Shown here in pieces: positions 1 to 64,000 of a stretch of DNA of 64,000 nt; position 1 is the stretch's first letter, and every line of letters begins with the position of its first letter. Origin of the DNA: Balneolaceae bacterium (GTDB lineage: Bacteria; Bacteroidota; Rhodothermia; Balneolales; Balneolaceae); contig CP051242.1 of the NCBI GenBank assembly GCA_017795005.1, forward strand, positions 248,001 to 312,000. Direction: 5' to 3'. Position numbers and translations under genes: made by a program. The notes under the pieces were generated by a model. It ran no database searches and was not told the origin of the DNA. It saw only the letters and a list, made by a program, of their open reading frames with translations.

Positions 1-519
1 AACGGGAATCAATGTACCTTCAAAAGTGATTTCATCACCTTGTTCAAATGTGCCTTCTTCGATCAATAACCTGATTTTATACTCATCTACAGAGATTAAT
101 GAGTCAGAAAGCCTGGTCTCTGAAATTGTAAGATCTGCTCTAAATTTTCCTGATGAATTTTTGGAAATCTGCTCGATGACTCCTCTTTGCTGCACCACAG
201 TCCATGGTGAAATGGACAGCAGTTGAACTGTTAATGGTAACTGCTTTTGTTCCTGTACTTCTGTTCGAATCCAGCCAAATAGAATTACAGCGATTAAAAA
301 AATAAGAGTGGAAATCCTTGAGGCTTTAATATTAAGCCATGTTTTGTTCTTTTTTTCGATATAAGGTAAACAAGCAATAATCGAAAGGAACAAAATAGTT
401 AGAAGCTCCACCTCAATTCCATGGAATTCACCAATCAATATTCCAATAACTAGTAAACAAGCTATTCTAACGGCAGGATATTGAGCAAAGGGAAAGCGAT
501 ATATTTGTTTATATGACAC
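1..519 (-). CDS. comEC: ComEC/Rec2-like DNA uptake channel, N-terminal part (runs off the window)
   Basis: An open frame of 173 codons runs from a GTG at 519 off the left edge. An in-frame TGA lies three codons upstream of that GTG, so it is the only start near this end. Three hydrophobic segments (about residues 13-30, 32-47 and 57-75) are followed by a soluble beta-rich stretch. This is the order of the DUF4131 N-terminal region of ComEC, the inner-membrane channel for transforming DNA. The competence and metallo-hydrolase domains would lie outside the window, so the call rests on topology and a few family-like stretches (RIACLLVIGILIGE). An unrelated membrane protein with an OB-like domain is possible. 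Confidence 0.65.
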   Translation of the reverse strand, partial: MSYKQIYRFPFAQYPAVRIACLLVIGILIGEFHGIEVELLTILFLSIIACLPYIEKKNKTWLNIKASRISTLIFLIAVILFGWIRTEVQEQKQLPLTVQLLSISPWTVVQQRGVIEQISKNSSGKFRADLTISETRLSDSLISVDEYKIRLLIEEGTFEQGDEITFEGTLIPV

Positions 520-617
520 ATAGAGTCAGACCGGGTTGAGCTTTATTCCTTACAAAAAATCTCTTCGCCATTCTCCTTCTTTTTAGCTTAATTCTATGCA
601 AACCAACCAACATCATT

Positions 618-2081
618 ATGAGTAACAAAGAATCCGGATCTGATAAACAAACTCAATCCCGAAAAGAGTTTATTAAAAATGTGGGGCTTGCCAGTGCCGT
701 TTTTACCATTGTCCCGAGACATGTTTTAGGTGGCAAAGGATTTACCGCTCCAAGCGACACGCTTTATATAGCCGGAATTGGGGCTGGTGGAAAAGGTTTT
801 GGCGATATGACCGCCTTTGCAGAACATCCCCAGGCTAAAATTGCTTTTTACTGTGATGTTGATGAACGACAAACTGAACGGGCAAATGAGCGCTTTCCTG
901 ATGCAAAGTTCTACAAAGATTATCGGGAAATGCTCGAAAAAGAACACGATAACATAGACGCCGTAAGTGTTTCCACTCCAGATCATATGCATGCTGTTCA
1001 GGCTATGGCAGCTATGCAGCTTGGAAAACATGTGTACGTGCAAAAACCTCTTACTCATGATATTTATGAAGCACGAATGCTTACAGAAGCAGCTGAAAAA
1101 TACAAAGTGGTCACTCAAATGGGAAATCAGGGAGCATCCGGTGACGGAGTTCGTCAATTAGTTGACTGGTATAATGCAGATGTAATTGGCGATGTCCACA
1201 CAGTATATGTCTGGACAAATCGCCCGGTTTGGCCTCAGGGAATCCCATGGCCAAAGAGTCCCGCCGCTGTTCCAAAAGACCTGGATTGGGATTTATGGCT
1301 GGGTACCGCCCCCAAAAAAGACTACATCGAAAATCTGGTGCCTTTTAACTGGAGGGGCTGGTGGGATTATGGTACTGGCGCCTTAGGTGATATGGCTTGT
1401 CATTTAATGGAAGCACCATTCACGGTACTTGGACTTGGGTATCCTGAGTCGGTAGAATGCAGTGTTGGAAGTGTGTATACCGGAGCATTTCGCAGAGGAT
1501 ATTTTCCTGAGAGTTGTCCCCCTTCCTCACATATTGTTCTTCGTTTTCCTGAGCGGGATGGAAAACCGGCTGTAAAAATGCATTGGATGGATGGAGGCAT
1601 TAAGCCCGAGCGACCCGAAGAATTAGGACCAAATGAAGTGATGGGAGATGGAAACAGCGGCGCAATTCTGGTTGGAACCAAAGGCAAAATGATGTGCAGC
1701 GAATATGGATACGATCCAAAATTATTACCAACCTCACTTACTGAACAAACTAACGTTCCGCAAACCGTGGAACGGGTTCCTGAAGGTCATTATCAGCAAT
1801 GGGTGAAAGGGTGTATTGCCGGGTATGGTAATACCAAACTAAGCTCTTCATTTGATGTTGCAGGTCCTTTAACAGAAAGTATTCTGATGGGAAATCTGGC
1901 TATTAGAAGTCATGATATTCAGGAACGTTATACTAATGAGAGCGGAGAAGAACGAACCCGTTTCCCCGGCAGAGGAATTAAATTACTTTGGGATGGACCA
2001 AACATGCGGATCACCAACTTTGAACCGGCTAACCAGTTTGTGAAAAGGGAATACAGAGAAGGCTGGAGTTTAGGGGTATAA
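618..2081 (+). CDS. Gfo/Idh/MocA family oxidoreductase, exported
   Basis: 487 residues. The N-terminus carries a Tat-like signal (SRKEFIKN, residues 14-21, with RK in place of the twin arginine). A Rossmann dinucleotide motif (IAGIGAGGKG, about 51-60) and the VQKPLTHD segment (about 142-149) follow; the latter replaces the usual EKP motif of this family. The large C-terminal half matches the bacterial type C-terminal domain. Members use tightly bound NAD(P) on sugars or sugar derivatives, and the substrate cannot be read from sequence. The gene stands alone, divergent from comEC, and ends at a shared terminator with the convergent PQQ sugar dehydrogenase. Both may act on envelope carbohydrates, but this is only inferred from proximity. 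Confidence 0.9.
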   Translation: MSNKESGSDKQTQSRKEFIKNVGLASAVFTIVPRHVLGGKGFTAPSDTLYIAGIGAGGKGFGDMTAFAEHPQAKIAFYCDVDERQTERANERFPDAKFYKDYREMLEKEHDNIDAVSVSTPDHMHAVQAMAAMQLGKHVYVQKPLTHDIYEARMLTEAAEKYKVVTQMGNQGASGDGVRQLVDWYNADVIGDVHTVYVWTNRPVWPQGIPWPKSPAAVPKDLDWDLWLGTAPKKDYIENLVPFNWRGWWDYGTGALGDMACHLMEAPFTVLGLGYPESVECSVGSVYTGAFRRGYFPESCPPSSHIVLRFPERDGKPAVKMHWMDGGIKPERPEELGPNEVMGDGNSGAILVGTKGKMMCSEYGYDPKLLPTSLTEQTNVPQTVERVPEGHYQQWVKGCIAGYGNTKLSSSFDVAGPLTESILMGNLAIRSHDIQERYTNESGEERTRFPGRGIKLLWDGPNMRITNFEPANQFVKREYREGWSLGV

Positions 2082-2083
2082 AA

Positions 2084-2106
2084 AAAGCCCGACACTGCCG
2101 GGCTTT
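2084..2106. terminator. bidirectional intrinsic terminator
   Basis: AAAGCCCG (2084-2091), a 7-nt loop, then CGGGCTTT (2099-2106). The A and T runs in the arms give a U-tract on either strand. It lies between two convergent stop codons, so it can serve both genes. Confidence 0.85.
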
Positions 2107-2128
2107 CAATTTATTTTAATGAATAGAA

Positions 2129-3247
2129 TCAGCCTTCAGATGTTGGTGTAGCGATTACTTTAAAAATCCCTTGTCCGCTTACGCCAACATAAATGGTGCC
2201 ATCAGGTGCTTGTTTTAAGCTGCGAACCCGACCGATTCCTTCCATAAGTTTTTCAGTACCAACTGCTTTATCGCCGGCCAGTTTAACTAATTCCACATAG
2301 CTGAATTTTAGCGACCCTACCAAAAGATGACCTTCCCAATGAGGATATTTATCTCCGGTAACGAATGTCATTCCGGATGGTGCGATAGAAGGATCCCAGT
2401 AAATAACAGGCTGCTCCATCCCATCACGAGCAGTGTCTTCCGCAAAAGGAGTTCCATTATAGTTGATACCATAACTGATAACAGGCCAGCCATAATTTTT
2501 ACCCGGCTCGATAATATTAACTTCATCTCCACCTCTTGGTCCATGTTCATGCGTCCAGATTACACCAGTTGTTGGATTCAACGCCATTCCCTGAGGGTTT
2601 CGATGTCCATATGAGTAGGCTGCCGTTTTTGCTCCCGTTTCATTTACAAAAGGATTGTCAACAGGAATTGAACCATCATCATGAAGGCGGTAAATTTTTC
2701 CGCCATCTTTTGAGAGGTCCTGAGGCAGTTCATCTCTGTTACCCCGGTCGCCTATTGAAAAGAAAACGTAGCCATTTTTATCAAATGTAACACGGCTTCC
2801 AAAGTGTCTGCCCCCTGTTGCGTAAGGCTCTCCTTTGTACAGCGTTTCAATATCTGAAAGCTCATCATTAACCAGCTTTGCTCTGATTAATGCAGTATTT
2901 GCACCATCGCCTTCTGAATAAGAATAGGTAAAATAAATCCATCCGTTATTTTCGTATTCCGGGTGAGCTTCTACATCCAGAAATCCACCTTGTCCTGTAG
3001 CATAAATATCCTGAGGTAGCGTTTCTGAGGACACTTCAATTAACTCGTCACGGTAAATAAATAATTTTCCTGCCCGCTCAGTTATAAGCATATCTCCATT
3101 GGGTAACCAGGTCATCCCCCAAGGCCGGTCAATTCCTCCGGTTACAAATTCATACGAATATTCCACATCAGGAAGTGGAGTTTGTTCAGTTTCGCCTGCT
3201 GAAGTACAAGCAATAAGTACTAAACCGGCAAGTAGTAATTTTTTCAT
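2129..3247 (-). CDS. PQQ-dependent sugar dehydrogenase (soluble GDH/YliI type), lipoprotein
   Basis: 372 residues, the usual size for aldose sugar dehydrogenases of the YliI type. A lipoprotein signal ends at Cys14 (lipobox LIAC), so the enzyme is lipid-anchored outside the cytoplasm. Propeller features include RPWGMTWLPNGDMLITE near residue 41, a FSIGDRG stretch, and the family signature around GHRNPQGMALNP and EHGPRGGDEVN. These proteins oxidise aldoses to lactones with PQQ and Ca2+. No PQQ biosynthesis genes are in the window. The gene is monocistronic, with purU starting upstream on the same strand and the shared terminator downstream. Confidence 0.9.
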   Translation of the reverse strand: MKKLLLAGLVLIACTSAGETEQTPLPDVEYSYEFVTGGIDRPWGMTWLPNGDMLITERAGKLFIYRDELIEVSSETLPQDIYATGQGGFLDVEAHPEYENNGWIYFTYSYSEGDGANTALIRAKLVNDELSDIETLYKGEPYATGGRHFGSRVTFDKNGYVFFSIGDRGNRDELPQDLSKDGGKIYRLHDDGSIPVDNPFVNETGAKTAAYSYGHRNPQGMALNPTTGVIWTHEHGPRGGDEVNIIEPGKNYGWPVISYGINYNGTPFAEDTARDGMEQPVIYWDPSIAPSGMTFVTGDKYPHWEGHLLVGSLKFSYVELVKLAGDKAVGTEKLMEGIGRVRSLKQAPDGTIYVGVSGQGIFKVIATPTSEG

Positions 3248-3268
3248 AGTTCCCTTGTTTTAAAATGG

Positions 3269-4132
3269 TTAGTTGAAAATAATCGTCCTGTTGGCAGTAA
3301 CCAAAGTCTTTCTTTGTATATGTTTCCAAACAGCTCTGGACAAGACCAGCGTTTCCAAATCCCTGCCTTTTCTTACGAGACTATCCACATCGTCCCGGTG
3401 AGTTACATGTACAATATCCTGTTCAATAATTGGCCCTTCATCTAAATCTTCTGTCACATAGTGACTGGTAGCACCAATTATTTTCACTCCCCGTTCATAT
3501 GCTGAGTGATATGGCCTTGCCCCTGGAAAAGCAGGCAAAAAAGAGTGGTGTATATTTATAATTTGATTTCTGAATTCGTCAATAAAGTCAGATGAAAGAA
3601 TCTGCATATATCGAGCCAGAACAATCAAATCAATTTCTTTTTCTTTTAAAAGTCCGACCTGTTCTGCTTCCTGTTCCTTTTTATTCTCTTTTGAAATGGG
3701 AAGATGATGAAACTCGATTCCAAACTTTTCAGCAGTTTCTCCTGCATACTCATGGTTGCTAATAATTAAAGGAATATCCACTTCCCATTCTTTTGTTTGC
3801 CATCTTGCGAGTATATCATATAAACAATGCTGTTGTTTTGAGACAAAGATTGCAAGTTTTTGTCTTTTTTTACTGAAGTGAAGCTTCCAATTCATGTTGA
3901 AAGAGTCCCCAAGCTCTTCTTCAATATGGGTCTCTATTTCTTCTTCAGGTATATCGAAATCCTGAAGGTCCCAGGACACACGCATATAAAACCTTTGTTT
4001 TTCCGAATCAGTATGCTGATCCAAATCCAGAATATTCCCGCCATGCTTGAGAATATAATTAGTAACTGCGGCTATAATTCCCGGCTTATCCTCACAGTGT
4101 ATGAGAAGTATTGCTTCGTTTGAAAAGCTCAT
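3269..4132 (-). CDS. purU: formyltetrahydrofolate deformylase
   Basis: 287 residues, normal for PurU. An N-terminal ACT domain (about 5-80, beginning LLIHCEDKPGIIAAV) precedes a formyltransferase fold with the catalytic block NIHHSFLPAFPGA, then GATSHYVTEDLDEGP, which supply the conserved Asn, His and Asp. PurU hydrolyses 10-formyl-THF to formate and THF in the cytoplasm, balancing one-carbon pools for purine synthesis. The start overlaps the stop of the upstream thioredoxin-like gene by 4 bp, so the two are probably co-transcribed. A glyT or purN identity is less likely because of the ACT domain. Confidence 0.95.
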   Translation of the reverse strand: MSFSNEAILLIHCEDKPGIIAAVTNYILKHGGNILDLDQHTDSEKQRFYMRVSWDLQDFDIPEEEIETHIEEELGDSFNMNWKLHFSKKRQKLAIFVSKQQHCLYDILARWQTKEWEVDIPLIISNHEYAGETAEKFGIEFHHLPISKENKKEQEAEQVGLLKEKEIDLIVLARYMQILSSDFIDEFRNQIINIHHSFLPAFPGARPYHSAYERGVKIIGATSHYVTEDLDEGPIIEQDIVHVTHRDDVDSLVRKGRDLETLVLSRAVWKHIQRKTLVTANRTIIFN

Positions 4133-4587
4133 TGATACAAAAATTGCCTTAGTTCATCTACGTTCATAAAACCCGTCCTCTGCTTCAACTGGTTACCTTC
4201 CGGATCTAAAATTAATGTTCCTGGAAAAACATAAATGCCTTGTCCTTGTGCCCATTCTCTGGCCATAACCGATTCTCCGTTAAAAGTTATGAGCTCTTCC
4301 GAGTTGCCATCAACTTTTGCCGGAATATATCCAGCATCTAACACCGCTCTTACTGTCGAGTCCGGATACACTTCGCGTTCCATTGCTCTACAGTATTTAC
4401 AACCAACTTCAAAAACATCAACCAATATTAATTTATTCGTTTCCTTTGCCTCTTCCTGAGCTGCTGCTAATGTTCTCCATTCCGGGGCATTTTCTATTTC
4501 CTGAGGAGTTGTATTTTTTAACGCATTAAATAGGAATATCCCTATAAATGCGGCGATCACTCCAGTAATAATTATTTTTTTACTCAT
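4129..4587 (-). CDS. membrane-anchored thioredoxin-family protein
   Basis: 152 residues. An N-terminal membrane anchor (about 5-22, IIITGVIAAFIGIFLF) is followed by a thioredoxin fold with a redox CxxC in VGCKYCRAMEREVY (about 62-75). A later YVFPGTLILDPEG stretch provides the conserved cis-Pro loop region. The CKYC site followed by MEREVY resembles the DUF255/thioredoxin_7 group, which acts on periplasmic disulfides. It is first in a two-gene unit with purU (4-bp overlap); no functional link is obvious. The 100-bp gap to the divergent gene at 4688 must hold both promoters. Confidence 0.85.
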   Translation of the reverse strand: MSKKIIITGVIAAFIGIFLFNALKNTTPQEIENAPEWRTLAAAQEEAKETNKLILVDVFEVGCKYCRAMEREVYPDSTVRAVLDAGYIPAKVDGNSEELITFNGESVMAREWAQGQGIYVFPGTLILDPEGNQLKQRTGFMNVDELRQFLYQ

Positions 4588-4687
4588 CTCTTTCTAAACG
4601 CTTTTCAATAATCCAATTCTTAAAAAAAGGAACCTGAGACTCCATCAACTGTAGAATAGGTATCAATTAATAATAAACTACGATACA

Positions 4688-5125
4688 ATGAGGAAACTAA
4701 CTACCTTTTTTATGATGGCTTTTCTGGTCGTTTCTATGTCATTGTCTGCACAGACAAATGATGCTCACAGTAAACTTAAAAACCATATTAATGATATGGT
4801 AGAGAAAGTTCAGGAAGCTGATAACCCTGACGACAAAAGAGCTATTCTTAACTCTGATTTAAACAAACTTATTACAGCAGTTGAACGTGTTGAATCAATG
4901 AGTGCTGTTTCTGCAGAAGATAAAGTTGGGCTGGCTGAGTTTAAATCCAGCTTACAGGATAAGCATGATGAGTTAAACGGGAAAGAAGATTTTGCCCGCG
5001 TTAATAATAACCAATTGAATAACTTCGCAAATTTTATTCAGCAGGATTTTGAACAAGCTGATCGTGTAGTAACACTCAGTTTAACTACTGCGTTGTTAAT
5101 CGTTATAATTCTATTGCTACTGTAA
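4688..5125 (+). CDS. small exported protein with C-terminal membrane tail (unknown)
   Basis: 145 residues. It has a signal peptide (residues 1-21, ending SLSAQT), a charged mostly helical middle (about 25-115) with heptad-like Leu/Val spacing, and a very C-terminal hydrophobic segment (VVTLSLTTALLIVIILLLL) with no positive residues after it. The product should be anchored by its tail with the body in the periplasm. The family is not recognised. The next gene, a caspase-fold lipoprotein, starts two bases after this stop, so the two are almost certainly co-transcribed and may work together. Confidence 0.72.
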   Translation: MRKLTTFFMMAFLVVSMSLSAQTNDAHSKLKNHINDMVEKVQEADNPDDKRAILNSDLNKLITAVERVESMSAVSAEDKVGLAEFKSSLQDKHDELNGKEDFARVNNNQLNNFANFIQQDFEQADRVVTLSLTTALLIVIILLLL

Positions 5126-5126
5126 A

Positions 5127-6146
5127 TTGAATAATCTCCGATTCATATTATTAGGGTTTTTATTCTTTGGATGGGCCTGCTCGAGTGTGAAATATAATAC
5201 ACAGGATGAGCCTGTCCTGAATAGCCCAAATTATGCTTTGATATATGTTATTCATGGAGATTCTGATTACCTGTATCATAAAGATGGAAAACCTTACAAG
5301 GCAGATAAAGAAGCTCTTAAAGAAGCTTTTGAGGTCGCTTTAAATGCAAAAAAAGGTGAGGTTTTTATTTTCCATCAACAGCCTGAAAAGAAAGCCTTTC
5401 TACTCTTCCCTAAAAAAGACCGTACTTTTTACCATTACAAAAATGGGGACCTGGTTCGTATGGAAAAGTATTCTCCATTAACCGGAGGGCTTGAAACTGA
5501 ACTTCAATTTATTGAAAAAAATATAGCTTCTGGAATAAAACGGGTGTCGCTTTTTTACTTCGGGCATGAAATACCCGAGAATTATAGTTCTGCATATCAC
5601 CGTTCACAGCCTACGGCTGATTTTAATCTGGATATATTTTCCGAAGACCTGAATAAGCTTGCTTTTTCGCTTGATCTTATTGCCCTTTCAACATGTAATA
5701 ATGGTACTCCTGAAGTCGCATATAAACTTTCTGATCATTCGGAAATACTTATTGCTTCCCCACAAAACCTTCACCTTTCTTATTTAAACACAAAAAAAGT
5801 ACTTATGATGGAACAAGATCACGATATATCAACTTTGGCTCTTGCAGATTCTATTGCTAATAATTCTTTTGAGGAACTTAGCTCATTTATTGAAACTGAT
5901 GTCACCGTTTCTATTTATGATTTGAACACCGTTTCTCATTATCTGGAAGACTTGATAGCTCTTTATTCTCATAAAAATGAAACTGCTCTTTCTCCTAATA
6001 CCTCACGAAGTAATATGGATTGTAGTGATCTTGAAGATGTTAAACCTGTTTTAAAAAACGAGGGAGTAGTTACTTATTACAGTCCTTCATTATTTGGAAG
6101 AAGATCCAAAAAGAAGAGCCACTCCGGGTGGGGTTGTAAACCTTAA
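5127..6146 (+). CDS. clostripain (C11)-like caspase-fold lipoprotein
   Basis: 339 residues from a TTG start; an upstream in-frame stop and the 2-bp gap to the preceding gene leave little alternative. A lipobox-like end (FFGWAC) suggests a lipoprotein. LIYVIHGDSDY opens a caspase-like sheet. A candidate catalytic His147 lies in YFGHEIP and a Cys190 in ALSTCNNGTPEVAYKL, which mirrors the clostripain pattern of His-Gly followed by DAC...EVAYEL. The first basic-residue-specific signature (DHG.GW) is altered, so activity is not assured. The C-terminus is basic (GRRSKKKSHSG). Partner of the tail-anchored protein just upstream. Confidence 0.7.
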   Translation: MNNLRFILLGFLFFGWACSSVKYNTQDEPVLNSPNYALIYVIHGDSDYLYHKDGKPYKADKEALKEAFEVALNAKKGEVFIFHQQPEKKAFLLFPKKDRTFYHYKNGDLVRMEKYSPLTGGLETELQFIEKNIASGIKRVSLFYFGHEIPENYSSAYHRSQPTADFNLDIFSEDLNKLAFSLDLIALSTCNNGTPEVAYKLSDHSEILIASPQNLHLSYLNTKKVLMMEQDHDISTLALADSIANNSFEELSSFIETDVTVSIYDLNTVSHYLEDLIALYSHKNETALSPNTSRSNMDCSDLEDVKPVLKNEGVVTYYSPSLFGRRSKKKSHSGWGCKP

Positions 6147-6181
6147 ACTACTTATCTTCAGACCAAATCTAACTAAAGAAT

Positions 6182-6388
6182 ATGTCTGAACCCCTCGAAT
6201 CTTATAAGCTTGGCAAAGTACAGGTTTCCGTTTTTGAAACTGATCGACCAAATAAACTACGTATTGAATGCTTTGATGGAGAATTTAAATCCGAGTTTAT
6301 AGCAAGTGAGTATGAGTTTACCAATTACAGACGTTTGATGAACCAGAGGATTACCGAAGCTTATGCAAATGCTGGTAAGGAAGATTAA
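6182..6388 (+). CDS. small conserved-looking hypothetical protein
   Basis: 68 residues, no signal peptide and no membrane segment. It looks like a small alpha/beta protein (KVQVSVFETDRPNKLRIE, then EYEFTNYRRLMNQRITEAY). It follows the clostripain-like gene by 35 bp on the same strand and may be the last gene of that unit. Its TAA overlaps the stop of the convergent gene by two bases, which supports both reading frames. No family recognised. Confidence 0.65.
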   Translation: MSEPLESYKLGKVQVSVFETDRPNKLRIECFDGEFKSEFIASEYEFTNYRRLMNQRITEAYANAGKED

Positions 6389-6948
6389 CCGGCAACCATT
6401 ACAAATACAACAATAAAGCTGATTACTGATAGTATTAAGCCTACCATAAAAAGATTATACGCATACCGTAACAGCTTATACTTTTTTGCCAGCACCGATC
6501 CAATTCCATAAATATCTCTGGATAAATTATCATATAACCTCGTGCTGTCCTGCATTAATTCTTCCAGACCTTCTACATATTCCTCTCTTTCCATGGTATG
6601 ATAATTTCCAAAAAACAGAATATTTGCTCTGTTTTCACGCACATCATCCAGCGTTACTTTTTCGCTGCTAATTCTAGGGCGAGCTGAAAGAACCGCAAAA
6701 ATCATTGAAGAAGCACAGGAAATTAGTAATAATGCAGTAGGTATAAGTAACCAGGGATTGGAATCTATCCCAGGAGAAATCGAGGCCAGAATGATTGAAA
6801 TAATGATCCCGTTAATACTGATCATTATGTTGGATTTATTATCTGCAATACTGCTCAAATCTAAATGTGTACGATAAAGAGTTCGGAACATATCCGATAC
6901 TCCTCTCTTTTTAGATCCTAATTTTTTTGGGGGCTTCTCTGTATTCAT
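6385..6948 (-). CDS. Pycsar-effector-like membrane protein (PycTM / DUF5706), orphan
   Basis: 187 residues from the ATG at 6948. A TTG at 7008 would add 20 residues, including a short hydrophobic stretch, but the ATG is preferred. The hallmark is LDLSSIADNKSNIMISINGI followed directly by a transmembrane segment, then a second segment (LLIPTALLLISCASSMIF) and a C-terminal segment (LFMVGLILSVISFIVVF). In Pycsar anti-phage systems such proteins bind cCMP/cUMP and breach the membrane, and a uridylate/cytidylate cyclase is encoded next to them. No cyclase adjoins this gene; the nearest class III cyclase is 10 kb away. Whether it defends against phage or has another membrane role is open. Confidence 0.75.
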   Translation of the reverse strand: MNTEKPPKKLGSKKRGVSDMFRTLYRTHLDLSSIADNKSNIMISINGIIISIILASISPGIDSNPWLLIPTALLLISCASSMIFAVLSARPRISSEKVTLDDVRENRANILFFGNYHTMEREEYVEGLEELMQDSTRLYDNLSRDIYGIGSVLAKKYKLLRYAYNLFMVGLILSVISFIVVFVMVAG

Positions 6949-7031
6949 TGGTTTCTTTTTGGACGCCAGAATATATAAAATAAAGACATATATAATCTTC
7001 TGTACCAAGGAATGAAATCCCGGATAAAATT

Positions 7032-7047
7032 AGTTGTTGTAACAACT
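7032..7047. promoter_or_regulatory. palindromic operator candidate upstream of hmgA
   Basis: AGTTGTTGTAACAACT: 7-bp arms AGTTGTT/AACAACT around GT, ending 64 nt before the hmgA ATG. The same 16-mer with two central changes lies upstream of hppD (13978-13993). Shared placement before the two pathway genes argues for a common dimeric repressor, plausibly MarR-type. Confidence 0.6.
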
Positions 7048-7111
7048 TTTTATCTGCGTTAAAGTGTATAATTCGATATAATTAACCGAACGCCTAATCA
7101 ATTTTAGTATC

Positions 7112-8275
7112 ATGCCTATTTACCACCGACTTGGAAAAATCCCGCCCAAAAGGCATACACAATTCCGTAAACCTGATGGCGGTTTATACTATGAGCAGTT
7201 ATTTGGAACAATCGGTTTTGATGGCATGTCTATGCTCTCTTATCACTTGTACCGACCTACCATGATCAGAGAAGTAGGAAATCCTGTTGATGTAAGTCCA
7301 AAAGTTGCTGTTAAAAATAACATGAAGTCCATGATGCTTAAAGGACTCGACATCCAGCCAAAAGAGGATTATCTGGAAGCTCGTGAGGCTATTTTGACTA
7401 ACAGTGATGTAACGTTGCATCTGGCTGCTCCTAAAAAATCATTAAAAGACTATTTCTATAAAAATACTGATGCTGATGAACTGATTTTTATCCATAAAGG
7501 AAGCGGAACGCTTCGAACATTCATTGGTAATATTGATTTTGAACCCGGCGATTATCTGTTAATTCCTAGAGGGATAATCTATCAGATTCAGTTTGATGAT
7601 GAACATAACAGACATTTTATAACAGAGTCCTATGTGCCTATTTACTCTCCTAAAAGATATCGTAACTGGTTTGGGCAATACCTGGAACACTCTCCATATT
7701 GTGAACGAGATTTAAAACTTCCGACTGAATTGGAGACTCATGATGAAAAAGGAGAGTTCATCATGAAAGTTAAAAAACAGGGGATGATGCATGAGCTTAC
7801 TTATGATTCTCATCCTTTTGATGTAATTGGATGGGATGGCTATAGTTTCCCTTATGGTTTTTCCATTAAAAACTTTGAGCCTATCACCGGACGGGTTCAC
7901 CAACCACCACCGGTTCATCAGACTTTTGAAACTTCTGCATTCGTAGTTTGTTCCTTTGTTCCAAGATTATACGATTATCACCCTGAAGCCATTCCTTCCC
8001 CATATCACCATTCTAATATCGATTCGGATGAAGTTATTTATTATGTGGATGGAGATTTCATGAGCAGAAATCATGTAGAACAGGGATATATTTCACTGCA
8101 TCCTGCAGGAATACCACACGGTCCACACCCCGGAGCTTATGAAGGAAGTATTGGTAAAAAAGAAACGAAAGAATGGGCGGTAATGGTCGATACCTTTAAA
8201 CCGCTTATGGTAACAGAAAACGCATTAAAGATTGATGACGGGACTTATTATCAGTCCTGGCTGGAGGATAAATGA
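7112..8275 (+). CDS. hmgA: homogentisate 1,2-dioxygenase
   Basis: 387 residues. The protein shows the cupin-type HGD layout: N-terminal LYYEQLFGTIGFDGMS, a central beta-barrel (ADELIFIHKGSGTLRTFIG, then PGDYLLIPRGIIYQ), and a C-terminal iron site around SPYHHSNIDSDEV and HPAGIPHGPHPG, which supplies the His/Glu/His ligands. It cleaves homogentisate to maleylacetoacetate in the cytoplasm. It is somewhat shorter than the human and Pseudomonas enzymes, in line with the Bacteroidota form. First gene of an operon with fahA (4-bp overlap), a flavin reductase and an acetoacetate-CoA ligase. A palindrome 64 nt upstream probably controls it. Confidence 0.93.
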   Translation: MPIYHRLGKIPPKRHTQFRKPDGGLYYEQLFGTIGFDGMSMLSYHLYRPTMIREVGNPVDVSPKVAVKNNMKSMMLKGLDIQPKEDYLEAREAILTNSDVTLHLAAPKKSLKDYFYKNTDADELIFIHKGSGTLRTFIGNIDFEPGDYLLIPRGIIYQIQFDDEHNRHFITESYVPIYSPKRYRNWFGQYLEHSPYCERDLKLPTELETHDEKGEFIMKVKKQGMMHELTYDSHPFDVIGWDGYSFPYGFSIKNFEPITGRVHQPPPVHQTFETSAFVVCSFVPRLYDYHPEAIPSPYHHSNIDSDEVIYYVDGDFMSRNHVEQGYISLHPAGIPHGPHPGAYEGSIGKKETKEWAVMVDTFKPLMVTENALKIDDGTYYQSWLEDK

Positions 8276-9516
8276 GTTCTACTTTGAAAACATGGGTTGA
8301 AGTACCCGAACTTTCTGATTTTTCAATTTATAATCTGCCTTTCGGGATTTTTTCAACTACTTCTAAAACCAAAAGAATTGGTGTAGCCATTGGTGATCAA
8401 ATCCTAGATCTGAATGCAGCTCATTCTCTACGAATCTTCCATGGTTTGAATATTGATAAAGAAATTCTGGTAAATGATTACCTGAATGACTTCATCGCCC
8501 TTGGCAAAAATATTACTAATCAGGTTCGGTTGATAATTCAGGAACATCTTTGTGATGATTCGTCTCCTCTTCGAAAGCATGAACCTTTTATTGAAATGAG
8601 CGATGCAACTATGCATCTCCCTGTGAAAGTTGGTGACTACACCGACTTCTATTCCAGTATTGAGCATGCCACTAACGTTGGAAAAATGTTCCGCGACCCG
8701 GAAAACGCATTACTTCCGAATTGGAAACATCTTCCGGTTGGTTATCATGGAAGAGCTTCTTCTATCATCGTTTCAGGGGTGGATATACATCGGCCTAATG
8801 GACAAACAAAACCTGCTGATGAACCTCCTGTTTATGGGCCGTCACAGCGAATAGACTTCGAACTGGAAATGGCTTTTATCGTTGGCAAGCAGTCTGAGCT
8901 AGGGGATGCTGTAACAACGAAAGAAGCTGAAGATCATATTTTTGGAATGGTTTTGTTTAATGATTGGTCTGCACGGGATATTCAAAAGTGGGAATATGTT
9001 CCCCTTGGGCCTTTCCTGGGCAAGAGTTTTGCTTCTTCTGTTTCCCCATGGGTTGTCACGCTGGAGGCTTTGGAATCGTTCCGGGTTAATGGCCCCAATC
9101 AGGACCCTGAAGTTCTGCCTTATTTACAATATGAAGGACAAAAAAATTATGATATCAATCTTGAGGTTTTGATTCAGCCCGAATCTCAAAATGAAGCCTC
9201 AACAGTTTCCAAGTCTAATTTCAAATTTATGTACTGGAATATGGCCCAACAGCTGGCACATCATACGGTGAATGGGTGCAACCTTAATGTGGGTGATATG
9301 ATGGCTTCCGGTACTATTTCCGGGAAAGATGAAAACTCGTACGGGTCAATGCTTGAGCTATCATGGGCCGGTTCTAAATCAGTGAAATTAAATAATGGGG
9401 AAGAACGTAAATTTCTTAAAGATGGAGACACGGTTATCATGAAAGGGCACTCCGAGAAAAATGGTATACGCGTTGGCTTTGGTGAAGTACGCTCTAAACT
9501 TTTACCTGCAAAATAA
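8272..9516 (+). CDS. fahA: fumarylacetoacetase
   Basis: 414 residues, full length for the family. An N-terminal SH3-like domain precedes the catalytic domain with DYTDFYSSIEHATNVG (metal Asp plus catalytic His), IDFELEMAFIVG (two metal Glu), LFNDWSARDIQ (metal Asp) and GTISGKDENSYGSMLEL. It hydrolyses fumarylacetoacetate to fumarate and acetoacetate, the last step of tyrosine breakdown. No maleylacetoacetate isomerase gene is in the operon, so isomerisation is either spontaneous or encoded elsewhere. The start overlaps the hmgA stop (ATGA), and its stop shares a base with the next ATG. Confidence 0.95.
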   Translation: MSSTLKTWVEVPELSDFSIYNLPFGIFSTTSKTKRIGVAIGDQILDLNAAHSLRIFHGLNIDKEILVNDYLNDFIALGKNITNQVRLIIQEHLCDDSSPLRKHEPFIEMSDATMHLPVKVGDYTDFYSSIEHATNVGKMFRDPENALLPNWKHLPVGYHGRASSIIVSGVDIHRPNGQTKPADEPPVYGPSQRIDFELEMAFIVGKQSELGDAVTTKEAEDHIFGMVLFNDWSARDIQKWEYVPLGPFLGKSFASSVSPWVVTLEALESFRVNGPNQDPEVLPYLQYEGQKNYDINLEVLIQPESQNEASTVSKSNFKFMYWNMAQQLAHHTVNGCNLNVGDMMASGTISGKDENSYGSMLELSWAGSKSVKLNNGEERKFLKDGDTVIMKGHSEKNGIRVGFGEVRSKLLPAK

Positions 9517-10400
9517 TGAGTGAAACTAGTTTCAAAAGTTTTAATGCCAGTGATATCTCACTTTTTGAGATGCAGGGAATCGTTTCTTCAGCTATTGCTC
9601 CCCGTCCTATTTGTTTTGCCAGTACAATCGACAAGAACGGTAATGTAAATTTAAGTCCATTCAGCTATTTCAACGTTTTCTCTTATAACCCTCCTATCAT
9701 GGTGTTTTCGCCATCCAGAAGAGGTAGAGATGGAACAACTAAACACACGTATGAAAATCTGTTAGAAGTCCCTGAAGTCACTATAAATATCGTTTCTTAT
9801 GAAATGGTCGAACAAATGTCGCTGGCAAGTACTGAGTATGAAAAAGGGGTTAATGAATTTATAAAAGCGGGCTTTTCTGAAGTACCATCTGATCTTGTCC
9901 AACCTCCAAGAGTTGGTGAAAGCCCCGCTAGTTTTGAGTGCACTATTGATGATATTATTGAGCTGGGAAAAGAGGGTGGCGCCGGAAACTTAGTTATTGC
10001 TCGTGTACAACGGGTCCATTTGAATACAGATTTTCTAAATGAAGAAGAAAAGCTTGATCCTCTTAAACTTGATTTGGTAGGCAGAATGGGTGGAAGCTGG
10101 TATACAAGGGCAAGCGGAAATTCCTTATTCGAAATTCCCAAACCACTCCGTACTAAAGGAATTGGTTTTGATCAGTTACCGGAATCAATTCGAAAAAGTA
10201 CCGTTCTTACTGGGAATAATTTGGGCCGCCTGGCAAACCAGGAGTCGATACCAAGCGCTTCAGAAATTGAACGGGTTAATTCTGAATTTAACCTGAATGA
10301 TTTATCACTAGATCAAACTCACCAGCTTGCTAAAGGAATTCTTGAATCCGGAGATACTCATAAAGCGTTGACTATTCTATTTTCGAAAGTGAATGAGTAA
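9516..10400 (+). CDS. flavin reductase-like FMN-binding split-barrel protein
   Basis: 294 residues. The N-terminal 200 or so form a flavin-reductase-like split barrel (SAIAPRPICFASTID near 26-40, then NLSPFSYFNVFSYNPPIMVFSP split across the FMN loop, and PASFECTIDD). The C-terminal 90 residues are helical and extend beyond the minimal domain (RTKGIGFDQLPESIR). Members bind FMN and reduce it with NAD(P)H or supply it to a monooxygenase. Its place between fahA and the acetoacetate-CoA ligase, with overlapping starts, ties it to tyrosine or aromatic catabolism; its exact step is unknown. Similar genes often accompany hmgA/fahA in this phylum group. Confidence 0.88.
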   Translation: MSETSFKSFNASDISLFEMQGIVSSAIAPRPICFASTIDKNGNVNLSPFSYFNVFSYNPPIMVFSPSRRGRDGTTKHTYENLLEVPEVTINIVSYEMVEQMSLASTEYEKGVNEFIKAGFSEVPSDLVQPPRVGESPASFECTIDDIIELGKEGGAGNLVIARVQRVHLNTDFLNEEEKLDPLKLDLVGRMGGSWYTRASGNSLFEIPKPLRTKGIGFDQLPESIRKSTVLTGNNLGRLANQESIPSASEIERVNSEFNLNDLSLDQTHQLAKGILESGDTHKALTILFSKVNE

Positions 10401-12351
10401 TAAAAACCAAATACTCTGGTCCCCCTCAAAAGAATTTATTGCTGATTCTAATTTGCAGAAGTATCAGCGTTGGCTAAAAAAAACAAAAGGATTAACCTTC
10501 GAGGACTACCAACATCTCTGGGAATGGTCCTGCACTAACATCGAAGAGTTTTGGAAAAGCCTTTGGGAGTATTTTGAAGTTATTTCCTACTCTGAATTTA
10601 AGGAGGTTTTAAGCTCAGATAATATGCCCGGCACTCGCTGGTTTGAAGGTGCTACATTAAACTATGCAGAACATATTTTCAGAAGTAAATCTGTAGAACG
10701 ACCCGCACTTTGTTTTAAGTCTGAATCTTCTGATTTAAGATCAATATCATGGAAAGAGCTAGAAGAAAAAGTATCTAAGCTCCGCGCTTTCTTGCTCTCT
10801 AAAGGAATAAAGAAAGGTGATTGTGTCTCAGGGTATTTACCTAATATTCCTGAAGCAATTATATCTTTTCTTGCGGTTAACTCAATAGGCGCTATCTGGT
10901 CATGCTGTTCTCCTGATTTTGGAGTGAATACAGTGATCGACCGATTTTCACTTATAGAACCAAAAGTGCTAATAGCAGGAGACGGGTATGAGTATGGGGG
11001 CAAGAGGCTTTCCAGAATGGATGAGATTTCACAAATCGCTGATGGGATTGACAGTATTGATGCAGTGATTCAGATTTCCGTTTTAGGTGATGTACCTGCT
11101 TCCGGTTCTTTTACCTCATGGGAACATGTTCTTGCATTAAATCCGGATCCACTTTCATTCGAACCTGTAGATTTTAATCACCCAATCTGGGTGTTGTATT
11201 CCTCCGGAACTACGGGTAAGCCAAAGGCTATTACCCATTCCCATGGCGGCGTCTTGCTTGAGCATCTTAAATACTTGCACTTCCATAATGATGTTAAACC
11301 GGGTGAAAACTTTTTCTGGTTTACTACCACCGGTTGGATGATGTGGAATTTTCTTCAGGCTTCATTATTAGCTGGCGCAACGCCTGTTCTATTTGATGGG
11401 AGTCCGGGGTATCCTGATTTAAATTCACTTTGGGAATTATCCGAACAGATACCAATTCACCACTTTGGAACCAGTGCTCCCTATCTTGTTGCTTGCATGA
11501 AAAAGGGTTTAAATCCGGGTTCAGATTTCGATCTTTCTAAACTTCGATCCATTGGATCAACCGGTGCTCCGCTTCCTCCTGAGGCTTTTGATTGGGTATA
11601 TCAAAATGTATCTGAAGATATATGGCTTTGTTCAATGAGTGGTGGAACTGATGTGTGTACTGCTTTTGTGGGTGGAATTCCTGATCAGCCTGTTTTTCGT
11701 GGTAAAATTCAGGGTCGGGCATTAGGCTGCAGTTTGTTTGGTTTTGATGATGAGGGAAACGAAGTGTTCGATTCTTTAGGAGAAATGGTTATTACTAAAC
11801 CAATGCCCTCTATGCCGATTTATTTCTGGGGAGATGAAAACCATGAGCGCTATCGTTCCAGTTACTTCGAAAAATTTCCAGGTCTGTGGTGTCATGGAGA
11901 TTGGATTCAACTTTCTGAAAACGGGAGTTTAATTATACAAGGTCGGTCTGATGCTACTTTAAACCGAAAAGGAATTCGAATAGGAACCGCAGAAATCTAT
12001 GCTGTTCTGGATAAAATTCCCGGCATTAAAGATTCTCTGATTGTGAATCTTGAACAAGAGGGTGGCAATGACTTCATGCCTCTTTTTGTAGTGTTGGATA
12101 AGAATACTGCGCTTGAACATTTAAAACAGGAAATAATTGCTACTTTGAAGGAGCAATGCTCACCAAGACACGTGCCGGATGAAATTTACTCCGTACCCGA
12201 TATTCCATATACATTAAGCGGAAAGAAAATGGAAGTGCCGGTAAAAAAGGCTCTTTTGGGTATGGATGTCTCCAAATCGATGAATAGAGATGCTTCCCGA
12301 AATCCAGAGGCAATGGATTATTTTATCAAGATGTCTGAAAATTTTATTTAG
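10393..12351 (+). CDS. acetoacetate-CoA ligase (acetoacetyl-CoA synthetase)
   Basis: 652 residues, normal length for this ANL-superfamily enzyme. Signatures: an N-terminal ACAS segment, the AMP-binding loop LYSSGTTGKPKAITHSHGG (about 274-292), TTGWMMWNF, GRSDATLNRKGIRIGTAEIY near residue 516, and a C-terminal catalytic Lys region (TLSGKKMEVPVKK). WMMWNF and the overall pattern fit acetoacetyl-CoA synthetase better than acetyl-CoA synthetase. It activates acetoacetate released by FahA so that carbon enters acetyl-CoA. The start lies 8 bp inside the flavin-reductase gene, so it is the fourth gene of the operon. Confidence 0.93.
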   Translation: MSNKNQILWSPSKEFIADSNLQKYQRWLKKTKGLTFEDYQHLWEWSCTNIEEFWKSLWEYFEVISYSEFKEVLSSDNMPGTRWFEGATLNYAEHIFRSKSVERPALCFKSESSDLRSISWKELEEKVSKLRAFLLSKGIKKGDCVSGYLPNIPEAIISFLAVNSIGAIWSCCSPDFGVNTVIDRFSLIEPKVLIAGDGYEYGGKRLSRMDEISQIADGIDSIDAVIQISVLGDVPASGSFTSWEHVLALNPDPLSFEPVDFNHPIWVLYSSGTTGKPKAITHSHGGVLLEHLKYLHFHNDVKPGENFFWFTTTGWMMWNFLQASLLAGATPVLFDGSPGYPDLNSLWELSEQIPIHHFGTSAPYLVACMKKGLNPGSDFDLSKLRSIGSTGAPLPPEAFDWVYQNVSEDIWLCSMSGGTDVCTAFVGGIPDQPVFRGKIQGRALGCSLFGFDDEGNEVFDSLGEMVITKPMPSMPIYFWGDENHERYRSSYFEKFPGLWCHGDWIQLSENGSLIIQGRSDATLNRKGIRIGTAEIYAVLDKIPGIKDSLIVNLEQEGGNDFMPLFVVLDKNTALEHLKQEIIATLKEQCSPRHVPDEIYSVPDIPYTLSGKKMEVPVKKALLGMDVSKSMNRDASRNPEAMDYFIKMSENFI

Positions 12352-12427
12352 AAAGCTCTTCTTAAATTTATTTTGACTCTTTCCTGCTATTAGATATTCT
12401 GTTATTTAAAACAGATATACTTAAATC

Positions 12428-13915
12428 ATGAATGATCAAATTCTTAATGAAGTAGAAATACTTCTAAAGTCGCATTATCATCTTATTAATATTGAAACGG
12501 TAGATGATGACAGGGCGGAAGCAATTGTGCGGGAGGTCTCAAAGTCTCTTAATGTTCCTTTTTTTATTTGGTCACTACATCGCGGTTTATACAGTCCAAA
12601 ATATAAAGATGTATATCCTGATACAGAAAACCTCGATAATTTATTCACCCACATAAGTGGAGCTATTTCTGAGGGCTTATATTTGCTAAAAGGATTTAAG
12701 CCGTTTTTAAACGATCAAAAAGTAAATTCCCACTTAATTAGTTTGGTCGACCGGCTTAAAAATGATAGTAGTGCATTATTCTTTACAGGAAAAGGTGCTC
12801 AAATTGAAGACCCTTTAAGATCGCATCTTGCCACAGTAAAATTACCTTTACCTTCCGAGGAAGACTTCAGAATATTGTTAAAGCAGATCTATTCTGATTT
12901 AAAGCGAAAAGAACATATCGAGTTAAATATCACTAAGTCAGACTTGGACAAACTTTTAATGAATTTAAAAGGACTGACTTTATTTGAAGCAAAAAAGGTA
13001 TTGACCATGATTATTGTTGAGGATGGTGATTTAACCAAAAGTGATATTCAGCTTGTCATCGACTCGAAAAAGAAACTCATTGAGAAAGAAGGACTCCTTG
13101 AATATTATGCAATCGATGAAAAATTTGAAGATATCGCAGGGCTCAATGGGCTAAAAAACTGGCTCCAAAAAAGACGTGTTTTTATTGAAGAACCTGAAAA
13201 AGCCAAACAAGCAGGTCTTAGTTTTCCTAAAGGCATACTCCTTCTCGGAGTTCCCGGAACTGGAAAAAGTTTGTGTGCTAAGGCTGTTTCTAAAGAATGG
13301 GGTCTTCCATTGTTAAAAATGGATCCCGCTAAATTATATAGTAAATACATTGGAGATACCGAGGCAAAGTTCAGTAAAGCAATGCGGCTATCCGAAAGAA
13401 TGGCTCCTCTTATTTTATGGATTGATGAAATTGAAAAGGCCTTCGCAAGTGGTGGAGATGCTGATGGAGGGGTTTCTCAGCGTGTTATTGGTAGTTTTCT
13501 TACCTGGATGCAGGAACGAAAAGGAGATGTTTTCGTGATTGCAACTGCAAATAATGTTGAAAAATTACCTCCTGAATTTCTTAGAAAGGGTCGCTTTGAT
13601 GAACTCTTTTTTGTGGACCTTCCTGATCATTCAACAAGAAAGGAAATTTTAAAAATACATTTATCCAGACGTAATATTTCTTTTGAAGAAATTGACCTCG
13701 ATTCCATTGCACAGCAATCGGAAGGTTTTAGCGGCGCTGAGCTGGAGCAACTGGTTATCGGAGCTTTATACTCATCCTTATCAAACAATTCAGATATTTC
13801 ACAAAAAGACCTTGAGAATGAATTAGCCGCTACCAGTCCATTATCTCATACTTTTGGTGAAAGAATTCAGGCCCTTAGATCATGGGCTGAAACACGAACA
13901 GTAAGTGCTAATTAG
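12428..13915 (+). CDS. Ycf46-type AAA+ ATPase
   Basis: 495 residues. An N-terminal domain (about 1-215) starts with the SHYHLINIETVDDDRAEAIV stretch typical of Ycf46 proteins. It is followed by one AAA+ module: Walker A GVPGTGKS (about 275), Walker B LILWIDEIEKAF, an Arg-finger region PPEFLRKGRFDELFFVDLP, and a C-terminal AAA lid. The cyanobacterial homologue affects CO2 use; no substrate is known in this lineage. It sits between the hmgA operon and hppD on the same strand, 76 bp after the ligase gene. It may be read through from that operon, but the link to tyrosine catabolism is positional only. Confidence 0.85.
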   Translation: MNDQILNEVEILLKSHYHLINIETVDDDRAEAIVREVSKSLNVPFFIWSLHRGLYSPKYKDVYPDTENLDNLFTHISGAISEGLYLLKGFKPFLNDQKVNSHLISLVDRLKNDSSALFFTGKGAQIEDPLRSHLATVKLPLPSEEDFRILLKQIYSDLKRKEHIELNITKSDLDKLLMNLKGLTLFEAKKVLTMIIVEDGDLTKSDIQLVIDSKKKLIEKEGLLEYYAIDEKFEDIAGLNGLKNWLQKRRVFIEEPEKAKQAGLSFPKGILLLGVPGTGKSLCAKAVSKEWGLPLLKMDPAKLYSKYIGDTEAKFSKAMRLSERMAPLILWIDEIEKAFASGGDADGGVSQRVIGSFLTWMQERKGDVFVIATANNVEKLPPEFLRKGRFDELFFVDLPDHSTRKEILKIHLSRRNISFEEIDLDSIAQQSEGFSGAELEQLVIGALYSSLSNNSDISQKDLENELAATSPLSHTFGERIQALRSWAETRTVSAN

Positions 13916-13977
13916 ATTACCAAGTCTATATTAAAAAATTAATAGCCCTTTCAACGAAACGTAAGAAATCGTATTTT

Positions 13978-13993
13978 AGTTGTCATAACAACT
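13978..13993. promoter_or_regulatory. palindromic operator candidate upstream of hppD
   Basis: AGTTGTCATAACAACT: 6-bp arms AGTTGT/ACAACT around a 4-nt centre, 18 nt before the hppD ATG. It is identical in 14 of 16 bases to the palindrome at 7032-7047 before hmgA. So close to the start codon it could block initiation of transcription or ribosome access. Confidence 0.6.
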
Positions 13994-14011
13994 ATTAATT
14001 TTATTAGTACT

Positions 14012-15139
14012 ATGGATACTTTAGCTGTAGATACCTCTGTAAAAGATGAACAGGATTTTATGCCCATCCTGGGAACCGACTATGTCGAGTTTTATGTAAG
14101 CAATGCGAAACAAGCTGCACATTTTTATAAATCTGCGTTTGGATTTCAATCACTTGCTCAGGCCGGATTAGAAACAGGTATTAAAGATCGCCAGTCTTTT
14201 GTTGTGGTACAGGACAAAATTCGACTGGTATTTACATCCCCTCTTAAAAGTGGAACTGAAATCGGAGCACACATCGACCGACACGGAGATGGTGTAAAAG
14301 TCATAGCGCTTTGGGTTGAAGATGCAACATATGCCTATGAAGAAGCCATTAAAAGAGGTGCCGAATCATATTTTGAGCCCAGAAAAGAATCTGACGAACA
14401 TGGTGAAATTATCCGTGCCGGAATTCATACTTACGGCGAAACTGTTCATATTTTTGTAGAGAGAAAAAACTATAACGGTGCCTTCCTTCCCGGATTTCAA
14501 AAATGGGAAACGTACTATACCCCGGCTCCTACAGGACTTAAATATGTAGATCACATGGTTGGAAATGTTGAGCTTGGTGCTATGAATAAGTGGGTTAAGT
14601 GGTATGAAGAAGTGTTAGGATTCAAACAAATTCTTTCTTTCGACGACAAAGATATTTCTACAGAGTATACTGCCCTTATGAGTAAGGTGATGAGTAATGG
14701 AAATGGTCGGATTAAGTTTCCAATAAATGAACCTGCAGCTGGTTTAAAGAAATCTCAAATTGATGAGTACATCGATTTCTATGAGGGCGCCGGTGTTCAG
14801 CACGTTGCTGTGGCAACTGATGACATTGTACATACAGTAACCGAGTTAAGAAATAGAGGTATTGAGTTTATCACCGTTCCTACTACTTATTATGATGTAT
14901 TGGAAGAGCGAGTAGGTAAAATCGACGAGCCCATCGATAAATTGAAAGAGCTTGGAATTTTAGTGGATAGAGACGACGAAGGCTATCTCCTGCAAATATT
15001 TACCAGGACTTTACAAGCTCGCCCAACTATGTTTTTTGAAATAATTCAAAGAAAAGGAGCAACTTCTTTCGGAAAAGGGAACTTTAAAGCTCTTTTTGAG
15101 GCTATAGAAAGAGAACAAGAGCTACGAGGTACTTTATAG
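14012..15139 (+). CDS. hppD: 4-hydroxyphenylpyruvate dioxygenase
   Basis: 375 residues with two VOC (glyoxalase-like) domains. The Fe(II) triad is visible: His in YVDHMVGNV (about 181), His in QHVAVATDD (about 261) and Glu in FFEIIQRKG (about 340). The C-terminal ERTLQARPTMFFEI type region and the GKGNFKALFEAIEREQ tail are family hallmarks. It converts 4-hydroxyphenylpyruvate to homogentisate, feeding HmgA. It is separated from the hmgA operon by the AAA ATPase gene but carries the same operator, and it has its own terminator. Start chosen at the ATG that follows the palindrome. Confidence 0.95.
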   Translation: MDTLAVDTSVKDEQDFMPILGTDYVEFYVSNAKQAAHFYKSAFGFQSLAQAGLETGIKDRQSFVVVQDKIRLVFTSPLKSGTEIGAHIDRHGDGVKVIALWVEDATYAYEEAIKRGAESYFEPRKESDEHGEIIRAGIHTYGETVHIFVERKNYNGAFLPGFQKWETYYTPAPTGLKYVDHMVGNVELGAMNKWVKWYEEVLGFKQILSFDDKDISTEYTALMSKVMSNGNGRIKFPINEPAAGLKKSQIDEYIDFYEGAGVQHVAVATDDIVHTVTELRNRGIEFITVPTTYYDVLEERVGKIDEPIDKLKELGILVDRDDEGYLLQIFTRTLQARPTMFFEIIQRKGATSFGKGNFKALFEAIEREQELRGTL

Positions 15140-15170
15140 TAGCTTTTCATGTTTATCCAAGGTTGGTTGA

Positions 15171-15198
15171 GGCGTTCTTTCGGGAACGCCTTTTTTTT
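15171..15198 (+). terminator. intrinsic terminator after hppD
   Basis: GGCGTTC, a 6-nt loop, GAACGCC, then eight T. The 7-bp GC-rich stem and clean T-run make it a strong terminator 32 nt after the hppD stop. Confidence 0.92.
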
Positions 15199-15316
15199 GA
15201 AAAGAAGTAACGAAGATGCTCTGCCCTTGGATTATGTGTAGGGATGAAATCGGAGAATCAAAATAATTTCGATATAATAGTTAGTATATCTTTGGCAATT
15301 CGCCTTTAATACGATT

Positions 15317-16474
15317 ATGCATTTCCAAAAACTATTCGTCATTCTAATTATTATTGGTTCAGGAGCATGTTCAGATTCAACGCATTCTGATAATAAATTG
15401 CAGAATCATACTTCATTTAGTATTGAGGGTATTCCATATTTCCAATTAGAAAAAGACGAATTATTCCGTGGAGCCCAAAATTCGGGTGTTATTAAAATAG
15501 GAGATATTGCCGTTGATGGTTCCGGAACGGTTTATTTTGTGGATGAATATAACCACACAATTCAGGTTGTTGATTTTGAAGGCAAGCCACTAGGTACACT
15601 TGGGAAGGCCGGAGGTAGGCCTGGTGAATTCAGAAATCTTGGGAATATTGATGTTCAAAATGGATTAATCTATGGTTTCGATACTGATCGAAAAGCAATG
15701 AATATCTACAACATTAGTGACTTTAATTTTTTGTCATCCACTCAGTTTTCTGCACAGTCTCTTCCCGGCGATTCCCTGAAAAACGCATCGCCTTATTCGG
15801 CATTGATTTTACCTGATGGAAATTATTTGATCGGCTTTCAAGTAGTGGACTCCCCTTCCAATCGTCTATTGTATTTTTATAAAACAGATGAAAATGGGTC
15901 TGTTATTTCTGATCAGGTATTAAATTTTCCAAACAAGCCTCTTTTTGTGGAAAACACGACAGATGGAATTACCATCATGATGATGTCTTATGAACGAGAA
16001 ACCTTCCTGGCTAAAAATTCAGAAGGGAACTTGTTTACCCTATTTAACGAGGAAATGATAATACAGAAATTTGATTCGGCTGGGCATTATATTGAATCAT
16101 GGGAATACCCTGTTCAGAAAAGAACGCTTAATCGTTCAGATGTCATAGATTTATATAACGACGTGGGTATAAGAAGGGCAATCAGAGGCGCAAAACTTCC
16201 ATCAAAATGGCCTGTGGTTGCTAACTTTATCGTAGATGATGAAGACCGGTTTTGGGTAGCAACGGTTTCACAAAATCTGGACAATTATATCTGGTATGTA
16301 ATTGGAAGAAAGGGAGCATTGATTGGGGCGGTTGAATTACCAAGAAGTGTTGAAATCAAAGCGATACAAAATAGAAAAGTATATGCAAGGGAGATTAACA
16401 GAAGAACGTATGCTGAAGAAGTGGTACGGTATGAGGTCAAAGGAGCGGTGTTTAATCAAGAAACTCAGAAATAA
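15317..16474 (+). CDS. six-bladed beta-propeller lipoprotein (NHL/DUF4934 type)
   Basis: 385 residues. A signal peptide ends in a lipobox at IGSGAC, so the protein is lipid-anchored. Blade-like repeats are visible: GDIAVDGSGTVYFVDEYNHT (about 56-75), then IQVVDFEGKPLGTLGK and GRPGEFRNLGNIDVQNG. The later half has repeating FDSAGHYIESW and DEDRFWVATV strands. Such proteins are common in Bacteroidota as surface or periplasmic ligand-binding propellers of unknown ligand. It stands alone between the hppD terminator and the convergent MarR gene. A TATCTTTG at 15287-15294 resembles a Bacteroidota -7 element, though the -33 match is poor. Confidence 0.8.
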   Translation: MHFQKLFVILIIIGSGACSDSTHSDNKLQNHTSFSIEGIPYFQLEKDELFRGAQNSGVIKIGDIAVDGSGTVYFVDEYNHTIQVVDFEGKPLGTLGKAGGRPGEFRNLGNIDVQNGLIYGFDTDRKAMNIYNISDFNFLSSTQFSAQSLPGDSLKNASPYSALILPDGNYLIGFQVVDSPSNRLLYFYKTDENGSVISDQVLNFPNKPLFVENTTDGITIMMMSYERETFLAKNSEGNLFTLFNEEMIIQKFDSAGHYIESWEYPVQKRTLNRSDVIDLYNDVGIRRAIRGAKLPSKWPVVANFIVDDEDRFWVATVSQNLDNYIWYVIGRKGALIGAVELPRSVEIKAIQNRKVYAREINRRTYAEEVVRYEVKGAVFNQETQK

Positions 16475-16479
16475 AAGAA

Positions 16480-16905
16480 TCAGGTTTTGGATGTATAGCT
16501 TGTAAATATTTTATCCAGCAAGAATAACAGCTGAGCGTATTCTTCGTCAGAAATATTTTTCCACCCTACTTCTCTGGAAGCATATACATGAGGTTTTGCT
16601 TCTTCAAGCTCCTGAGTTCCGAGAGGAGTTAGTGACACTAAATATTTTCTACCATCTTCCGGATCTTGCTCTCTTACTACAAATCCTTTTTTAACTAACA
16701 AATCAAGAATTCTGGAAACCGTATGCTTGTCTTTAAAACTTCCGTTGGCAATATCTGTTTGATTCATTGTTGCTTTTTCAAGCTTTGAAAGTACAACCCA
16801 TTGCTCCGGAGTTATATCAATACCGTGATTATTGAACCTATTTATTAGGTCCTGACGGACTACCTTATACGTTCGGTCTATGTAAATTCCGATCTCTTTT
16901 TTCAT
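16480..16905 (-). CDS. MarR-family transcriptional regulator
   Basis: 141 residues, standard size. A winged helix-turn-helix core spans about residues 30-100: ITPEQWVVLSKLEKATMNQT, recognition region DKHTVSRILDLLVKKGFV, wing REQDPEDGRKYLVSLT. Dimerisation helices are at both ends. Its ATG overlaps the stop of the upstream cyclase gene by 4 bp, so it is second in that operon. It lies less than 2 kb from hppD and is the only MarR protein in the window, which makes it a candidate reader of the palindromes at 7032 and 13978. This is inference; a half-site-like ATAACAAC also lies over its own start. Confidence 0.9.
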   Translation of the reverse strand: MKKEIGIYIDRTYKVVRQDLINRFNNHGIDITPEQWVVLSKLEKATMNQTDIANGSFKDKHTVSRILDLLVKKGFVVREQDPEDGRKYLVSLTPLGTQELEEAKPHVYASREVGWKNISDEEYAQLLFLLDKIFTSYTSKT

Positions 16906-18860
16906 GTTGTTATCAAAGATTCATTCGGCAGGCCAATACGATTTAAGATTTCGATATATCTAGGATCATCACTGTATTTAGTAAATGCAGGAATAGAGTT
17001 TAAAAATAATACCGCGCCAAGCTTATGATCCACGGCTTCATTCAAGTATTCAAACATTTCTTTTTTATCTCCCAAGCTCGCATGGATAACAGCAAAATCT
17101 AACGAAAGATTGAGATCAGAATCTTCTTTCTGTCGTTTCTCAATTAGTTTGAGGTTTTTTCTGGCTTCTTTTTTATCTCCCATCATTGCCGCAAGAAATC
17201 CCAATTGTGTTCCTCCTTTATTGGGACCTTTAATTCTTTTTATATACTTATTCGCCTGAATCTGAGCATTTTCAAAATCTTCTTGTTCTGCATACAGATA
17301 TGCTTTCCCCTCATACGCCGCCCTGTAATTTGGATCCAGATCAATAATTTTATCATAAAGCTCAACCGCTTCATCATAATTTTTTAGAAGTACATGTGAT
17401 TTGGCAAGGTCATTCAGGGCAGGTAAAGACAATGGCGCTATTTTCACTGCAGCTTTTGCCTGATCAAGCATTTTATCATAACGACCAACAATACGGTTAT
17501 AAAGAGAAAAGGCTGAACGCGCTTCTTCATTTTCTGGCTCCAGGGTTATTCCTTTTCTGAAATTAGAATCTGCTGAATTGAAATCCCAATGGTTAAAGAG
17601 ATTTACATAACCCAAAGAGATATATGAATCAGCCCTTGAGTTGTTAAGCTCAATCGCTTTGTAAGCATTTTTTTCTGCTTTAGAAAAGGCCTCTTTTCCT
17701 TGCATATGACCAATCACGCCAAGAAATGTATAGGCATTAGCCAATCCTGAAAAAGCATTTGTATAGGTATTACACTTCTCTATCGCTTCTTCATAAAAAC
17801 CAATAGCTTTATGAACCGACTCAGGAGTTCTTTTATTCCAGTAATAAAGTCCTTGCAGGTATGCATTATAGGCGACTATAGAATCTGTAGAGGCTTCATA
17901 TAATTTACGGTCTGTATCAAAAGTGAAGTTTTCTTCCAGTTTGTCCGCAATTTTTTGAGCGATTTCATCCTGCACTCCAAAAATATCTTTCATCTCCCGG
18001 TCAAAATTTTCTGACCATATATGAAAGCCATCATCCGTCTTTATCAGCTGTGCAGTTACCCTTACTTTATTTCCTGCTCGCCTGACACTTCCTTCCAGTA
18101 CCGTGGAAACACTCAGTTCCTTTCCAATTTCACGAATATCTTTCTGGGTATTTTTAAACGCAAACACAGATGTACGCGATGTAACCTGGAGCCCTTTTAC
18201 TTTTACCAGTGAATTAATGATTTCTTCGGTAATACCATCACTAAAATATTCATTTTCTGGATCAGGGCTAAAATTGGCGAACGGCAAAACGGCAACACTA
18301 TTTTTATTACTGCCGGTTATTTCCTGAATGTATCCCAGCTCAGGTATTTCAATTCCTTTATTGGCAACAGCAAATATGCTTACAGGAGCGTATACATTTT
18401 TTAAATCATGTTCCCCAAATGGCTGAAGTTTAATTCCAGGATGGTTCTTCACTTCGTCAAACACTTTTCCTGAAATCATGATAGACCCTGGTATTCCCAA
18501 GCCTTGTACTCTTGCGGCGATATTTACAGCATCTCCATAAATTCCCTCATCATCATACACTACATCCCCAATATGTATTCCTATTCGCAATGGAACTTTT
18601 GGTTCTTTAGACAACAAGAGCTGTATTTCTTTCGCACAATTTACAGCATCGATGGCGCTACCGAACATGCTTAATGTTCCGTCTCCATAATACTGCATTA
18701 CCTGGCCACGATGTTTTAAAATACAACCATCAATTACTTCTCTCTGTCGGTCTCGCAGATCTTTCGCTTTTTGCTCATCTTCCTGCATAAGACGGGTATA
18801 ACCAACCATGTCTGCAAACATGATTGCCGCTAATAAACGCAGGTTATTTTTTTCTGGCAT
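16902..18860 (-). CDS. class III nucleotide cyclase / TolB-like / TPR protein
   Basis: 652 residues. The cyclase domain (about 8-165) has metal Asp17 (MFADMVGYT) and Asp60 (YYGDGTLSMF), and transition-state Asn113 and Arg117 (GDAVNIAARV). The two base-recognition positions are not the Lys/Asp of adenylate cyclases but Gln56 and Gly106. A TolB-like segment (about 185-300, SVAVLPFANFSPDPENEYF) and roughly eight TPR-like helical pairs (330-620) follow. There is no membrane anchor, so it is cytoplasmic. Such multidomain cyclases are common in Bacteroidota and their product is often assumed to be cAMP. It is the first gene of an operon with the MarR regulator. Confidence 0.9.
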   Translation of the reverse strand: MPEKNNLRLLAAIMFADMVGYTRLMQEDEQKAKDLRDRQREVIDGCILKHRGQVMQYYGDGTLSMFGSAIDAVNCAKEIQLLLSKEPKVPLRIGIHIGDVVYDDEGIYGDAVNIAARVQGLGIPGSIMISGKVFDEVKNHPGIKLQPFGEHDLKNVYAPVSIFAVANKGIEIPELGYIQEITGSNKNSVAVLPFANFSPDPENEYFSDGITEEIINSLVKVKGLQVTSRTSVFAFKNTQKDIREIGKELSVSTVLEGSVRRAGNKVRVTAQLIKTDDGFHIWSENFDREMKDIFGVQDEIAQKIADKLEENFTFDTDRKLYEASTDSIVAYNAYLQGLYYWNKRTPESVHKAIGFYEEAIEKCNTYTNAFSGLANAYTFLGVIGHMQGKEAFSKAEKNAYKAIELNNSRADSYISLGYVNLFNHWDFNSADSNFRKGITLEPENEEARSAFSLYNRIVGRYDKMLDQAKAAVKIAPLSLPALNDLAKSHVLLKNYDEAVELYDKIIDLDPNYRAAYEGKAYLYAEQEDFENAQIQANKYIKRIKGPNKGGTQLGFLAAMMGDKKEARKNLKLIEKRQKEDSDLNLSLDFAVIHASLGDKKEMFEYLNEAVDHKLGAVLFLNSIPAFTKYSDDPRYIEILNRIGLPNESLITT

Positions 18861-18928
18861 AATGCCTCTTCAATGGGATATGAGTATTAAGTGCAAATAT
18901 ATCAATAATCGAGCCAGTTTCCCTTTTG

Positions 18929-21900
18929 TCAGAAGAAAAAACCGGCTTTTAGTTCTAAAATATAGCCCTCTACGGAATATCCCAGAGTAGAGTTTAGAAT
19001 AAATACATCAAAAACATTGAGCCATACCCCACCACCATACCCTTGGTGCCAAATGTTTGAGTTTTCATTATTCACCCAAACCCGACCAGTATCAAAAAAA
19101 GCAGACAAGCCCAGTTTTCCTCCTAACAAGTATCGGTAGAAATCAAACAGCTCTAATCTAACTTCGGTGTTATTATAGAATGTACTTCTTCCGGAAAACC
19201 GGTTTCCTCGGAATCCTCGCAAGTTTGTAGTTCCACCAATTGTATTGGACTCATAAAAAGGGAACGGCCCTACAGTATGAGCCCCTCCCGTTCTGTTTGC
19301 CAATGTAATTTGAGGACTGAAACTAATTGGAAAATACATTTCCAAACTCGATTGAATTCTGGAAAAAGGTAGACTTGTGTTTTTGAGTCCAAGATTTAAA
19401 TCTGAGCCGAAGGTAAGTTCATACCCCTGAGTTGGATTTGAATGATTATCTATATCTGATAACCTGGTTTTAAAAAATAAAGTATTAAACCACTGGTCTT
19501 CAAAGGTCTGATCATCGAAACCCAATTCTGTAAGACTTACAATATTATTTTCGTCTCTGTTATCATCAATTTTGGTGATACTAAATCGGTTTCCAATTGT
19601 GACTGAAAGTGATTGATTTACATTTTGAGTTAGGGTTGGCTCAATCTCGAATCTGGTTAACTTTGCTCTGTAAAATTTTTGAGTGCGGTCTTCGAGTGTG
19701 GTTTCATTTCCTAAACCAAAGAAGTTTCTGAAACTTTTGGGAAAGAGAAACGCCGATTCCATTCCTGCATCCCATCTTCCCACGCGTTCGAACCATGTAC
19801 CGGAATATCTGATGTTTGCTGCTCCGGATTGTGGGGCATAATTAACACGAAAGTAGTGCGTAACTGCCGGGAATTTTCTGAACCCGTTCCTTAAAATTTT
19901 TGGACCACCACCAATAAAAAGACCCTCATCATTATTATAGTTGAAGTAGTATCCCGGATAGTATCGATTCCATTTAAAATCCTGCTCATAATTATAATAA
20001 TTATCAATCGGGTTCTTGGTTAAATGGAGGTGTGTTTTACCTGAAACTTCGTATTCATTACCGATCTCTGTTTCAAATATTCCTACTAATTTTCGGCTTA
20101 CTGTCTGTCCGGTTGAGTTATCAATATAGTAATCATCGCCCGGGCCTCCTGAAACCAATAATTTAATATCACTTTTCTGTTCCCCGTTAAATAAGAACTC
20201 ATCATTCCCGCCCAAACCGTACAAGCGTATTTCATCCGTTTCACTCTTATTAAAAGTGCGATCAAAATACCTTTCTCTTAGTTCTCCCTTTCCGGAAAGT
20301 TTGAATACCTGAATGTTCACTGAATCAGAACTTAGTACTTCAATAACAAAGCGCTCTCTTTTATTGCTTGCAGGAATAGAAACTACCCCGGATATCAACC
20401 CATAATATCTTTCAGTTACATCCAAGAGCTTATCTCTTCTGGCCTTCAGGCCATTTATCATAAACTCTCCGATTTTATTCTGGGCTTCCTTAGGCATTTG
20501 TGCTACCGCATTTTCTAAAACCTCATTGGTTAGGGCGTTCTGCATAGACTGTGCAATTTCCAACCACTCCTTTTTTGTTAATTGATTAGTAAACCTGCGG
20601 GTTAATCCCAGCGAATTAAAGTTTAATCCTTTAAGGTTGTTGTACGACTCCCCGAAATTTTGATATTGAAAAAATGGACCATACTTAGCAATGGTAGGAA
20701 TGATACCATCCATTAACATAAAAGCAACATCACGATCTCTGGGAATTGGCCGGTAGATTTTACCTTGTTTATCTTCGGGCTCAAATGTAGCCCACCGCCA
20801 TTGGTCGCTATGCCGGTCCCAATCTGCAATAAGCATATCCAATAATCGCGCTCTAGCAAACATTTCCTGATCAATACGATGGTCAATATCGTTATCTACT
20901 TCACGAATCATATCTCTGTGCGCAACTACTTCTTCTGAAAAACCAACGCTCGCTACATTGCTCATATCGTTATCCGGTTTTTCTTCAAATAAAGCTAATT
21001 GTCCACCTATTTGATCTGCATACAATCCAAGCTGAGGGTCGTTTGGGACATAATAAATTTTTGGATTGGTATGATAAACGCCAACTACATCTGCAAGAGG
21101 AGGAATTACCAAAGCAGCAAAAGGATTTAAAATTGAGAACTGATCCTGTGCAAGATCCAGCGCAAAGGTTTTCTTCAGGTTTTCATCCCAGATTTTGCCG
21201 GCTTGCTTATCTACGGACCGAAGCACAAACTCGTTCCCGTTTTTATCTTCTAAATGGAGTGTAGTCGACTGGCCTTTTCCTCCCATTCGAACGGGAATCA
21301 GACCTCCATTTATTTCGGTAATATCAAAAACCGGATACTCAGATTTTACTGACCAAAGTTCTCTGTTATGTCCTCCCGCTATAGCTCTAAAAAAAGTGCT
21401 CTTTTCATCATAAGATTTATTTGGAGCTACAGCTATTGTGCTATCAGAGTAGTCAAAGTCCGGTAGATTCTCTTCTTGCTGTAATGGATCATCATAAGGA
21501 GGCTTTAGCTCTGTAGTGTATATTAGCTTCCCTTTACTTCCATCGTCTATGGGCGCCCAGGCCTCCATCCAAACCGAACCGTCTTCATAGTAGTTAAGTT
21601 TGGTAAATCCTTTTCCCTGGTAGGTAAACTCTGATCCTCTCCCTTTAGCCACATAGCTTTCTTTTGTTCCTGCGCCTGAGACTATGAAATGCTGTACTTC
21701 CCGTGGGCCGTCTGTTTTATGATATTGTAGATTATGGGCATGTCCGGAAGCGTAAATCAGGTGATCATTTAACTCGAACATCTTTCTTAGTGTTCGGGAC
21801 ATTTCGTTATAGCTATGATTTGGAATATCCTGTTCAAAGCCAAAAGCTTTTCTATAAAAAGCGTAGAAACTTCCAAATATTGGCGGTTTCAGATGGGTTG

Positions 21901-22651
21901 ATGGGGGCATATATCCTCCATGTGTTCCATGTGTAATGAGTGGGTGATGGGCTGCTACTACAAGGAAATCCTTTTGTCTTTTTTTAAGGATATCTCTGAG
22001 TTCAACTAAAAAATCACCCCCATCCACCAGATCATAATCCCCGGTATCACCATAGGACTTTTCATGCCGATGGAGCCACCATTGCGTGTCCAATACAATT
22101 AATCTGATATCATCGCGAAGCGCCGGATGTTCGTCATCATCCATCAGTTCAATATCTACCGGCCCCGGAAATCCATTGTCCGGAATAAAGGTGTTTCCCC
22201 GATCAAGATATTCCTCTATATACTGTTCTTGTCTTTTGATTGCATTTATTCCGTCTTCTCCTCCGTCATCCCAGTCATGATTTCCCGGAATAAAAATTAC
22301 CCTCCCTTTAAATTGCTCTACCGTTTCTAATTGTGCATTTATTTTTGCTTCCGCCCTCGCCCTGCCCGGGCTGGTTGAATCCGGCAATCCTCTTGTATAA
22401 ATATTATCTCCCAGGAAAACTGCTGCACTCTTTCCGGGGGCTTTTTCCAAAAATGATTTAAAAAGAGTTAAGGTTGGTTCTTTTCTGTTTAAAGGAGCAC
22501 CACCTGCATCACCAATTAAAAACAACTCATAGATTACTTCTGTTTCCGGTGGCGGAAAAGTATTTAACTCTTCTTTGTCTTTGATATAAGATTTCGATCC
22601 TGAACAAGAAAAGAGTAAAAGTGATAATGCAATAAAGAAGAAGGAGCGCAT
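18929..22651 (-). CDS. metallophosphoesterase / kinase-like / outer-membrane barrel fusion lipoprotein
   Basis: 1240 residues. A lipobox ends at Cys16 (LLLFSC). Calcineurin-type phosphoesterase motifs follow in order: IGDAGG, FLGDNIYTRG, IPGNHDW, VVAAHHPL and YASGHAHNLQ (about 45-305). The middle (about 430-720) contains FVLRSVDK with Lys482, a hinge-like LALFEEKPD, DWDRHSDQW (610-618) and IPRDRDVAF (636-644), the pattern of HipA/FAM20-like kinase folds. The C-terminal third is rich in alternating aromatic strands and ends LKAGFFF, as in BamA/surface-antigen beta-barrels. The product should be an outer-membrane protein with exported enzymatic domains. A structured 92-nt element precedes it. 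Confidence 0.85.
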   Translation of the reverse strand: MRSFFFIALSLLLFSCSGSKSYIKDKEELNTFPPPETEVIYELFLIGDAGGAPLNRKEPTLTLFKSFLEKAPGKSAAVFLGDNIYTRGLPDSTSPGRARAEAKINAQLETVEQFKGRVIFIPGNHDWDDGGEDGINAIKRQEQYIEEYLDRGNTFIPDNGFPGPVDIELMDDDEHPALRDDIRLIVLDTQWWLHRHEKSYGDTGDYDLVDGGDFLVELRDILKKRQKDFLVVAAHHPLITHGTHGGYMPPSTHLKPPIFGSFYAFYRKAFGFEQDIPNHSYNEMSRTLRKMFELNDHLIYASGHAHNLQYHKTDGPREVQHFIVSGAGTKESYVAKGRGSEFTYQGKGFTKLNYYEDGSVWMEAWAPIDDGSKGKLIYTTELKPPYDDPLQQEENLPDFDYSDSTIAVAPNKSYDEKSTFFRAIAGGHNRELWSVKSEYPVFDITEINGGLIPVRMGGKGQSTTLHLEDKNGNEFVLRSVDKQAGKIWDENLKKTFALDLAQDQFSILNPFAALVIPPLADVVGVYHTNPKIYYVPNDPQLGLYADQIGGQLALFEEKPDNDMSNVASVGFSEEVVAHRDMIREVDNDIDHRIDQEMFARARLLDMLIADWDRHSDQWRWATFEPEDKQGKIYRPIPRDRDVAFMLMDGIIPTIAKYGPFFQYQNFGESYNNLKGLNFNSLGLTRRFTNQLTKKEWLEIAQSMQNALTNEVLENAVAQMPKEAQNKIGEFMINGLKARRDKLLDVTERYYGLISGVVSIPASNKRERFVIEVLSSDSVNIQVFKLSGKGELRERYFDRTFNKSETDEIRLYGLGGNDEFLFNGEQKSDIKLLVSGGPGDDYYIDNSTGQTVSRKLVGIFETEIGNEYEVSGKTHLHLTKNPIDNYYNYEQDFKWNRYYPGYYFNYNNDEGLFIGGGPKILRNGFRKFPAVTHYFRVNYAPQSGAANIRYSGTWFERVGRWDAGMESAFLFPKSFRNFFGLGNETTLEDRTQKFYRAKLTRFEIEPTLTQNVNQSLSVTIGNRFSITKIDDNRDENNIVSLTELGFDDQTFEDQWFNTLFFKTRLSDIDNHSNPTQGYELTFGSDLNLGLKNTSLPFSRIQSSLEMYFPISFSPQITLANRTGGAHTVGPFPFYESNTIGGTTNLRGFRGNRFSGRSTFYNNTEVRLELFDFYRYLLGGKLGLSAFFDTGRVWVNNENSNIWHQGYGGGVWLNVFDVFILNSTLGYSVEGYILELKAGFFF

Positions 22652-22740
22652 TTACTGATAAGTTTTTCGAATTCTTTTAGGAATATAGATAAAGCAAACA
22701 ATTATGCCATTACTGAACTGAAAAGATGGGCTGAATGAAA

Positions 22741-22832
22741 GACATAAAAAAAGCCTGCTTTTTTATAGCTGGCTGCTTTGTTTTTTCAGTAACTGGCACC
22801 AAAATACGGTGAAGAAGTACCGCTAACCAAAT
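22741..22832 (-). ncRNA. 92-nt structured element, copy 1 (leader attenuator or sRNA candidate)
   Basis: On the minus strand this reads ATTTGGTT, a short GGT/ACC stem, CCGTAT, CAGTTACTG, and then an intrinsic terminator (AGCC-A-GCT / AGC-A-GGCT plus seven T). An equal-length copy lies at 45549-45640 on the other strand; the 3' half is almost identical while the 5' half varies. It ends 89 nt before the start of the co-directional phosphoesterase/barrel gene. It could be a transcription attenuator for that gene or an independent small RNA. No known RNA family was recognised. Confidence 0.6.
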
Positions 22833-22870
22833 CTAATTTTAAATATATAAGTAATAATAAATTTTGTATA

Positions 22871-22886
22871 ATTATCAATTGATAAT
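22871..22886. promoter_or_regulatory. perfect 16-bp palindrome in divergent promoter region
   Basis: ATTATCAATTGATAAT is a perfect dyad between the HTH gene at 22929 and the minus-strand element at 22832. A dimeric regulator bound here could control both directions; the adjacent HTH protein is the obvious candidate. AT-rich flanks make chance dyads more likely. Confidence 0.5.
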
Positions 22887-22928
22887 ACTTATTTAAAGTT
22901 ATTTAAAAACAATTTAAATCAAATTGAA

Positions 22929-23342
22929 ATGCCTAAAAAAATTGGTGGGCTCACCCTTTATTCCGTTGATGATCTGCATGAGATGCTCGGTATTTCCAAA
23001 CTTACACTTCGGGCCTATCTGAGAGAGGGTAGAATACGTGCCCGTAAATTAGGGGTGAGCTGGTATGTAACCGAAGACGCCATTAGAGAATATTTTGATG
23101 CCCCACAACCTGAGGTATCGCCTAAAAGAAACGAGTCTGAATTCAGATACATTGTTCAGGGGATTAATGATCTTGTTAGTGAAACCGAAGAGTGTGAAAC
23201 AAAAGAAGAGGTTTTAGAGATTTTAAATGAGCAAGCCATTATCAGCTTGTTTCAGGTACAGGTTGTTGACCGAAGTACGAATGAGATAACTGAAATTATT
23301 AAAGCCAGAGATTTTATCGATCGATATGCTAACTCTAAATGA
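22929..23342 (+). CDS. excisionase/MerR-like helix-turn-helix protein
   Basis: 137 residues. Residues 10-55 form an HTH_17/MerR-like winged helix (SVDDLHEMLGISKLTLRAYL, then EGRIRARKLGVSWYVTEDAI). The C-terminal 70 residues are acidic and helical with VQGINDLVSETEECETKEEV. No integrase or phage gene is nearby, so a chromosomal regulator is more likely than an excisionase. The gene overlaps the next one by 17 bp, suggesting a pair translated together. A perfect palindrome 43-58 nt upstream of the start is a possible autoregulatory site. Confidence 0.8.
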   Translation: MPKKIGGLTLYSVDDLHEMLGISKLTLRAYLREGRIRARKLGVSWYVTEDAIREYFDAPQPEVSPKRNESEFRYIVQGINDLVSETEECETKEEVLEILNEQAIISLFQVQVVDRSTNEITEIIKARDFIDRYANSK

Positions 23343-23610
23343 TACCAGCTTGGAAACCTTCCGTTTTGGTGACTCCGAAGAAGATCAATATTACATATTA
23401 ATTAATATTTCCAAAAACCCTGAGGGTGTTAATTTGGGCAAATTAGCAATGGCTGATCCAAGAAGGTTTGATGCTGTACTTAATGAAATGGGATGTTTGT
23501 TGATGCTAAGTGGTACAGAAATCCGGGAATTATCAAACCGTGGAGATGTGCAGAAAGAGCAACTACATGAATCTCTATTTAAACTGGCAAGACAACAAGG
23601 TTTACTCTGA
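23326..23610 (+). CDS. small protein paired with the HTH regulator (unknown)
   Basis: 94 residues, no signal or membrane segment, predicted mixed alpha/beta (TFRFGDSEEDQYYILINISK, then GKLAMADPRRFDAVLNEMGC). It starts 17 bp inside the HTH gene, an overlap typical of translational coupling. Its TGA directly abuts the stop of the convergent NUDIX gene. The family is not recognised. Its role could be a partner or modulator of the HTH protein. Confidence 0.7.
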   Translation: MLTLNDTSLETFRFGDSEEDQYYILINISKNPEGVNLGKLAMADPRRFDAVLNEMGCLLMLSGTEIRELSNRGDVQKEQLHESLFKLARQQGLL

Positions 23611-24171
23611 TTATTTCCTGCTTTTTTGTTGCCACCAATGCCAGGCACGCAGTAAACAAATAACCGTTTTTCCATCGTTTATTTCACCGGAATGAACCAT
23701 TTTTATGGCCTCTGAAAATGGTACTCTTTCCTTGATTACAAATTCATCTTCATCCGTTTTCTGCCCCACTGTTTTGAGGTTCCATGCAATGTAAATATGT
23801 ATTAACTCATCAGAATAACCGATTCCGGGATAGAAGTGCCCGATGTATGAAAAGTTTTCAGTTGTTAATCCGGCTTCTTCTTCCAATTCTCTAAAAGCTG
23901 TTTCGTCCTGTGATTCTCCCTGATCAATTTTACCCGCCGGAACTTCCCAGAATATCTGACTAATTGGATACCGAAACTGCTTAATAAGCATGATATCTCC
24001 ATTTTCAAAAATGGGGACCACTGCACAAGCCCCCGGGTGTTTAATCCATTCTCTTGTCCCCATCTCATTACTTGGAAGCCGGGCTTCATCATAAAAGACG
24101 TGCAAAAGTCTTCCTTTGAAAACCTCTTTTGAACTAAGTTTATGTTCAACAAGTTCTTTTGATGTATTCAT
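23611..24171 (-). CDS. NUDIX hydrolase, ADP-ribose pyrophosphatase type
   Basis: 186 residues. A complete Nudix box is visible: GKIDQGESQDETAFRELEEE followed by AGL (about 93-115), preceded by IKQFRYPISQIFWEVPAG, which is typical of the NudF/ADP-ribose pyrophosphatase subgroup. These enzymes cleave ADP-ribose or related NDP-sugars to AMP and the phosphosugar in the cytoplasm. The short N-terminal SSKEVFKGRLLHVFYDE strand is also as in that subgroup. Monocistronic; its stop abuts the stop of the convergent small gene. Substrate specificity is not proven by sequence. Confidence 0.92.
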   Translation of the reverse strand: MNTSKELVEHKLSSKEVFKGRLLHVFYDEARLPSNEMGTREWIKHPGACAVVPIFENGDIMLIKQFRYPISQIFWEVPAGKIDQGESQDETAFRELEEEAGLTTENFSYIGHFYPGIGYSDELIHIYIAWNLKTVGQKTDEDEFVIKERVPFSEAIKMVHSGEINDGKTVICLLRAWHWWQQKSRK

Positions 24172-24233
24172 GGTGGCTTTATCTCTATAATGGCTTTAAC
24201 TTTAGACCAATATCGTAAATAAAAAAGAAGTAC

Positions 24234-24824
24234 TTGGGAATTTCTAAAAACATAGATGGAAAAACTGTAGAAGTGTCCGGACGGGTCTTTACCTTGTCCA
24301 ATATTATTTCTTTTTCACGCTTTTTTATCGCATTCCCTGTAGTATTTCTGCACTATAAAAACGGTCAGAATTATGACTGGATTACCATCGCCTTAATTGC
24401 ATATGCTGCAATATCTGACTATCTGGACGGCTTGGTTGCTCGTAAAACAAACACTATTTCTGAAGTTGGAAAAGTAATAGACCCTGTTTCAGATAAGCTC
24501 TGTGCTGTTATATTATTTATTTATACCGTTTGGCTCGGCTGGGTTCCTTTATGGTTTTTACTCGTTAATGTAGTACGTGATTCTTTGATAATGATGGGCT
24601 CTTCTTTCATAAAAATTAAGTACGGTAAAGTAGCCATGTCTACCATGACAGGTAAAGTTTATGTGAATATATTAGCACTTTACTGGATTGCAGTTTTCTT
24701 TTTCAGAGACGCTGTTATGGTACATCAGTACTTACTTTATATTTCTACCGGAGCAATGATTATCTCTTTTATCGCCTACCTTCGCAGGTATCAAACTATT
24801 ATGAAGGGCGCAACTTTTAACTAA
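24234..24824 (+). CDS. CDP-alcohol phosphatidyltransferase (PgsA-like)
   Basis: 196 residues, from a TTG at 24234; an in-frame TAA at 24216 rules out earlier starts and an AGAAG lies just upstream. The signature D-x2-DG-x2-AR-x8+-G-x3-D-x3-D is complete in SDYLDGLVARKTNTIS then EVGKVIDPVSDK. Five or six membrane segments follow. The enzyme transfers a phosphoalcohol to CDP-diacylglycerol in the inner membrane. Phosphatidylglycerophosphate synthase is the best guess, with cardiolipin or other head-group enzymes possible. It is immediately followed by ftsY, 8 bp downstream. Confidence 0.9.
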   Translation: MGISKNIDGKTVEVSGRVFTLSNIISFSRFFIAFPVVFLHYKNGQNYDWITIALIAYAAISDYLDGLVARKTNTISEVGKVIDPVSDKLCAVILFIYTVWLGWVPLWFLLVNVVRDSLIMMGSSFIKIKYGKVAMSTMTGKVYVNILALYWIAVFFFRDAVMVHQYLLYISTGAMIISFIAYLRRYQTIMKGATFN

Positions 24825-24832
24825 GATTTTAT

Positions 24833-25786
24833 ATGGGATTTTTTGAAAAAATAGGATTAAAGAAAAAAGAGACTCTGGATCAAGGAGTGGAAAAAAGTCG
24901 CTCCGGAATTCTTAATAAACTAGGCAAAGCACTTGCCGGTAAAGACACCGTAGATGACGAAACACTTGATGATCTCGAAGAAATCCTTATTACTTCCGAC
25001 GTTGGTGTAAAAACCACTCTTGAAATAATTAAACGCATTGAAAAAAGGGTAGCCAAGGATAAGTTTGTCAGTCAATCTGAACTTCAGACAATGCTCAGAG
25101 AAGAGATTGTCGCTTTGCTTCAGGAAAACCCTTCTGAAAAACCCGCTGAATTTGACGCAGATTTCCCTTCTACTCCTCATATAGTTCTGGTTGTTGGGGT
25201 AAATGGAGTTGGTAAAACTACCACTATTGGTAAACTCTCTCATATGTATAAATCAGCTGGTAAAAATGTACTCCTGGGTGCTGCTGATACTTTTCGGGCC
25301 GCTGCTGTTGACCAGCTCAAAATCTGGAGTGAACGGGCTGATGTTCCGATTATTGAACAGGGTCAGAATGCTGATCCGGCTGCTGTTGCTTTTGACACTG
25401 CCTCTGCTGCAAAAGCACGTGGTGCCGATATTGCCCTTATTGATACTGCGGGTCGCCTTCATAACAAAAAGGCTTTAATGGACGAGCTTTCTAAGATAAA
25501 AAGAGTGATGAGTAAAGTGATTGAAGATGCTCCTCATGAAGTTATTTTGGTGCTGGACGCTTCAACCGGGCAAAACGCAATGCAACAAGCAAAAGCCTTT
25601 ACTGAGGCTGTTGATATAACAGGGCTGGCATTAACTAAGCTTGACGGAACAGCGAAAGGAGGGATAGTAATTGGAATTTCTAATGAGTTGAATGTTCCGG
25701 TTAAGTACATTGGGTTAGGAGAAAAAATCGAAGATCTTCAGGTTTTTGATAAAGTCGCTTTTGTAAACGCACTATTCGGAGAATAA
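24833..25786 (+). CDS. ftsY: signal recognition particle receptor FtsY
   Basis: 317 residues, a short FtsY without the long acidic A domain. The N domain (about 20-100, with [20 protein letters not shown]) precedes the SRP-GTPase G domain: P-loop [14 protein letters not shown] (about 123), [30 protein letters not shown] and the closing [13 protein letters not shown]. It docks SRP-ribosome complexes at the inner membrane for co-translational insertion. It follows the CDP-alcohol transferase by 8 bp on the same strand, so the two are probably co-transcribed. A moderate hairpin follows its stop. Confidence 0.97.
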
Positions 25787-25816
25787 AACCCCCAAATAAG
25801 TATCTCTGAGGGTTTT
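25785..25816 (+). terminator. probable terminator after ftsY
   Basis: AAAACCC (25785-25791) pairs with GGGTTTT (25810-25816) over an 18-nt loop, and a broken T-run follows. It overlaps the ftsY stop codon. The long loop makes it weaker than the other terminators here. Confidence 0.5.
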
Positions 25817-25825
25817 AAGTTTTTA

Positions 25826-25942
25826 TTATCCGCCACCGCCTCCATGTGGTGGTTTTGGGGGCGGAGGTGGAGGTGGATCTGTTTTATCCTCCTCATCGAC
25901 TCTGTTGAATTTCCAGTACCTGTCTTTTTGCAACGTATTCAT
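25826..25942 (-). CDS. 38-residue microprotein with Pro7 and Gly5 tail
   Basis: A minus-strand frame from ATG (25942) to TAA encodes 38 residues: a charged aromatic head (MNTLQKDRYWKFNRVDEEDK), then TDPPPPPPPKPPH and a terminal GGGGG. The frame opens after a TAA ten codons upstream and has no clear Shine-Dalgarno site. It lies divergently 90 bp from a secreted TPR-CHAT protein and convergent with ftsY. A charged head with a Gly-rich end could be a peptide substrate or simply a small cytosolic protein. Low complexity makes chance ORF status possible, though the polyproline run reads cleanly in this frame only. Confidence 0.5.
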   Translation of the reverse strand: MNTLQKDRYWKFNRVDEEDKTDPPPPPPPKPPHGGGGG

Positions 25943-26032
25943 AGGTGTATTCTCTTGTTTTAAAGTTTAGGTTCATCAGAAAAAACAGCATATTCAAACT
26001 AAACTCAAGTATTTCATAACGACTTCTTTCAA

Positions 26033-28954
26033 GTGTTTTTAAAAAAAAATCACTTCCTTTTTTTGGCTTTTTGTCTCGCTTCCCTTTCTGCAAGTGCTCA
26101 GGAGTGGGTTAAGGAATTTGACCTTCTTTCTGAACGGGGAGACAAGTTTGAGAAAGAATTAAATTGGGAAAAAGCCGCCGATTACTTTAGAGAAGCCTAT
26201 ACAATTGCGAATTCAAATTCTGATAGTGTACGTGCTGTAAAAGCCGGCATGAAAATAGTAAATCAATTATGGTCACAGAATCTGTTTCGGGAATCTTTCG
26301 ATTTCTTAACTGATCTTGAGAAATTAATAAATACAAAAACTCCTTCAGCAGTACATGCCGAATTAGTATATATGATTGGGGCTACTTTTCAAAGCCTTGG
26401 AGATTTTGCTGCTGGTGAGAAAGAATATGAGAGGGGTCTATCTATTGCCAACCCGGATTCTGACTTATTAATTATAGCTAAGCTCTCAATGTATCTTTCT
26501 TCAAATTTATTATATACTGCAGAATACGAAGAAGGACATATACTAGCTTCACGAGCCATCGAAATTTATGAGCAGCTTGGGTTTAATTATGAATTAAGCC
26601 GAGCTAATCTTTTTAAATATAATATCTATTTGTATCAAGGAGACTTGACAAATGGAGAGCCATATTTGAAAGCAAGTCACGATTATGCCCTTTCAACAAA
26701 TAATTCTTCTTTACTCACTGAAACCTACCTTTTTCTAAGTGATTTATATGAGCGAAAAAATGATCATTCTCTTGCAATTACGTTTAGCGAAAAAGGATTG
26801 GAGCTTGCTGAGCAACGAAATAATGCATTACACAAAGCCCTTTATTATAGTCGATTGGGTAATATTTATTTGAAACTTAGTAATCCTGACAGGGCACTTA
26901 CTTATTTCAACCGAACTCACGCTTACTATGAGTCTGTAGGAAATAAAAATTTAGCTGTGGATGCTTTATTAAAAGTTGCCGAATGTTTTATTGATAAAAA
27001 GGACTATGACATTGCAGAAAAACTACTTCTTGATGCACTCGATTATTACGAGAATACAAATCAATACTATGATATTGGGTTTACTTTGGATGTATTAACC
27101 CACATTAAACTTGTAAATAAACAGTACCCTGAAGCATACTCCTATATTGAGCAAAATTTAGAAAACGTAGGAGAAAATGATCTTATCAGAGTTAAAACCT
27201 GGATCATTGAAAAAATTTTGCGGTTACCAGATACCTATTATTCTAAAGAAGAAAAAAATGAGTTCGCAAGACAGTTATATAATATGTCTGCTTCACTTGA
27301 GCGAGAAACTCAAATAAGATCTTTAAAAAACTTTTCTTATTCCTTTAGTGAACTCAATTATGATAGCGCTGTTTATTATGGAGAAAAAGCCTTATCACTA
27401 ATTGAAAAAAAGAGGTTTAGTTTATCTGAGGGAAGTTTGAAAGCACGAATTTTCGCCGATCATTCTACTTTCTATAATGACCTTGCATCCTGGTATGCAA
27501 ACTCTGAAGAAAGTTATTCCAGGGCCTTTTCACTTTTTGAGGCTTCAAAATCGCGAGCCTTATTTGATCAGTTAGCTGAATCTTATTCTAATGAACAACT
27601 CAATTTGCCCGAAGAAACTGAGCTTTTATTACTCCAGAAGCAAAAAACTATCGATCAGCTCTACAGGAAAAAAGAAGGGGCTAATGGGGAAGAGGTGCAA
27701 AAAATAACTGATGAAATAGCAGATGCAGAGCTTGATTATGAAGCATCTATAGAAGAGATTCGAAGAGCACACCCTGCCTGGAATTCTTTCGTTTACCCGG
27801 AAACTCTCCCCCTGGAAGAAGCTCAGAAAAAGATTAACAAGAATACAGGAATTCTTGAGTATTCTTATTTAAAAGATGGATTGGCGGTTATGCTGATCAC
27901 ATCCGGTAATATTTATTATCACCAAATTGAGAACGACTTTACGTTTAAAGAAAAATTTACAGAACAAATAAATCACTTTCGGGATGCTATTATTTCTTTA
28001 GCCCCTAAAGACTCTCTCGAAGAATTTTCATATTCCCTTTATGAAGCTCTTCTTTTGCCTTTTGAAAAAGCGCTTCAGTCGCTGGATCAATTAATTATTA
28101 TCCCTGATGAATCTATTGCACTTCTTCCATTTGACGCTTTGGTTCATAATGGTGATTACCTGGTCTCAAAATTTACTTTTAAGTATTTACCATCCGTAAG
28201 TGTCTTTGCTCAAATTCAAAACCCGCATAGAAACTCTTCTGTCGATCTTCTTGCAGTTGCTGGTTCTGGGTTCGTACAAGGGAGTGAAACTTTGAACTCT
28301 CAAACTCAGAACTCCTTTGCCGCATTACCTTTTACCTTAATCGAAGTTGATACACTTGTTGCTAAGTTCGATAATCATAAAGTCCTAAAAAATAATGCTG
28401 TCTCAGAAGCTGGTATTAAAAATCTCTCCCTGAATAACTATAAGTATATTCACTTTGCTACCCATGGCGATATTAATGAGATTGCTCCCAATCAAAGTGG
28501 CCTAATCCTTTCAAAAAAAAATGAACTTGAGCAATTATTTGGGGAAGACGGTTTTTTAAATGCTGCCGAAATAAGTGCCTTTAAACTAAACGCCGATATG
28601 GTTGTGCTAAGCGCTTGTAATACAGGATCTGGAAAAGTAATAAACGGAGAAGGATTGCTTGGTTTACAAAGATCTTTTCTGGTTGCCGGGGCTTCCTCAG
28701 TGGTCGCAAGTTTATGGAGTATTTATGATAGAAGTACTCCATTATTTATGTCTCAGTTTTACAACAGTCTCATCGAGATGGAAAAAAAGGAGTTTGGCTG
28801 GTTCGATCGACTAATGGTTTGGGGCGATTGGTATACACCGGATTTAATTGACTATAAATCAGTCGCTCTTCGTGAAGCAAAACTTGCAATGCTTGATCAC
28901 CCCTATTACAACCACCCCGCTCACTGGGCATCCTTTGTTTTAACCGGCAAGTAA
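26033..28954 (+). CDS. secreted TPR-CHAT caspase-like protein
   Basis: 973 residues from a GTG at 26033. A signal peptide (FLFLAFCLASLSASAQ) sends it out of the cytoplasm. Residues 30-480 are tetratricopeptide-like helical pairs and 500-600 a coiled region. The C-terminal CHAT domain (about 640-970) has the caspase-type dyad His811 (HFATHGD) and Cys862 (LSACNTGSG). CHAT proteins are cysteine peptidases of the caspase fold. Bacteroidota carry many secreted forms of unknown substrate, unlike the cytoplasmic TPR-CHAT of craspase. It is the only gene in its transcription unit, with a divergent microprotein upstream and a convergent M28 peptidase downstream. Confidence 0.9.
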   Translation: MFLKKNHFLFLAFCLASLSASAQEWVKEFDLLSERGDKFEKELNWEKAADYFREAYTIANSNSDSVRAVKAGMKIVNQLWSQNLFRESFDFLTDLEKLINTKTPSAVHAELVYMIGATFQSLGDFAAGEKEYERGLSIANPDSDLLIIAKLSMYLSSNLLYTAEYEEGHILASRAIEIYEQLGFNYELSRANLFKYNIYLYQGDLTNGEPYLKASHDYALSTNNSSLLTETYLFLSDLYERKNDHSLAITFSEKGLELAEQRNNALHKALYYSRLGNIYLKLSNPDRALTYFNRTHAYYESVGNKNLAVDALLKVAECFIDKKDYDIAEKLLLDALDYYENTNQYYDIGFTLDVLTHIKLVNKQYPEAYSYIEQNLENVGENDLIRVKTWIIEKILRLPDTYYSKEEKNEFARQLYNMSASLERETQIRSLKNFSYSFSELNYDSAVYYGEKALSLIEKKRFSLSEGSLKARIFADHSTFYNDLASWYANSEESYSRAFSLFEASKSRALFDQLAESYSNEQLNLPEETELLLLQKQKTIDQLYRKKEGANGEEVQKITDEIADAELDYEASIEEIRRAHPAWNSFVYPETLPLEEAQKKINKNTGILEYSYLKDGLAVMLITSGNIYYHQIENDFTFKEKFTEQINHFRDAIISLAPKDSLEEFSYSLYEALLLPFEKALQSLDQLIIIPDESIALLPFDALVHNGDYLVSKFTFKYLPSVSVFAQIQNPHRNSSVDLLAVAGSGFVQGSETLNSQTQNSFAALPFTLIEVDTLVAKFDNHKVLKNNAVSEAGIKNLSLNNYKYIHFATHGDINEIAPNQSGLILSKKNELEQLFGEDGFLNAAEISAFKLNADMVVLSACNTGSGKVINGEGLLGLQRSFLVAGASSVVASLWSIYDRSTPLFMSQFYNSLIEMEKKEFGWFDRLMVWGDWYTPDLIDYKSVALREAKLAMLDHPYYNHPAHWASFVLTGK

Positions 28955-28967
28955 CTATCTGGGTTAT

Positions 28968-30569
28968 TTATTGCCTTGTTTTTTCTATAAACTCCTGATT
29001 GTCAACTTCTGGTCTTTTATCTGCATTAGCAATCATCGCTGTAGTCATAAAGATAAGTTGAGACCTTTTTGTCAGTGCTTCAAAATCAATTTTATCTACT
29101 TCATCTGAAGGTCTGTGATAATCTTCATGTACACCGTTAAAGAAAAAAGCGAATGGAACCCCTAATCTGCCAAAATTCCAGTGGTCGCTTCGGCGATAAA
29201 ATTGGTTTGGATCATTTAGATCATTATATCGATCACTTAACTCAATGTTTACACTTTCCATATTTGCCGCAACAAGCATTGAGTCCAATCCGGAAGAGAT
29301 AATCTTTCCTCCAATTATGTAGATGTAATCTCCGCTATCAGGATTTTCAAAATCTCTTCTTCCTATCATATCCACATTCAAATTAGCAACCGTGTTTTCA
29401 ATGGGATGGATCGGGTGATCAGAATAATATCTTGATCCAAGTAATCCTTTTTCTTCTCCTGATACATGCAAAATCAACACACTTCTTTTTGTCCCGGCTC
29501 CTGCTTTTTGAGCGGATACTAATGCCTGAGCAACATGTAGTAACCCAACAGTTCCACTACCATCATCATCAGCTCCATTATAAATGGCATCTCCGGTAGA
29601 ATCCGGTCTTCCTATTCCAACATGATCGTAGTGAGAGCTTAGTACAACAACTTCGTCTTTTAGTACGGGATCTGATCCTTCTATAAAAGCAACAATATTT
29701 TTTGACGTAACTGTTCTTGGAGTAATACTTTGATCATGTTTTAAACTAAATCCGGTATTTATAGCCTCAAAACTTCCGGGATCAGCGTTTATGGTTTTTT
29801 TCAATTCTTCTAATTCCATCATCCCTTCCAGTCCTAATAACTGAGCGCTAAAAGCAGGATTTACAATGTTAATTATAGAAGAATTGGAAGATTCGCCGTC
29901 AAGGTATGCTAAGGATAGACCTCCAGGTGAGCCAAATCCTTCTTTTCCTGCTTCAGCTCTTTCAATAAATGCTGCTTCATCAGTATCCAAAATTAGTAGC
30001 GCTCCTGCAGCTTTTTGTGATGCCATTTCTTCCTGCAGAGTAGCAAAATTTGCACGGTCATAAAGTACCATTACCCACTTTCCTTCCAGGTTTTGTGAAT
30101 ATTGGTTTGCCGATTCATTTTTTATCCCATAACCTGCAAAAACAATTTCACCACTTTTTTCTAAATCTCCCCCTCTCCAGGTAACGAAATTCCCTGCATT
30201 TGCTGCACTATGGGATGTCTGATCAAATACTTCTTCACCGGAATAAACCGTATAAGAATATGATTGGGTAATCGGTTGATTTAAATCAAAGTGTTGAAAA
30301 AAACTACCTTCATCGCCTACCGGTTGAAGACCTAGTGTTGCATATTTTTGCGCCAGAAAAGAGGCTGCTTTTTCTAACCCTTCCGAACCGGTGTCTCTTC
30401 CTTCTAACGAATCATGTGCAAGCACCGTAAGGTCCGCTCTTATTCCTTCAGCATTTATGGTAGACATAAAATCTGAGATGGAAGCAGAGGGAACAGTAAC
30501 TATCTCTTTCGGTCCTTTACATCCAAAAAGAATGATTAGTGATAAGATTGGTATTAATCTGGTTTTCAT
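28968..30569 (-). CDS. M28-family metallopeptidase with PA domain, lipoprotein
   Basis: 533 residues. A lipoprotein signal ends IILFGC. An N-terminal segment and an inserted PA domain (about 120-270) surround the zinc aminopeptidase fold: LSSHYDHVG (His/Asp), GADDDGSGTV (bridging Asp), GEEKGLLGSRY (catalytic and metal Glu), LNVDMIG (Asp) and a late His in HEDYHRPSD. This is the co-catalytic two-zinc M28 site. It is an exported aminopeptidase or carboxypeptidase used in peptide scavenging. The gene lies 11 bp downstream of scpA on the same strand, so they may share a transcript. Confidence 0.93.
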   Translation of the reverse strand: MKTRLIPILSLIILFGCKGPKEIVTVPSASISDFMSTINAEGIRADLTVLAHDSLEGRDTGSEGLEKAASFLAQKYATLGLQPVGDEGSFFQHFDLNQPITQSYSYTVYSGEEVFDQTSHSAANAGNFVTWRGGDLEKSGEIVFAGYGIKNESANQYSQNLEGKWVMVLYDRANFATLQEEMASQKAAGALLILDTDEAAFIERAEAGKEGFGSPGGLSLAYLDGESSNSSIINIVNPAFSAQLLGLEGMMELEELKKTINADPGSFEAINTGFSLKHDQSITPRTVTSKNIVAFIEGSDPVLKDEVVVLSSHYDHVGIGRPDSTGDAIYNGADDDGSGTVGLLHVAQALVSAQKAGAGTKRSVLILHVSGEEKGLLGSRYYSDHPIHPIENTVANLNVDMIGRRDFENPDSGDYIYIIGGKIISSGLDSMLVAANMESVNIELSDRYNDLNDPNQFYRRSDHWNFGRLGVPFAFFFNGVHEDYHRPSDEVDKIDFEALTKRSQLIFMTTAMIANADKRPEVDNQEFIEKTRQ

Positions 30570-30580
30570 GATGGGCGGGT

Positions 30581-31321
30581 TTATGCGCCGATGATTTCAT
30601 CGACTGGCTTAAGATCAAGGTAAAATTCAGTGGGGTCTTCTTCGAGAAACAAATTGATTTGTTGCTCTTTTATCATCTCTAAAACAGCTAAAAAAGTTAC
30701 TACAAGTATTACTCTGTTTTTAATTGTACTACATAACTGGCGGAATGATTGGCGTCCTGTTTTTTGGAGCTTTATTAATACAAATTCCGATTGTTCTTCA
30801 ATGGTTGCTTCAACCTTTTCAACTTTATGAACAATGTTATTTCGTTCAATATCAGTTAGTACTTTTCTGAAAGCAGAAATTAAATCGAATAGTGTTACGT
30901 CTTTCAGTGCTTCCCCCGTTGCCTGCTTTTCAACAGTATCTTCCTCATTATAGCCTCGTGTATACCTCTTTCTGGTTTCTTCATCTATATCGGCCATTTT
31001 TTCGGCCATTTCTTTGTAGCGTTTGTATTCCAGCAGCCTTTGTACAAGCTCATATCTTGGATCTGTTTCATCGAGTTCTTCTTCTTCCGAGTCTTCTCTC
31101 GGAAGCATCATTTTAGCCTTAATAGACATCAACATGCTTGCCATTAATACAAACTCGCTGGCTACATCCAAGTCCAGTTCTTCCATCAAATGAATGAATT
31201 CCAGAAACTGTTCTGTTATATAGGAAATCGGAATATCATAGATGTCCAGTTCATCTCTCTTTATAAAAAAAAGGAGCAGATCGAGCGGTCCTTCAAAATT
31301 ATTTAATTGAACACGATACAT
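30581..31321 (-). CDS. scpA: segregation and condensation protein A
   Basis: 246 residues. The N-terminal motif MYRVQLNNFEGPLDLLLFFI and then ITEQFLEFIHLMEELDLDVA are diagnostic of the ScpA kleisin. A charged linker and a C-terminal winged helix (SFRQLCSTIKNR, then VVTFLAVLEMIKEQQI) follow. ScpA bridges SMC heads with ScpB to condense and segregate the chromosome. No scpB or smc is nearby. It lies upstream of the M28 peptidase gene on the same strand. The C-terminal part is slightly longer than usual but has the expected order. Confidence 0.92.
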   Translation of the reverse strand: MYRVQLNNFEGPLDLLLFFIKRDELDIYDIPISYITEQFLEFIHLMEELDLDVASEFVLMASMLMSIKAKMMLPREDSEEEELDETDPRYELVQRLLEYKRYKEMAEKMADIDEETRKRYTRGYNEEDTVEKQATGEALKDVTLFDLISAFRKVLTDIERNNIVHKVEKVEATIEEQSEFVLIKLQKTGRQSFRQLCSTIKNRVILVVTFLAVLEMIKEQQINLFLEEDPTEFYLDLKPVDEIIGA

Positions 31322-31417
31322 ACTTAAAACTACACTGTTCGAAACACAATTTCCTTATTTTCTTTTGTCTTACTAATGTTATTTTAGACAAGGTCTGAAA
31401 AAAGTAAAAATAAGGAC

Positions 31418-31963
31418 ATGGACTACGCAAGATTTGTTTATGCAGTACAAAATAACGATACGGAGGAGCTCGCTTCTATGGTGTCAGTTATTACTGCCGT
31501 TCTTATTAAGTTTTTGAAAGTAAGGATGGGAGCTTCCCAGGCCGACGCCGAAGACACTACACAAAATACCTTGATGCTGGTAACCGAAAAAATTCAGTCG
31601 GATCAACTCAATAATCCAGACTCCATCATTTATTACCTCTTTACAACCGCCAAAAACGACTATCTGAAATCTCAGGCCAAACTCCGAGAATCTAACTATG
31701 ATGAAGTTCCTGAAAGTCATTCTCTGGAAGGCGATCAGCTTACCAAATTACTGGATGAAGAAAAAATGAGCGTTTTAAGAACCTGCCTGAATGAACTTAA
31801 ACCAAAGTTCAAAGAGTACATTACCTACTGGTTTCAACACCCGGGTGATGAAACTGCTGTAGTTGCAGATCACTTTGGGATTTCAATTAGTAATGCATGG
31901 ACTAAAAAACATCGGATTCTGAAATTGTTAAAAGATTGCTGTGAAAAAAAATTAGCATTTTAA
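31418..31963 (+). CDS. ECF-like sigma-70 family factor
   Basis: 181 residues. Region 2 is seen around GASQADAEDTTQNTLMLVTE followed by NPDSIIYYLFTTAKNDYL. Region 4 helix-turn-helix is ETAVVADHFGISISNAWTKK (about 147-166). The factor directs RNA polymerase to a small regulon, probably controlled by the next gene product. An unusually clean 10-bp hairpin sits in the 75-bp gap to that gene. The sequence is divergent from well-known ECF groups, so the regulon cannot be predicted. Confidence 0.85.
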   Translation: MDYARFVYAVQNNDTEELASMVSVITAVLIKFLKVRMGASQADAEDTTQNTLMLVTEKIQSDQLNNPDSIIYYLFTTAKNDYLKSQAKLRESNYDEVPESHSLEGDQLTKLLDEEKMSVLRTCLNELKPKFKEYITYWFQHPGDETAVVADHFGISISNAWTKKHRILKLLKDCCEKKLAF

Positions 31964-31997
31964 TGTAAGGAGTTGTTTTCTCAACGGTCTAACATAA

Positions 31998-32023
31998 CAG
32001 CATGTATTGTTAGATACATGCTG
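31998..32023 (+). promoter_or_regulatory. 10-bp stem-loop between sigma factor and its partner gene
   Basis: CAGCATGTAT, loop TGTTAG, ATACATGCTG: a perfect 10-bp stem. There is no T-run after it, so it is not a standard terminator. It could be an RNA processing or stability element that sets the ratio of sigma to partner, or a dyad bound by protein. Confidence 0.6.
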
Positions 32024-32038
32024 AGAGACTAGTGACTT

Positions 32039-32839
32039 ATGAAAGAGACAAATAAAGACATACAGAATAAAATAGATTCCTACGTTAAAGGATTACTCAC
32101 AGAAGAACAGATTATTGATCTTTGGGTACAATTTGCAAAAGAGCCGGAACTACTCGACCAACTTGAACTTGAAGTTGGGATTAAAAAACTGATCGAAGAA
32201 GAAGCATTAAAATCAACAAAAACTACTCCTGCCAAAACCCTGAGCCTTCCTCGTTGGACATGGCATGCAGCCGCAGCCGCTGTTTTATTGATTGTAGCTT
32301 CCATTCAGCTATTACAGGTTGATTCAAAAACCGAGCTTGATCAATTTATTACTCAATCTATCGCTCCTGACCAATTGGAAACAGGAGATGGTGTGCGTTC
32401 CAAAGACATGGTTATTATAAAAGCTGATTCCCTGTTAAATCTTGGCTTCAGTGCTTTTATATCTGGTAATTTTCGTCAGGCTACGAGCTTATTTGATGAG
32501 GTAATAGAAAATTATGATACCGAACCCTACGGTTCAAAAGCCTTTACTAATAAAGGGATCATTCAATACAACCAGGGAGAATACGTAGCTTCCATTGAAT
32601 CTTTCGATTCCGCATTAGAACGCGTATCAGAAAGTCGTATGATTGAAGAGAAAGCATATTGGTATAAAGGAAATGCCCTGGTAAATATTGGGGAACTGGA
32701 AGAAGCCAGAGTTTCTGTTTTTAATGCTTATGCTCTGGATGGTATTTTCAGAAAACCTGCATTTCTTTTGCTTCAAAAACTGAATTATGATCTTGGATAT
32801 ATTAACTATGAAGACTTTGAGTCTGAACTAGATGATTAG
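32039..32839 (+). CDS. membrane-anchored TPR protein, probable anti-sigma partner
   Basis: 266 residues. A cytoplasmic N-terminus of about 75 residues (SYVKGLLTEEQIIDLWVQFA) is followed by one membrane span (WHAAAAAVLLIVASIQLL, about 78-95) and a periplasmic part with TPR-like helices (NLGFSAFISGNFRQATSLFD, NKGIIQYNQGEYVASIESFD). Single-span proteins directly after an ECF sigma gene are usually anti-sigma factors. The classic zinc motif is absent, so this would be a non-ZAS type. Its TAG overlaps the stop of convergent ppk1 by two bases. Confidence 0.75.
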   Translation: MKETNKDIQNKIDSYVKGLLTEEQIIDLWVQFAKEPELLDQLELEVGIKKLIEEEALKSTKTTPAKTLSLPRWTWHAAAAAVLLIVASIQLLQVDSKTELDQFITQSIAPDQLETGDGVRSKDMVIIKADSLLNLGFSAFISGNFRQATSLFDEVIENYDTEPYGSKAFTNKGIIQYNQGEYVASIESFDSALERVSESRMIEEKAYWYKGNALVNIGELEEARVSVFNAYALDGIFRKPAFLLLQKLNYDLGYINYEDFESELDD

Positions 32840-35088
32840 CTTTGCTGCTCCCCATTTTCCATTGGTATTGGCCTGGCTGAATCTTTCATATGATTCATAA
32901 GAATTTTATGAGTTGCTACTTTTCGCTCCCCTTTATTTTTTGCCACTCTTGTATAGGTTCCGTCTTCATTTAATTGCCAGCGCTGTTGATTGTCCTGCAG
33001 ATATACATTCAAGACAAACTGTAAATATTTTTTGAGCCGGTTTTTCTCTATTGGCGTAATTGCCTCAACTCTGGCGTCGAGGTTTCGATGCATCCAGTCA
33101 GCAGAACCAATTGCATAAACATGGTTCCCTCCGTTCATGAAGTAGTAAATTCTTGAGTGCTCCAAAAAGCGACCGATAACAGAATGGACTTTTATATTCT
33201 CACTGAGGCCTTTTCTTCCAGGAATTAAACGACAAACTCCCCGAACTATTAAATCAATTTTAACACCTGCCTCCGATGCTTCATATAGTTTTTGGATTAT
33301 AAATGGGTCTTCGAGGCTGTTCATTTTAGCGATTATTCTGGAAGGACGCTCATTTCTGGCCTCGTTGGTTTCGAACTCAATCAAATCTGTCATTTGTTTA
33401 CGCATGTGATTTGGAGCAACAAATAACTTTTCAAAGGTTTGATCGGGAGCGTATCCGGTAAGCAGATTAAAGATGTCTGTGACATCTGAAGCAATTACTT
33501 CATCACACGTAAATAAGCCAAGGTCTTCATATAACTGGGCTGTATCGGGGTGATAATTTCCGGTTCCAATATGGCAATATGTTCGAAGTCCGTCTTCTTC
33601 TTCACGAACGACCATAGTCACTTTGGTGTGAATTTTTAATCCCGGAATACCATAGGCTACGTGGACTCCATAATTCTCCAACTGCTGTGCCCAGTTGATA
33701 TTTCTTTCTTCATCAAAGCGCGCTTTAATTTCTACCAATACAGCAACCTGTTTCCCGTCTTCTGCTGCCTGCATCAATGAGTGCATGAGTGGCGAGTCTT
33801 TTGATGTTCGGTACAAGGTCTGTTTAATAGCCAGTACTTTTGGGTCTCTTGCAGCCTCTGCGATAAATCGTTGGGTAGAAAGTGCAAAACTGTGATAGGG
33901 ATGGTGCACCATGAAGTCTCCCTTTCTGATGACAGAAAAGATGCTCGGAATTTCTTCGTCCACTTCGTGCTTCAGCGCCGGATGAAGAACGGGTAACCAG
34001 TTTCTCGATTTCAGTCTCGCAAAACCCGGAAGACCTGCTATCTGAAATACATCTACCAGGCCGATGGTCCCATTCATTTCGTATACATCGTTCCAGCTGA
34101 TATTCAGGTTTTTAATCAAATACTTTTTGATATGATGAGGCATTTGCTCATCCAGTTCAAGACGTACGATTTGTGCAAATTTGCGCTCACGTAGCTCGTC
34201 TTCAATCACTTCCAGCAAATCGTCCGCTTCTTCTTCCTGGCGTTCGAGTGATGCGTTTCTGGTCACCCTAAAAAGATGTGCCGATAACACTTTCATTCCC
34301 GGGAAAAAGGCGTCAATCTTTGTCTCTATAAGATCCTCAATTGGAACCAATACAATCCGGTTTCCACGACGATGCACTTTTATAAACCTGGGTCGGTTTG
34401 CCGGAATTTTCACTCTGGCAAAAAACTTCTCTTTGTTCTTTGGGTTCTGAAGCTCAACCGCAAATGACAAACTCTGATTAGAGATAAATGGAAATGGGTG
34501 TGACTCGTCTACAGCAAGCGGAGTAACGATTGGATAAATCTGCTTCAAAAAGAAGTTATCACTTACTTTCTTTTGGTAATCAGTAAGCTCGTTATAGTGC
34601 TTGATACTAATTCCTTCTTCTTCCAACAGCGGAATTAAGTCATTGAAAAAGCAACTTCGGTAATCTTCAATCATCTCCAGCACTTCATGGCGAATTGCTT
34701 TAAGCTGATCGGAAGCGGACATTCCATCCACCGAAAGAGACTTTACGCCGGCATGAAGCTGACGTTTTAATCCGCCCACTCTTTTCTGAAAAAATTCATC
34801 AAGATTAGAGCATACTATTCCAATGAATTTTACCCGCTCCAGTAACTTATTCTTTTCAACATGCGCTTCTGCCAAAACTCTGGCATTGAACTTCAGCCAG
34901 CTTAACTCATAGTTGAAGAAAAATTCATCTCCAAAAATCTTCAGGCTACTCGAGCTAAGATCTTTATGCAGACCTCTTTCTTTAAGAATCTCATTCTTTT
35001 TTTTATTCGCCGACTTTTTCCCACGCCTTTTTTTCTGCTCCTCAATCGGGTCGTAATCTAGTTCGTCTGGAGAGAATGATGATTTCAT
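32836..35088 (-). CDS. ppk1: polyphosphate kinase 1
   Basis: 750 residues, slightly long because of an N-terminal basic extension (about 35 residues, KKRRGKKSANKKKNE). All PPK1 domains are visible: N domain (ELSWLKFNARVLAEA, SNLDEFFQKRVGG), head domain, and the two phospholipase-D-like C domains with the phosphorylated His in YCHIGTGNYHPDTA and the later IYYFMNGGNHVYAIGSADW. It makes polyphosphate from ATP at the membrane. No ppx follows. The gene is divergent from ruvB with an 89-bp gap and convergent with the anti-sigma-like gene. Confidence 0.96.
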   Translation of the reverse strand: MKSSFSPDELDYDPIEEQKKRRGKKSANKKKNEILKERGLHKDLSSSSLKIFGDEFFFNYELSWLKFNARVLAEAHVEKNKLLERVKFIGIVCSNLDEFFQKRVGGLKRQLHAGVKSLSVDGMSASDQLKAIRHEVLEMIEDYRSCFFNDLIPLLEEEGISIKHYNELTDYQKKVSDNFFLKQIYPIVTPLAVDESHPFPFISNQSLSFAVELQNPKNKEKFFARVKIPANRPRFIKVHRRGNRIVLVPIEDLIETKIDAFFPGMKVLSAHLFRVTRNASLERQEEEADDLLEVIEDELRERKFAQIVRLELDEQMPHHIKKYLIKNLNISWNDVYEMNGTIGLVDVFQIAGLPGFARLKSRNWLPVLHPALKHEVDEEIPSIFSVIRKGDFMVHHPYHSFALSTQRFIAEAARDPKVLAIKQTLYRTSKDSPLMHSLMQAAEDGKQVAVLVEIKARFDEERNINWAQQLENYGVHVAYGIPGLKIHTKVTMVVREEEDGLRTYCHIGTGNYHPDTAQLYEDLGLFTCDEVIASDVTDIFNLLTGYAPDQTFEKLFVAPNHMRKQMTDLIEFETNEARNERPSRIIAKMNSLEDPFIIQKLYEASEAGVKIDLIVRGVCRLIPGRKGLSENIKVHSVIGRFLEHSRIYYFMNGGNHVYAIGSADWMHRNLDARVEAITPIEKNRLKKYLQFVLNVYLQDNQQRWQLNEDGTYTRVAKNKGERKVATHKILMNHMKDSARPIPMENGEQQS

Positions 35089-35177
35089 GAGGCTTATATT
35101 AAACTTGAATACGCAATTAGGTTGAAAACTAAGTATAATTCTTTAAAGTTAATGTAAACAAGTTAACCCGCTTTTTT

Positions 35178-36188
35178 GTGCAAAATCCGCTTTTAAACCC
35201 ATCTGAAAAAGAAGATGCCTTTGAACAGTCAGTCCGTCCTTCCAATCTGGAAGAGTTTATCGGTCAGCATAAAGCGATTTCAAATCTTAGTGTATTTATA
35301 AAAGCAGCCAAACAACGTGGGGATGCACTGGATCATGTAATTCTATCCGGGCCTCCCGGACTTGGAAAAACTACCCTTTCGTATATCATAGCTCAGGAAA
35401 TGGGTGTGAATATTCGTCCTACCACCGGGCCTGTACTCGAAAAGCCTGGTGATCTCGCCGGAATGCTCACCAATCTTGAAGAAGGTGACGTTCTATTTAT
35501 TGATGAAATCCATCGGTTGAATCCAGTTATTGAAGAGTATTTGTATTCAGCAATGGAAGACTTTAAGCTGGATATCGTAATCGATTCCGGTCCCAATGCC
35601 CGAAGTATACAGATTGAATTAAATCATTTCACTTTGGTTGGGGCTACCACCAGGAAAGGAATGCTTACCGCTCCGCTCAGAGCACGTTTCGGAATTGATA
35701 TGAGGCTCGATTATTATGATGTGGAATTGCTACAGCGAATCGCACTTCGATCTGCTCATATTATGGGATTTGGAATCACTGATGAAGGTGCTCATGAAAT
35801 TGCGGGCCGAAGTCGTGGTACACCAAGAATTGTGAATAAACTCCTTCGAAGAACCAGAGACTTTGCCCAGGTTGATGGGCTTGATACCATTGATCAGAAA
35901 ATTGCAGATAAAGCACTTAATGCGTTGGATGTCGATACAAATGGACTCGATGAAATGGACGTTCGGATGCTTCGTGCTATCATCGAAAATTACAAAGGCG
36001 GTCCTGTTGGGCTTAGTACATTAGGAGTTGCTGTTGGAGAGGATAAAGGGACTATTGAAGAAGTCTATGAACCATACCTTATTAAAGAAGGTTTTCTTCA
36101 GCGAACCCCTAAAGGGCGTGTTGCCACTGCAAAAGCCTATCAGTATTTAGGGATTTCCAACAGCGCTGATGGATCTCTGTTTAGTTGA
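35178..36188 (+). CDS. ruvB: Holliday junction branch migration ATPase RuvB
   Basis: 336 residues, normal length, from GTG at 35178. Family motifs: [13 protein letters not shown], Walker [12 protein letters not shown] (about 56), Walker [11 protein letters not shown] (about 105), sensor [19 protein letters not shown], and the C-terminal winged helix ending [19 protein letters not shown]. With RuvA it drives branch migration of Holliday junctions. It stands alone, 145 bp upstream of metK on the same strand. Confidence 0.97.
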
Positions 36189-36333
36189 GGTTTCTTTTTA
36201 TGGTAATCGGGATAAGGATTGCAAATTACTTTTGCCTGGTAAATACCAAAATAACCCGCGATTTATCTCCAATTCTTTTTACCTTTAGCGTTCTTTTCGT
36301 AACCGAAAGTACCTTATTAAGAATCTATTACTC

Positions 36334-37467
36334 ATGAAAAAATTATTTACCTCTGAATCTGTCTCTGAGGGACATCCTGATAAAGTTTCCGATCAAATTT
36401 CAGATGCCATTCTGGACGCCTTGCTTACTGAGGATCCTAAATCCCGCGTAGCTGTTGAGACCTTTGTTACAACCGGACTTGCCGTTGTTGGTGGAGAGGT
36501 AACCACCGAAGCCTATGTGGACGTAAAAGAAATTGTTCGGAAAGTTATTCGTGATATTGGCTATACAAAAGCTTCATATCGTTTTGATGCCGAAAGCTGT
36601 GGCGTACTTTCCGCCATCCATACACAAAGTCCTGATATTGCGATGGGAGTAGACAGAGACGGCGCCGGTGATCAGGGAATGATGTTTGGCTATGCTACCA
36701 AAGAAACCCCGGAATACATGCCGATGCCCCTTCAATTCTCGCATAGCCTGTTAAAGGAATTGGCCCGCATCCGAAAGAAAACCGATTTAATGCCTTATCT
36801 GGGACCGGATAGTAAAAGCCAGGTTACCATTGAATATGATACGGATGGAAAACCGTCCCGAATTGATACTATTGTATTATCCACTCAGCATGATGCAGAT
36901 GTAGATCAGCCTCAGATTCATGAAGATGTAAAGAATATTCTGATTAAAAATGTTATCCCTGCTGAGTTGATTGATGCAGAAACCAAATATCACATTAATC
37001 CAACTGGGAAGTTTGTGATTGGAGGCCCACATGGAGACGCCGGACTTACCGGACGAAAAATTATTGTGGATACTTATGGTGGATTTGGCGCACACGGCGG
37101 AGGGGCTTTCTCAGGAAAAGATCCTTCCAAAGTAGACCGAAGTGCTGCTTATGCTGCCCGACATATTGCTAAAAATCTTGTCGCTGCCGGATTAGCTGAA
37201 GAATGCCTGGTACAATTGGCTTATGCGATTGGAGTTGCAGAACCTGTTTCCATTAATGTGAATTCCTATGGAACAGGGGCTAAAAGCGACAATGAATTGG
37301 CTGAGCTGGTTGCCAAAACCTTTGACTGTACTCCTAAAGGAATCATCACCCGATTCGATTTATTGAAACCCATCTATAGACCAACAGCTGCATACGGACA
37401 TTTTGGTAGAGACGAGTTCCCCTGGGAAAAACTCGATTTTGTAGATCAGCTTTCGAATAACTTATAA
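36334..37467 (+). CDS. metK: S-adenosylmethionine synthetase
   Basis: 377 residues, standard length. Signatures: [20 protein letters not shown] at the N-terminus (ATP and Mg2+ binding), [12 protein letters not shown] (about 109-120), and [15 protein letters not shown] (about 250), the P-loop-like phosphate site. It makes SAM from methionine and ATP in the cytoplasm. The 145-bp upstream region was inspected for a SAM riboswitch and none of the expected helices was seen. It is monocistronic by spacing: the next gene starts 134 bp on. Confidence 0.97.
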
Positions 37468-37601
37468 GTCATTATTACAAAGGATTTATATCTTTAGAAT
37501 CTTCTAATATTTACCTCTTACATTGAATTTCTTTTCATAATTCTGTTTTGTGGAGGGTTGTTAGCATTCAATTCTTTAAGAATAATAATCCTGGTACAGT
37601 T

Positions 37602-38366
37602 ATGAATAAACTAGCTTTTCTTTTGGTTACCGTATTTTTTTTAATGGTAGCATGCGACCCTTCTACAGGAGTTGTACAATCTGATCAACATATTGAATCC
37701 GAATTTGCTGATGATACCCAGTACAAACGATGGGGGAATCAAGGCGGCGGTGATTCCGGAACAAACAATGCCTATGAATGCATTGAAAACGGTAATATTC
37801 AGTCCTCTTCTTCCAATGCAAGTAATACTGCTGATCTTGCCATTGATTGCGATCCCGCAACGGGCTGGATATCCGGAAGTACCGGTTCAGGCTCTCTGAA
37901 TGTATTTTTTGATTCTCTCACAACTTTATCCGGAGTTCGGATTACAACGCAGTCTGGTTCTGTGGAAAGTCAATCTATTACTATTACCGCGTTAAAAATT
38001 GACCGCACCTCTGTTAGCATTACCGAAACTATAAATGTAAGTACCTCCAGTTCCAGTGTTGATTTAGATTTTGGGCTTGGTTTTGGAGAGTATGTTGGGC
38101 TAACAATTACATTGCCTGATCAGACAATCGAATGGAAATCGATTAATGAAATTGAGCTTATAGTTGGCAGCGTTGAAGAAGAAGAGGAATTCGAGAACCC
38201 TCAAACATTTCGGGAGTGTCGCAGAGGGGGCTGGAGAGATTTTGGATTCAGAAACCAACGACAATGTTACAAATATGTAAAAGCTGTGATTTTCTGTTCA
38301 AACCGATACTGGAAGAAGAATCACAATCGTTGTGACCCAACCAAATTTGATAGAAGAAGACGCTAA
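37602..38366 (+). CDS. lipoprotein with discoidin-like glycan-binding domain
   Basis: 254 residues from the ATG at 37602. An upstream start would bury the lipobox FFLMVAC (Cys18) behind 18 extra residues, so it is not preferred. After a linker, residues about 50-200 form a galactose-binding/discoidin-like sandwich (ADLAIDCDPATGWISGSTGS, then VFFDSLTTLSGVRIT), with Thr/Ser-rich strands. The C-terminus is basic and Cys-containing (CRRGGWRDFGFRNQRQCY). It probably binds sugars or a surface ligand outside the cell. A strong terminator follows 23 bp after the stop. Confidence 0.75.
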   Translation: MNKLAFLLVTVFFLMVACDPSTGVVQSDQHIESEFADDTQYKRWGNQGGGDSGTNNAYECIENGNIQSSSSNASNTADLAIDCDPATGWISGSTGSGSLNVFFDSLTTLSGVRITTQSGSVESQSITITALKIDRTSVSITETINVSTSSSSVDLDFGLGFGEYVGLTITLPDQTIEWKSINEIELIVGSVEEEEEFENPQTFRECRRGGWRDFGFRNQRQCYKYVKAVIFCSNRYWKKNHNRCDPTKFDRRRR

Positions 38367-38389
38367 TTGAGTTTTAATATATTTTCTCA

Positions 38390-38412
38390 GGCAGTCTTTG
38401 ACTGCCTTTTTT
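38390..38412 (+). terminator. intrinsic terminator after the discoidin-like lipoprotein
   Basis: GGCAGTC, loop TTT, GACTGCC, then six T. A 7-bp stem with a clear T-run; it closes the upstream unit just before the accessory patch. Confidence 0.92.
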
Positions 38413-38478
38413 GTTTCTGCTTGTTTCTAAGTGATTTATTCCGCTACTTTCAGCAATAAATAACCAAGACCTGCACCG

Positions 38479-38510
38479 CCCTGCCTACCGTAGGTAGGTT
38501 AAACGCAGGG
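38479..38510. repeat. nested inverted repeat at the left edge of the accessory patch
   Basis: An outer stem CCCTGC/GCAGGG encloses an inner stem CCTACC-GTA-GGTAGG, with an unpaired TTAAAC on the 3' side. Its GC-rich sequence differs sharply from the AT-rich surroundings. The GTTAAAC at 38498-38504 fits the integron core consensus GTTRRRY, but this is weak alone. A REP-like dispersed repeat is the alternative. Confidence 0.5.
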
Positions 38511-38587
38511 TCGTTTTATGTATTATTTTTATAAGTACTATTCAAATAAATTTTTAGTTTCCGGCCAAAATATTTAACCAAAAACGA

Positions 38588-39457
38588 ATGAATATGAATA
38601 AGATAATTGACTTGTACAAAGGATGTAATATTGCAAATGACATAGATGCAATAAAAACATTTCGCTTCGAAGTAAACTATTCTGAATTATTAATTCTTGA
38701 CCAACCTGATGCTCAAAAATTGATATTTACTGAACTATCTCAGTTTCTGGCAAATTTTTTAAACGAGTCAAAATTATATCATCATGATAAAGTTGAGACC
38801 AAATTTGAGGATGGCAAATTAATAGTTTTATATAATGATGATATATATCATTGTCAGTTTTGGATGGGTAAAAATTCATTCACTTTTGCAAGGGTGGACT
38901 CTAGTCTCCAGGAATTCGAACTATTTCTAAACAAGTTCAATGATTTTATCCCAAATTTATTTACCCATATTAAAATTTTCATCAGTGAAAGATTAAATTT
39001 TAATGTGATACCATCATCATGCAGCTATGCCTTTGATTTTACCTTTTCCCAATTTAAGCTATTAGGTACTAGAGGTAGAGATTCAGTAAAGAATTATGAT
39101 ATTATCAATAAATTTTTCGATTTAAAATCTAAACAATCACCATTAGTTGAACTGAATTTTAAAGAGCCTGGTAGACAAGATATAACTGTTAGTGGAATTA
39201 AGAATTTTGATGGAAAACCAAGACGTTGTTGGTTCACTTTACAAGGTTTTGGCAATAAAAATTATTCGGAAATTAAAGCCCTATTTTCTTATCAAAGTGA
39301 TACCTATTCAGATATAGATGGTAATAGGTTTGAGTTCGATATGAATAGCATTAATGAACTAGAAATTGTAATTAATAAATTCCTTAAAGAAATTGTATTC
39401 AATAAGTTTTTAGGCAAGTTATTTGAAGGTATATCATTTAGAAGTCAAAGAACCTGA
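38588..39457 (+). CDS. unknown protein, first gene of AT-rich accessory pair
   Basis: 289 residues, no signal peptide or membrane span. It is rich in Asn, Lys, Phe and Ile and clearly more A+T-rich in codon use than its neighbours. Segments such as FRFEVNYSELLILDQPDAQK and SCSYAFDFTFSQFKLLGTRG suggest alternating strands and helices, ending in an amphipathic helix (ELEIVINKFLKEIVFNKFLG). No family recognised. The second unknown gene starts one base after its stop, so they form a two-gene cassette. Flanking repeats and composition suggest horizontal acquisition. Confidence 0.7.
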   Translation: MNMNKIIDLYKGCNIANDIDAIKTFRFEVNYSELLILDQPDAQKLIFTELSQFLANFLNESKLYHHDKVETKFEDGKLIVLYNDDIYHCQFWMGKNSFTFARVDSSLQEFELFLNKFNDFIPNLFTHIKIFISERLNFNVIPSSCSYAFDFTFSQFKLLGTRGRDSVKNYDIINKFFDLKSKQSPLVELNFKEPGRQDITVSGIKNFDGKPRRCWFTLQGFGNKNYSEIKALFSYQSDTYSDIDGNRFEFDMNSINELEIVINKFLKEIVFNKFLGKLFEGISFRSQRT

Positions 39458-39458
39458 G

Positions 39459-40136
39459 ATGAATAAAATTGAGAATATTGAAGAAAAATTAAATGACAGT
39501 CTACTAATTAATCTGCTATTAGGATCAGCACCATTCACTGGGGGTTTAATTAACGCTTTAAATCTTAGAGTTAATCAAAGAAAAGATAAAAGACTCAAAA
39601 AATTTTTATTAAGTCTCTCATCAAAAATGGAAAACCTAGATAAGACTAAACTACCTAAGGAATATATTCAGAGTGAAGAGTTTTGGAATCAAATCGAATT
39701 TGTTTGCAATGAGGTTCGAAAAACTGAAGATCAGAAAAAAATTCGATATCTGGAGAAATATATTATTAATTCCATTAGAGAACTTAAGCCAGATATTTCT
39801 ATCGAGTTACTTTTTCAAAGATACTTGTCTCAATTATCTGGTTCGCATTTAGTTATACTAGAGTATTACCACAAAAAACAATCTACTTATTCACTTAATG
39901 ATAGAACGAAGATGCCGTCATCAATTGATGGGGTTCTCCCTCTTAACGTGAATGACATTTCTAAGAAATTTGAACATTTTTCATGGCATCTCATACAATT
40001 AATCTGTGTTGATTTAGAAAATCATGGACTCCTTTTCGATTGGTCAAATACTCACCCAGAAATATCTTCATCTGAAAGTTTTTCATTAACTGAAAATGCA
40101 CTTCATTTTATGAGATTTCTAAATAATAAGTTGTAG
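39459..40136 (+). CDS. unknown protein, second gene of AT-rich accessory pair
   Basis: 225 residues from the ATG at 39459, just after the upstream stop; an ATG at 39423 would overlap the previous gene by 35 bp and is less likely. An N-terminal hydrophobic stretch (INLLLGSAPFTGGLINALNL) is followed by a basic, helical body (NQRKDKRLKKFLLSLSSKME) and a C-terminal region of possible winged-helix type (KFEHFSWHLIQLICVDLENH then GLLFDW). The pattern of a short hydrophobic head with a charged helical body is common in accessory-region proteins of unknown role. Co-transcribed with the gene before it. Confidence 0.65.
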   Translation: MNKIENIEEKLNDSLLINLLLGSAPFTGGLINALNLRVNQRKDKRLKKFLLSLSSKMENLDKTKLPKEYIQSEEFWNQIEFVCNEVRKTEDQKKIRYLEKYIINSIRELKPDISIELLFQRYLSQLSGSHLVILEYYHKKQSTYSLNDRTKMPSSIDGVLPLNVNDISKKFEHFSWHLIQLICVDLENHGLLFDWSNTHPEISSSESFSLTENALHFMRFLNNKL

Positions 40137-40177
40137 TTTAGTTTAAACCTTGAATCACTTCTTCCAATTGCTTAGGG

Positions 40178-40286
40178 CATAGAACAAACGCATTAACTGG
40201 GGATGCGGACGTGCCGCTGGTTTCCGGTGTTGCTTGTTTTAAAATTATCACAGTTAATTAACTCATAATCTCCGCGCCCGTTATTC
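40178..40286 (+). repeat. attC/VCR-like integron recombination site (candidate)
   Basis: The stretch begins GCATAGAACAAACGCATTAA and ends TCCGCGCCCGTTATTCC, about 109 bp, just after the two-gene cassette. The start AACAAACGC, an internal GCCGCTGGTTTCCGGTGTTG and the end CGCCCGTTAT resemble the layout of Vibrio-type attC repeats. GCGGA/TCCGC can pair and the ends pair imperfectly. The right end departs from strict GTTRRRY, so the site may be decayed. Recognised from memory of attC sequences, not from a model search. Confidence 0.35.
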
Positions 40287-40322
40287 CCCGGGTGTTAAGT
40301 AACCTTAAAAATATCATCTCTT

Positions 40323-40542
40323 TTGACTGAGTTTGACCCAAAGTTATTTAAAAAATTGCTGCTTCTTTTTGGTGTAATATTCGGATCGTTAATCCTTAAT
40401 GAGTCTTCCATCTATTGATAGTGAATCAGTAAAGTTCAATGGTCAATACGTTGAAAATGTGTTAAAGCAAGATTGTTTGTAGCGACATTTTTTATACTGA
40501 GTTGGCTTTTTTGTACGGTTGTTGCAAATATGTTGTATTAAC
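40323..40542 (+). pseudogene. possible decayed small two-span membrane protein gene
   Basis: One frame from TTG 40323 reads a short head and a membrane segment (FKKLLLLFGVIFGSLILN). About 75 bp on, a second frame continues through an in-frame TAG at 40480 into another membrane segment (ATFFILSWLFCTVVANMLY) with a TAA at 40540. Together they resemble a short two-span protein broken by a frameshift and a nonsense change. It lies between the two attC-like sites, where an integron cassette gene would be. The evidence is thin and chance is possible. Confidence 0.25.
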
Positions 40543-40570
40543 TAAAAGAGACCGAAATCAGTAGTGCTTA

Positions 40571-40590
40571 CATAACAAGCCATTCAGGCC
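40571..40590 (+). repeat. truncated attC-like left half (candidate)
   Basis: CATAACAAGCCATTCAGGCC looks like the R''-L'' half of an attC site, and no matching right half follows. It would mark the end of the decayed array at the junction with the chromosomal operon starting at 40651. Twenty bases give little statistical weight. Confidence 0.2.
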
Positions 40591-40650
40591 CCATCCCATT
40601 TCCTCCTAATATTTATTTCAACCCCTATTGATTTAAAGCTTTCATATTTT

Positions 40651-40669
40651 TACTTTTTAATTAAAAGTA
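40651..40669. promoter_or_regulatory. operator candidate upstream of the envelope operon
   Basis: TACTTTTTAATTAAAAGTA: 7-bp arms TACTTTT/AAAAGTA around TAATT, 6 nt before the first ATG (40676). A near copy (17 of 19 bases, plus CTTT after it) lies at 41641-41659 before creD. The winged-helix regulator encoded between them is the likely reader. Confidence 0.45.
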
Positions 40670-40675
40670 CTTTTT

Positions 40676-41311
40676 ATGAAAGATCAACAGGATTATATCA
40701 ACGACCTTGCTCAGATCCGTTCTATGATGGAACGTTCTACCAAGTTTTTATCGCTTTCGGGTTTATCCGGAGTGCTGGCTGGTATGTATGCCTGCGCCGG
40801 AGCTTATGCAGCCTTCTACTATTTCAATTTTCGTCCTGATGGATTTGAATATGCCATTAATCGAACCGGAGATACGGTAGCCGGTATGGCGCCGGTTCTT
40901 GGACTCGCAATTATTGTTTTACTGTTATCTGTAGGAACCGCGCTTGTACTTTCTTCTGGAAAGGCTAAACAAAAAGGCGAAAACATCTGGAATATCGCCT
41001 CAAAAAAAATGCTTTCTGCTGTAAGTGTTCCTTTAGTATCCGGCGGAGTATTCGTTCTTCTTATGATAGCCTTTGGCTATTCCGGACTTGCGGCTCCGGC
41101 AACGCTTGTTTTCTACGGACTGTCCTTAACTTCTGCCGCTTCGTATACTTATGATGATGTCAAATATCTGGGTGTTCTTCAGATTGTGCTTGGATTGGCT
41201 GCAATAATATTTATTAGTTACAGTATTTTGTTTTGGGCTATCGGCTTTGGAATGCTTCATATCATTTACGGATTATACATCCATGTTAAATACGAGCGGA
41301 AGGCATCTTGA
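40676..41311 (+). CDS. integral membrane protein in creD operon
   Basis: 211 residues. An N-terminal amphipathic lead (DQQDYINDLAQIRSMMERST) precedes about six membrane spans (LAGMYACAGAYAAFYYFNF, VLGLAIIVLLLSVGTALVL, VPLVSGGVFVLLMIAFGYSG, LVFYGLSLTSAASYTY, and two more). Proteins of this kind regularly precede the small winged-helix regulator and CreD in Bacteroidota. Its function is unknown, perhaps sensing or modulating envelope state. Its TGA overlaps the TTG start of the regulator gene. An operator-like repeat lies just upstream. Confidence 0.85.
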   Translation: MKDQQDYINDLAQIRSMMERSTKFLSLSGLSGVLAGMYACAGAYAAFYYFNFRPDGFEYAINRTGDTVAGMAPVLGLAIIVLLLSVGTALVLSSGKAKQKGENIWNIASKKMLSAVSVPLVSGGVFVLLMIAFGYSGLAAPATLVFYGLSLTSAASYTYDDVKYLGVLQIVLGLAAIIFISYSILFWAIGFGMLHIIYGLYIHVKYERKAS

Positions 41312-41610
41312 ATCTGAACTTAAATCATTTACATAAAGCTTTTGAAAGTAGAATCCGTCTGGGAATTATGTCGGCACTGGCTGTGAATGATTTCCTGGAT
41401 TTTACGTCGTTAAAAGAGTTGCTGGATGTGACCGACGGAAATCTTGCAACTCATATCAAAAAGCTGGAACAAGAGAGCTTTATTGGTGTTAAAAAAGTCT
41501 TCATCGACCGAAAACCGAATACACGGTATTTCATTACCAAAGAAGGAAGAAGTGCCTTTCAAAAACATTTGGATGCACTGGAGCAAATCATAAAATCCCA
41601 GGGATTATGA
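41308..41610 (+). CDS. winged-helix DNA-binding regulator (PF13601-like)
   Basis: 100 residues from TTG 41308, whose TG is shared with the upstream TGA. The whole protein is one winged helix: SRIRLGIMSALAVNDFLDFT, recognition region DVTDGNLATHIKKLEQESFI, wing VKKVFIDRKPNTRYFITKEG, and a C-terminal dimer helix. This is the ArsR-like single-domain family placed before creD-type genes. The two operator-like repeats at 40651 and 41641 flank it, so autoregulation and control of creD are likely. Confidence 0.9.
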   Translation: MNLNLNHLHKAFESRIRLGIMSALAVNDFLDFTSLKELLDVTDGNLATHIKKLEQESFIGVKKVFIDRKPNTRYFITKEGRSAFQKHLDALEQIIKSQGL

Positions 41611-41640
41611 AAACCGCCCGGGATATATTTTTTACCCATT

Positions 41641-41659
41641 CACTTTGTAATTAAAAGTA
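41641..41659. promoter_or_regulatory. operator candidate upstream of creD
   Basis: CACTTTGTAATTAAAAGTA, 19 nt before the creD ATG (41679), matches the repeat at 40651-40669 in 17 of 19 bases, and both continue CTTT. The second copy inside the operon implies separate control of creD. Confidence 0.45.
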
Positions 41660-41678
41660 CTTTCAAAATTATACTATC

Positions 41679-43040
41679 ATGGAAAAACAACCCGAGAGAA
41701 ACCTTCTTGAGCAAGCCGCTCAATCCATCCGAAAATCTGTAACCGTTAAAATTGCCTCCATTTTTATCCTGATGCTTTTGCTAATGATTCCCATGTCGTT
41801 TATCAAATCGTTGATATCTGAGCGGGAAATGCATCGTGAGGCCGTCATTTCCGAAGTAAGCGACAAGTGGGCAAATCAACAGCGGGTTTATGGCCCGATT
41901 CTTAGTGTTCCTATAACCAAAATACATGTACTTAATGGGAAGGAAACCGAGGTGAGTTATCTGGCTCATTTTTTACCCGGTTCACTGGAAATCACTTCTT
42001 CTATTCAGCCTCAATCACTCTATCGGGGCATTTACGAGGTAGTAGTATATGATTCACAAACAAACTTTTCCGGGAGTTTTATTGATTTGGAAAACTATAC
42101 TGAGCAACTGGATCAATATGATGTGCATTGGGATAAAGCCTTCCTAACGATTAACGTATCTGACCTCAGAGGAATAAAAGAGAGCATTTTGGTGGACTGG
42201 AATGGGAAAGAAAAAACGGTGGAACCCGGATCTTCTATTCCTGGCCTTGTGCAATCCGGAATAACGGTTCTTGACATTCTGGACAGGGCACCGGATTCAG
42301 ATTCCCTTTCCTTTTCGTTTGACCTTTCTTTGCAGGGAAGTCAAACTCTGGAATTTATTCCGCTTGGAAAAGAAACCAACGCCCATCTTTCATCAAACTG
42401 GGCCGACCCAAGTTTTTCGGGATCATTTTTACCGGATACACGAACCGTTTCAGAAGAAGGCTTTGAAGCGAGTTATAAAGTTCTTGAGCTGAACAAAAAT
42501 TACCCTCAATTCTGGATCGGAGATCGAAATAAGGAAAGTATCGCTAACAGTGCGTTTGGGGTTTATCTGCTGCTTCCAATGAATGATTATCAGAAATCCA
42601 TGCGCTCTGCGAAATATGCTTTGCTTGCTATATCACTTACTTTTTTGACCTTTTTTCTGGTCGAGATTTTTAACCGTAAAGAAGTGCACCCTTTTCAATA
42701 TGTGTTAATCGGTCTGGCGCTTTGTCTTTTCTACACCTTACTCATTTCAATCTCCGAACATTTCAATTTCAATGCGGCCTACATCGTATCCAGCATTGCG
42801 GTAATTACCATGATTGGGCTGTACACCAAGGCTATCATGACAAGCCTTTTCCACACGGTTGTACTTGTTCTGATTTTAACGCTGACCTATGCGTTCGTCT
42901 ATATCACGTTACAGGTTCAGGACTATGCGCTACTGATTGGAAGCATTGGTTTAACCTCCATTCTTGCACTAACTATGTTTATTACCAGAAAAATTCAGTG
43001 GTATGAACTTGGAAGCGCATTAAAAACACAAAACCAATGA
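41679..43040 (+). CDS. creD: cell envelope integrity protein CreD
   Basis: 453 residues, normal for CreD. One N-terminal membrane span (VKIASIFILMLLLMIPMSFI, about 23-42), a large periplasmic domain (about 50-310, with AHFLPGSLEITSSIQPQSLY and RGIYEVVVYDSQ), then five closing spans beginning RSAKYALLAISLTFLTFFLV. The stretch HPFQYVLIGLALCLFYTLLI is a family signature. CreD affects resistance to colicins and beta-lactams in Proteobacteria and envelope integrity in general. It overlaps the next small gene by 4 bp. Confidence 0.92.
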   Translation: MEKQPERNLLEQAAQSIRKSVTVKIASIFILMLLLMIPMSFIKSLISEREMHREAVISEVSDKWANQQRVYGPILSVPITKIHVLNGKETEVSYLAHFLPGSLEITSSIQPQSLYRGIYEVVVYDSQTNFSGSFIDLENYTEQLDQYDVHWDKAFLTINVSDLRGIKESILVDWNGKEKTVEPGSSIPGLVQSGITVLDILDRAPDSDSLSFSFDLSLQGSQTLEFIPLGKETNAHLSSNWADPSFSGSFLPDTRTVSEEGFEASYKVLELNKNYPQFWIGDRNKESIANSAFGVYLLLPMNDYQKSMRSAKYALLAISLTFLTFFLVEIFNRKEVHPFQYVLIGLALCLFYTLLISISEHFNFNAAYIVSSIAVITMIGLYTKAIMTSLFHTVVLVLILTLTYAFVYITLQVQDYALLIGSIGLTSILALTMFITRKIQWYELGSALKTQNQ

Positions 43041-43228
43041 GTCTTATCATAAAACTTAAAAACCTGTTTCTGTTATCTATTGTGGTAATCGTACTTGGGC
43101 TTCTGTTGCTTATCTATATGATAACAGTAGAAGACGAGCCTTCTCCGGCTCCGCCATTGATGATTGCTGCAGGATTATTCTGGGCATTCCGCCTTAAATC
43201 AAAAATTAACTCTTCCACTAACTTCTAA
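43037..43228 (+). CDS. small membrane protein after creD
   Basis: 63 residues, mostly one or two membrane spans (LFLLSIVVIVLGLLLLIYMI, then PLMIAAGLFWAFRL). It starts within the creD stop (ATGA overlap), which supports it as a real, coupled gene. No family recognised. Confidence 0.62.
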   Translation: MSLIIKLKNLFLLSIVVIVLGLLLLIYMITVEDEPSPAPPLMIAAGLFWAFRLKSKINSSTNF

Positions 43229-43237
43229 ATCACTATT

Positions 43238-43810
43238 ATGAATACCACTATGACCCTTTCAAAAAAACTACTGATCCTAAGCGGGGCTACGTTCTCCCTG
43301 CTTTTAATCCCATTGATTGCCATGCAATTTACCGACGAAGTTGTTTGGTCTGCTTTTGATTTCATCATTGCAGGATTGCTTCTGTTTGGAACCGGGTTTG
43401 GGTATCTCCTTATCACCATTAAAGCAGAAAATTTCATTTATAAAGTCGCCTCCGGCTTAGCGCTTGCTTCCGGCTTATTTCTGGTCTGGGCAAACCTCGC
43501 TGTTGGTTTAATTGGAAGCGAAAATAATCCCGAAAACCTGATGTATTTCGGAGTAATTCTGGTCGGATTGGTTGGCGCCGGTATTTCCAGGTTTAAGGCA
43601 AGAGGCATGAGTATCACAATGTTCGCAATGGCAGGATCCATGGTGCTCATTGCTATTATTGCTTTCATGCTTGGAGCCCATAACTATCCTTATAGTTCTG
43701 TACTGGAAATTCTTGGTGTTACCGGGTTCTTCTCGGTTCCTTTTGTGTTATCTGCTTTGTTGTTCCATAATGTCGCCGGTCCCGACACTGAAGGAGAAAT
43801 AAATGAATAA
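43238..43810 (+). CDS. multi-span membrane protein
   Basis: 190 residues with about six hydrophobic segments (LILSGATFSLLLIPLIAMQF, AFDFIIAGLLLFGTGFGYLL, VASGLALASGLFLVWANLAV, LMYFGVILVGLVGAGISRF, TMFAMAGSMVLIAIIAFML, and VTGFFSVPFVLSALLFH). It lies 9 bp after the previous small gene and overlaps the next by 8 bp, so it belongs to the creD operon or its extension. The family is not identified, though short six-span proteins of this look are frequent beside envelope genes. Confidence 0.72.
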   Translation: MNTTMTLSKKLLILSGATFSLLLIPLIAMQFTDEVVWSAFDFIIAGLLLFGTGFGYLLITIKAENFIYKVASGLALASGLFLVWANLAVGLIGSENNPENLMYFGVILVGLVGAGISRFKARGMSITMFAMAGSMVLIAIIAFMLGAHNYPYSSVLEILGVTGFFSVPFVLSALLFHNVAGPDTEGEINE

Positions 43811-44267
43811 GAACAGAGCATTAGGAGTCCTGCTATTTTCTATTGCGGGACTTCTTGTTTGGTTTTCTTTCGTTTCTCTATCGGGAGATAATTTTCTAAA
43901 CTTAAATTCAGAATTAATTATTGGCACCCTATCTGCTTCGGTATCGGCATCCTTTGCTTCTTACATTATCTCGCCAAAAATTTACTCTATAAGAAAAGTC
44001 TATGGGTCTTATACTAATGCTTTTGGATATGGTTTTATAATTACTCTGCTAAGTTTTTTGATTGGCTCTTTTATTTTTTGCTTCAACCTAATGCTTGGGG
44101 AATCTTTCGAGATACCAATTTATCTTGGAATTAGCCTTTTTGTTTTTGGTTACTCTTTTTTTATGATGAGTCCTGGCTTGATCTTTGGGGGGCTTACAGG
44201 AGTATTTCTGCTTTATTTAACTACCAAATTAGAAGGTCCATCACTTGCTGCTCAAAAAGAGAAGTAG
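43803..44267 (+). CDS. multi-span membrane protein, last gene of the envelope operon
   Basis: 154 residues. Four hydrophobic segments are visible (LGVLLFSIAGLLVWFSFVSL, IIGTLSASVSASFASYIIS, GFIITLLSFLIGSFIFCFNL, LFVFGYSFFMMSPGLIFGGL). It overlaps the upstream gene by 8 bp, implying coupled translation. Its stop lies 11 bp from the stop of the convergent DoxX-like gene. The family is unknown and it is more A+T-rich than creD. Confidence 0.7.
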   Translation: MNKNRALGVLLFSIAGLLVWFSFVSLSGDNFLNLNSELIIGTLSASVSASFASYIISPKIYSIRKVYGSYTNAFGYGFIITLLSFLIGSFIFCFNLMLGESFEIPIYLGISLFVFGYSFFMMSPGLIFGGLTGVFLLYLTTKLEGPSLAAQKEK

Positions 44268-44277
44268 AAGTTAACTC

Positions 44278-44835
44278 CTACCTACCCACAAAATTCAGCA
44301 TTTGATTTTCCAATAGGACAATCACCGCAACGATAGCCAAAGCGATGCCCAACCTGATTGCTTTGGCTTTTAATTTTAAGGGCTCTCTTTTCTTATTCAG
44401 AAATACTTTTTGGATTGCCTCTATGATCGGTTCCCGGTTGTACATCATCACAAAACAAATTGCAGTGAAATAACTGATGGCACTTAGCATTGCCCCGGTT
44501 GAAATCTCAAAGAAGAAGTCGACCACAATGATATTCATAAGTACAGGAACCAGTATAGCCGCTCCCAAGATTTTGGTTCTGTGAAACAAAAGTAAAAGTG
44601 AGCCCAATATTTGTGTTCCACCTATAAAAAGAATGTATCCATGGGAGTATCCGAAGAATGTCCAGGCAAGATCAAATCCCCCAACTTCGGCAAGGGTTAA
44701 GACCGCGACATCATCCGGAATGCCTCCCTGATAAAACTGCCCTCCCATAAGTTTTCCCGTTCCATAAACTAATAGCATCATTGCGGCATATATTCTGGCT
44801 GCCAGTTCAAGATGGGATAAAATTTTATTCTTCAT
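44278..44835 (-). CDS. DoxX-like membrane protein
   Basis: 185 residues. A DoxX-type four-span core (ARIYAAMMLLVYGTGKLMGG, YILFIGGTQILGSLLLLF, LGAAILVPVLMNIIVVDFFF, LSAISYFTAICFVMMYN) is followed by a basic loop and one extra C-terminal span (IRLGIALAIVAVIVLLENQM). DoxX proteins are small inner-membrane proteins tied to quinone or redox functions; specific roles are seldom known. Transcribed alone from the minus strand, divergent from the SnoaL gene. Confidence 0.72.
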   Translation of the reverse strand: MKNKILSHLELAARIYAAMMLLVYGTGKLMGGQFYQGGIPDDVAVLTLAEVGGFDLAWTFFGYSHGYILFIGGTQILGSLLLLFHRTKILGAAILVPVLMNIIVVDFFFEISTGAMLSAISYFTAICFVMMYNREPIIEAIQKVFLNKKREPLKLKAKAIRLGIALAIVAVIVLLENQMLNFVGR

Positions 44836-44928
44836 GTGTTCCTCCGGAAATTTTCGGCTCTTCTACTTTTGATATATTAGAGTGTTTCGTTTTAACTCAA
44901 ATGATTCCATTCTTTAACTTTTATCATT

Positions 44929-45399
44929 ATGAACTATCTCCCGATCTCATCTCCAGAAGAACTTCCTGAACGCTTTGTATCGGGATGGAATAACCGGGAT
45001 GTGGATGAGCTTGTTTCCATATTTACCGATGATGCTGAATTTGTTAATGTAGTCGGGCTTTGGTGGCACAACAAAAAAGAAATCAGGAATGCCCATGATT
45101 ATGGGCTTCGGGTTATTTTTAATACTTCTACTCTAAAACTTCAGAAGACCACTATTAAAACTCTATCGGAAAATATCGTCGTTATTCATGCTAAAATGAG
45201 ACTGACTGATCAAAGTCCACATGGCGATGTTGAAACTCCTCAACTTCGTCAAAACCTTTTTTCTTTTGTCGCTCAGCGATTTGATAATGCATGGAAATGT
45301 GTTTCTGCTCACAATACAGATATTGTTCCCGGTGCGGAAACACACATTGTTCAGGAAGATGGTTCAATCAAGGCAGCAAATTACAGGTCCGATTCCTGA
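44929..45399 (+). CDS. SnoaL-like/DUF4440 NTF2-fold protein
   Basis: 156 residues, NTF2-fold: N-terminal helix SPEELPERFVSGWNNRDVDE, then LVSIFTDDAEFVNVVGLWWHNKKEI split by the fold's central strands, and closing strands (VVIHAKMRLTDQ, FVAQRFDNAWKCVSAHNTDI). This is the SgcJ/EcaC type, a pocket protein whose members range from isomerases to unknown binders. No signal peptide. A stand-alone gene divergent from the DoxX-like gene. Start chosen at the ATG just before the conserved helix. Confidence 0.85.
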   Translation: MNYLPISSPEELPERFVSGWNNRDVDELVSIFTDDAEFVNVVGLWWHNKKEIRNAHDYGLRVIFNTSTLKLQKTTIKTLSENIVVIHAKMRLTDQSPHGDVETPQLRQNLFSFVAQRFDNAWKCVSAHNTDIVPGAETHIVQEDGSIKAANYRSDS

Positions 45400-45505
45400 T
45401 TCTCTCAGTAAGCCCGTTTTTTAGAAAAATTTTATTTCTATTTCAGATCCAATTGATTGGTTGTTATACTATATCAAAACATCCTTAATTTTTATTAAGT
45501 GTATT

Positions 45506-45530
45506 TTAATGATATATAGATTATCATTAA
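45506..45530. promoter_or_regulatory. 9-bp inverted repeat upstream of the 92-nt element copy 2
   Basis: TTAATGATA (45506-45514), 7-nt spacer, TATCATTAA (45522-45530). It ends 18 nt before the element at 45549. Copy 1 has a different dyad (22871-22886) that shares the TATCA/TGATA half-site but in the opposite order. The rest of 45400-45548 holds only AT-rich sequence with a minor hairpin (CTTAAT-TTTT-ATTAAG). Confidence 0.45.
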
Positions 45531-45548
45531 TTATATAATTCAATTTAA

Positions 45549-45640
45549 ATTTGGTTGAGGCCACATCTCCGCCGTATATTGGTTTCAGTTACTGAAAAAT
45601 CAGAAGCAGCCAGCTATAAAAAGCAGGCTTTTTTTATGTC
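45549..45640 (+). ncRNA. 92-nt structured element, copy 2 (leader attenuator or sRNA candidate)
   Basis: Same length and order as the element at 22741-22832: ATTTGGTT, a GGC/GCC stem, CCGTAT, TTTCAG-TTA-CTGAAA hairpin (45583-45597), then the terminator AGCC-A-GCT/AGC-A-GGCT with seven T, ending ATGTC. In the 38 bases from after ATTTGGTT through CAGTTACTG, 27 match copy 1; the 3' 46 bases differ only by a few changes and single-base indels. It ends 60 nt before the co-directional gene at 45701. Confidence 0.6.
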
Positions 45641-45700
45641 CGGGAATCAAGCTTCTTTTCTATTCGTTAGATCATTCAAGTATTTAATTTTCAAGCCTCA

Positions 45701-46438
45701 ATGAACTCACCCAGCGGACAGCCTTCCATTGATTTATTTGGCATTACCATCATGGAGCCGATGGTTACACTCACAGACCTGTGGATTACTGCCGTTTGTT
45801 TATATGCTTTCGTAAAACTACTTCAGCTTAATAAACCAGGGAAAGTACACCAGTATATGCGCTGGTATTTTTTGATTATGGGTATAGCGACTTTTTTAGG
45901 AGGGATACTTGGGCATGCTTTTCAATATGCGATAGGGATTGAGTGGAAGTTGCCGGGCTGGTTAATAAGTATGCTTGCTGTAATGGCACTGGAGCGCGCA
46001 TCTATAATGCATGCTCAACCAGTTATTAAAAAATCTTTTGGTCGTTTTTTAGAGGTTGCTAATGTTGTTGAGTTAATCACCTTTGCTGTAATTACCTTTA
46101 TAACTCTAAACTTCTTTTATATTCAGATTCACTCGGCCTATGGGTTGGGCTTGATTGTACTTCCACTTCATTTTCTTGTCTTCCGGAAAACCAGAAACCG
46201 TGGAAGCCGGGTTTTTATTCTTAGTGTTTCATTTTCCTCGTTAGCAGCCCTTTTTTACACCAGCAAAATCGGTCTGGGAATTTGGTTTAACCACCTCGAC
46301 CTCGCTCATACCATCATGGCAATAAGTATGTATTTTTTATACCGTGGTACTTTAGTTCTGGAGGTTACGAAGCCCAAGGATATTCTTGAAGAAAGAAGTA
46401 CATTTACAAATACCATTAATGCTTTAATTAGACGATAA
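45701..46438 (+). CDS. seven-span membrane protein (DUF6962-like)
   Basis: 245 residues with about seven hydrophobic segments (TDLWITAVCLYAFVKLLQL, FLIMGIATFLGGILGHAFQY, GWLISMLAVMALERASIM, LITFAVITFITLNFFYIQI, LGLIVLPLHFLVF, VSFSSLAALFYTSKIGLGIW, HTIMAISMYFLYRGTLVL). A conserved GHAFQY and WFNHLDLAHT resemble uncharacterised Bacteroidota membrane proteins with His residues in spans. Function unknown. The 92-nt structured element precedes it. Two small paralogous genes follow closely. Confidence 0.75.
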   Translation: MNSPSGQPSIDLFGITIMEPMVTLTDLWITAVCLYAFVKLLQLNKPGKVHQYMRWYFLIMGIATFLGGILGHAFQYAIGIEWKLPGWLISMLAVMALERASIMHAQPVIKKSFGRFLEVANVVELITFAVITFITLNFFYIQIHSAYGLGLIVLPLHFLVFRKTRNRGSRVFILSVSFSSLAALFYTSKIGLGIWFNHLDLAHTIMAISMYFLYRGTLVLEVTKPKDILEERSTFTNTINALIRR

Positions 46439-46445
46439 AAGATTT

Positions 46446-46880
46446 ATGGGGTTCTTACGAAAAAAAAAGTCTTCAAATAGTCCTCGTTTAACGAATTCTG
46501 AGCTTCTTCATTGGAAACCCGGTGATTTGATAGAGTCTACAGATTACGGTAAAGTAGAGAAGAAGAATAAATTTCAAACTTTTTTACTTCGTGTAGATGG
46601 GATTCTTCCTACAACCAAATACAATTATAAAAGCATTACTGATGATGGGTTTATAATTATTGAGGAACAAGAAACTCTGCGTCTTTTTAAAATTGAGCTA
46701 AACGAGTTTTTAAAAGACGCAAAGAATATAAGTTACAACAACCGTTCTATTAGTAAAGACCTCGTTAAATCCAGTAGATACATGGAGCTTATTGATGAGT
46801 TTCAGGCTGCATATTTGGAACTTCAGAACGCTGATAATTATTCAACTACTCAAAACTTTGACGAAAAAACAGATAAGTAG
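46446..46880 (+). CDS. small cytoplasmic protein, tandem paralogue 1
   Basis: 144 residues, charged, with no signal or span. A basic head (FLRKKKSSNSPRL) leads into ELLHWKPGDLIE, a middle beta region (YNYKSITDDGFIIIEEQETL) and a C-terminal helix SSRYMELIDEFQAAYLELQN. The next gene encodes a relative with the same landmarks (EILHWREGD, FKSVDETGKIYL, YMELMKNFQQAFDELQ). It starts 7 bp after the membrane protein stop, so probably one operon. No family recognised. Confidence 0.7.
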   Translation: MGFLRKKKSSNSPRLTNSELLHWKPGDLIESTDYGKVEKKNKFQTFLLRVDGILPTTKYNYKSITDDGFIIIEEQETLRLFKIELNEFLKDAKNISYNNRSISKDLVKSSRYMELIDEFQAAYLELQNADNYSTTQNFDEKTDK

Positions 46881-46899
46881 ATTAATAAAATTATAAAAA

Positions 46900-47346
46900 A
46901 TGAGTCTGTTCAGAAATAAAAAGAAAGGAGTTCCTCCGCATACATGGTATCCGGAAATTTTACATTGGCGGGAAGGTGATCGTATCAACTGCTGGAATAT
47001 CGCTCAGTCTCTGACAGGTGAAAAGTTTGATTGGGGTACCTATCGTAAATATTCAGGAAACTCGGGAAGCGGACAGTACATTTTTACTTTTAAAAGCGTG
47101 GATGAAACCGGGAAAATTTATTTATCTGATGAAAATGGAGATCTCGTTTCTTTCCATTTTTTCAAGTTCATAAAATACTCCAGAAATGAAACCCTCAAAT
47201 CCAGAAAACTGGAGCAGCAAGTTACTAATTCTGAGCAGTACATGGAGTTAATGAAAAACTTCCAGCAAGCTTTTGATGAACTTCAGGAAGCGGATAACCA
47301 TCCTAAAAGACTTGGGAGTAATAAAGAGTCCTCATCCTCCGGGTAA
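46900..47346 (+). CDS. small cytoplasmic protein, tandem paralogue 2
   Basis: 148 residues, a diverged duplicate of the preceding gene product: basic head (FRNKKKGVPPH), EILHWREGDRINCW, beta region QYIFTFKSVDETGKIYLSDE, and helix EQYMELMKNFQQAFDELQEA. An insertion of about 15 residues after the HW motif distinguishes it. Nineteen bases separate the two genes. The HW-x-GD motif resembles a small beta-barrel or SH3-like start, but this is speculative. Confidence 0.7.
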   Translation: MSLFRNKKKGVPPHTWYPEILHWREGDRINCWNIAQSLTGEKFDWGTYRKYSGNSGSGQYIFTFKSVDETGKIYLSDENGDLVSFHFFKFIKYSRNETLKSRKLEQQVTNSEQYMELMKNFQQAFDELQEADNHPKRLGSNKESSSSG

Positions 47347-47429
47347 AAATCATAAAATGTGATTCCCGGCTTTGTTTCCATTCTTCAAATTCTGCTTCTT
47401 AAGTTAATTTTCTAATTCACTTTTCCGTA

Positions 47430-48252
47430 ATGAAGAGATCACTAACGATCCTTTCTGTAACTTCTTTGGCAGTAGTTCTGTTTTTTACTGCTTTATTTTT
47501 GAAGGCTGATACTGAAAAACCCATCTCCACAAAAGAAACACCAACCATTGCGTTTATAAACGTCACTGTGATTCCTATGACGGAAGATGGTCTGGTTTTG
47601 GAAAATCAGACCGTAACGGTAAATAGTGGTAGAATTGGGCGTATCATTCCTACAAGGGAAAAACATTTAGCCGGTGGCGCTTATGAATATGAGATTGATG
47701 GTACCAACGCAGGCTCTATGGGAAACTATTATCGGAGCTGGCGACTATGATACAATAAGAAATTATGATGAGCTTAAATACATTCCTCAGGCCTTTCGAA
47801 ATGGGTACAATAATTGGGTTACTAATAATATTGACAACAACGCCAATCTGAATATTGGTGATGCGTTGGATCACGTTGAACTTCGTCGTGAACTCCTTCA
47901 AAAAATTGATGAAGCCGGCGCTTTAATTTTGATGGGCACCGATGCTCCACAATTATTTAGTGTTCCCGGGTTTTCAATTCACCGTGAACTTCCAAAAATG
48001 GTTGAAGCAGGAATGAGTCCTTATGAGATAATTGAATCCGGTACCAGAAACGTAGGAATCTATTTTAAAGACTCGGCTGATTTTGGAACCATTGAAACGG
48101 GTAAACGGACCGATTTAATTTTAGTTGACCGTAATCCTTTGGAAGATGTGAGCAATATTCAAAACAATTCAGGGGTAATGGTTCGCGGAAAGTGGCTTTC
48201 GAAAGAAGTAATCGATAAGAGGCTTTCAGAAATTGAAGTCTCTTATAATTAA
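47430..48252 (+). pseudogene. amidohydrolase pseudogene with large internal deletion
   Basis: The first frame (from ATG 47430) encodes a signal-anchor and the N-terminal beta-sandwich of an amidohydrolase (TIAFINVTVIPMTEDGLVLE, then NSGRIGRI) and stops at 47748. A second frame from about 47700 to 48252 encodes the C-terminal part (LILMGTDAPQLFSVPGFSIH, MVEAGMSPYEIIESGTRNVG, GTIETGKRTDLILVDRNPLE). The middle, including the HxH metal motif, is missing and the frame shifts at the junction near 47705. It therefore cannot be an active enzyme. An intact but different amidohydrolase lies 0.8 kb downstream. Confidence 0.85.
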
Positions 48253-48256
48253 TTGA

Positions 48257-48913
48257 CTATCCACCGATTAAGTCGTTTACCGTATTTTCTACCTTGTTTA
48301 AAATTTGACTTTCAACGGTTTCAGAAACCACATCTTCAATGATCGGTTGCAGAATTTGCTTCATCGTTTGCTGAACTGTATTGGATGAGTTTCTACCAAC
48401 ATCATTAAGCTCTATCTTCGATATTGATGCTTCGGCTCCATTTATTTCGCTAATTTCTGAAGAAACGGTTGCTTTACCTTCTTCCATAAGAAAATAATTG
48501 ATTATCAGTTTCTTTGATGATTCTTCCTCTGAGCTGGCATCAATATTATTACTAAGCTCTTTCAAATTTGCACTACCTCCCTTTTGCTCCAGATAAATCT
48601 CCGGATTCTGTACAATAAGCTCTTCCACAATCACCGTATCTGAAAGCAAACTTCTTAAATTTACTTTCATATTCATCTCTTCAAATCCTATTGCCACCTG
48701 ATTTGAAAAGCCTTCCGGATTAATAACCGCAAGTCCTTCAATTTCGCCGCTCCCATTAAATATGGATATATCCACGTCGCTTACTTTTACTTCTGTTTGT
48801 AATAGTTCTGATGCTGAGCTTTCAATATTCTGTTTTATAATCCCATCTAAAGAGAGTGTTAAAATTATTAGTGTTGCTCCGATTATTCCTGCTATTGTTG
48901 CAAATACTTTCAT
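48257..48913 (-). CDS. AsmA/DUF748-like membrane-anchored protein
   Basis: 218 residues from the ATG at 48913; an ATG at 48973 adds 20 polar residues before the membrane anchor and is less likely. An N-terminal span (IAGIIGATLIILTLSLDGII) is followed by SSASELLQTEVKVSDVDISI and GSGEIEGLAVINPEGFSNQV, the start of an AsmA/TamB-like repeat used in lipid handling at the envelope. The C-terminal third is helical (QQTMKQILQPIIEDVVSETV). Its stop sits 4 bp from the pseudogene end. Confidence 0.78.
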   Translation of the reverse strand: MKVFATIAGIIGATLIILTLSLDGIIKQNIESSASELLQTEVKVSDVDISIFNGSGEIEGLAVINPEGFSNQVAIGFEEMNMKVNLRSLLSDTVIVEELIVQNPEIYLEQKGGSANLKELSNNIDASSEEESSKKLIINYFLMEEGKATVSSEISEINGAEASISKIELNDVGRNSSNTVQQTMKQILQPIIEDVVSETVESQILNKVENTVNDLIGG

Positions 48914-49050
48914 TGTCCTGATTTTAAATATCTTTAAATAATTATATATCCGGACTGGTCTATCTGGTTCCATATTCTATTATTTCAAATTATCTGTTTG
49001 ATCCCGCCTACTTTTTTATAAATTGCGCCGACCTTAACCAATCTTTATCT

Positions 49051-50277
49051 ATGAAGCGAATAAACTCTTTGATCTTTGGGGTACTCTTTGTTGTGATATG
49101 CTCAGCAACTTCTTTAGGACAGTCGACAACTACTTTTTTTACCGGGGCTCATATCATACCAATATCAGGAGATCCAATCGAAAAAGGGGTGCTCGTAATT
49201 AAAGATGGAAAAATCGTCGATATTGCCGATCACCGTTATAAAATTCCTTCAGATGCTCAGGTAGTAAATGTTTCCGGAAAAGTAATAATGCCAGGGCTCG
49301 TTGATACTCATTCTCATATTGGTGAGGGTGATGGAGGCGATCGTTCTTCATCACTTCATCCCGATGTTCGTATTCTTGATGCGATTGACCCAAGAAGTTA
49401 TACGTTTAAAAGGGCCTTAGCAGGCGGAATTACTTCAGCTAATATCATGCCCGGATCCGGTCATCTAATGAGTGGGCAAACCGTATATGTTAAGCTTCGC
49501 AAAGCAAATACCATTGAAGAAATGTTGCTGGTTATTGACGAGGAAAACAATATTTATGGTGACTTAAAAATGGCTAATGGAACAAACCCAATTGGAAATG
49601 GAGCACCTCCAAGACCAGGAACCAGAGCCAAGTCTGCCGCTATGGCTCGTGAATTATTCATTAAGGCTCAGAATTATCAACAGAAAATTGAAGCTGCAGA
49701 TGGGGATGAAAGTAAAATGCCGCCACGTTATCTTCAGATGGAAACGCTGGTTGAAGTATTAGAGGGGAAAAGAACGGTTCATAATCACTCTCGCCGACAC
49801 GATGATATTTTAACCGCCATTCGTCTTCAAAAAGAGTTCGGTTTTCCAATGGTAATTGACGGAGCCGCAGAAGATTATTTAGTTCTGGATGAAATTAAAG
49901 AATCCAGTCATGCTGTCTTTGCTCATCCGCCTATGTTGCGGGCTACCGGTCAGGCAAAAAATGCACCGATGAATCTTACTTCAGCGCTATTTGAAGCTGA
50001 TATTCCTTTTGCTTTCCAAAGTGGCTTTGAAGAATATGTTCCTAAAACAAGGGTGGTGTTATATGAAGCCGCTATTGCTGCTGCCCACGGACTTGATCCG
50101 GAAATAGCGATACAAAAACTGACTATTGATGCCGCCAAACTTCTTGGCATTGCAGATCGTGTGGGTTCATTAGAACGAGGAAAAGATGCCGACTTAGCGT
50201 TGTATGATGGTGACCTTTTTGAATATCTCACTCATGTAACCCATGTAATTATTAACGGAGACCTGGTAACGGAATAA
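49051..50277 (+). CDS. secreted amidohydrolase family protein
   Basis: 408 residues. Signal peptide 1-23 (LIFGVLFVVICSATSLGQ). The metal motif DTHSHIGEGDGG (about 88) provides HxH. Later motifs are HNHSRRHDDILTAIRLQKEF (metal His region), AVFAHPPM, and the composite-domain end RVGSLERGKDADLALYDGDL. It is shorter than relatives of around 430-450 residues, but all the expected blocks are seen. The group includes imidazolonepropionase- and dipeptidase-like enzymes, and the substrate is unknown. It lies 2 bp before the GMC oxidoreductase gene, so co-transcription with the next two genes is likely. Confidence 0.88.
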   Translation: MKRINSLIFGVLFVVICSATSLGQSTTTFFTGAHIIPISGDPIEKGVLVIKDGKIVDIADHRYKIPSDAQVVNVSGKVIMPGLVDTHSHIGEGDGGDRSSSLHPDVRILDAIDPRSYTFKRALAGGITSANIMPGSGHLMSGQTVYVKLRKANTIEEMLLVIDEENNIYGDLKMANGTNPIGNGAPPRPGTRAKSAAMARELFIKAQNYQQKIEAADGDESKMPPRYLQMETLVEVLEGKRTVHNHSRRHDDILTAIRLQKEFGFPMVIDGAAEDYLVLDEIKESSHAVFAHPPMLRATGQAKNAPMNLTSALFEADIPFAFQSGFEEYVPKTRVVLYEAAIAAAHGLDPEIAIQKLTIDAAKLLGIADRVGSLERGKDADLALYDGDLFEYLTHVTHVIINGDLVTE

Positions 50278-50279
50278 CT

Positions 50280-52001
50280 ATGGAGATCATTAAAAAAAGA
50301 AAAGAATATGATGCAGTAATTGTCGGCTCCGGAGCGGGTGGAGGAATGGCAGCAAAAATATTATCCGAATCCGGATTACACGTTGCTGTATTAGAGGCCG
50401 GGCCTTATTTCGATCCGGCGTTAAATGAAAACCGAAGTCAGCTACGACCTTCCTGGGAGTCTCCCAGAAGAGGGGCCAGTACTCCGCTTAGAAACTTCGG
50501 TGACTGGGATGCTGCCTATGGTGGCTGGGAGCTAGATGGAGAACCTTATACAAAAGCAGAAGGAACAGATTTTGGATGGTTTCGATCCAGGATGCTCGGT
50601 GGCAGAACGAATCACTGGGGCAGAATCTCATTACGCTTTGGGCCTCTTGATTTCAAACGAAAGGATTTTGATGGGTTGGGTGATAATTGGCCTATTGGGT
50701 ACGATGATGTAAAGCCCTACTACGATCGTGTTGATAAAATGATCGGAGTTTTTGGAAGTAAAGAGGGGATATTTAACGAACCTGATGGCTTTTTTCTTCC
50801 GCCTCCAAAGCCACGTTTACATGAGATGTTTTATATCAAAGGAGCCAGGAAAGCCGGAATTCCTGTTATTCCTTCCAGGCTATCGATTCTTACAAAGCGG
50901 TTAAATAATGATCGTGGCGTTTGTTTTTATTGCAGCCAATGCAACAGGGCTTGTCAGATTTATGCCGATTTCTCCTCTGGCACCTGTTTAATCTTTCCTG
51001 CTCAGAAATCTACAGGAAGAATCGACCTTTTTGTAAATGCGATGGTTCGTGAAGTGCTCACAAATGGAGAAGGTAAAGCTACGGGCGTTTCATATATCAA
51101 TAAGGAGGATGGTACGGAACAAGAGATAAAAGGAAAAGTTGTGGTAATGGGAGCCTCGGCGTGTAGTACTGCCCGAATCCTTTTGAATTCCAAAAGCTCT
51201 CAACACCCGAATGGCCTTGGTAACAGCAGCGGAGTTATGGGACACTATCTTCACGATTCAACCGGAACCAGCAGGGCTGCCATTGTTCCGGAATTGTTAA
51301 ACCGGAAAACCTACAACGAAGACGGTGTTGGAGGAATGCATGTGTATACTCCATGGTGGCTAAACGAAGCAAAACTGGATTTCCCACGCGGTTATCATCT
51401 TGAAATATGGGGAGGTCTTGGTCAGCCTGGCTATGGATTCGGCTTTAACACTACGGACCTGAATAAGCACTTTGATGGAGTAGTAGGTGGTTATGGCGAC
51501 AAGCTTCGTGATGATGTTCGCAGGTTTTTTGGATCTGTAATGGGAATATCGATGAGGGGCGAAAGTGTACCTCAATTTGATAACTATTGTGAAATTGATC
51601 CAAATGTTGTCGATAAATGGGGAATTCCCGTTTTGAAATTCAACTATAAATGGACCAATTACGAACGGCTTCAGGCTCGCCATTCTCAGGAAACATTTGA
51701 ACAGATTTTCGACGCCATGGGCGCCATTCCTTTAGGAAATAAAGCGGGCGCTGATTCTGATTATGGATTAGCTGCTCCGGGAGTGATTATTCACGAAGTG
51801 GGAACAACCCGAATGGGAGACGATCCAAGAACTTCCGTAACCAACAGCTATCAACAATTGCATGATGCTGATAATGTGTTTGTTGTAGATGGAGGGGTAT
51901 TTGTTTCACAAGCAGATAAAAACCCTACCTGGACTATTATGGCGCTATCGATTAGAACATCAGAATACATCGTTGATCAACTTAAAAAGCAAAACCTCTG
52001 A
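50280..52001 (+). CDS. GMC-family FAD oxidoreductase
   Basis: 573 residues. FAD-binding GSGAGGGMAAKILSESGLHV at the N-terminus, GGRTNHWGR (about 110-118) of the GMC signature, a Cys-rich patch CFYCSQCNRACQIY, and the C-terminal active region HEVGTTRMGDDP then FVVDGGVFVSQADKNPTWT. It resembles the large subunit of gluconate/2-keto or glucose dehydrogenases of the membrane-bound type. The next gene encodes a small-subunit relative. Electrons likely pass to the respiratory chain, but no cytochrome c subunit is in the operon. Substrate probably a sugar or sugar acid. Confidence 0.92.
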   Translation: MEIIKKRKEYDAVIVGSGAGGGMAAKILSESGLHVAVLEAGPYFDPALNENRSQLRPSWESPRRGASTPLRNFGDWDAAYGGWELDGEPYTKAEGTDFGWFRSRMLGGRTNHWGRISLRFGPLDFKRKDFDGLGDNWPIGYDDVKPYYDRVDKMIGVFGSKEGIFNEPDGFFLPPPKPRLHEMFYIKGARKAGIPVIPSRLSILTKRLNNDRGVCFYCSQCNRACQIYADFSSGTCLIFPAQKSTGRIDLFVNAMVREVLTNGEGKATGVSYINKEDGTEQEIKGKVVVMGASACSTARILLNSKSSQHPNGLGNSSGVMGHYLHDSTGTSRAAIVPELLNRKTYNEDGVGGMHVYTPWWLNEAKLDFPRGYHLEIWGGLGQPGYGFGFNTTDLNKHFDGVVGGYGDKLRDDVRRFFGSVMGISMRGESVPQFDNYCEIDPNVVDKWGIPVLKFNYKWTNYERLQARHSQETFEQIFDAMGAIPLGNKAGADSDYGLAAPGVIIHEVGTTRMGDDPRTSVTNSYQQLHDADNVFVVDGGVFVSQADKNPTWTIMALSIRTSEYIVDQLKKQNL

Positions 52002-52003
52002 TT

Positions 52004-52711
52004 ATGGACAGAAGAGAAACTATCAAAACTATGTTACTCGGCGCCCTGGGAACCGGGATGCTTATTAATGGATGCACACCGGGTTCAAGCGACCGAAGAA
52101 AATTGCAGGATGTATATGATTTTAGCTCCTACGGTCGAACTCCTGAAGAGAAAGCACGCGACCAAAGAATTTTTAGCGACAATTTCTTTACCGATCATGA
52201 ATTTGAAACGGTTGCTGTTCTTTGTGATTTAATTCTTCCCGCTACCGCAACCGCCGGGGCTGCTTCAGAAGCCTTCGTTCCTGAATTCATCGACTTTGCC
52301 GTTAAGGAGTGGCCGAATCAACAGGAGGATTTCCGCAAGGGAATTGAGTGGCTTGATACCTACTCGAAATCCAAAAATGGAAAAGATTTCATTTTTGCTT
52401 CTGCAGAAAATCAGAAAATTATTCTGGATGAAATTGCCTATCCCGATAAAGCTACCGAAGTCACTCAGGCCGGCGTTGATTTCTTTACCAAAATGAGAAA
52501 CTTCACGCTTACCGGATATTACACCACCGAAATGGGTTTCAACGATTTAGGATATGTTGGAAACCGACCCAATGTGTGGGATGGGGTTCCACAGGAAGTA
52601 CTGGACGACCTTAATATGAGTTATGAAGAAGAATGGTTGACCAAGTGCGTAGACCAAAGTAAGCGTAATGACACTGCTGAATGGGATGAGGATGGGAACC
52701 TGTTGACGTGA
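52004..52711 (+). CDS. gluconate 2-dehydrogenase subunit 3 family protein, Tat-exported
   Basis: 235 residues, starting 2 bp after the GMC gene. The N-terminus has a twin-arginine signal (DRRETIKTMLLGALGTGMLI) followed by a possible lipobox NGC. The body matches the subunit 3 family with FFTDHEFETVAVLCDLILPA (about 62-81), KNGKDFIFASAENQ, and GYYTTEMGFNDLGYVGNRPN. It helps export or stabilise the GMC subunit across the membrane in a folded state. Overlaps the next frame by 4 bp (GTGA). Confidence 0.92.
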   Translation: MDRRETIKTMLLGALGTGMLINGCTPGSSDRRKLQDVYDFSSYGRTPEEKARDQRIFSDNFFTDHEFETVAVLCDLILPATATAGAASEAFVPEFIDFAVKEWPNQQEDFRKGIEWLDTYSKSKNGKDFIFASAENQKIILDEIAYPDKATEVTQAGVDFFTKMRNFTLTGYYTTEMGFNDLGYVGNRPNVWDGVPQEVLDDLNMSYEEEWLTKCVDQSKRNDTAEWDEDGNLLT

Positions 52712-53129
52712 ACTCCAGTGAGCGATTCTCAGAATACTATCACTATCTTTACTTGGGCATCTATTTAGTTCTTGCCATTTTTTCTTATACAAGATTTAAT
52801 TTTGTGGCTCCAAGTGATTATGCAGGTAATTTTTTGGGCGCTCTTGTTTGGCCTGCCTCGATATTAATCTTATGGTTAATTTCTGGTATAGTTCATTATT
52901 GTTCGGATTTATACGTTCTAAACCTTTAATTAAAACCAACCTTGTATTAAGTTTCATCAACATACTTTTTTCGATACTTATTTTATGGGAGAAAATAAAC
53001 GATACTAAAGTTTGGATTTTGTATATCGGAGCATGGTTAGTTTCAATTGCCTTTACTTCTATTTTTTCAATTGTTTCAGCGCTCGTCATAATCATTCGAA
53101 TTAAAAAAAGCGGAGCACTTAATGATTAA
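52708..53129 (+). pseudogene. four-span membrane protein gene, apparently frameshifted
   Basis: The first frame starts with GTG 52708 (overlapping the upstream stop) and gives two spans (YLYLGIYLVLAIFSYTRF, LGALVWPASILILWLISG), then stops at 52929. The second frame, open from before 52872 to 53129, gives two more spans (TNLVLSFINILFSILILW, WILYIGAWLVSIAFTSIF) and a basic end. Joined by one shift near 52890-52925, they make a plausible protein of about 140 residues. Alternatives: two separate small genes (second start ATG 52872) or a sequencing error. No family recognised. Confidence 0.5.
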
Positions 53130-53147
53130 TTACCGAATGTTAACTGT

Positions 53148-53657
53148 ATGAACCCTATTTCCTTCACTACTTATCTCGAAGACAAAAACAAAGTTGGCTA
53201 TTATCACATTGCTGTGCCTAAAGAAGTTGTGGAACAAGTAGGAGGATTTGGAACCCGATTGCTTTGTTCCGTAAATGGAAATGAGCTTATACATTGCGGT
53301 TTAATGGGAAAAGGTGATGGTCGTGGAATGATTATCATCAATACTAAAAACCAAAAAAAGTGGGGGATTTCTCTTGGGGATGAGGTTACAGCTTCCATTC
53401 AATTGGATCATTCAAAGTATGGAATGAAAGTCCCCGAAGAGCTTGAAGCATTGCTTGAACAAGATCGGGAAGGGTTTAAAGTATTTGAAAAAATCACCCC
53501 GGGTCAACAGCGGTATATTATTTCCTATGTAGACGGTGTTAAATCTGTTCAGAAAAGAATAGATCGGGCGATAATGCTAATCAATAATTTGAAAACAATG
53601 CCGGAAGGTCCCTTTGATCACCGACACCTTATGGGAATGCCGCCAAGAGAGGATTAG
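53148..53657 (+). CDS. DUF1905 / YdeI-OmpD-associated domain protein
   Basis: 169 residues. The N-terminal half is DUF1905-like (GYYHIAVPKEVVEQVGGFGT, NGNELIHCGLMGKGDGRGMI). The C-terminal half is the YdeI-type helical domain (ITPGQQRYIISYVDGVKSVQ then RIDRAIMLINNLK). Such fusions are common and YdeI relatives are linked to resistance to cationic peptides, but the molecular role is unknown. Cytoplasmic, no signal. Start 18 bp after the previous frame. Confidence 0.85.
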   Translation: MNPISFTTYLEDKNKVGYYHIAVPKEVVEQVGGFGTRLLCSVNGNELIHCGLMGKGDGRGMIIINTKNQKKWGISLGDEVTASIQLDHSKYGMKVPEELEALLEQDREGFKVFEKITPGQQRYIISYVDGVKSVQKRIDRAIMLINNLKTMPEGPFDHRHLMGMPPRED

Positions 53658-53687
53658 AAATCACTTTTAACTATAAAATCACAAGAA

Positions 53688-53882
53688 ATGAAAAATAAAA
53701 TACTTAGCATAATTGGAATACTCTGGGGAGGAGCAATCGTAATTCGTTGGCTAATTTCAGGGAGCGGTGAAGGAAGTGGTGCTTTTCAAGCAGGGCAGGG
53801 ATTTGCTGCAATTTTTGGAGTTATAATTTTAGGAATAAGCCTTTATAACTTTTTTAAAAAGCCTAAAGACAAAGAAAATTAA
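53688..53882 (+). CDS. small two-span membrane protein
   Basis: 64 residues with two hydrophobic segments (ILSIIGILWGGAIVIRWLIS and FAAIFGVIILGISLYNFF) linked by GSGEGSGAFQAGQG, and a charged tail. A compact hairpin membrane protein of unknown role. It sits 30 bp after the DUF1905 gene and 2 bp before the next gene, so it is probably part of a small operon. Confidence 0.65.
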   Translation: MKNKILSIIGILWGGAIVIRWLISGSGEGSGAFQAGQGFAAIFGVIILGISLYNFFKKPKDKEN

Positions 53883-53884
53883 AC

Positions 53885-54415
53885 GTGCCCTCTTACCAAC
53901 AACTTAGCGAGTTTTTATCCAGGTTTTTCTCAAAACATTTATTGTATAAATACGGGATGAATCTTTCTCCGATGTATCGAAGAACAACGGGAAGAATCCT
54001 GTTTATCTCCGAAGACTTCCGGTTGATCAAAGTTAAAATCCCTCTTTCACTGAAAAACCGGAACTTTGTAAATGTGATGTTTGGGGGGAGCATGTTTTCA
54101 GCCGTCGACCCTTTTCCCATGGTGCAGTTGATAAACCTGATTGGCAAGGATTTCGTGGTTTGGGATAAATCTGCAGAAATCAAATTCAGACGTCCCGGTA
54201 CTGTTGATCTCTATGCTGAATTCACTTATTCCGATGAAGAACTGGCTGAAATTAAACGTCGCATAAAAGAAGACAAAGAAATCGAGTTTAAAAAATCCGT
54301 GCTTCTTACCAATAAATCCGGTGATGTTATTTACTGTAAAGTAATTAAAAACCTCTACATCGCAGACAAAGAATTCTACAGACAAAAAAGGCGATCTAAA
54401 AAGACCGCCTCGTAA
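53885..54415 (+). CDS. DUF4442 (hot-dog/thioesterase-like) protein
   Basis: 176 residues from GTG 53885, 2 bp after the previous stop. The sequence follows DUF4442: YGMNLSPMYRRTTGRILFIS, KVKIPLSLKNRNFVNVMFGG, SMFSAVDPFPMVQLINLIGK and ADKEFYRQKRR. It has the hot-dog fold and is presumed to be an acyl-CoA thioesterase or binder, without proof of substrate. The 3' end of the gene contains the minus-strand terminator of the convergent M14 gene. Confidence 0.85.
   Translation: MPSYQQLSEFLSRFFSKHLLYKYGMNLSPMYRRTTGRILFISEDFRLIKVKIPLSLKNRNFVNVMFGGSMFSAVDPFPMVQLINLIGKDFVVWDKSAEIKFRRPGTVDLYAEFTYSDEELAEIKRRIKEDKEIEFKKSVLLTNKSGDVIYCKVIKNLYIADKEFYRQKRRSKKTAS
54384..54410 (-). terminator. intrinsic terminator of the M14 peptidase gene
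   Basis: On the minus strand: AGGCG-G-TCT, loop TTTT, AGA-T-CGCCT, then six T. It lies inside the end of the convergent DUF4442 gene, 22 bp beyond the peptidase stop. Confidence 0.8.
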
Positions 54416-54431
54416 AATGGTTTTAACCTGG

Positions 54432-57008
54432 TTAGTTGGCAGTACTGCCACTGATTGTCTGACCAAAGAAGACAGCGTTTGCAAATAACTTATTAGTTCC
54501 ATACCAGAATGCGCGGAAGTTTGGATTGTCTGTCATTGTAATCACTCTTCCCCCTCCATATCTGCTCACAACAATTGCCGCTGAACCTTTAATGGTTTCC
54601 AGATTATCATCTGAAATATACCCGGCAGCCAATGGGTCGTCGGTATAATAAACCGGAGTTGAATATCTGTTTTCACCTTTTTCGATAAACGTAGTGCTAT
54701 TCCTGAAAACAGTGATTTCATCATCATTAAAGCCATATCCTAATGGATGTGTTAAATCTATTTTGGCATTAAAAATAGTTCCGCCAATGAATCTCGCTCC
54801 GGAATCCATGCTTTGTTTAACGTAAGGTCTTGGCCCTTCTTCTTCGTCACTTTCGATGCGGTCTTTATATTCGATGTCTGCCAGTTCTTGTTGACGGGTC
54901 CAGTTAATTGCTGATTTATACGCAATTAACACGCCCCCATTGCGAACCCAGCTCTTAATGCTGTTTGTCTCTCCCTCAGATAAGTTGTACCAGCCATTAG
55001 CCATAACTAATACATTGTAACGACTCAAGTCTGCTCCGCCCAAATCATCCGTATCAATAATTGAAAGAGGCATGTGATAACGCTGATCAAATAAATGCCA
55101 CGCCTCACCTACTTCATAAGAGCTGGTTCCGTCTCCTCCCAAAATTGCTACACTAGGTTTCTCAAGGATCTCGAAGTTGTTACTACCAAGGTCAATACCG
55201 GAAGTGGAAAGCCCGCTGGAAATCGCATAGACTTTTATTCCGTCTTCTTGTGCAATAGTCTGAACGAGTTCATGCACTTTATTTTGATCGTCCTGAACTC
55301 CCAGTGGAATTAAGATCGTGCCATAATCAAAGTTTTTCTGACCTTCCTGAGTTACAGAAGAAAAAGGCAGAGAAGCTACTTTCGTTCTTACTCCCGCGCT
55401 TTGTAGTCTGTATAATGCTCTTGGGCTATAATATTCGTCCCACTCGAAGGCATATGCATAACTGGATCTGTTACCGACAACCATTCCATTAGATTTCATT
55501 TCTCCATTGAACCTGTCGCCCAATACATTGTTATTGAATTCACGGAATCCTAATTCAGCAAAAGGAAGGTTGAAGGCATATGGCATAGTCCAGGCGGATA
55601 CATCGTAAAAAAGACTATCCGTAAACTCGGTTCTTCGTTCGAATATCGCCGTAATCAATTTGTACTGTGGTTGATTGGTGGGAACTATGTATGCCTTTCC
55701 TGCTTCAAAATTTTCTCCATCAGCAGAAATATTACTTCCTAATTCATATACCTGAATGTCATGACGGTTTATCATTTCAGCAAGATGATAGGTTCTTGCC
55801 TGATCGGCGCTTTCACCAAATACGTATGCTTTTATTGACGCTCTTTCGGCTTCATTCATTGCTTCCTGATAAAACAGCCTTTGATGCTCAAGAAGTTCTT
55901 CCCGTAGATCGTACGCTGCTTTCAGTGTAGAATGTGAAGCAGTAACCTGATTACGAATAGTAAAAGGAAATTCTAAAACCCCATGAACGGTTTCCTGTGC
56001 ATGCCCTCTGGAACTTGCCTGCTCAAATAAAATTCCTATCGCTCCCTGAACATCCGGATAGGTTGAGCCTTTTCCATAGTAAAAGTCATCAAAACTTTCT
56101 TTTGAATAATACAATGATTGAATCTTATCTAATTCGTCGGCATGATATTCTGCAATGTTAGCCGTTAAATCCTGGTTTCTTTGTGGAGTTAGCGGGTTTG
56201 TTCTGCTAGGAATTCCTGGCTGAAAGAAGAAGGTTGAGTTACTTCCCATTTCATGGTGATCTGTCAGAATATTTGGTTTCCACTCATGAAACCAAGCTAT
56301 TCTGCCTTTGCTTTCAGGATGTTGAGCCAAAAGCCAGTCCCGGTTTAAATCAAACCAATAGTGATTCGTTCTTCCTCCCGGCCATACTTCGCTGTATTCT
56401 CTGCTTCCGGGATCAGTAACCAGAACGTTTTTACTTTTATGTGTATTTGCCCAATGCGCAAACCGATTTATCCCATCTGGGTTCATTCCTGGGTCAACTA
56501 ATACTACAACTTTGCTTAATAGTTCTTCAACGTCTCTTCCTTCCGCTGCCGCAAGATGATATACTACGGCAAGTGATGCATTGGATCCACTGGGTTCATT
56601 TCCGTGTACGCTGTAACCTAATTGTACAACCACCGGCATTTCTGAAATATCCAGGTCAGAGGAAACGGAAGGATCCGTAAGTTTTACATGGTTTTCTCTG
56701 ATCTCATCTATCTTGCTATGGTTTTCTGTTGAAGTTATCACTAAAGACAGGAGTTGACGGTTTTCATAGCTTCGGGCATATTCAGTAATAGTTATCCGAT
56801 CTGACGCCTCAGCAACTGCGTGCATATATTGAACTAACTGATCATGGCGCACATGCCATTCTCCAAGCTCAGCGCCTAAAACATCTTTAGGAGTTGGTAT
56901 GTCTTCATTATAAGTTACCCCCTCTTTTAAGAAATAGTCGAGTGTAGTTTGACTTACTACACTTTCAGAAATAAACAGTAGAGCAAAAACGAATAATATT
57001 TTTTTCAT
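54432..57008 (-). CDS. secreted M14-family zinc carboxypeptidase
   Basis: 858 residues. Signal peptide 1-19 (ILFVFALLFISESVVSQ). The M14 domain (about 40-400) has the zinc motif HGNEPSGSNASL (HxxE), the VDPGMNPDGINRFAHW stretch, DLNRDWLLAQHPES and a second His at DHHEMGS; the catalytic Glu should be in the GILFEQASSRGH part. A long C-terminal half (about 430-858) includes a glutamine-amidotransferase-like region (YNVLVMANGWYNLSEGE). Similar large proteins are common in Bacteroidota and are probably exported peptidases that feed on proteins. It has its own terminator and stands alone. Confidence 0.92.
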   Translation of the reverse strand: MKKILFVFALLFISESVVSQTTLDYFLKEGVTYNEDIPTPKDVLGAELGEWHVRHDQLVQYMHAVAEASDRITITEYARSYENRQLLSLVITSTENHSKIDEIRENHVKLTDPSVSSDLDISEMPVVVQLGYSVHGNEPSGSNASLAVVYHLAAAEGRDVEELLSKVVVLVDPGMNPDGINRFAHWANTHKSKNVLVTDPGSREYSEVWPGGRTNHYWFDLNRDWLLAQHPESKGRIAWFHEWKPNILTDHHEMGSNSTFFFQPGIPSRTNPLTPQRNQDLTANIAEYHADELDKIQSLYYSKESFDDFYYGKGSTYPDVQGAIGILFEQASSRGHAQETVHGVLEFPFTIRNQVTASHSTLKAAYDLREELLEHQRLFYQEAMNEAERASIKAYVFGESADQARTYHLAEMINRHDIQVYELGSNISADGENFEAGKAYIVPTNQPQYKLITAIFERRTEFTDSLFYDVSAWTMPYAFNLPFAELGFREFNNNVLGDRFNGEMKSNGMVVGNRSSYAYAFEWDEYYSPRALYRLQSAGVRTKVASLPFSSVTQEGQKNFDYGTILIPLGVQDDQNKVHELVQTIAQEDGIKVYAISSGLSTSGIDLGSNNFEILEKPSVAILGGDGTSSYEVGEAWHLFDQRYHMPLSIIDTDDLGGADLSRYNVLVMANGWYNLSEGETNSIKSWVRNGGVLIAYKSAINWTRQQELADIEYKDRIESDEEEGPRPYVKQSMDSGARFIGGTIFNAKIDLTHPLGYGFNDDEITVFRNSTTFIEKGENRYSTPVYYTDDPLAAGYISDDNLETIKGSAAIVVSRYGGGRVITMTDNPNFRAFWYGTNKLFANAVFFGQTISGSTAN

Positions 57009-57161
57009 TGTGGTATGTATTAATCCCTGGATTTTGTGCCTAATAGTACTCCACCAAATTGAAAAAAGCTGAAAAAGGTTTCCTTATCCTCAGCATGAAC
57101 TCATTTTTATGATTAGCAAAAAAATTTGTACTCTTTGCCAACCTAACCGCGAGTAAAGCTT

Positions 57162-58430
57162 ATGAGTGAAAGTAAGAGTTCAACTAAATCTACCCTGAGA
57201 TACGCTCTTGGTCCCGGCTTAATTTTAGCCGCCGCTGCTATTGGCGTTTCACATCTTGTACAGTCAACTCGAGCTGGTGCAGAATTCGGTTTTATGTTGA
57301 TTTGGGCTGTTGTACTTGCAAATATTTCGAAGTACCCTTTCCTGGAATTTGGACCCAGATATACAATAGCAACCAATGAAAGCCTTATAAGAGGCTATCA
57401 AAAATTGGGTAAATGGGCACTGTGGACGTTTGGAGGGTTTACCGTAATTACTATGTGTATCGTTCAGGCGGCCGTTACTATTGTTACCGCGAGCCTTGCA
57501 GCAGAACTCACAGGAATTGAATTATCGCCCTTACTCTGGAGCGTGATCATTCTGGTTATTTGCTTTTTAATCTTAAGCAGAGGCCAATATTCTGCGCTTG
57601 ATGGGGCTATAAAAATTATTATTGTAGTACTTTCTGTTTCAACCGTGATCGCACTTATCGTTGCCGCCACAAGCTCTTCTGGAATAACCCGACCAGAGGC
57701 CCCTAGTGTTTGGAATGAACAAGGGATATTATTTCTGATAGCACTAATGGGATGGATGCCTATTTTAATCGATGCTTCGGCATGGCACTCTTTATGGATT
57801 CTTGAACGAATTAAACAAACCAAACATACCCCAACTCTCAGAGAGAGTTTAACCGATTTCAATATCGGATATATTGGCGCCGGAGTGATGGCCGTTGCTT
57901 TTCTTTCTTTAGGAGCATTAGTGATGTTTGGTGCTAATATGGATTTCGCTTCCAGCGGCTCTGCTTTTGCAAATCAGTTGGTGAGCATGTACACCTCAAC
58001 CCTTGGCGATTGGACCTACTGGATAATAATCATTTGCGCATTCACCGCTATGTTCAGTACCACACTTACCGTAACTGATGGATATCCGCGTGCCTGCGCT
58101 CATTTATTTAATCTGAATTTGGAAGATGAAGCAAAAGCCCCGGTTTACAAAAGTTATAAAGGACTTCTTTTTATGATCTCTGTTCTTTCAGTTGGAGTAC
58201 TCTATCTGGCGGGAAGCCGGTTCATCTTTATGGTAGATCTGGCAACTACAATTTCTTTCTTAACCGCCCCTGTTTTTGCTTTCATAAATTATAAACTGAT
58301 TTTTTCAAAGCATTTTCCTGAAAACCAACAACCTCCCGCTTGGTTAAAATATTTATGCTGGTTTGGAATGGTATTTATTACCGGATTTGCACTGCTTTTT
58401 CTGTATTCAAAATTATTCGGATTTAACTAA
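57162..58430 (+). CDS. Nramp-related metal transporter with altered motifs
   Basis: 422 residues and about 11 membrane spans, normal for Nramp. The first span starts GPGLILAAAAIGVSHLVQST (about 17-36), where classic members have DPGN. Span 6 has ALMGWMPILIDASAWHSLW, where classic members have MPH. The fold and the GPG start fit the family, but the metal-binding motifs are changed, as in divergent bacterial groups. The transported ion may differ from Mn2+/Fe2+. Alone in its unit, with PAQR 27 bp downstream. Confidence 0.88.
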   Translation: MSESKSSTKSTLRYALGPGLILAAAAIGVSHLVQSTRAGAEFGFMLIWAVVLANISKYPFLEFGPRYTIATNESLIRGYQKLGKWALWTFGGFTVITMCIVQAAVTIVTASLAAELTGIELSPLLWSVIILVICFLILSRGQYSALDGAIKIIIVVLSVSTVIALIVAATSSSGITRPEAPSVWNEQGILFLIALMGWMPILIDASAWHSLWILERIKQTKHTPTLRESLTDFNIGYIGAGVMAVAFLSLGALVMFGANMDFASSGSAFANQLVSMYTSTLGDWTYWIIIICAFTAMFSTTLTVTDGYPRACAHLFNLNLEDEAKAPVYKSYKGLLFMISVLSVGVLYLAGSRFIFMVDLATTISFLTAPVFAFINYKLIFSKHFPENQQPPAWLKYLCWFGMVFITGFALLFLYSKLFGFN

Positions 58431-58457
58431 TTTTGAGGCACATAAATCTGAGGTCTA

Positions 58458-59117
58458 TTGAGTAAATATATTTTTCCGGTTCGAGAGCCATTTAACTCCT
58501 ATTCGCATTTGGTTGGGGCAATTATAGCCGTATTCTGGACAGTTCTTCTGCTAATTAATGCAGCTGAAAGCCCTGTTAGTTATAAAGCATCTTTCATTAT
58601 TTATGGGATCTCTGTTTTCCTGATGTTCTTCTCAAGCGCTATTTATCATACCATTAATGTTTCATTTAAAACCGAGGAGTTATTCCGGCTCTTTGATCAT
58701 ATCATGATTTATGTTGTGATTGCAGGAAGTTATACACCAATTTGTGTAATTGTACTGGATGGTGGTTGGCGATTAGGCATGCTGCTTGGGATCTGGTTAT
58801 TCGCTCTTGCCGGAGTTTTCAAAAAAATCTTCTGGCTCAACGCTCCAAGATGGTTTTCAACTGCTTTATATTTGTTGATGGGTTGGGTTGCGGTAATCAT
58901 ATTTCCACAAATGTGGGAGCTTTTGCCAAAGATGTTTTCTTACTGGATTGTTATAGGTGGTTTATTCTATTCATTCGGCGCTGTGATTTATGCAATTGAA
59001 AAACCTAATCCTAAACCTCCTCATTTCGGGTTTCATGAAATCTGGCATTTATTTGTTTTGGGCGGTGCTTTTTCGCATTTCTGGGCTATCTATAAATATT
59101 TACCTGCTTATTCATAA
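58458..59117 (+). CDS. hemolysin III / PAQR family membrane protein
   Basis: 219 residues from TTG 58458. The seven-span PAQR layout is visible: REPFNSYSHLVGAIIAVFWT, FFSSAIYHTINVSFKTEELF, RLFDHIMIYVVIAGSYTPIC, and the end GFHEIWHLFVLGGAFSHFWA. The conserved Ser, Asp and three His (SAIYH, DH, HEIWHLF) of the zinc hydrolase-like site are all present. YqfA-type proteins influence membrane energetics; activity is unknown. Lies 27 bp after the Nramp-like gene and may be co-transcribed. Confidence 0.92.
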   Translation: MSKYIFPVREPFNSYSHLVGAIIAVFWTVLLLINAAESPVSYKASFIIYGISVFLMFFSSAIYHTINVSFKTEELFRLFDHIMIYVVIAGSYTPICVIVLDGGWRLGMLLGIWLFALAGVFKKIFWLNAPRWFSTALYLLMGWVAVIIFPQMWELLPKMFSYWIVIGGLFYSFGAVIYAIEKPNPKPPHFGFHEIWHLFVLGGAFSHFWAIYKYLPAYS

Positions 59118-59181
59118 TTCGATTACCGATATTGGCTGAACCAATATATATTGCCATCTTTAAATTTCTACGTAACTATTT

Positions 59182-59757
59182 ATGGTTTTTGGTCAAAACA
59201 AGCTTTGTATTGCGTTAATTCTTGCCACTGTTTTTTTCTCCGGTATTAGTTGTCAGCAAGAACGAACCGGACCACAAAATGCCCCAGCAGGGAATAGAAA
59301 AAGCCCAATAGCTATTTCTTCTATAAAACATGGGGGTATCTATATAAAGGTTGTATATGGACAACCTTACAGAAATGGCCGGGCTATTTTTGGAGACCAC
59401 GAGCCATACGGTCAGGTTTGGAGAACGGGCGCAAACGAAGCCACAGAAATCACCATTACAGAGCCTGTTCTAATGGGTGGGGAAGTTGTCGATGCCGGCA
59501 CCTATGCATTATTTACCATTCCTGAAGAAGATAAATGGACGATCATTTTGAATAATGATTTAGGGCAATGGGGGGCTTTTACCTATTCTGAAGATCGGGA
59601 TTATCTCCGCTTTGATGTACCGGTAATTAATCTTGAGACCCCTGCAGAAGCTTTTTCCATTGAGTTTTCTGAAGTAAACCTTTCTCTTACCACAATGACT
59701 ATGACCTGGGATATGGTAAAAGTAGAAGTTCCTATTCGTTTTTATGAAAATGGCTAA
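59182..59757 (+). CDS. DUF2911 lipoprotein
   Basis: 191 residues. A lipoprotein signal with lipobox GISC (Cys24). Mature part shows the DUF2911 pattern: IYIKVVYGQPYRNGRAIFGD, EPYGQVWRTGANEATEITIT, GTYALFTIPEEDKWTIILNN, and QWGAFTYSEDRDYLRFDVPV. These are small secreted beta proteins widespread in Bacteroidota and Balneolota, of unknown function. The AraC-type gene follows 9 bp later, suggesting one operon. Confidence 0.9.
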   Translation: MVFGQNKLCIALILATVFFSGISCQQERTGPQNAPAGNRKSPIAISSIKHGGIYIKVVYGQPYRNGRAIFGDHEPYGQVWRTGANEATEITITEPVLMGGEVVDAGTYALFTIPEEDKWTIILNNDLGQWGAFTYSEDRDYLRFDVPVINLETPAEAFSIEFSEVNLSLTTMTMTWDMVKVEVPIRFYENG

Positions 59758-59766
59758 GCTTTACCT

Positions 59767-60597
59767 ATGATTTTTGAAATGCCTCGGCCATCCGCTTCTC
59801 ATGATAAGTATGTGGAGTGTTTTATTTATTTTAAAGGATATATGCCCCAACATTCAATAGAGCGAGTCGTCCCTGATGGGCATGTTTATTTAATTTTTGA
59901 GCTGGATAACCTTCCTCGATACACTTATATCAATGATTCTCTGAAACCGGATCGAACATTTACCAAGTGTTGGTTTTCTGGGCTTCAGAAGAATTATATA
60001 AGTATTTCCGCTTTACCGGATTCTGAGATGTTTGTAATCAAATTTAAACCGGGAGAGGCAATACCTTACCTGCATACAACACTTGATGAAGTAAGTAATT
60101 CCGTTATCCCTGCCGAACAAATTTTGGGAGAGGCGGTTTTTGAATTACGGGAGAAACTTTTCAATACAAATACACCAAAAGAAAAATTTGATCTTGCCAA
60201 TCAGTTTCTTACAGACCTTTTTTATTCTGATTTTCAACCTCATGAAAGCGTCTACAAAGCCATTGAACGCTTGCAGTGTGATCCCGAGTTTTTTGATACA
60301 ACTATGATGCAAATCATTGAAGAATCCGGTTTCTCTAAAAAACATTTTATCGATCTATTCAAAAAATCTGTCGGCGTTACTCCAAAGTACTTTCAGCGGA
60401 TACTTCGCTTTAACTGTATCATACCTAAAGTTCAGCAGGAACAAGAAATTTCCTGGCCACAAATTAGTGCGGAATGTGGCTTTTATGATCAGGCGCACTT
60501 TATTCGAGAGTTCAGACAGTTTTCAGGATATAATCCTGAGTCATTCTTAACTGAGCAAAGAGGGCATGGAGAAGTTAATTTCTTCCCTATACAATAA
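59767..60597 (+). CDS. AraC-family transcriptional regulator
   Basis: 276 residues. N-terminal 150 residues match the DUF6597-type sensor domain (VVPDGHVYLIFELDN, GLQKNYISISALPDSEMFVI). The C-terminal double HTH of AraC type (about 175-262) shows MQIIEESGFSKKHFIDLFKK, VGVTPKYFQRILRF and AECGFYDQAHFIREFRQFSG. The presumed ligand is unknown. Placed 9 bp after the DUF2911 gene. Confidence 0.92.
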   Translation: MIFEMPRPSASHDKYVECFIYFKGYMPQHSIERVVPDGHVYLIFELDNLPRYTYINDSLKPDRTFTKCWFSGLQKNYISISALPDSEMFVIKFKPGEAIPYLHTTLDEVSNSVIPAEQILGEAVFELREKLFNTNTPKEKFDLANQFLTDLFYSDFQPHESVYKAIERLQCDPEFFDTTMMQIIEESGFSKKHFIDLFKKSVGVTPKYFQRILRFNCIIPKVQQEQEISWPQISAECGFYDQAHFIREFRQFSGYNPESFLTEQRGHGEVNFFPIQ

Positions 60598-60670
60598 AGG
60601 GTAACTTTTTTACAATACTTCTTTATTCAGATCACTTAGGTTCTTTAAAATTTTAATTCAAATAGACATC

Positions 60671-61204
60671 ATGGAAAAAGGACTCCTTGAAAAAACCGGT
60701 AAAGCTCTTGAAGAGTGGGTAGGCATTGTAAAAGAACAAAACTTTGAGAAACATGGACAAATCATAAAGTTTCTTAAAGAAGAACACGGGTTCACGCACG
60801 GTTTTGCAAATTTCGTTGCCCATAAAGCCCGGGAATCCGACGCCGCTTCTTTTGATGCTGATGATCTGGTTACAAGTCAATATTCCAAAGGAAAAGAGCA
60901 TCTGAAGCCTATTTATGAAAAAATACTCGGAATAGTTAAAGACTTTGGTTCAGATGTAGAAATTGCTCCAAAGAAATCTAGTGTAAGCCTGAGAAGAAAG
61001 CGTCAGTTTGCTCTTATTCAGCCTTCTACAAAAACCAGAATCGATCTTGGCCTGAAACTTAATGATGCTGTGTTAACAAATCGCCTTGAGAATTCGGGAC
61101 CATTTGGTTCCATGTGCACTAACAGAGTTCAACTTACAGAACTTTCCCAGGTTGATGATGAACTTATTGGTTGGCTAAAAACTGCCTATGAACAAGCGGG
61201 CTAG
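60671..61204 (+). CDS. DUF4287/DUF5655 domain protein
   Basis: 177 residues. DUF4287 (about 5-70: KTGKALEEWVGIVKEQNFEK then EHGFTHGFANFVAHKAR) is followed by DUF5655 (about 85-175: HLKPIYEKILGIVKDFGSDV, SVSLRRKRQFALIQPSTKTR). The combination is common and is thought to be a helical binding module, perhaps for nucleic acid or sugar. Cytoplasmic. Its TAG overlaps the convergent AtuA-related stop. Confidence 0.9.
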   Translation: MEKGLLEKTGKALEEWVGIVKEQNFEKHGQIIKFLKEEHGFTHGFANFVAHKARESDAASFDADDLVTSQYSKGKEHLKPIYEKILGIVKDFGSDVEIAPKKSSVSLRRKRQFALIQPSTKTRIDLGLKLNDAVLTNRLENSGPFGSMCTNRVQLTELSQVDDELIGWLKTAYEQAG

Positions 61205-61557
61205 TTAGTTTCTACTAATTTGAGTAGCTCTTCGGGAACATCTATATCCATACGGAGAACCTGTGAGGCATGGGTTTTCCCCTGCGCATCAAGCTTTAGA
61301 GAAACCGTGCCTCCTCCCCCTAAACTTTCATACAAAATGAAATTAAGAGCACCGATATTGGGAAGCTCATATCGTTCTACTTTTCCTTTGCACACATTTT
61401 TCATGTGTTCTTTTACTGCTTCAGAGGTAAGTTTTTCCTTTAGAAAAGGGTAGATTTCCGGGTGCCGGGCGATAATACCGACGTTGCTTCCGTTTCCTTT
61501 GTCACCGCTTCTTCCGTGGGCTATTTTTAATAATTTTACTACAGGCATAATCTCCAA
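61201..61557 (-). CDS. AtuA-related small protein
   Basis: 118 residues, full length for the small subunit that accompanies AtuA-type enzymes: LLKIAHGRSGDKGNGSNVGI, AVKEHMKNVCKGKVERYELP, NIGALNFILYESLGGGGTVS. It is thought to form part of terpene or acyl degradation enzymes. The large AtuA subunit is not in the window, so the gene is separated or the partner lies elsewhere. Convergent with the DUF4287 gene, with a 4-bp overlap of stops. Confidence 0.88.
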   Translation of the reverse strand: MEIMPVVKLLKIAHGRSGDKGNGSNVGIIARHPEIYPFLKEKLTSEAVKEHMKNVCKGKVERYELPNIGALNFILYESLGGGGTVSLKLDAQGKTHASQVLRMDIDVPEELLKLVETN

Positions 61558-61619
61558 CTGTTTTAAGAAAGATACTTTTTTATTGGGATGGATTACAATT
61601 AGATACTACTTTCCGTTGT

Positions 61620-61856
61620 ATGTATGATTCTACATTTTTAATAAAACTGGTACAGGCCCGAATGCCTTTCGGAAAATATGAGGGACGCTTTATTACAGAC
61701 TTGCCCGTTCATTATCTGGAATGGTTTAACAGAGAAGGATTTCCAAATGGCGACCTTGGTCAATATCTTTCTACTATGTATGAAGTAAAGATGAATGGGA
61801 TAGATAAAATACTGGATCCAATTAAACTGGAATTTCGAAGGAAAAGGTGCCCATGA
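61620..61856 (+). CDS. DUF3820 protein
   Basis: 78 residues. The DUF3820 signature is clear: QARMPFGKYEGRFITDLPVH then YLEWFNREGFPNGDLGQYL. Widespread small protein, described as a quorum-sensing-regulated virulence factor in Pseudomonas but with unknown biochemical role. The stop overlaps the ATG of the channel gene (ATGA), so translation is coupled. Confidence 0.9.
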   Translation: MYDSTFLIKLVQARMPFGKYEGRFITDLPVHYLEWFNREGFPNGDLGQYLSTMYEVKMNGIDKILDPIKLEFRRKRCP

Positions 61857-63541
61857 AGTTTTTTACCTCTCAGATAAGCTACTTCATAACCAACCGAACG
61901 GCAAAAAAGAATATAAAACAGCTGTTCACTTTCATTCTGATTCTACTAGGAATGATCACCGCCTATGGAATTCTGTTCCATATCATTATGGAGTACGAAG
62001 GTCAGAAACATAGCTGGATGACCGGGTTTTACTGGACCTTGGTTACCATGAGCACTCTTGGTTTTGGAGATATTACATTCACTTCTGATTTGGGGCGTTT
62101 TTTCTCGATTGTCGTTCTCGGCTCTGGTGTTGTTGTTCTTTTAATCATGCTCCCATTCACTTTCATTGAGTTCTTTTATGCTCCATGGATGGAGGCTCAA
62201 TCCAGAGCGCGGGCGCCGAGGGAATTACCACCTAATACTTCCGGGCATATTGTTATTACTTCCTTCGATCCAATTACAAAGGCACTTATTGAAAAGCTTA
62301 CTCAGTACCATCATAAATATGTATTGTTGATACAGGACATTCCAACAGCGCTGGATTTATATGATCAGGGATACAGTGTAATGGTTGGCGATATCGATAA
62401 CCCGGAAACCTATCAAAAGCTGCGTATTGAAAATGCATCAATGGTAGTAACATCCGGTACTGATATGCAGAATGCTAACGTGGCACACACTATCAGAGAA
62501 TTCAACAAAGAAATCAAGATTGTTTCGACTGCCAATTCACACGATTCTATTGATATTCTGAAGTTGGCAGGATGTGATCATGTATTACATATGGGGAATT
62601 TATTGGGGCGCGCCTTGTCTATTCGCACCCTTGGCCAGGACGCCAGAGTTCATACCATTGGTAGGTTAAACAATCTGATAATTGCTGAAGCGACAGCTTA
62701 CGCAACTCCGTTAGTTGGTAAAACGATCCGGGAATCCCGGCTTAGAGAAGATATCGGAGTACATGTGGTTGGGATCTGGAACAGGGGAACTTTTAAAGGG
62801 TCTCATCCGGATACCGTGATTGAAAATCATAGCGTATTAATGCTTGCTGGTTCTATTGATCAGTTACGTAACTATGACGAAATGTTTGGTATTTATGGGG
62901 CGAGTGATGATCCGGTAGTAATTATAGGAGGGGGGCGAGTTGGAAGAGCAGCTGCCTATCACCTGAAAAAGAGAGGTATTAAATTCAAGATCGTTGACAA
63001 AAATCCGGATCGGATTATTTCAAAAAATTTCGTGTTAGGCGATGCCGCCGATCTCGAAACCTTGAAAAAAGCCGGCATCGATAATGCTCATACCGTTTTG
63101 ATTAGTACCAACCAGGACGATATTAATATTTATCTGACAATTTATTGTCGACATCTCCGTCCGAATATTCATATTGTTGCACGTTCAACTCTTGGAAGAA
63201 ACGTTAGTACGCTTCACCGCGCCGGTGCCGATTTTGTAATGTCTTACGCATCAATGGGGGCAAACGCTATTTTTAATATTTATGAGGACAATGATATCAT
63301 CATGATTGCGGAAGGGCTGAATGTATTCAGCCTTAAAACTCCAAAAAGCCTGGTTGGAAAAACTCTTCTGGAATCGGATATCCGCCATAAAACCGGGTGT
63401 AGTATTATCGCTTACACCAAAGATGGAGAACAAATAATAAATCCGGATCCTGCTAATCCAATTCCTGAAGACGGGGATATTATTCTGATTGGAGAAACAG
63501 AAGCAGAAATGAAATTCATTGAACTTTTCACTGATAAGTAA
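61853..63541 (+). CDS. potassium channel with two RCK (TrkA-N) domains
   Basis: 562 residues from the ATG at 61853; a GTG two codons earlier is possible. Two spans (FTFILILLGMITAYGILFHI, about 25-44, and FSIVVLGSGVVVLLIMLPFT) bracket a pore with selectivity filter TLGFGD (TMSTLGFGDITF). Two RCK domains follow: the first at HIVITSFDPITKALIE (about 125), the second at VVIIGGGRVGRAAAYHLKKR (about 350), each with a TrkA-C part. The second RCK has the nucleotide-binding glycine motif GGGRVGR, the first lacks it. A ligand-gated K+ efflux or uptake channel in the inner membrane. Confidence 0.93.
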   Translation: MKFFTSQISYFITNRTAKKNIKQLFTFILILLGMITAYGILFHIIMEYEGQKHSWMTGFYWTLVTMSTLGFGDITFTSDLGRFFSIVVLGSGVVVLLIMLPFTFIEFFYAPWMEAQSRARAPRELPPNTSGHIVITSFDPITKALIEKLTQYHHKYVLLIQDIPTALDLYDQGYSVMVGDIDNPETYQKLRIENASMVVTSGTDMQNANVAHTIREFNKEIKIVSTANSHDSIDILKLAGCDHVLHMGNLLGRALSIRTLGQDARVHTIGRLNNLIIAEATAYATPLVGKTIRESRLREDIGVHVVGIWNRGTFKGSHPDTVIENHSVLMLAGSIDQLRNYDEMFGIYGASDDPVVIIGGGRVGRAAAYHLKKRGIKFKIVDKNPDRIISKNFVLGDAADLETLKKAGIDNAHTVLISTNQDDINIYLTIYCRHLRPNIHIVARSTLGRNVSTLHRAGADFVMSYASMGANAIFNIYEDNDIIMIAEGLNVFSLKTPKSLVGKTLLESDIRHKTGCSIIAYTKDGEQIINPDPANPIPEDGDIILIGETEAEMKFIELFTDK

Positions 63542-63619
63542 AAAATTTTAGATATAGTGTAACATATTTTTTACATCACGTAAAGAATTTCCGACATTTA
63601 ATTTAAAACGGAGTTCATT

Positions 63620-64000
63620 ATGTCAAAACAGGAAATTCTTTCGTGGACCTCACTAGCGTCCTCAACATCAGTATTGGTTTTTTATCTTTTAATTAATTTT
63701 GGGTGGCCGGACCTAATACCAGATTATTCTGCACGGGCATTTAAAATCTTTTTCAATGTTTTTTGGATAGCTGTTGTTGTTGAAATCATAGTAGGAATTA
63801 CCGAAGGGAAAAAGAAGGTTCAGAAAGATGAGCGGGACTTTATAATTGAGGCTAAGGGTCTTAAAGTAGGTTATAATGTACTTGTAGTTGCATTAGTAAT
63901 AGCCCTTATACAGGTTTTTGTATCCAATTTTACACAAAGCTATGCACCGAACCTTCCTTTTGCTATCGAAATCTCATCTATTTTTCATTTTCTTTTTATT
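63620..64000 (+). CDS. DUF2178-like membrane protein (runs off the window)
   Basis: 127 codons without a stop from ATG 63620 to the right edge. Four membrane segments are visible (LASSTSVLVFYLLINFGW, IFFNVFWIAVVVEIIVGI, LVVALVIALIQVFVSNF, and the start of another). A basic loop with KVQKDERDFIIEAKGLKVGY matches the DERD motif of DUF2178 proteins, which often pair with a small HTH gene downstream. The 78-bp gap from the channel gene holds a weak hairpin only. Confidence 0.7.
   Translation, partial: MSKQEILSWTSLASSTSVLVFYLLINFGWPDLIPDYSARAFKIFFNVFWIAVVVEIIVGITEGKKKVQKDERDFIIEAKGLKVGYNVLVVALVIALIQVFVSNFTQSYAPNLPFAIEISSIFHFLFI

Follow-up and report, generated by a model that had tools for sequence, protein, structure and literature searches.

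In several bacterial circuits, the gene of a small RNA (sRNA) is divergent from the gene of its own transcription regulator, as in OxyR-OxyS and SgrR-SgrS, and tandem or multicopy sibling sRNAs are found in other phyla, such as Qrr, LhrC and the Cia-dependent sRNAs. The gcvB gene corresponds to the same arrangement, being divergent from and activated by gcvA (PMC1557403). In Bacteroides, FopS and GibS are paralogous sRNAs acting with the RRM protein RbpB, and their family carries a common 41-nt motif bound by this protein (PMC11697453). Also, the regulator BldC binds AT-rich direct repeats in a head-to-tail manner (PMC5859096).

Here, two related units of 92 nt were analyzed in a stretch of 64,000 nucleotides (the window) from the 3.75-Mb complete genome of a Balneolaceae bacterium. 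Based on sequence comparison, we propose with moderate confidence that both copies would be paralogous genes of a non-coding, trans-acting sRNA of ~78 nt, controlled by a divergent winged helix-turn-helix (wHTH) regulator. By analogy, this RNA would work most like the GcvA-GcvB system, to which it is unrelated in sequence. The likeness resides in an sRNA gene placed back-to-back with a regulator gene, a regulator-like site between them and a stand-alone RNA. Nonetheless, the candidate regulator of Balneolaceae is HTH_17/BldC-like, whereas GcvA is of the LysR type, and unlike GcvB, several dispersed copies of the Balneolaceae RNA keep the same operator and none has an sRNA match in Rfam. The features of both loci, in window coordinates, are the following:

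22746-22823, minus strand: predicted small RNA of copy 1, from the homologue alignment (sequence profile R1, 93.7 bits); start placed at about 22821-22824 and end in the T-run, both ends predicted
22788-22794, minus strand: AGTTACT of copy 1, accompanying the conserved core CCGTATTTTGG (homologue alignment)
22746-22774, minus strand: intrinsic terminator of copy 1, an AGCC...GGCT stem and then TTTTTTT (sequence and fold)
22828-22835, minus strand: putative -7 promoter box of copy 1, TAGATTTG, of the TAnnTTTG type (invariant ATTTGG; genome pattern search)
22846-22886, minus strand: operator-like AT-rich repeats of copy 1, with the conserved half-site ATTACTTATA at 22846-22855 and weaker phased half-sites further upstream (alignment columns; 10-bp autocorrelation)
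22929-23342, plus strand: candidate regulator gene, encoding a 137-aa protein with a winged HTH (Pfam HTH_17, E 1.4e-10) and a family-specific C-terminal alpha/beta domain
23326-23610, plus strand: gene of a 94-aa protein conserved just behind the HTH gene, a possible partner (no Pfam match; in 20 loci)
45558-45635, plus strand: predicted small RNA of copy 2 (R1, 84.8 bits in the window scan and 88.9 in the genome scan)
45573-45582, plus strand: core of copy 2, CGTATATTGG, with AGTTACT at 45587-45593 (alignment)
45608-45635, plus strand: intrinsic terminator of copy 2 (sequence and fold)
45546-45553, plus strand: putative -7 promoter box of copy 2, TAAATTTG (sequence; genome pattern search)
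45516-45535, plus strand: operator-like repeat of copy 2, with the half-site ATTAATTATA at 45526-45535 (copy alignment; genome pattern search)

Both units are present at the positions and on the strands given by an earlier note on this DNA, and they are related by blastn. With copy 1 as the query against the whole genome, copy 2 is retrieved with an E value of 5e-26 and the next match appears only at 0.04, so that the genome holds two such units and no more, in agreement with the R1 profile search. A third R1 match (1469124-1469196, E 0.007) lacks the operator and the terminator and was taken as chance, and, separately, an exact DNA pattern searched against genome contigs gave no match, being too strict. 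The equal length of 92 nt noticed earlier is true and at the same time partly a coincidence, given that the copies differ by two 1-nt indels that compensate each other. Moreover, the alignment of the two copies covers the 92 nt plus ~45 AT-rich bases upstream, and the true unit is thus longer than originally described.

An alignment of 22 sequences, comprising homologues from 14 related genomes and the two window copies, gives the consensus TATTAnTTAnTATTAGTTATA-n8-AAATTAGATTTGGTCnAGGC-n8-CCGCCGTATATTGGTnnCAGTTAnTCAAAAAACA, followed by a GC stem of free sequence, TTTTTTT and ATGYC. In this alignment ATTTGG is invariant, TATATT, AGTTA and the T-run are near-invariant, and the conserved RNA core corresponds to CGUAUAUUGG...AGUUAYUCAAAAAACA. 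The terminator stem varies freely among the homologues while the T-run and ATGYC are kept, in accordance with the previous observation that both copies end at an intrinsic terminator, and the homology between loci ends at this point. At the other end, TAGATTTG fits TAnnTTTG, the -7 box of Bacteroidota promoters; the sequence ATTTGGTT, previously read as the RNA start, would therefore be the promoter, with the RNA beginning a few nucleotides later. In terminator-type members, then, the conserved unit contains its own TAnnTTTG box and T-run, and would consist of a promoter, an RNA of ~78 nt and an intrinsic terminator. No covariance model of Rfam 15 matches the window at its gathering score (best sub-threshold E 0.87). 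On the loci of relatives, Rfam gives no match to the RNA, detecting only a tRNA and a SAM-I-IV riboswitch elsewhere; the latter, at 7820-7921 (+) of locus L090, is unrelated to the small RNA.

The -7 box is preceded by AT-rich direct repeats of the ATTAnTTA type with a period of 10 bp. For 97 copies aligned on the -7 box, the autocorrelation of ATTA at lag 10 is 0.417, compared with 0.334 after shuffling. The exact form ATTAnTTATA is found in 35 of 48 HTH-linked and 33 of 70 dispersed copies versus 1.2% of shuffled regions, although the R1 model includes the promoter and operator detection is partly biased toward copies having one. A combined operator and -7 pattern finds two sites in the whole genome, which are the two copies (control, 0), and a strict two-repeat operator pattern misses both of them in the same genome, the distal repeat being degenerate. 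The proximal repeat begins 20 bp upstream of the TAnnTTTG box, the place expected for a -33 element; this location of the repeats suggests that the bound regulator would act by activation. A palindrome, TTATCAATTGATAA, is also observed between copy 1 and the HTH gene (22873-22890, +), and could belong to the HTH promoter.

As for the protein that would recognize these repeats, the earlier note paired the units with the co-directional genes and made no mention of the divergent HTH gene, which lies on the opposite side and is the partner that is conserved. The RNA is divergent from this gene in 64 of the 88 genomes having the protein, one of these 64 RNA matches being added from a separate search, and no other position of the RNA is retained so broadly. 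Likewise, of 67 named loci obtained by way of the protein, 54 have a divergent HTH neighbour; the loci come largely from the same genomes and include two that are only distant Ignavibacteria matches. The names retrieved in this way, which identify the family as Balneolaceae, include Gracilimonas, Balneola, Fodinibius/Aliifodinibius and Rhodohalobacter, and in the named loci the RNA lies mostly ~65 nt from the HTH start codon. In the genus g5, 7-9 kb separate the RNA from the HTH gene, and in some genomes the HTH gene is retained without any RNA match. The C-terminal domain of the HTH protein occurs once per genome in 88 of 92 Balneolaceae and in none of ~349 other genomes, although the phyletic co-occurrence of protein and RNA is weak evidence, both being simply family-wide. 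The wHTH fold, MerR-like/Xis-like, resembles Xis, BldC and RdfS at the fold level only (Foldseek E ~0.3 for a model with pLDDT 76). As candidate binding sites, AT-rich direct repeats spaced by roughly one turn of the helix also recall BldC, with a spacing of 10 bp in Balneolaceae where BldC protomers cover 9 bp. In contrast to BldC (68 aa), whose family has a MerR-like wHTH and neither a coiled coil nor an effector domain, the Balneolaceae protein has the extra C-terminal domain.

Regarding its distribution, the R1 profile matches 85 of 92 Balneolaceae genomes, with 1-7 copies in each, which together with the absence of any Rfam match bears out the idea of an undescribed element having homologues in related genomes. 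When R1 was run against 394 genomes drawn from the phylum, 46 matched, 44 of them Balneolaceae and two elsewhere with weak scores; outside the family, then, the profile weakly matches 2 of ~349 genomes. These two (G461 and G452) were rejected as members, their matches being weak and without the operator. In G461, from another family of the class, three weak matches are seen (L143, L144) with a TATGTTG(G)TAA...GTT-like core, a terminator ending in TTTTTATGTC and no operator; they may reflect very remote kinship or a widespread kind of terminator. The sequences show a family that is old, multicopy and restricted to Balneolaceae, and that was previously undescribed.

This pattern recalls FopS and GibS, which likewise make up a multicopy family of sRNAs limited to a single bacterial family, with sigma-ABfr-type promoters and an RRM protein encoded in the genome. 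Unlike them, the Balneolaceae RNA is linked to a dedicated HTH gene, the comparison with FopS being one of descriptions, and R1 has no convincing member outside Balneolaceae in the phylum sample. As in Qrr, LhrC and the Cia-dependent sRNAs, to which no sequence relation is known as judged through Rfam only, there are several paralogues per genome and sometimes two or three in tandem in one intergenic region. In several genera such tandem copies occupy the space that separates the HTH gene from the gene that follows, at intervals of ~370-510 bp (L088 at 4162, 4538 and 4906; L262 at 1043, 1424 and 1787; L074 at 3321 and 3771), two to three copies within one intergenic region being seen in L088, L089, L091 and L262. 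In a further locus (L081, G021:C12), two RNA copies at 12791 and 14377 are each located ~60 nt behind members of one small-protein family, which looks like a joint duplication of gene and RNA.

As for secondary structure, although both copies allow the 5' stem proposed earlier (GGT/ACC in one copy and GGC/GCC in the other) to be drawn, this stem lacks conservation: its registers slip by one between homologues, RNAalifold returns 0 pairs for the 22 sequences, and the stem was rejected. Compared with shuffled sequence, the folds of the two copies show no gain (z of -0.6 and -1.0), and terminator-type members have 0 consensus pairs for a structured aptamer upstream of the terminator. On the other hand, members without the terminator (the Rhodohalobacter type and extra copies elsewhere) carry a hairpin in which the conserved AGTTACT segment provides the 5' arm and AAACAAAAGCCC(A/T)(T/C)C the loop. 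Its arms include GTTACTTG/CAAGTAAT, GTTGCTTG/CAAGCAAT, TTGATCA/TGATCAA, GTTATTC/GAATAAC and GTTACATT/GATGTAAC, among others, with 42 distinct helices of at least 6 bp among 76 terminator-less sequences. The mean helix length in these 76 is 6.32, compared with 4.58 +/- 0.13 when the arms are exchanged between sequences, a value reached by none of 1000 permutations; this permutation keeps the search procedure and not the relatedness, so kinship may inflate the difference, and the count of distinct helices carries more weight. Applied to the 38 terminator-type members, including those of the window, this test gives a negative result, the observed value being reached by 943 of 1000 permutations, and pairing of AGTTACT was rejected for them. 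Hence, the covariation sought by the earlier note does exist in the wider family, but in a different stem from the one it proposed and in none of the window's lineage, where the terminator stands in the place of the hairpin of sister genera. At the sequence level this appears to be a clear case of an RNA whose 3' half was remodelled, hairpin versus terminator, with promoter and core kept.

The main idea of the earlier note was that the units are attenuators or riboswitch-like leaders of the envelope genes downstream. Copy 1 indeed ends 89 nt and copy 2 60 nt before the next co-directional gene, as was noted, and many HTH-linked copies have such a gene 50-120 nt downstream. In addition, 14 loci contain a member of the metallophosphoesterase/Omp85 gene family, which in most of them comes immediately after the RNA, and some read-through would be possible. 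However, what is true of both window copies is no rule of the family, since the next gene of the dispersed copies is co-directional in 26 cases, opposite in 37 and missing within 1.5 kb in 7, and the genes found behind the RNA in other genera are unrelated. A leader function is very unlikely: the first bases correspond to the -7 box, a terminator precedes the gene, homology stops at this terminator, and the window's lineage shows no conserved structure that could act as its competitor. Copy 2 is followed by the gene of a DUF6962 membrane protein (window 45701-46438, +), which also follows the RNA in the genus g5 and in genome G001 (L092, L093, L094, L064), and the place before this gene is a second old location of the RNA. 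Further downstream, two overlapping ORFs (window 47430-48252, +) encode the two ends of an amidohydrolase whose middle is apparently missing, probably a decayed gene adjoined by a longer relative at 49051-50277. A mobile or duplicating MITE-like cassette carrying promoter and terminator by chance would explain why genomes have 1-7 copies, some of them in tandem or clustered; nonetheless, its boundaries coincide with the promoter and the terminator, the copies are diverged and not recent, phage and plasmid collections contain no match to the RNA, and throughout the family one copy keeps a fixed place next to the HTH gene, all of which makes the cassette highly improbable. A small translated gene is scarcely credible: as a short peptide would require, both window copies leave a TTG frame starting near TATATTG uninterrupted through the core, but stop codons and 1-nt indels disrupt this frame in close relatives, and paralogues within a single genome already differ in this way. 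For this reason the 92-nt units are most likely non-coding RNA genes. The other possibility raised earlier, a duplicated sRNA, is the best fit.

For such an sRNA, the wHTH protein would bind the direct repeats cooperatively, in a BldC-like fashion, and would control, probably activating, the transcription of all RNA copies and perhaps of its own gene. The RNA, in turn, would use its conserved core for base-pairing with targets in trans, which is the default for RNAs of this kind, perhaps with an RRM protein, considered as a possible helper because the genome encodes one. The main rival to base-pairing is that the RNA sequesters a protein, either the HTH regulator, the RRM protein or RNA polymerase. 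Consistent with sequestration, conservation is highest in a short sequence, and the conserved AAACAAAAGCCC loop of the covarying hairpin could be a protein site. Moreover, the complement of the core, taken as a target signature, is not enriched in the genome (19 matches versus 28 for the reversed control), and duplex prediction against the 59 genes of the window gives no outlier and no convincing target. However, the hairpin is absent in the window's lineage, and we consider sequestration unlikely. A broader proposal, which we hold as quite unlikely, is a family-wide circuit where a BldC-like protein with a new C-terminal domain drives a dispersed set of sibling RNAs, the RNA or its hairpin loop feeds back on the protein, and the 3' end is switched within the family between a terminator and a covarying hairpin, with core and promoter unchanged. 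The paralogous, trans-acting sRNA remains our preferred reading of the two copies.

Finally, no sRNA family for Balneolaceae was found in Rfam or in the literature searched. The RNA described here would be an example of a family with a remodelled 3' half, hairpin versus terminator, in which promoter and core are kept. Moreover, a near-universal RNA adjoining a one-copy candidate regulator would offer an entry point to post-transcriptional control in Balneolaceae.
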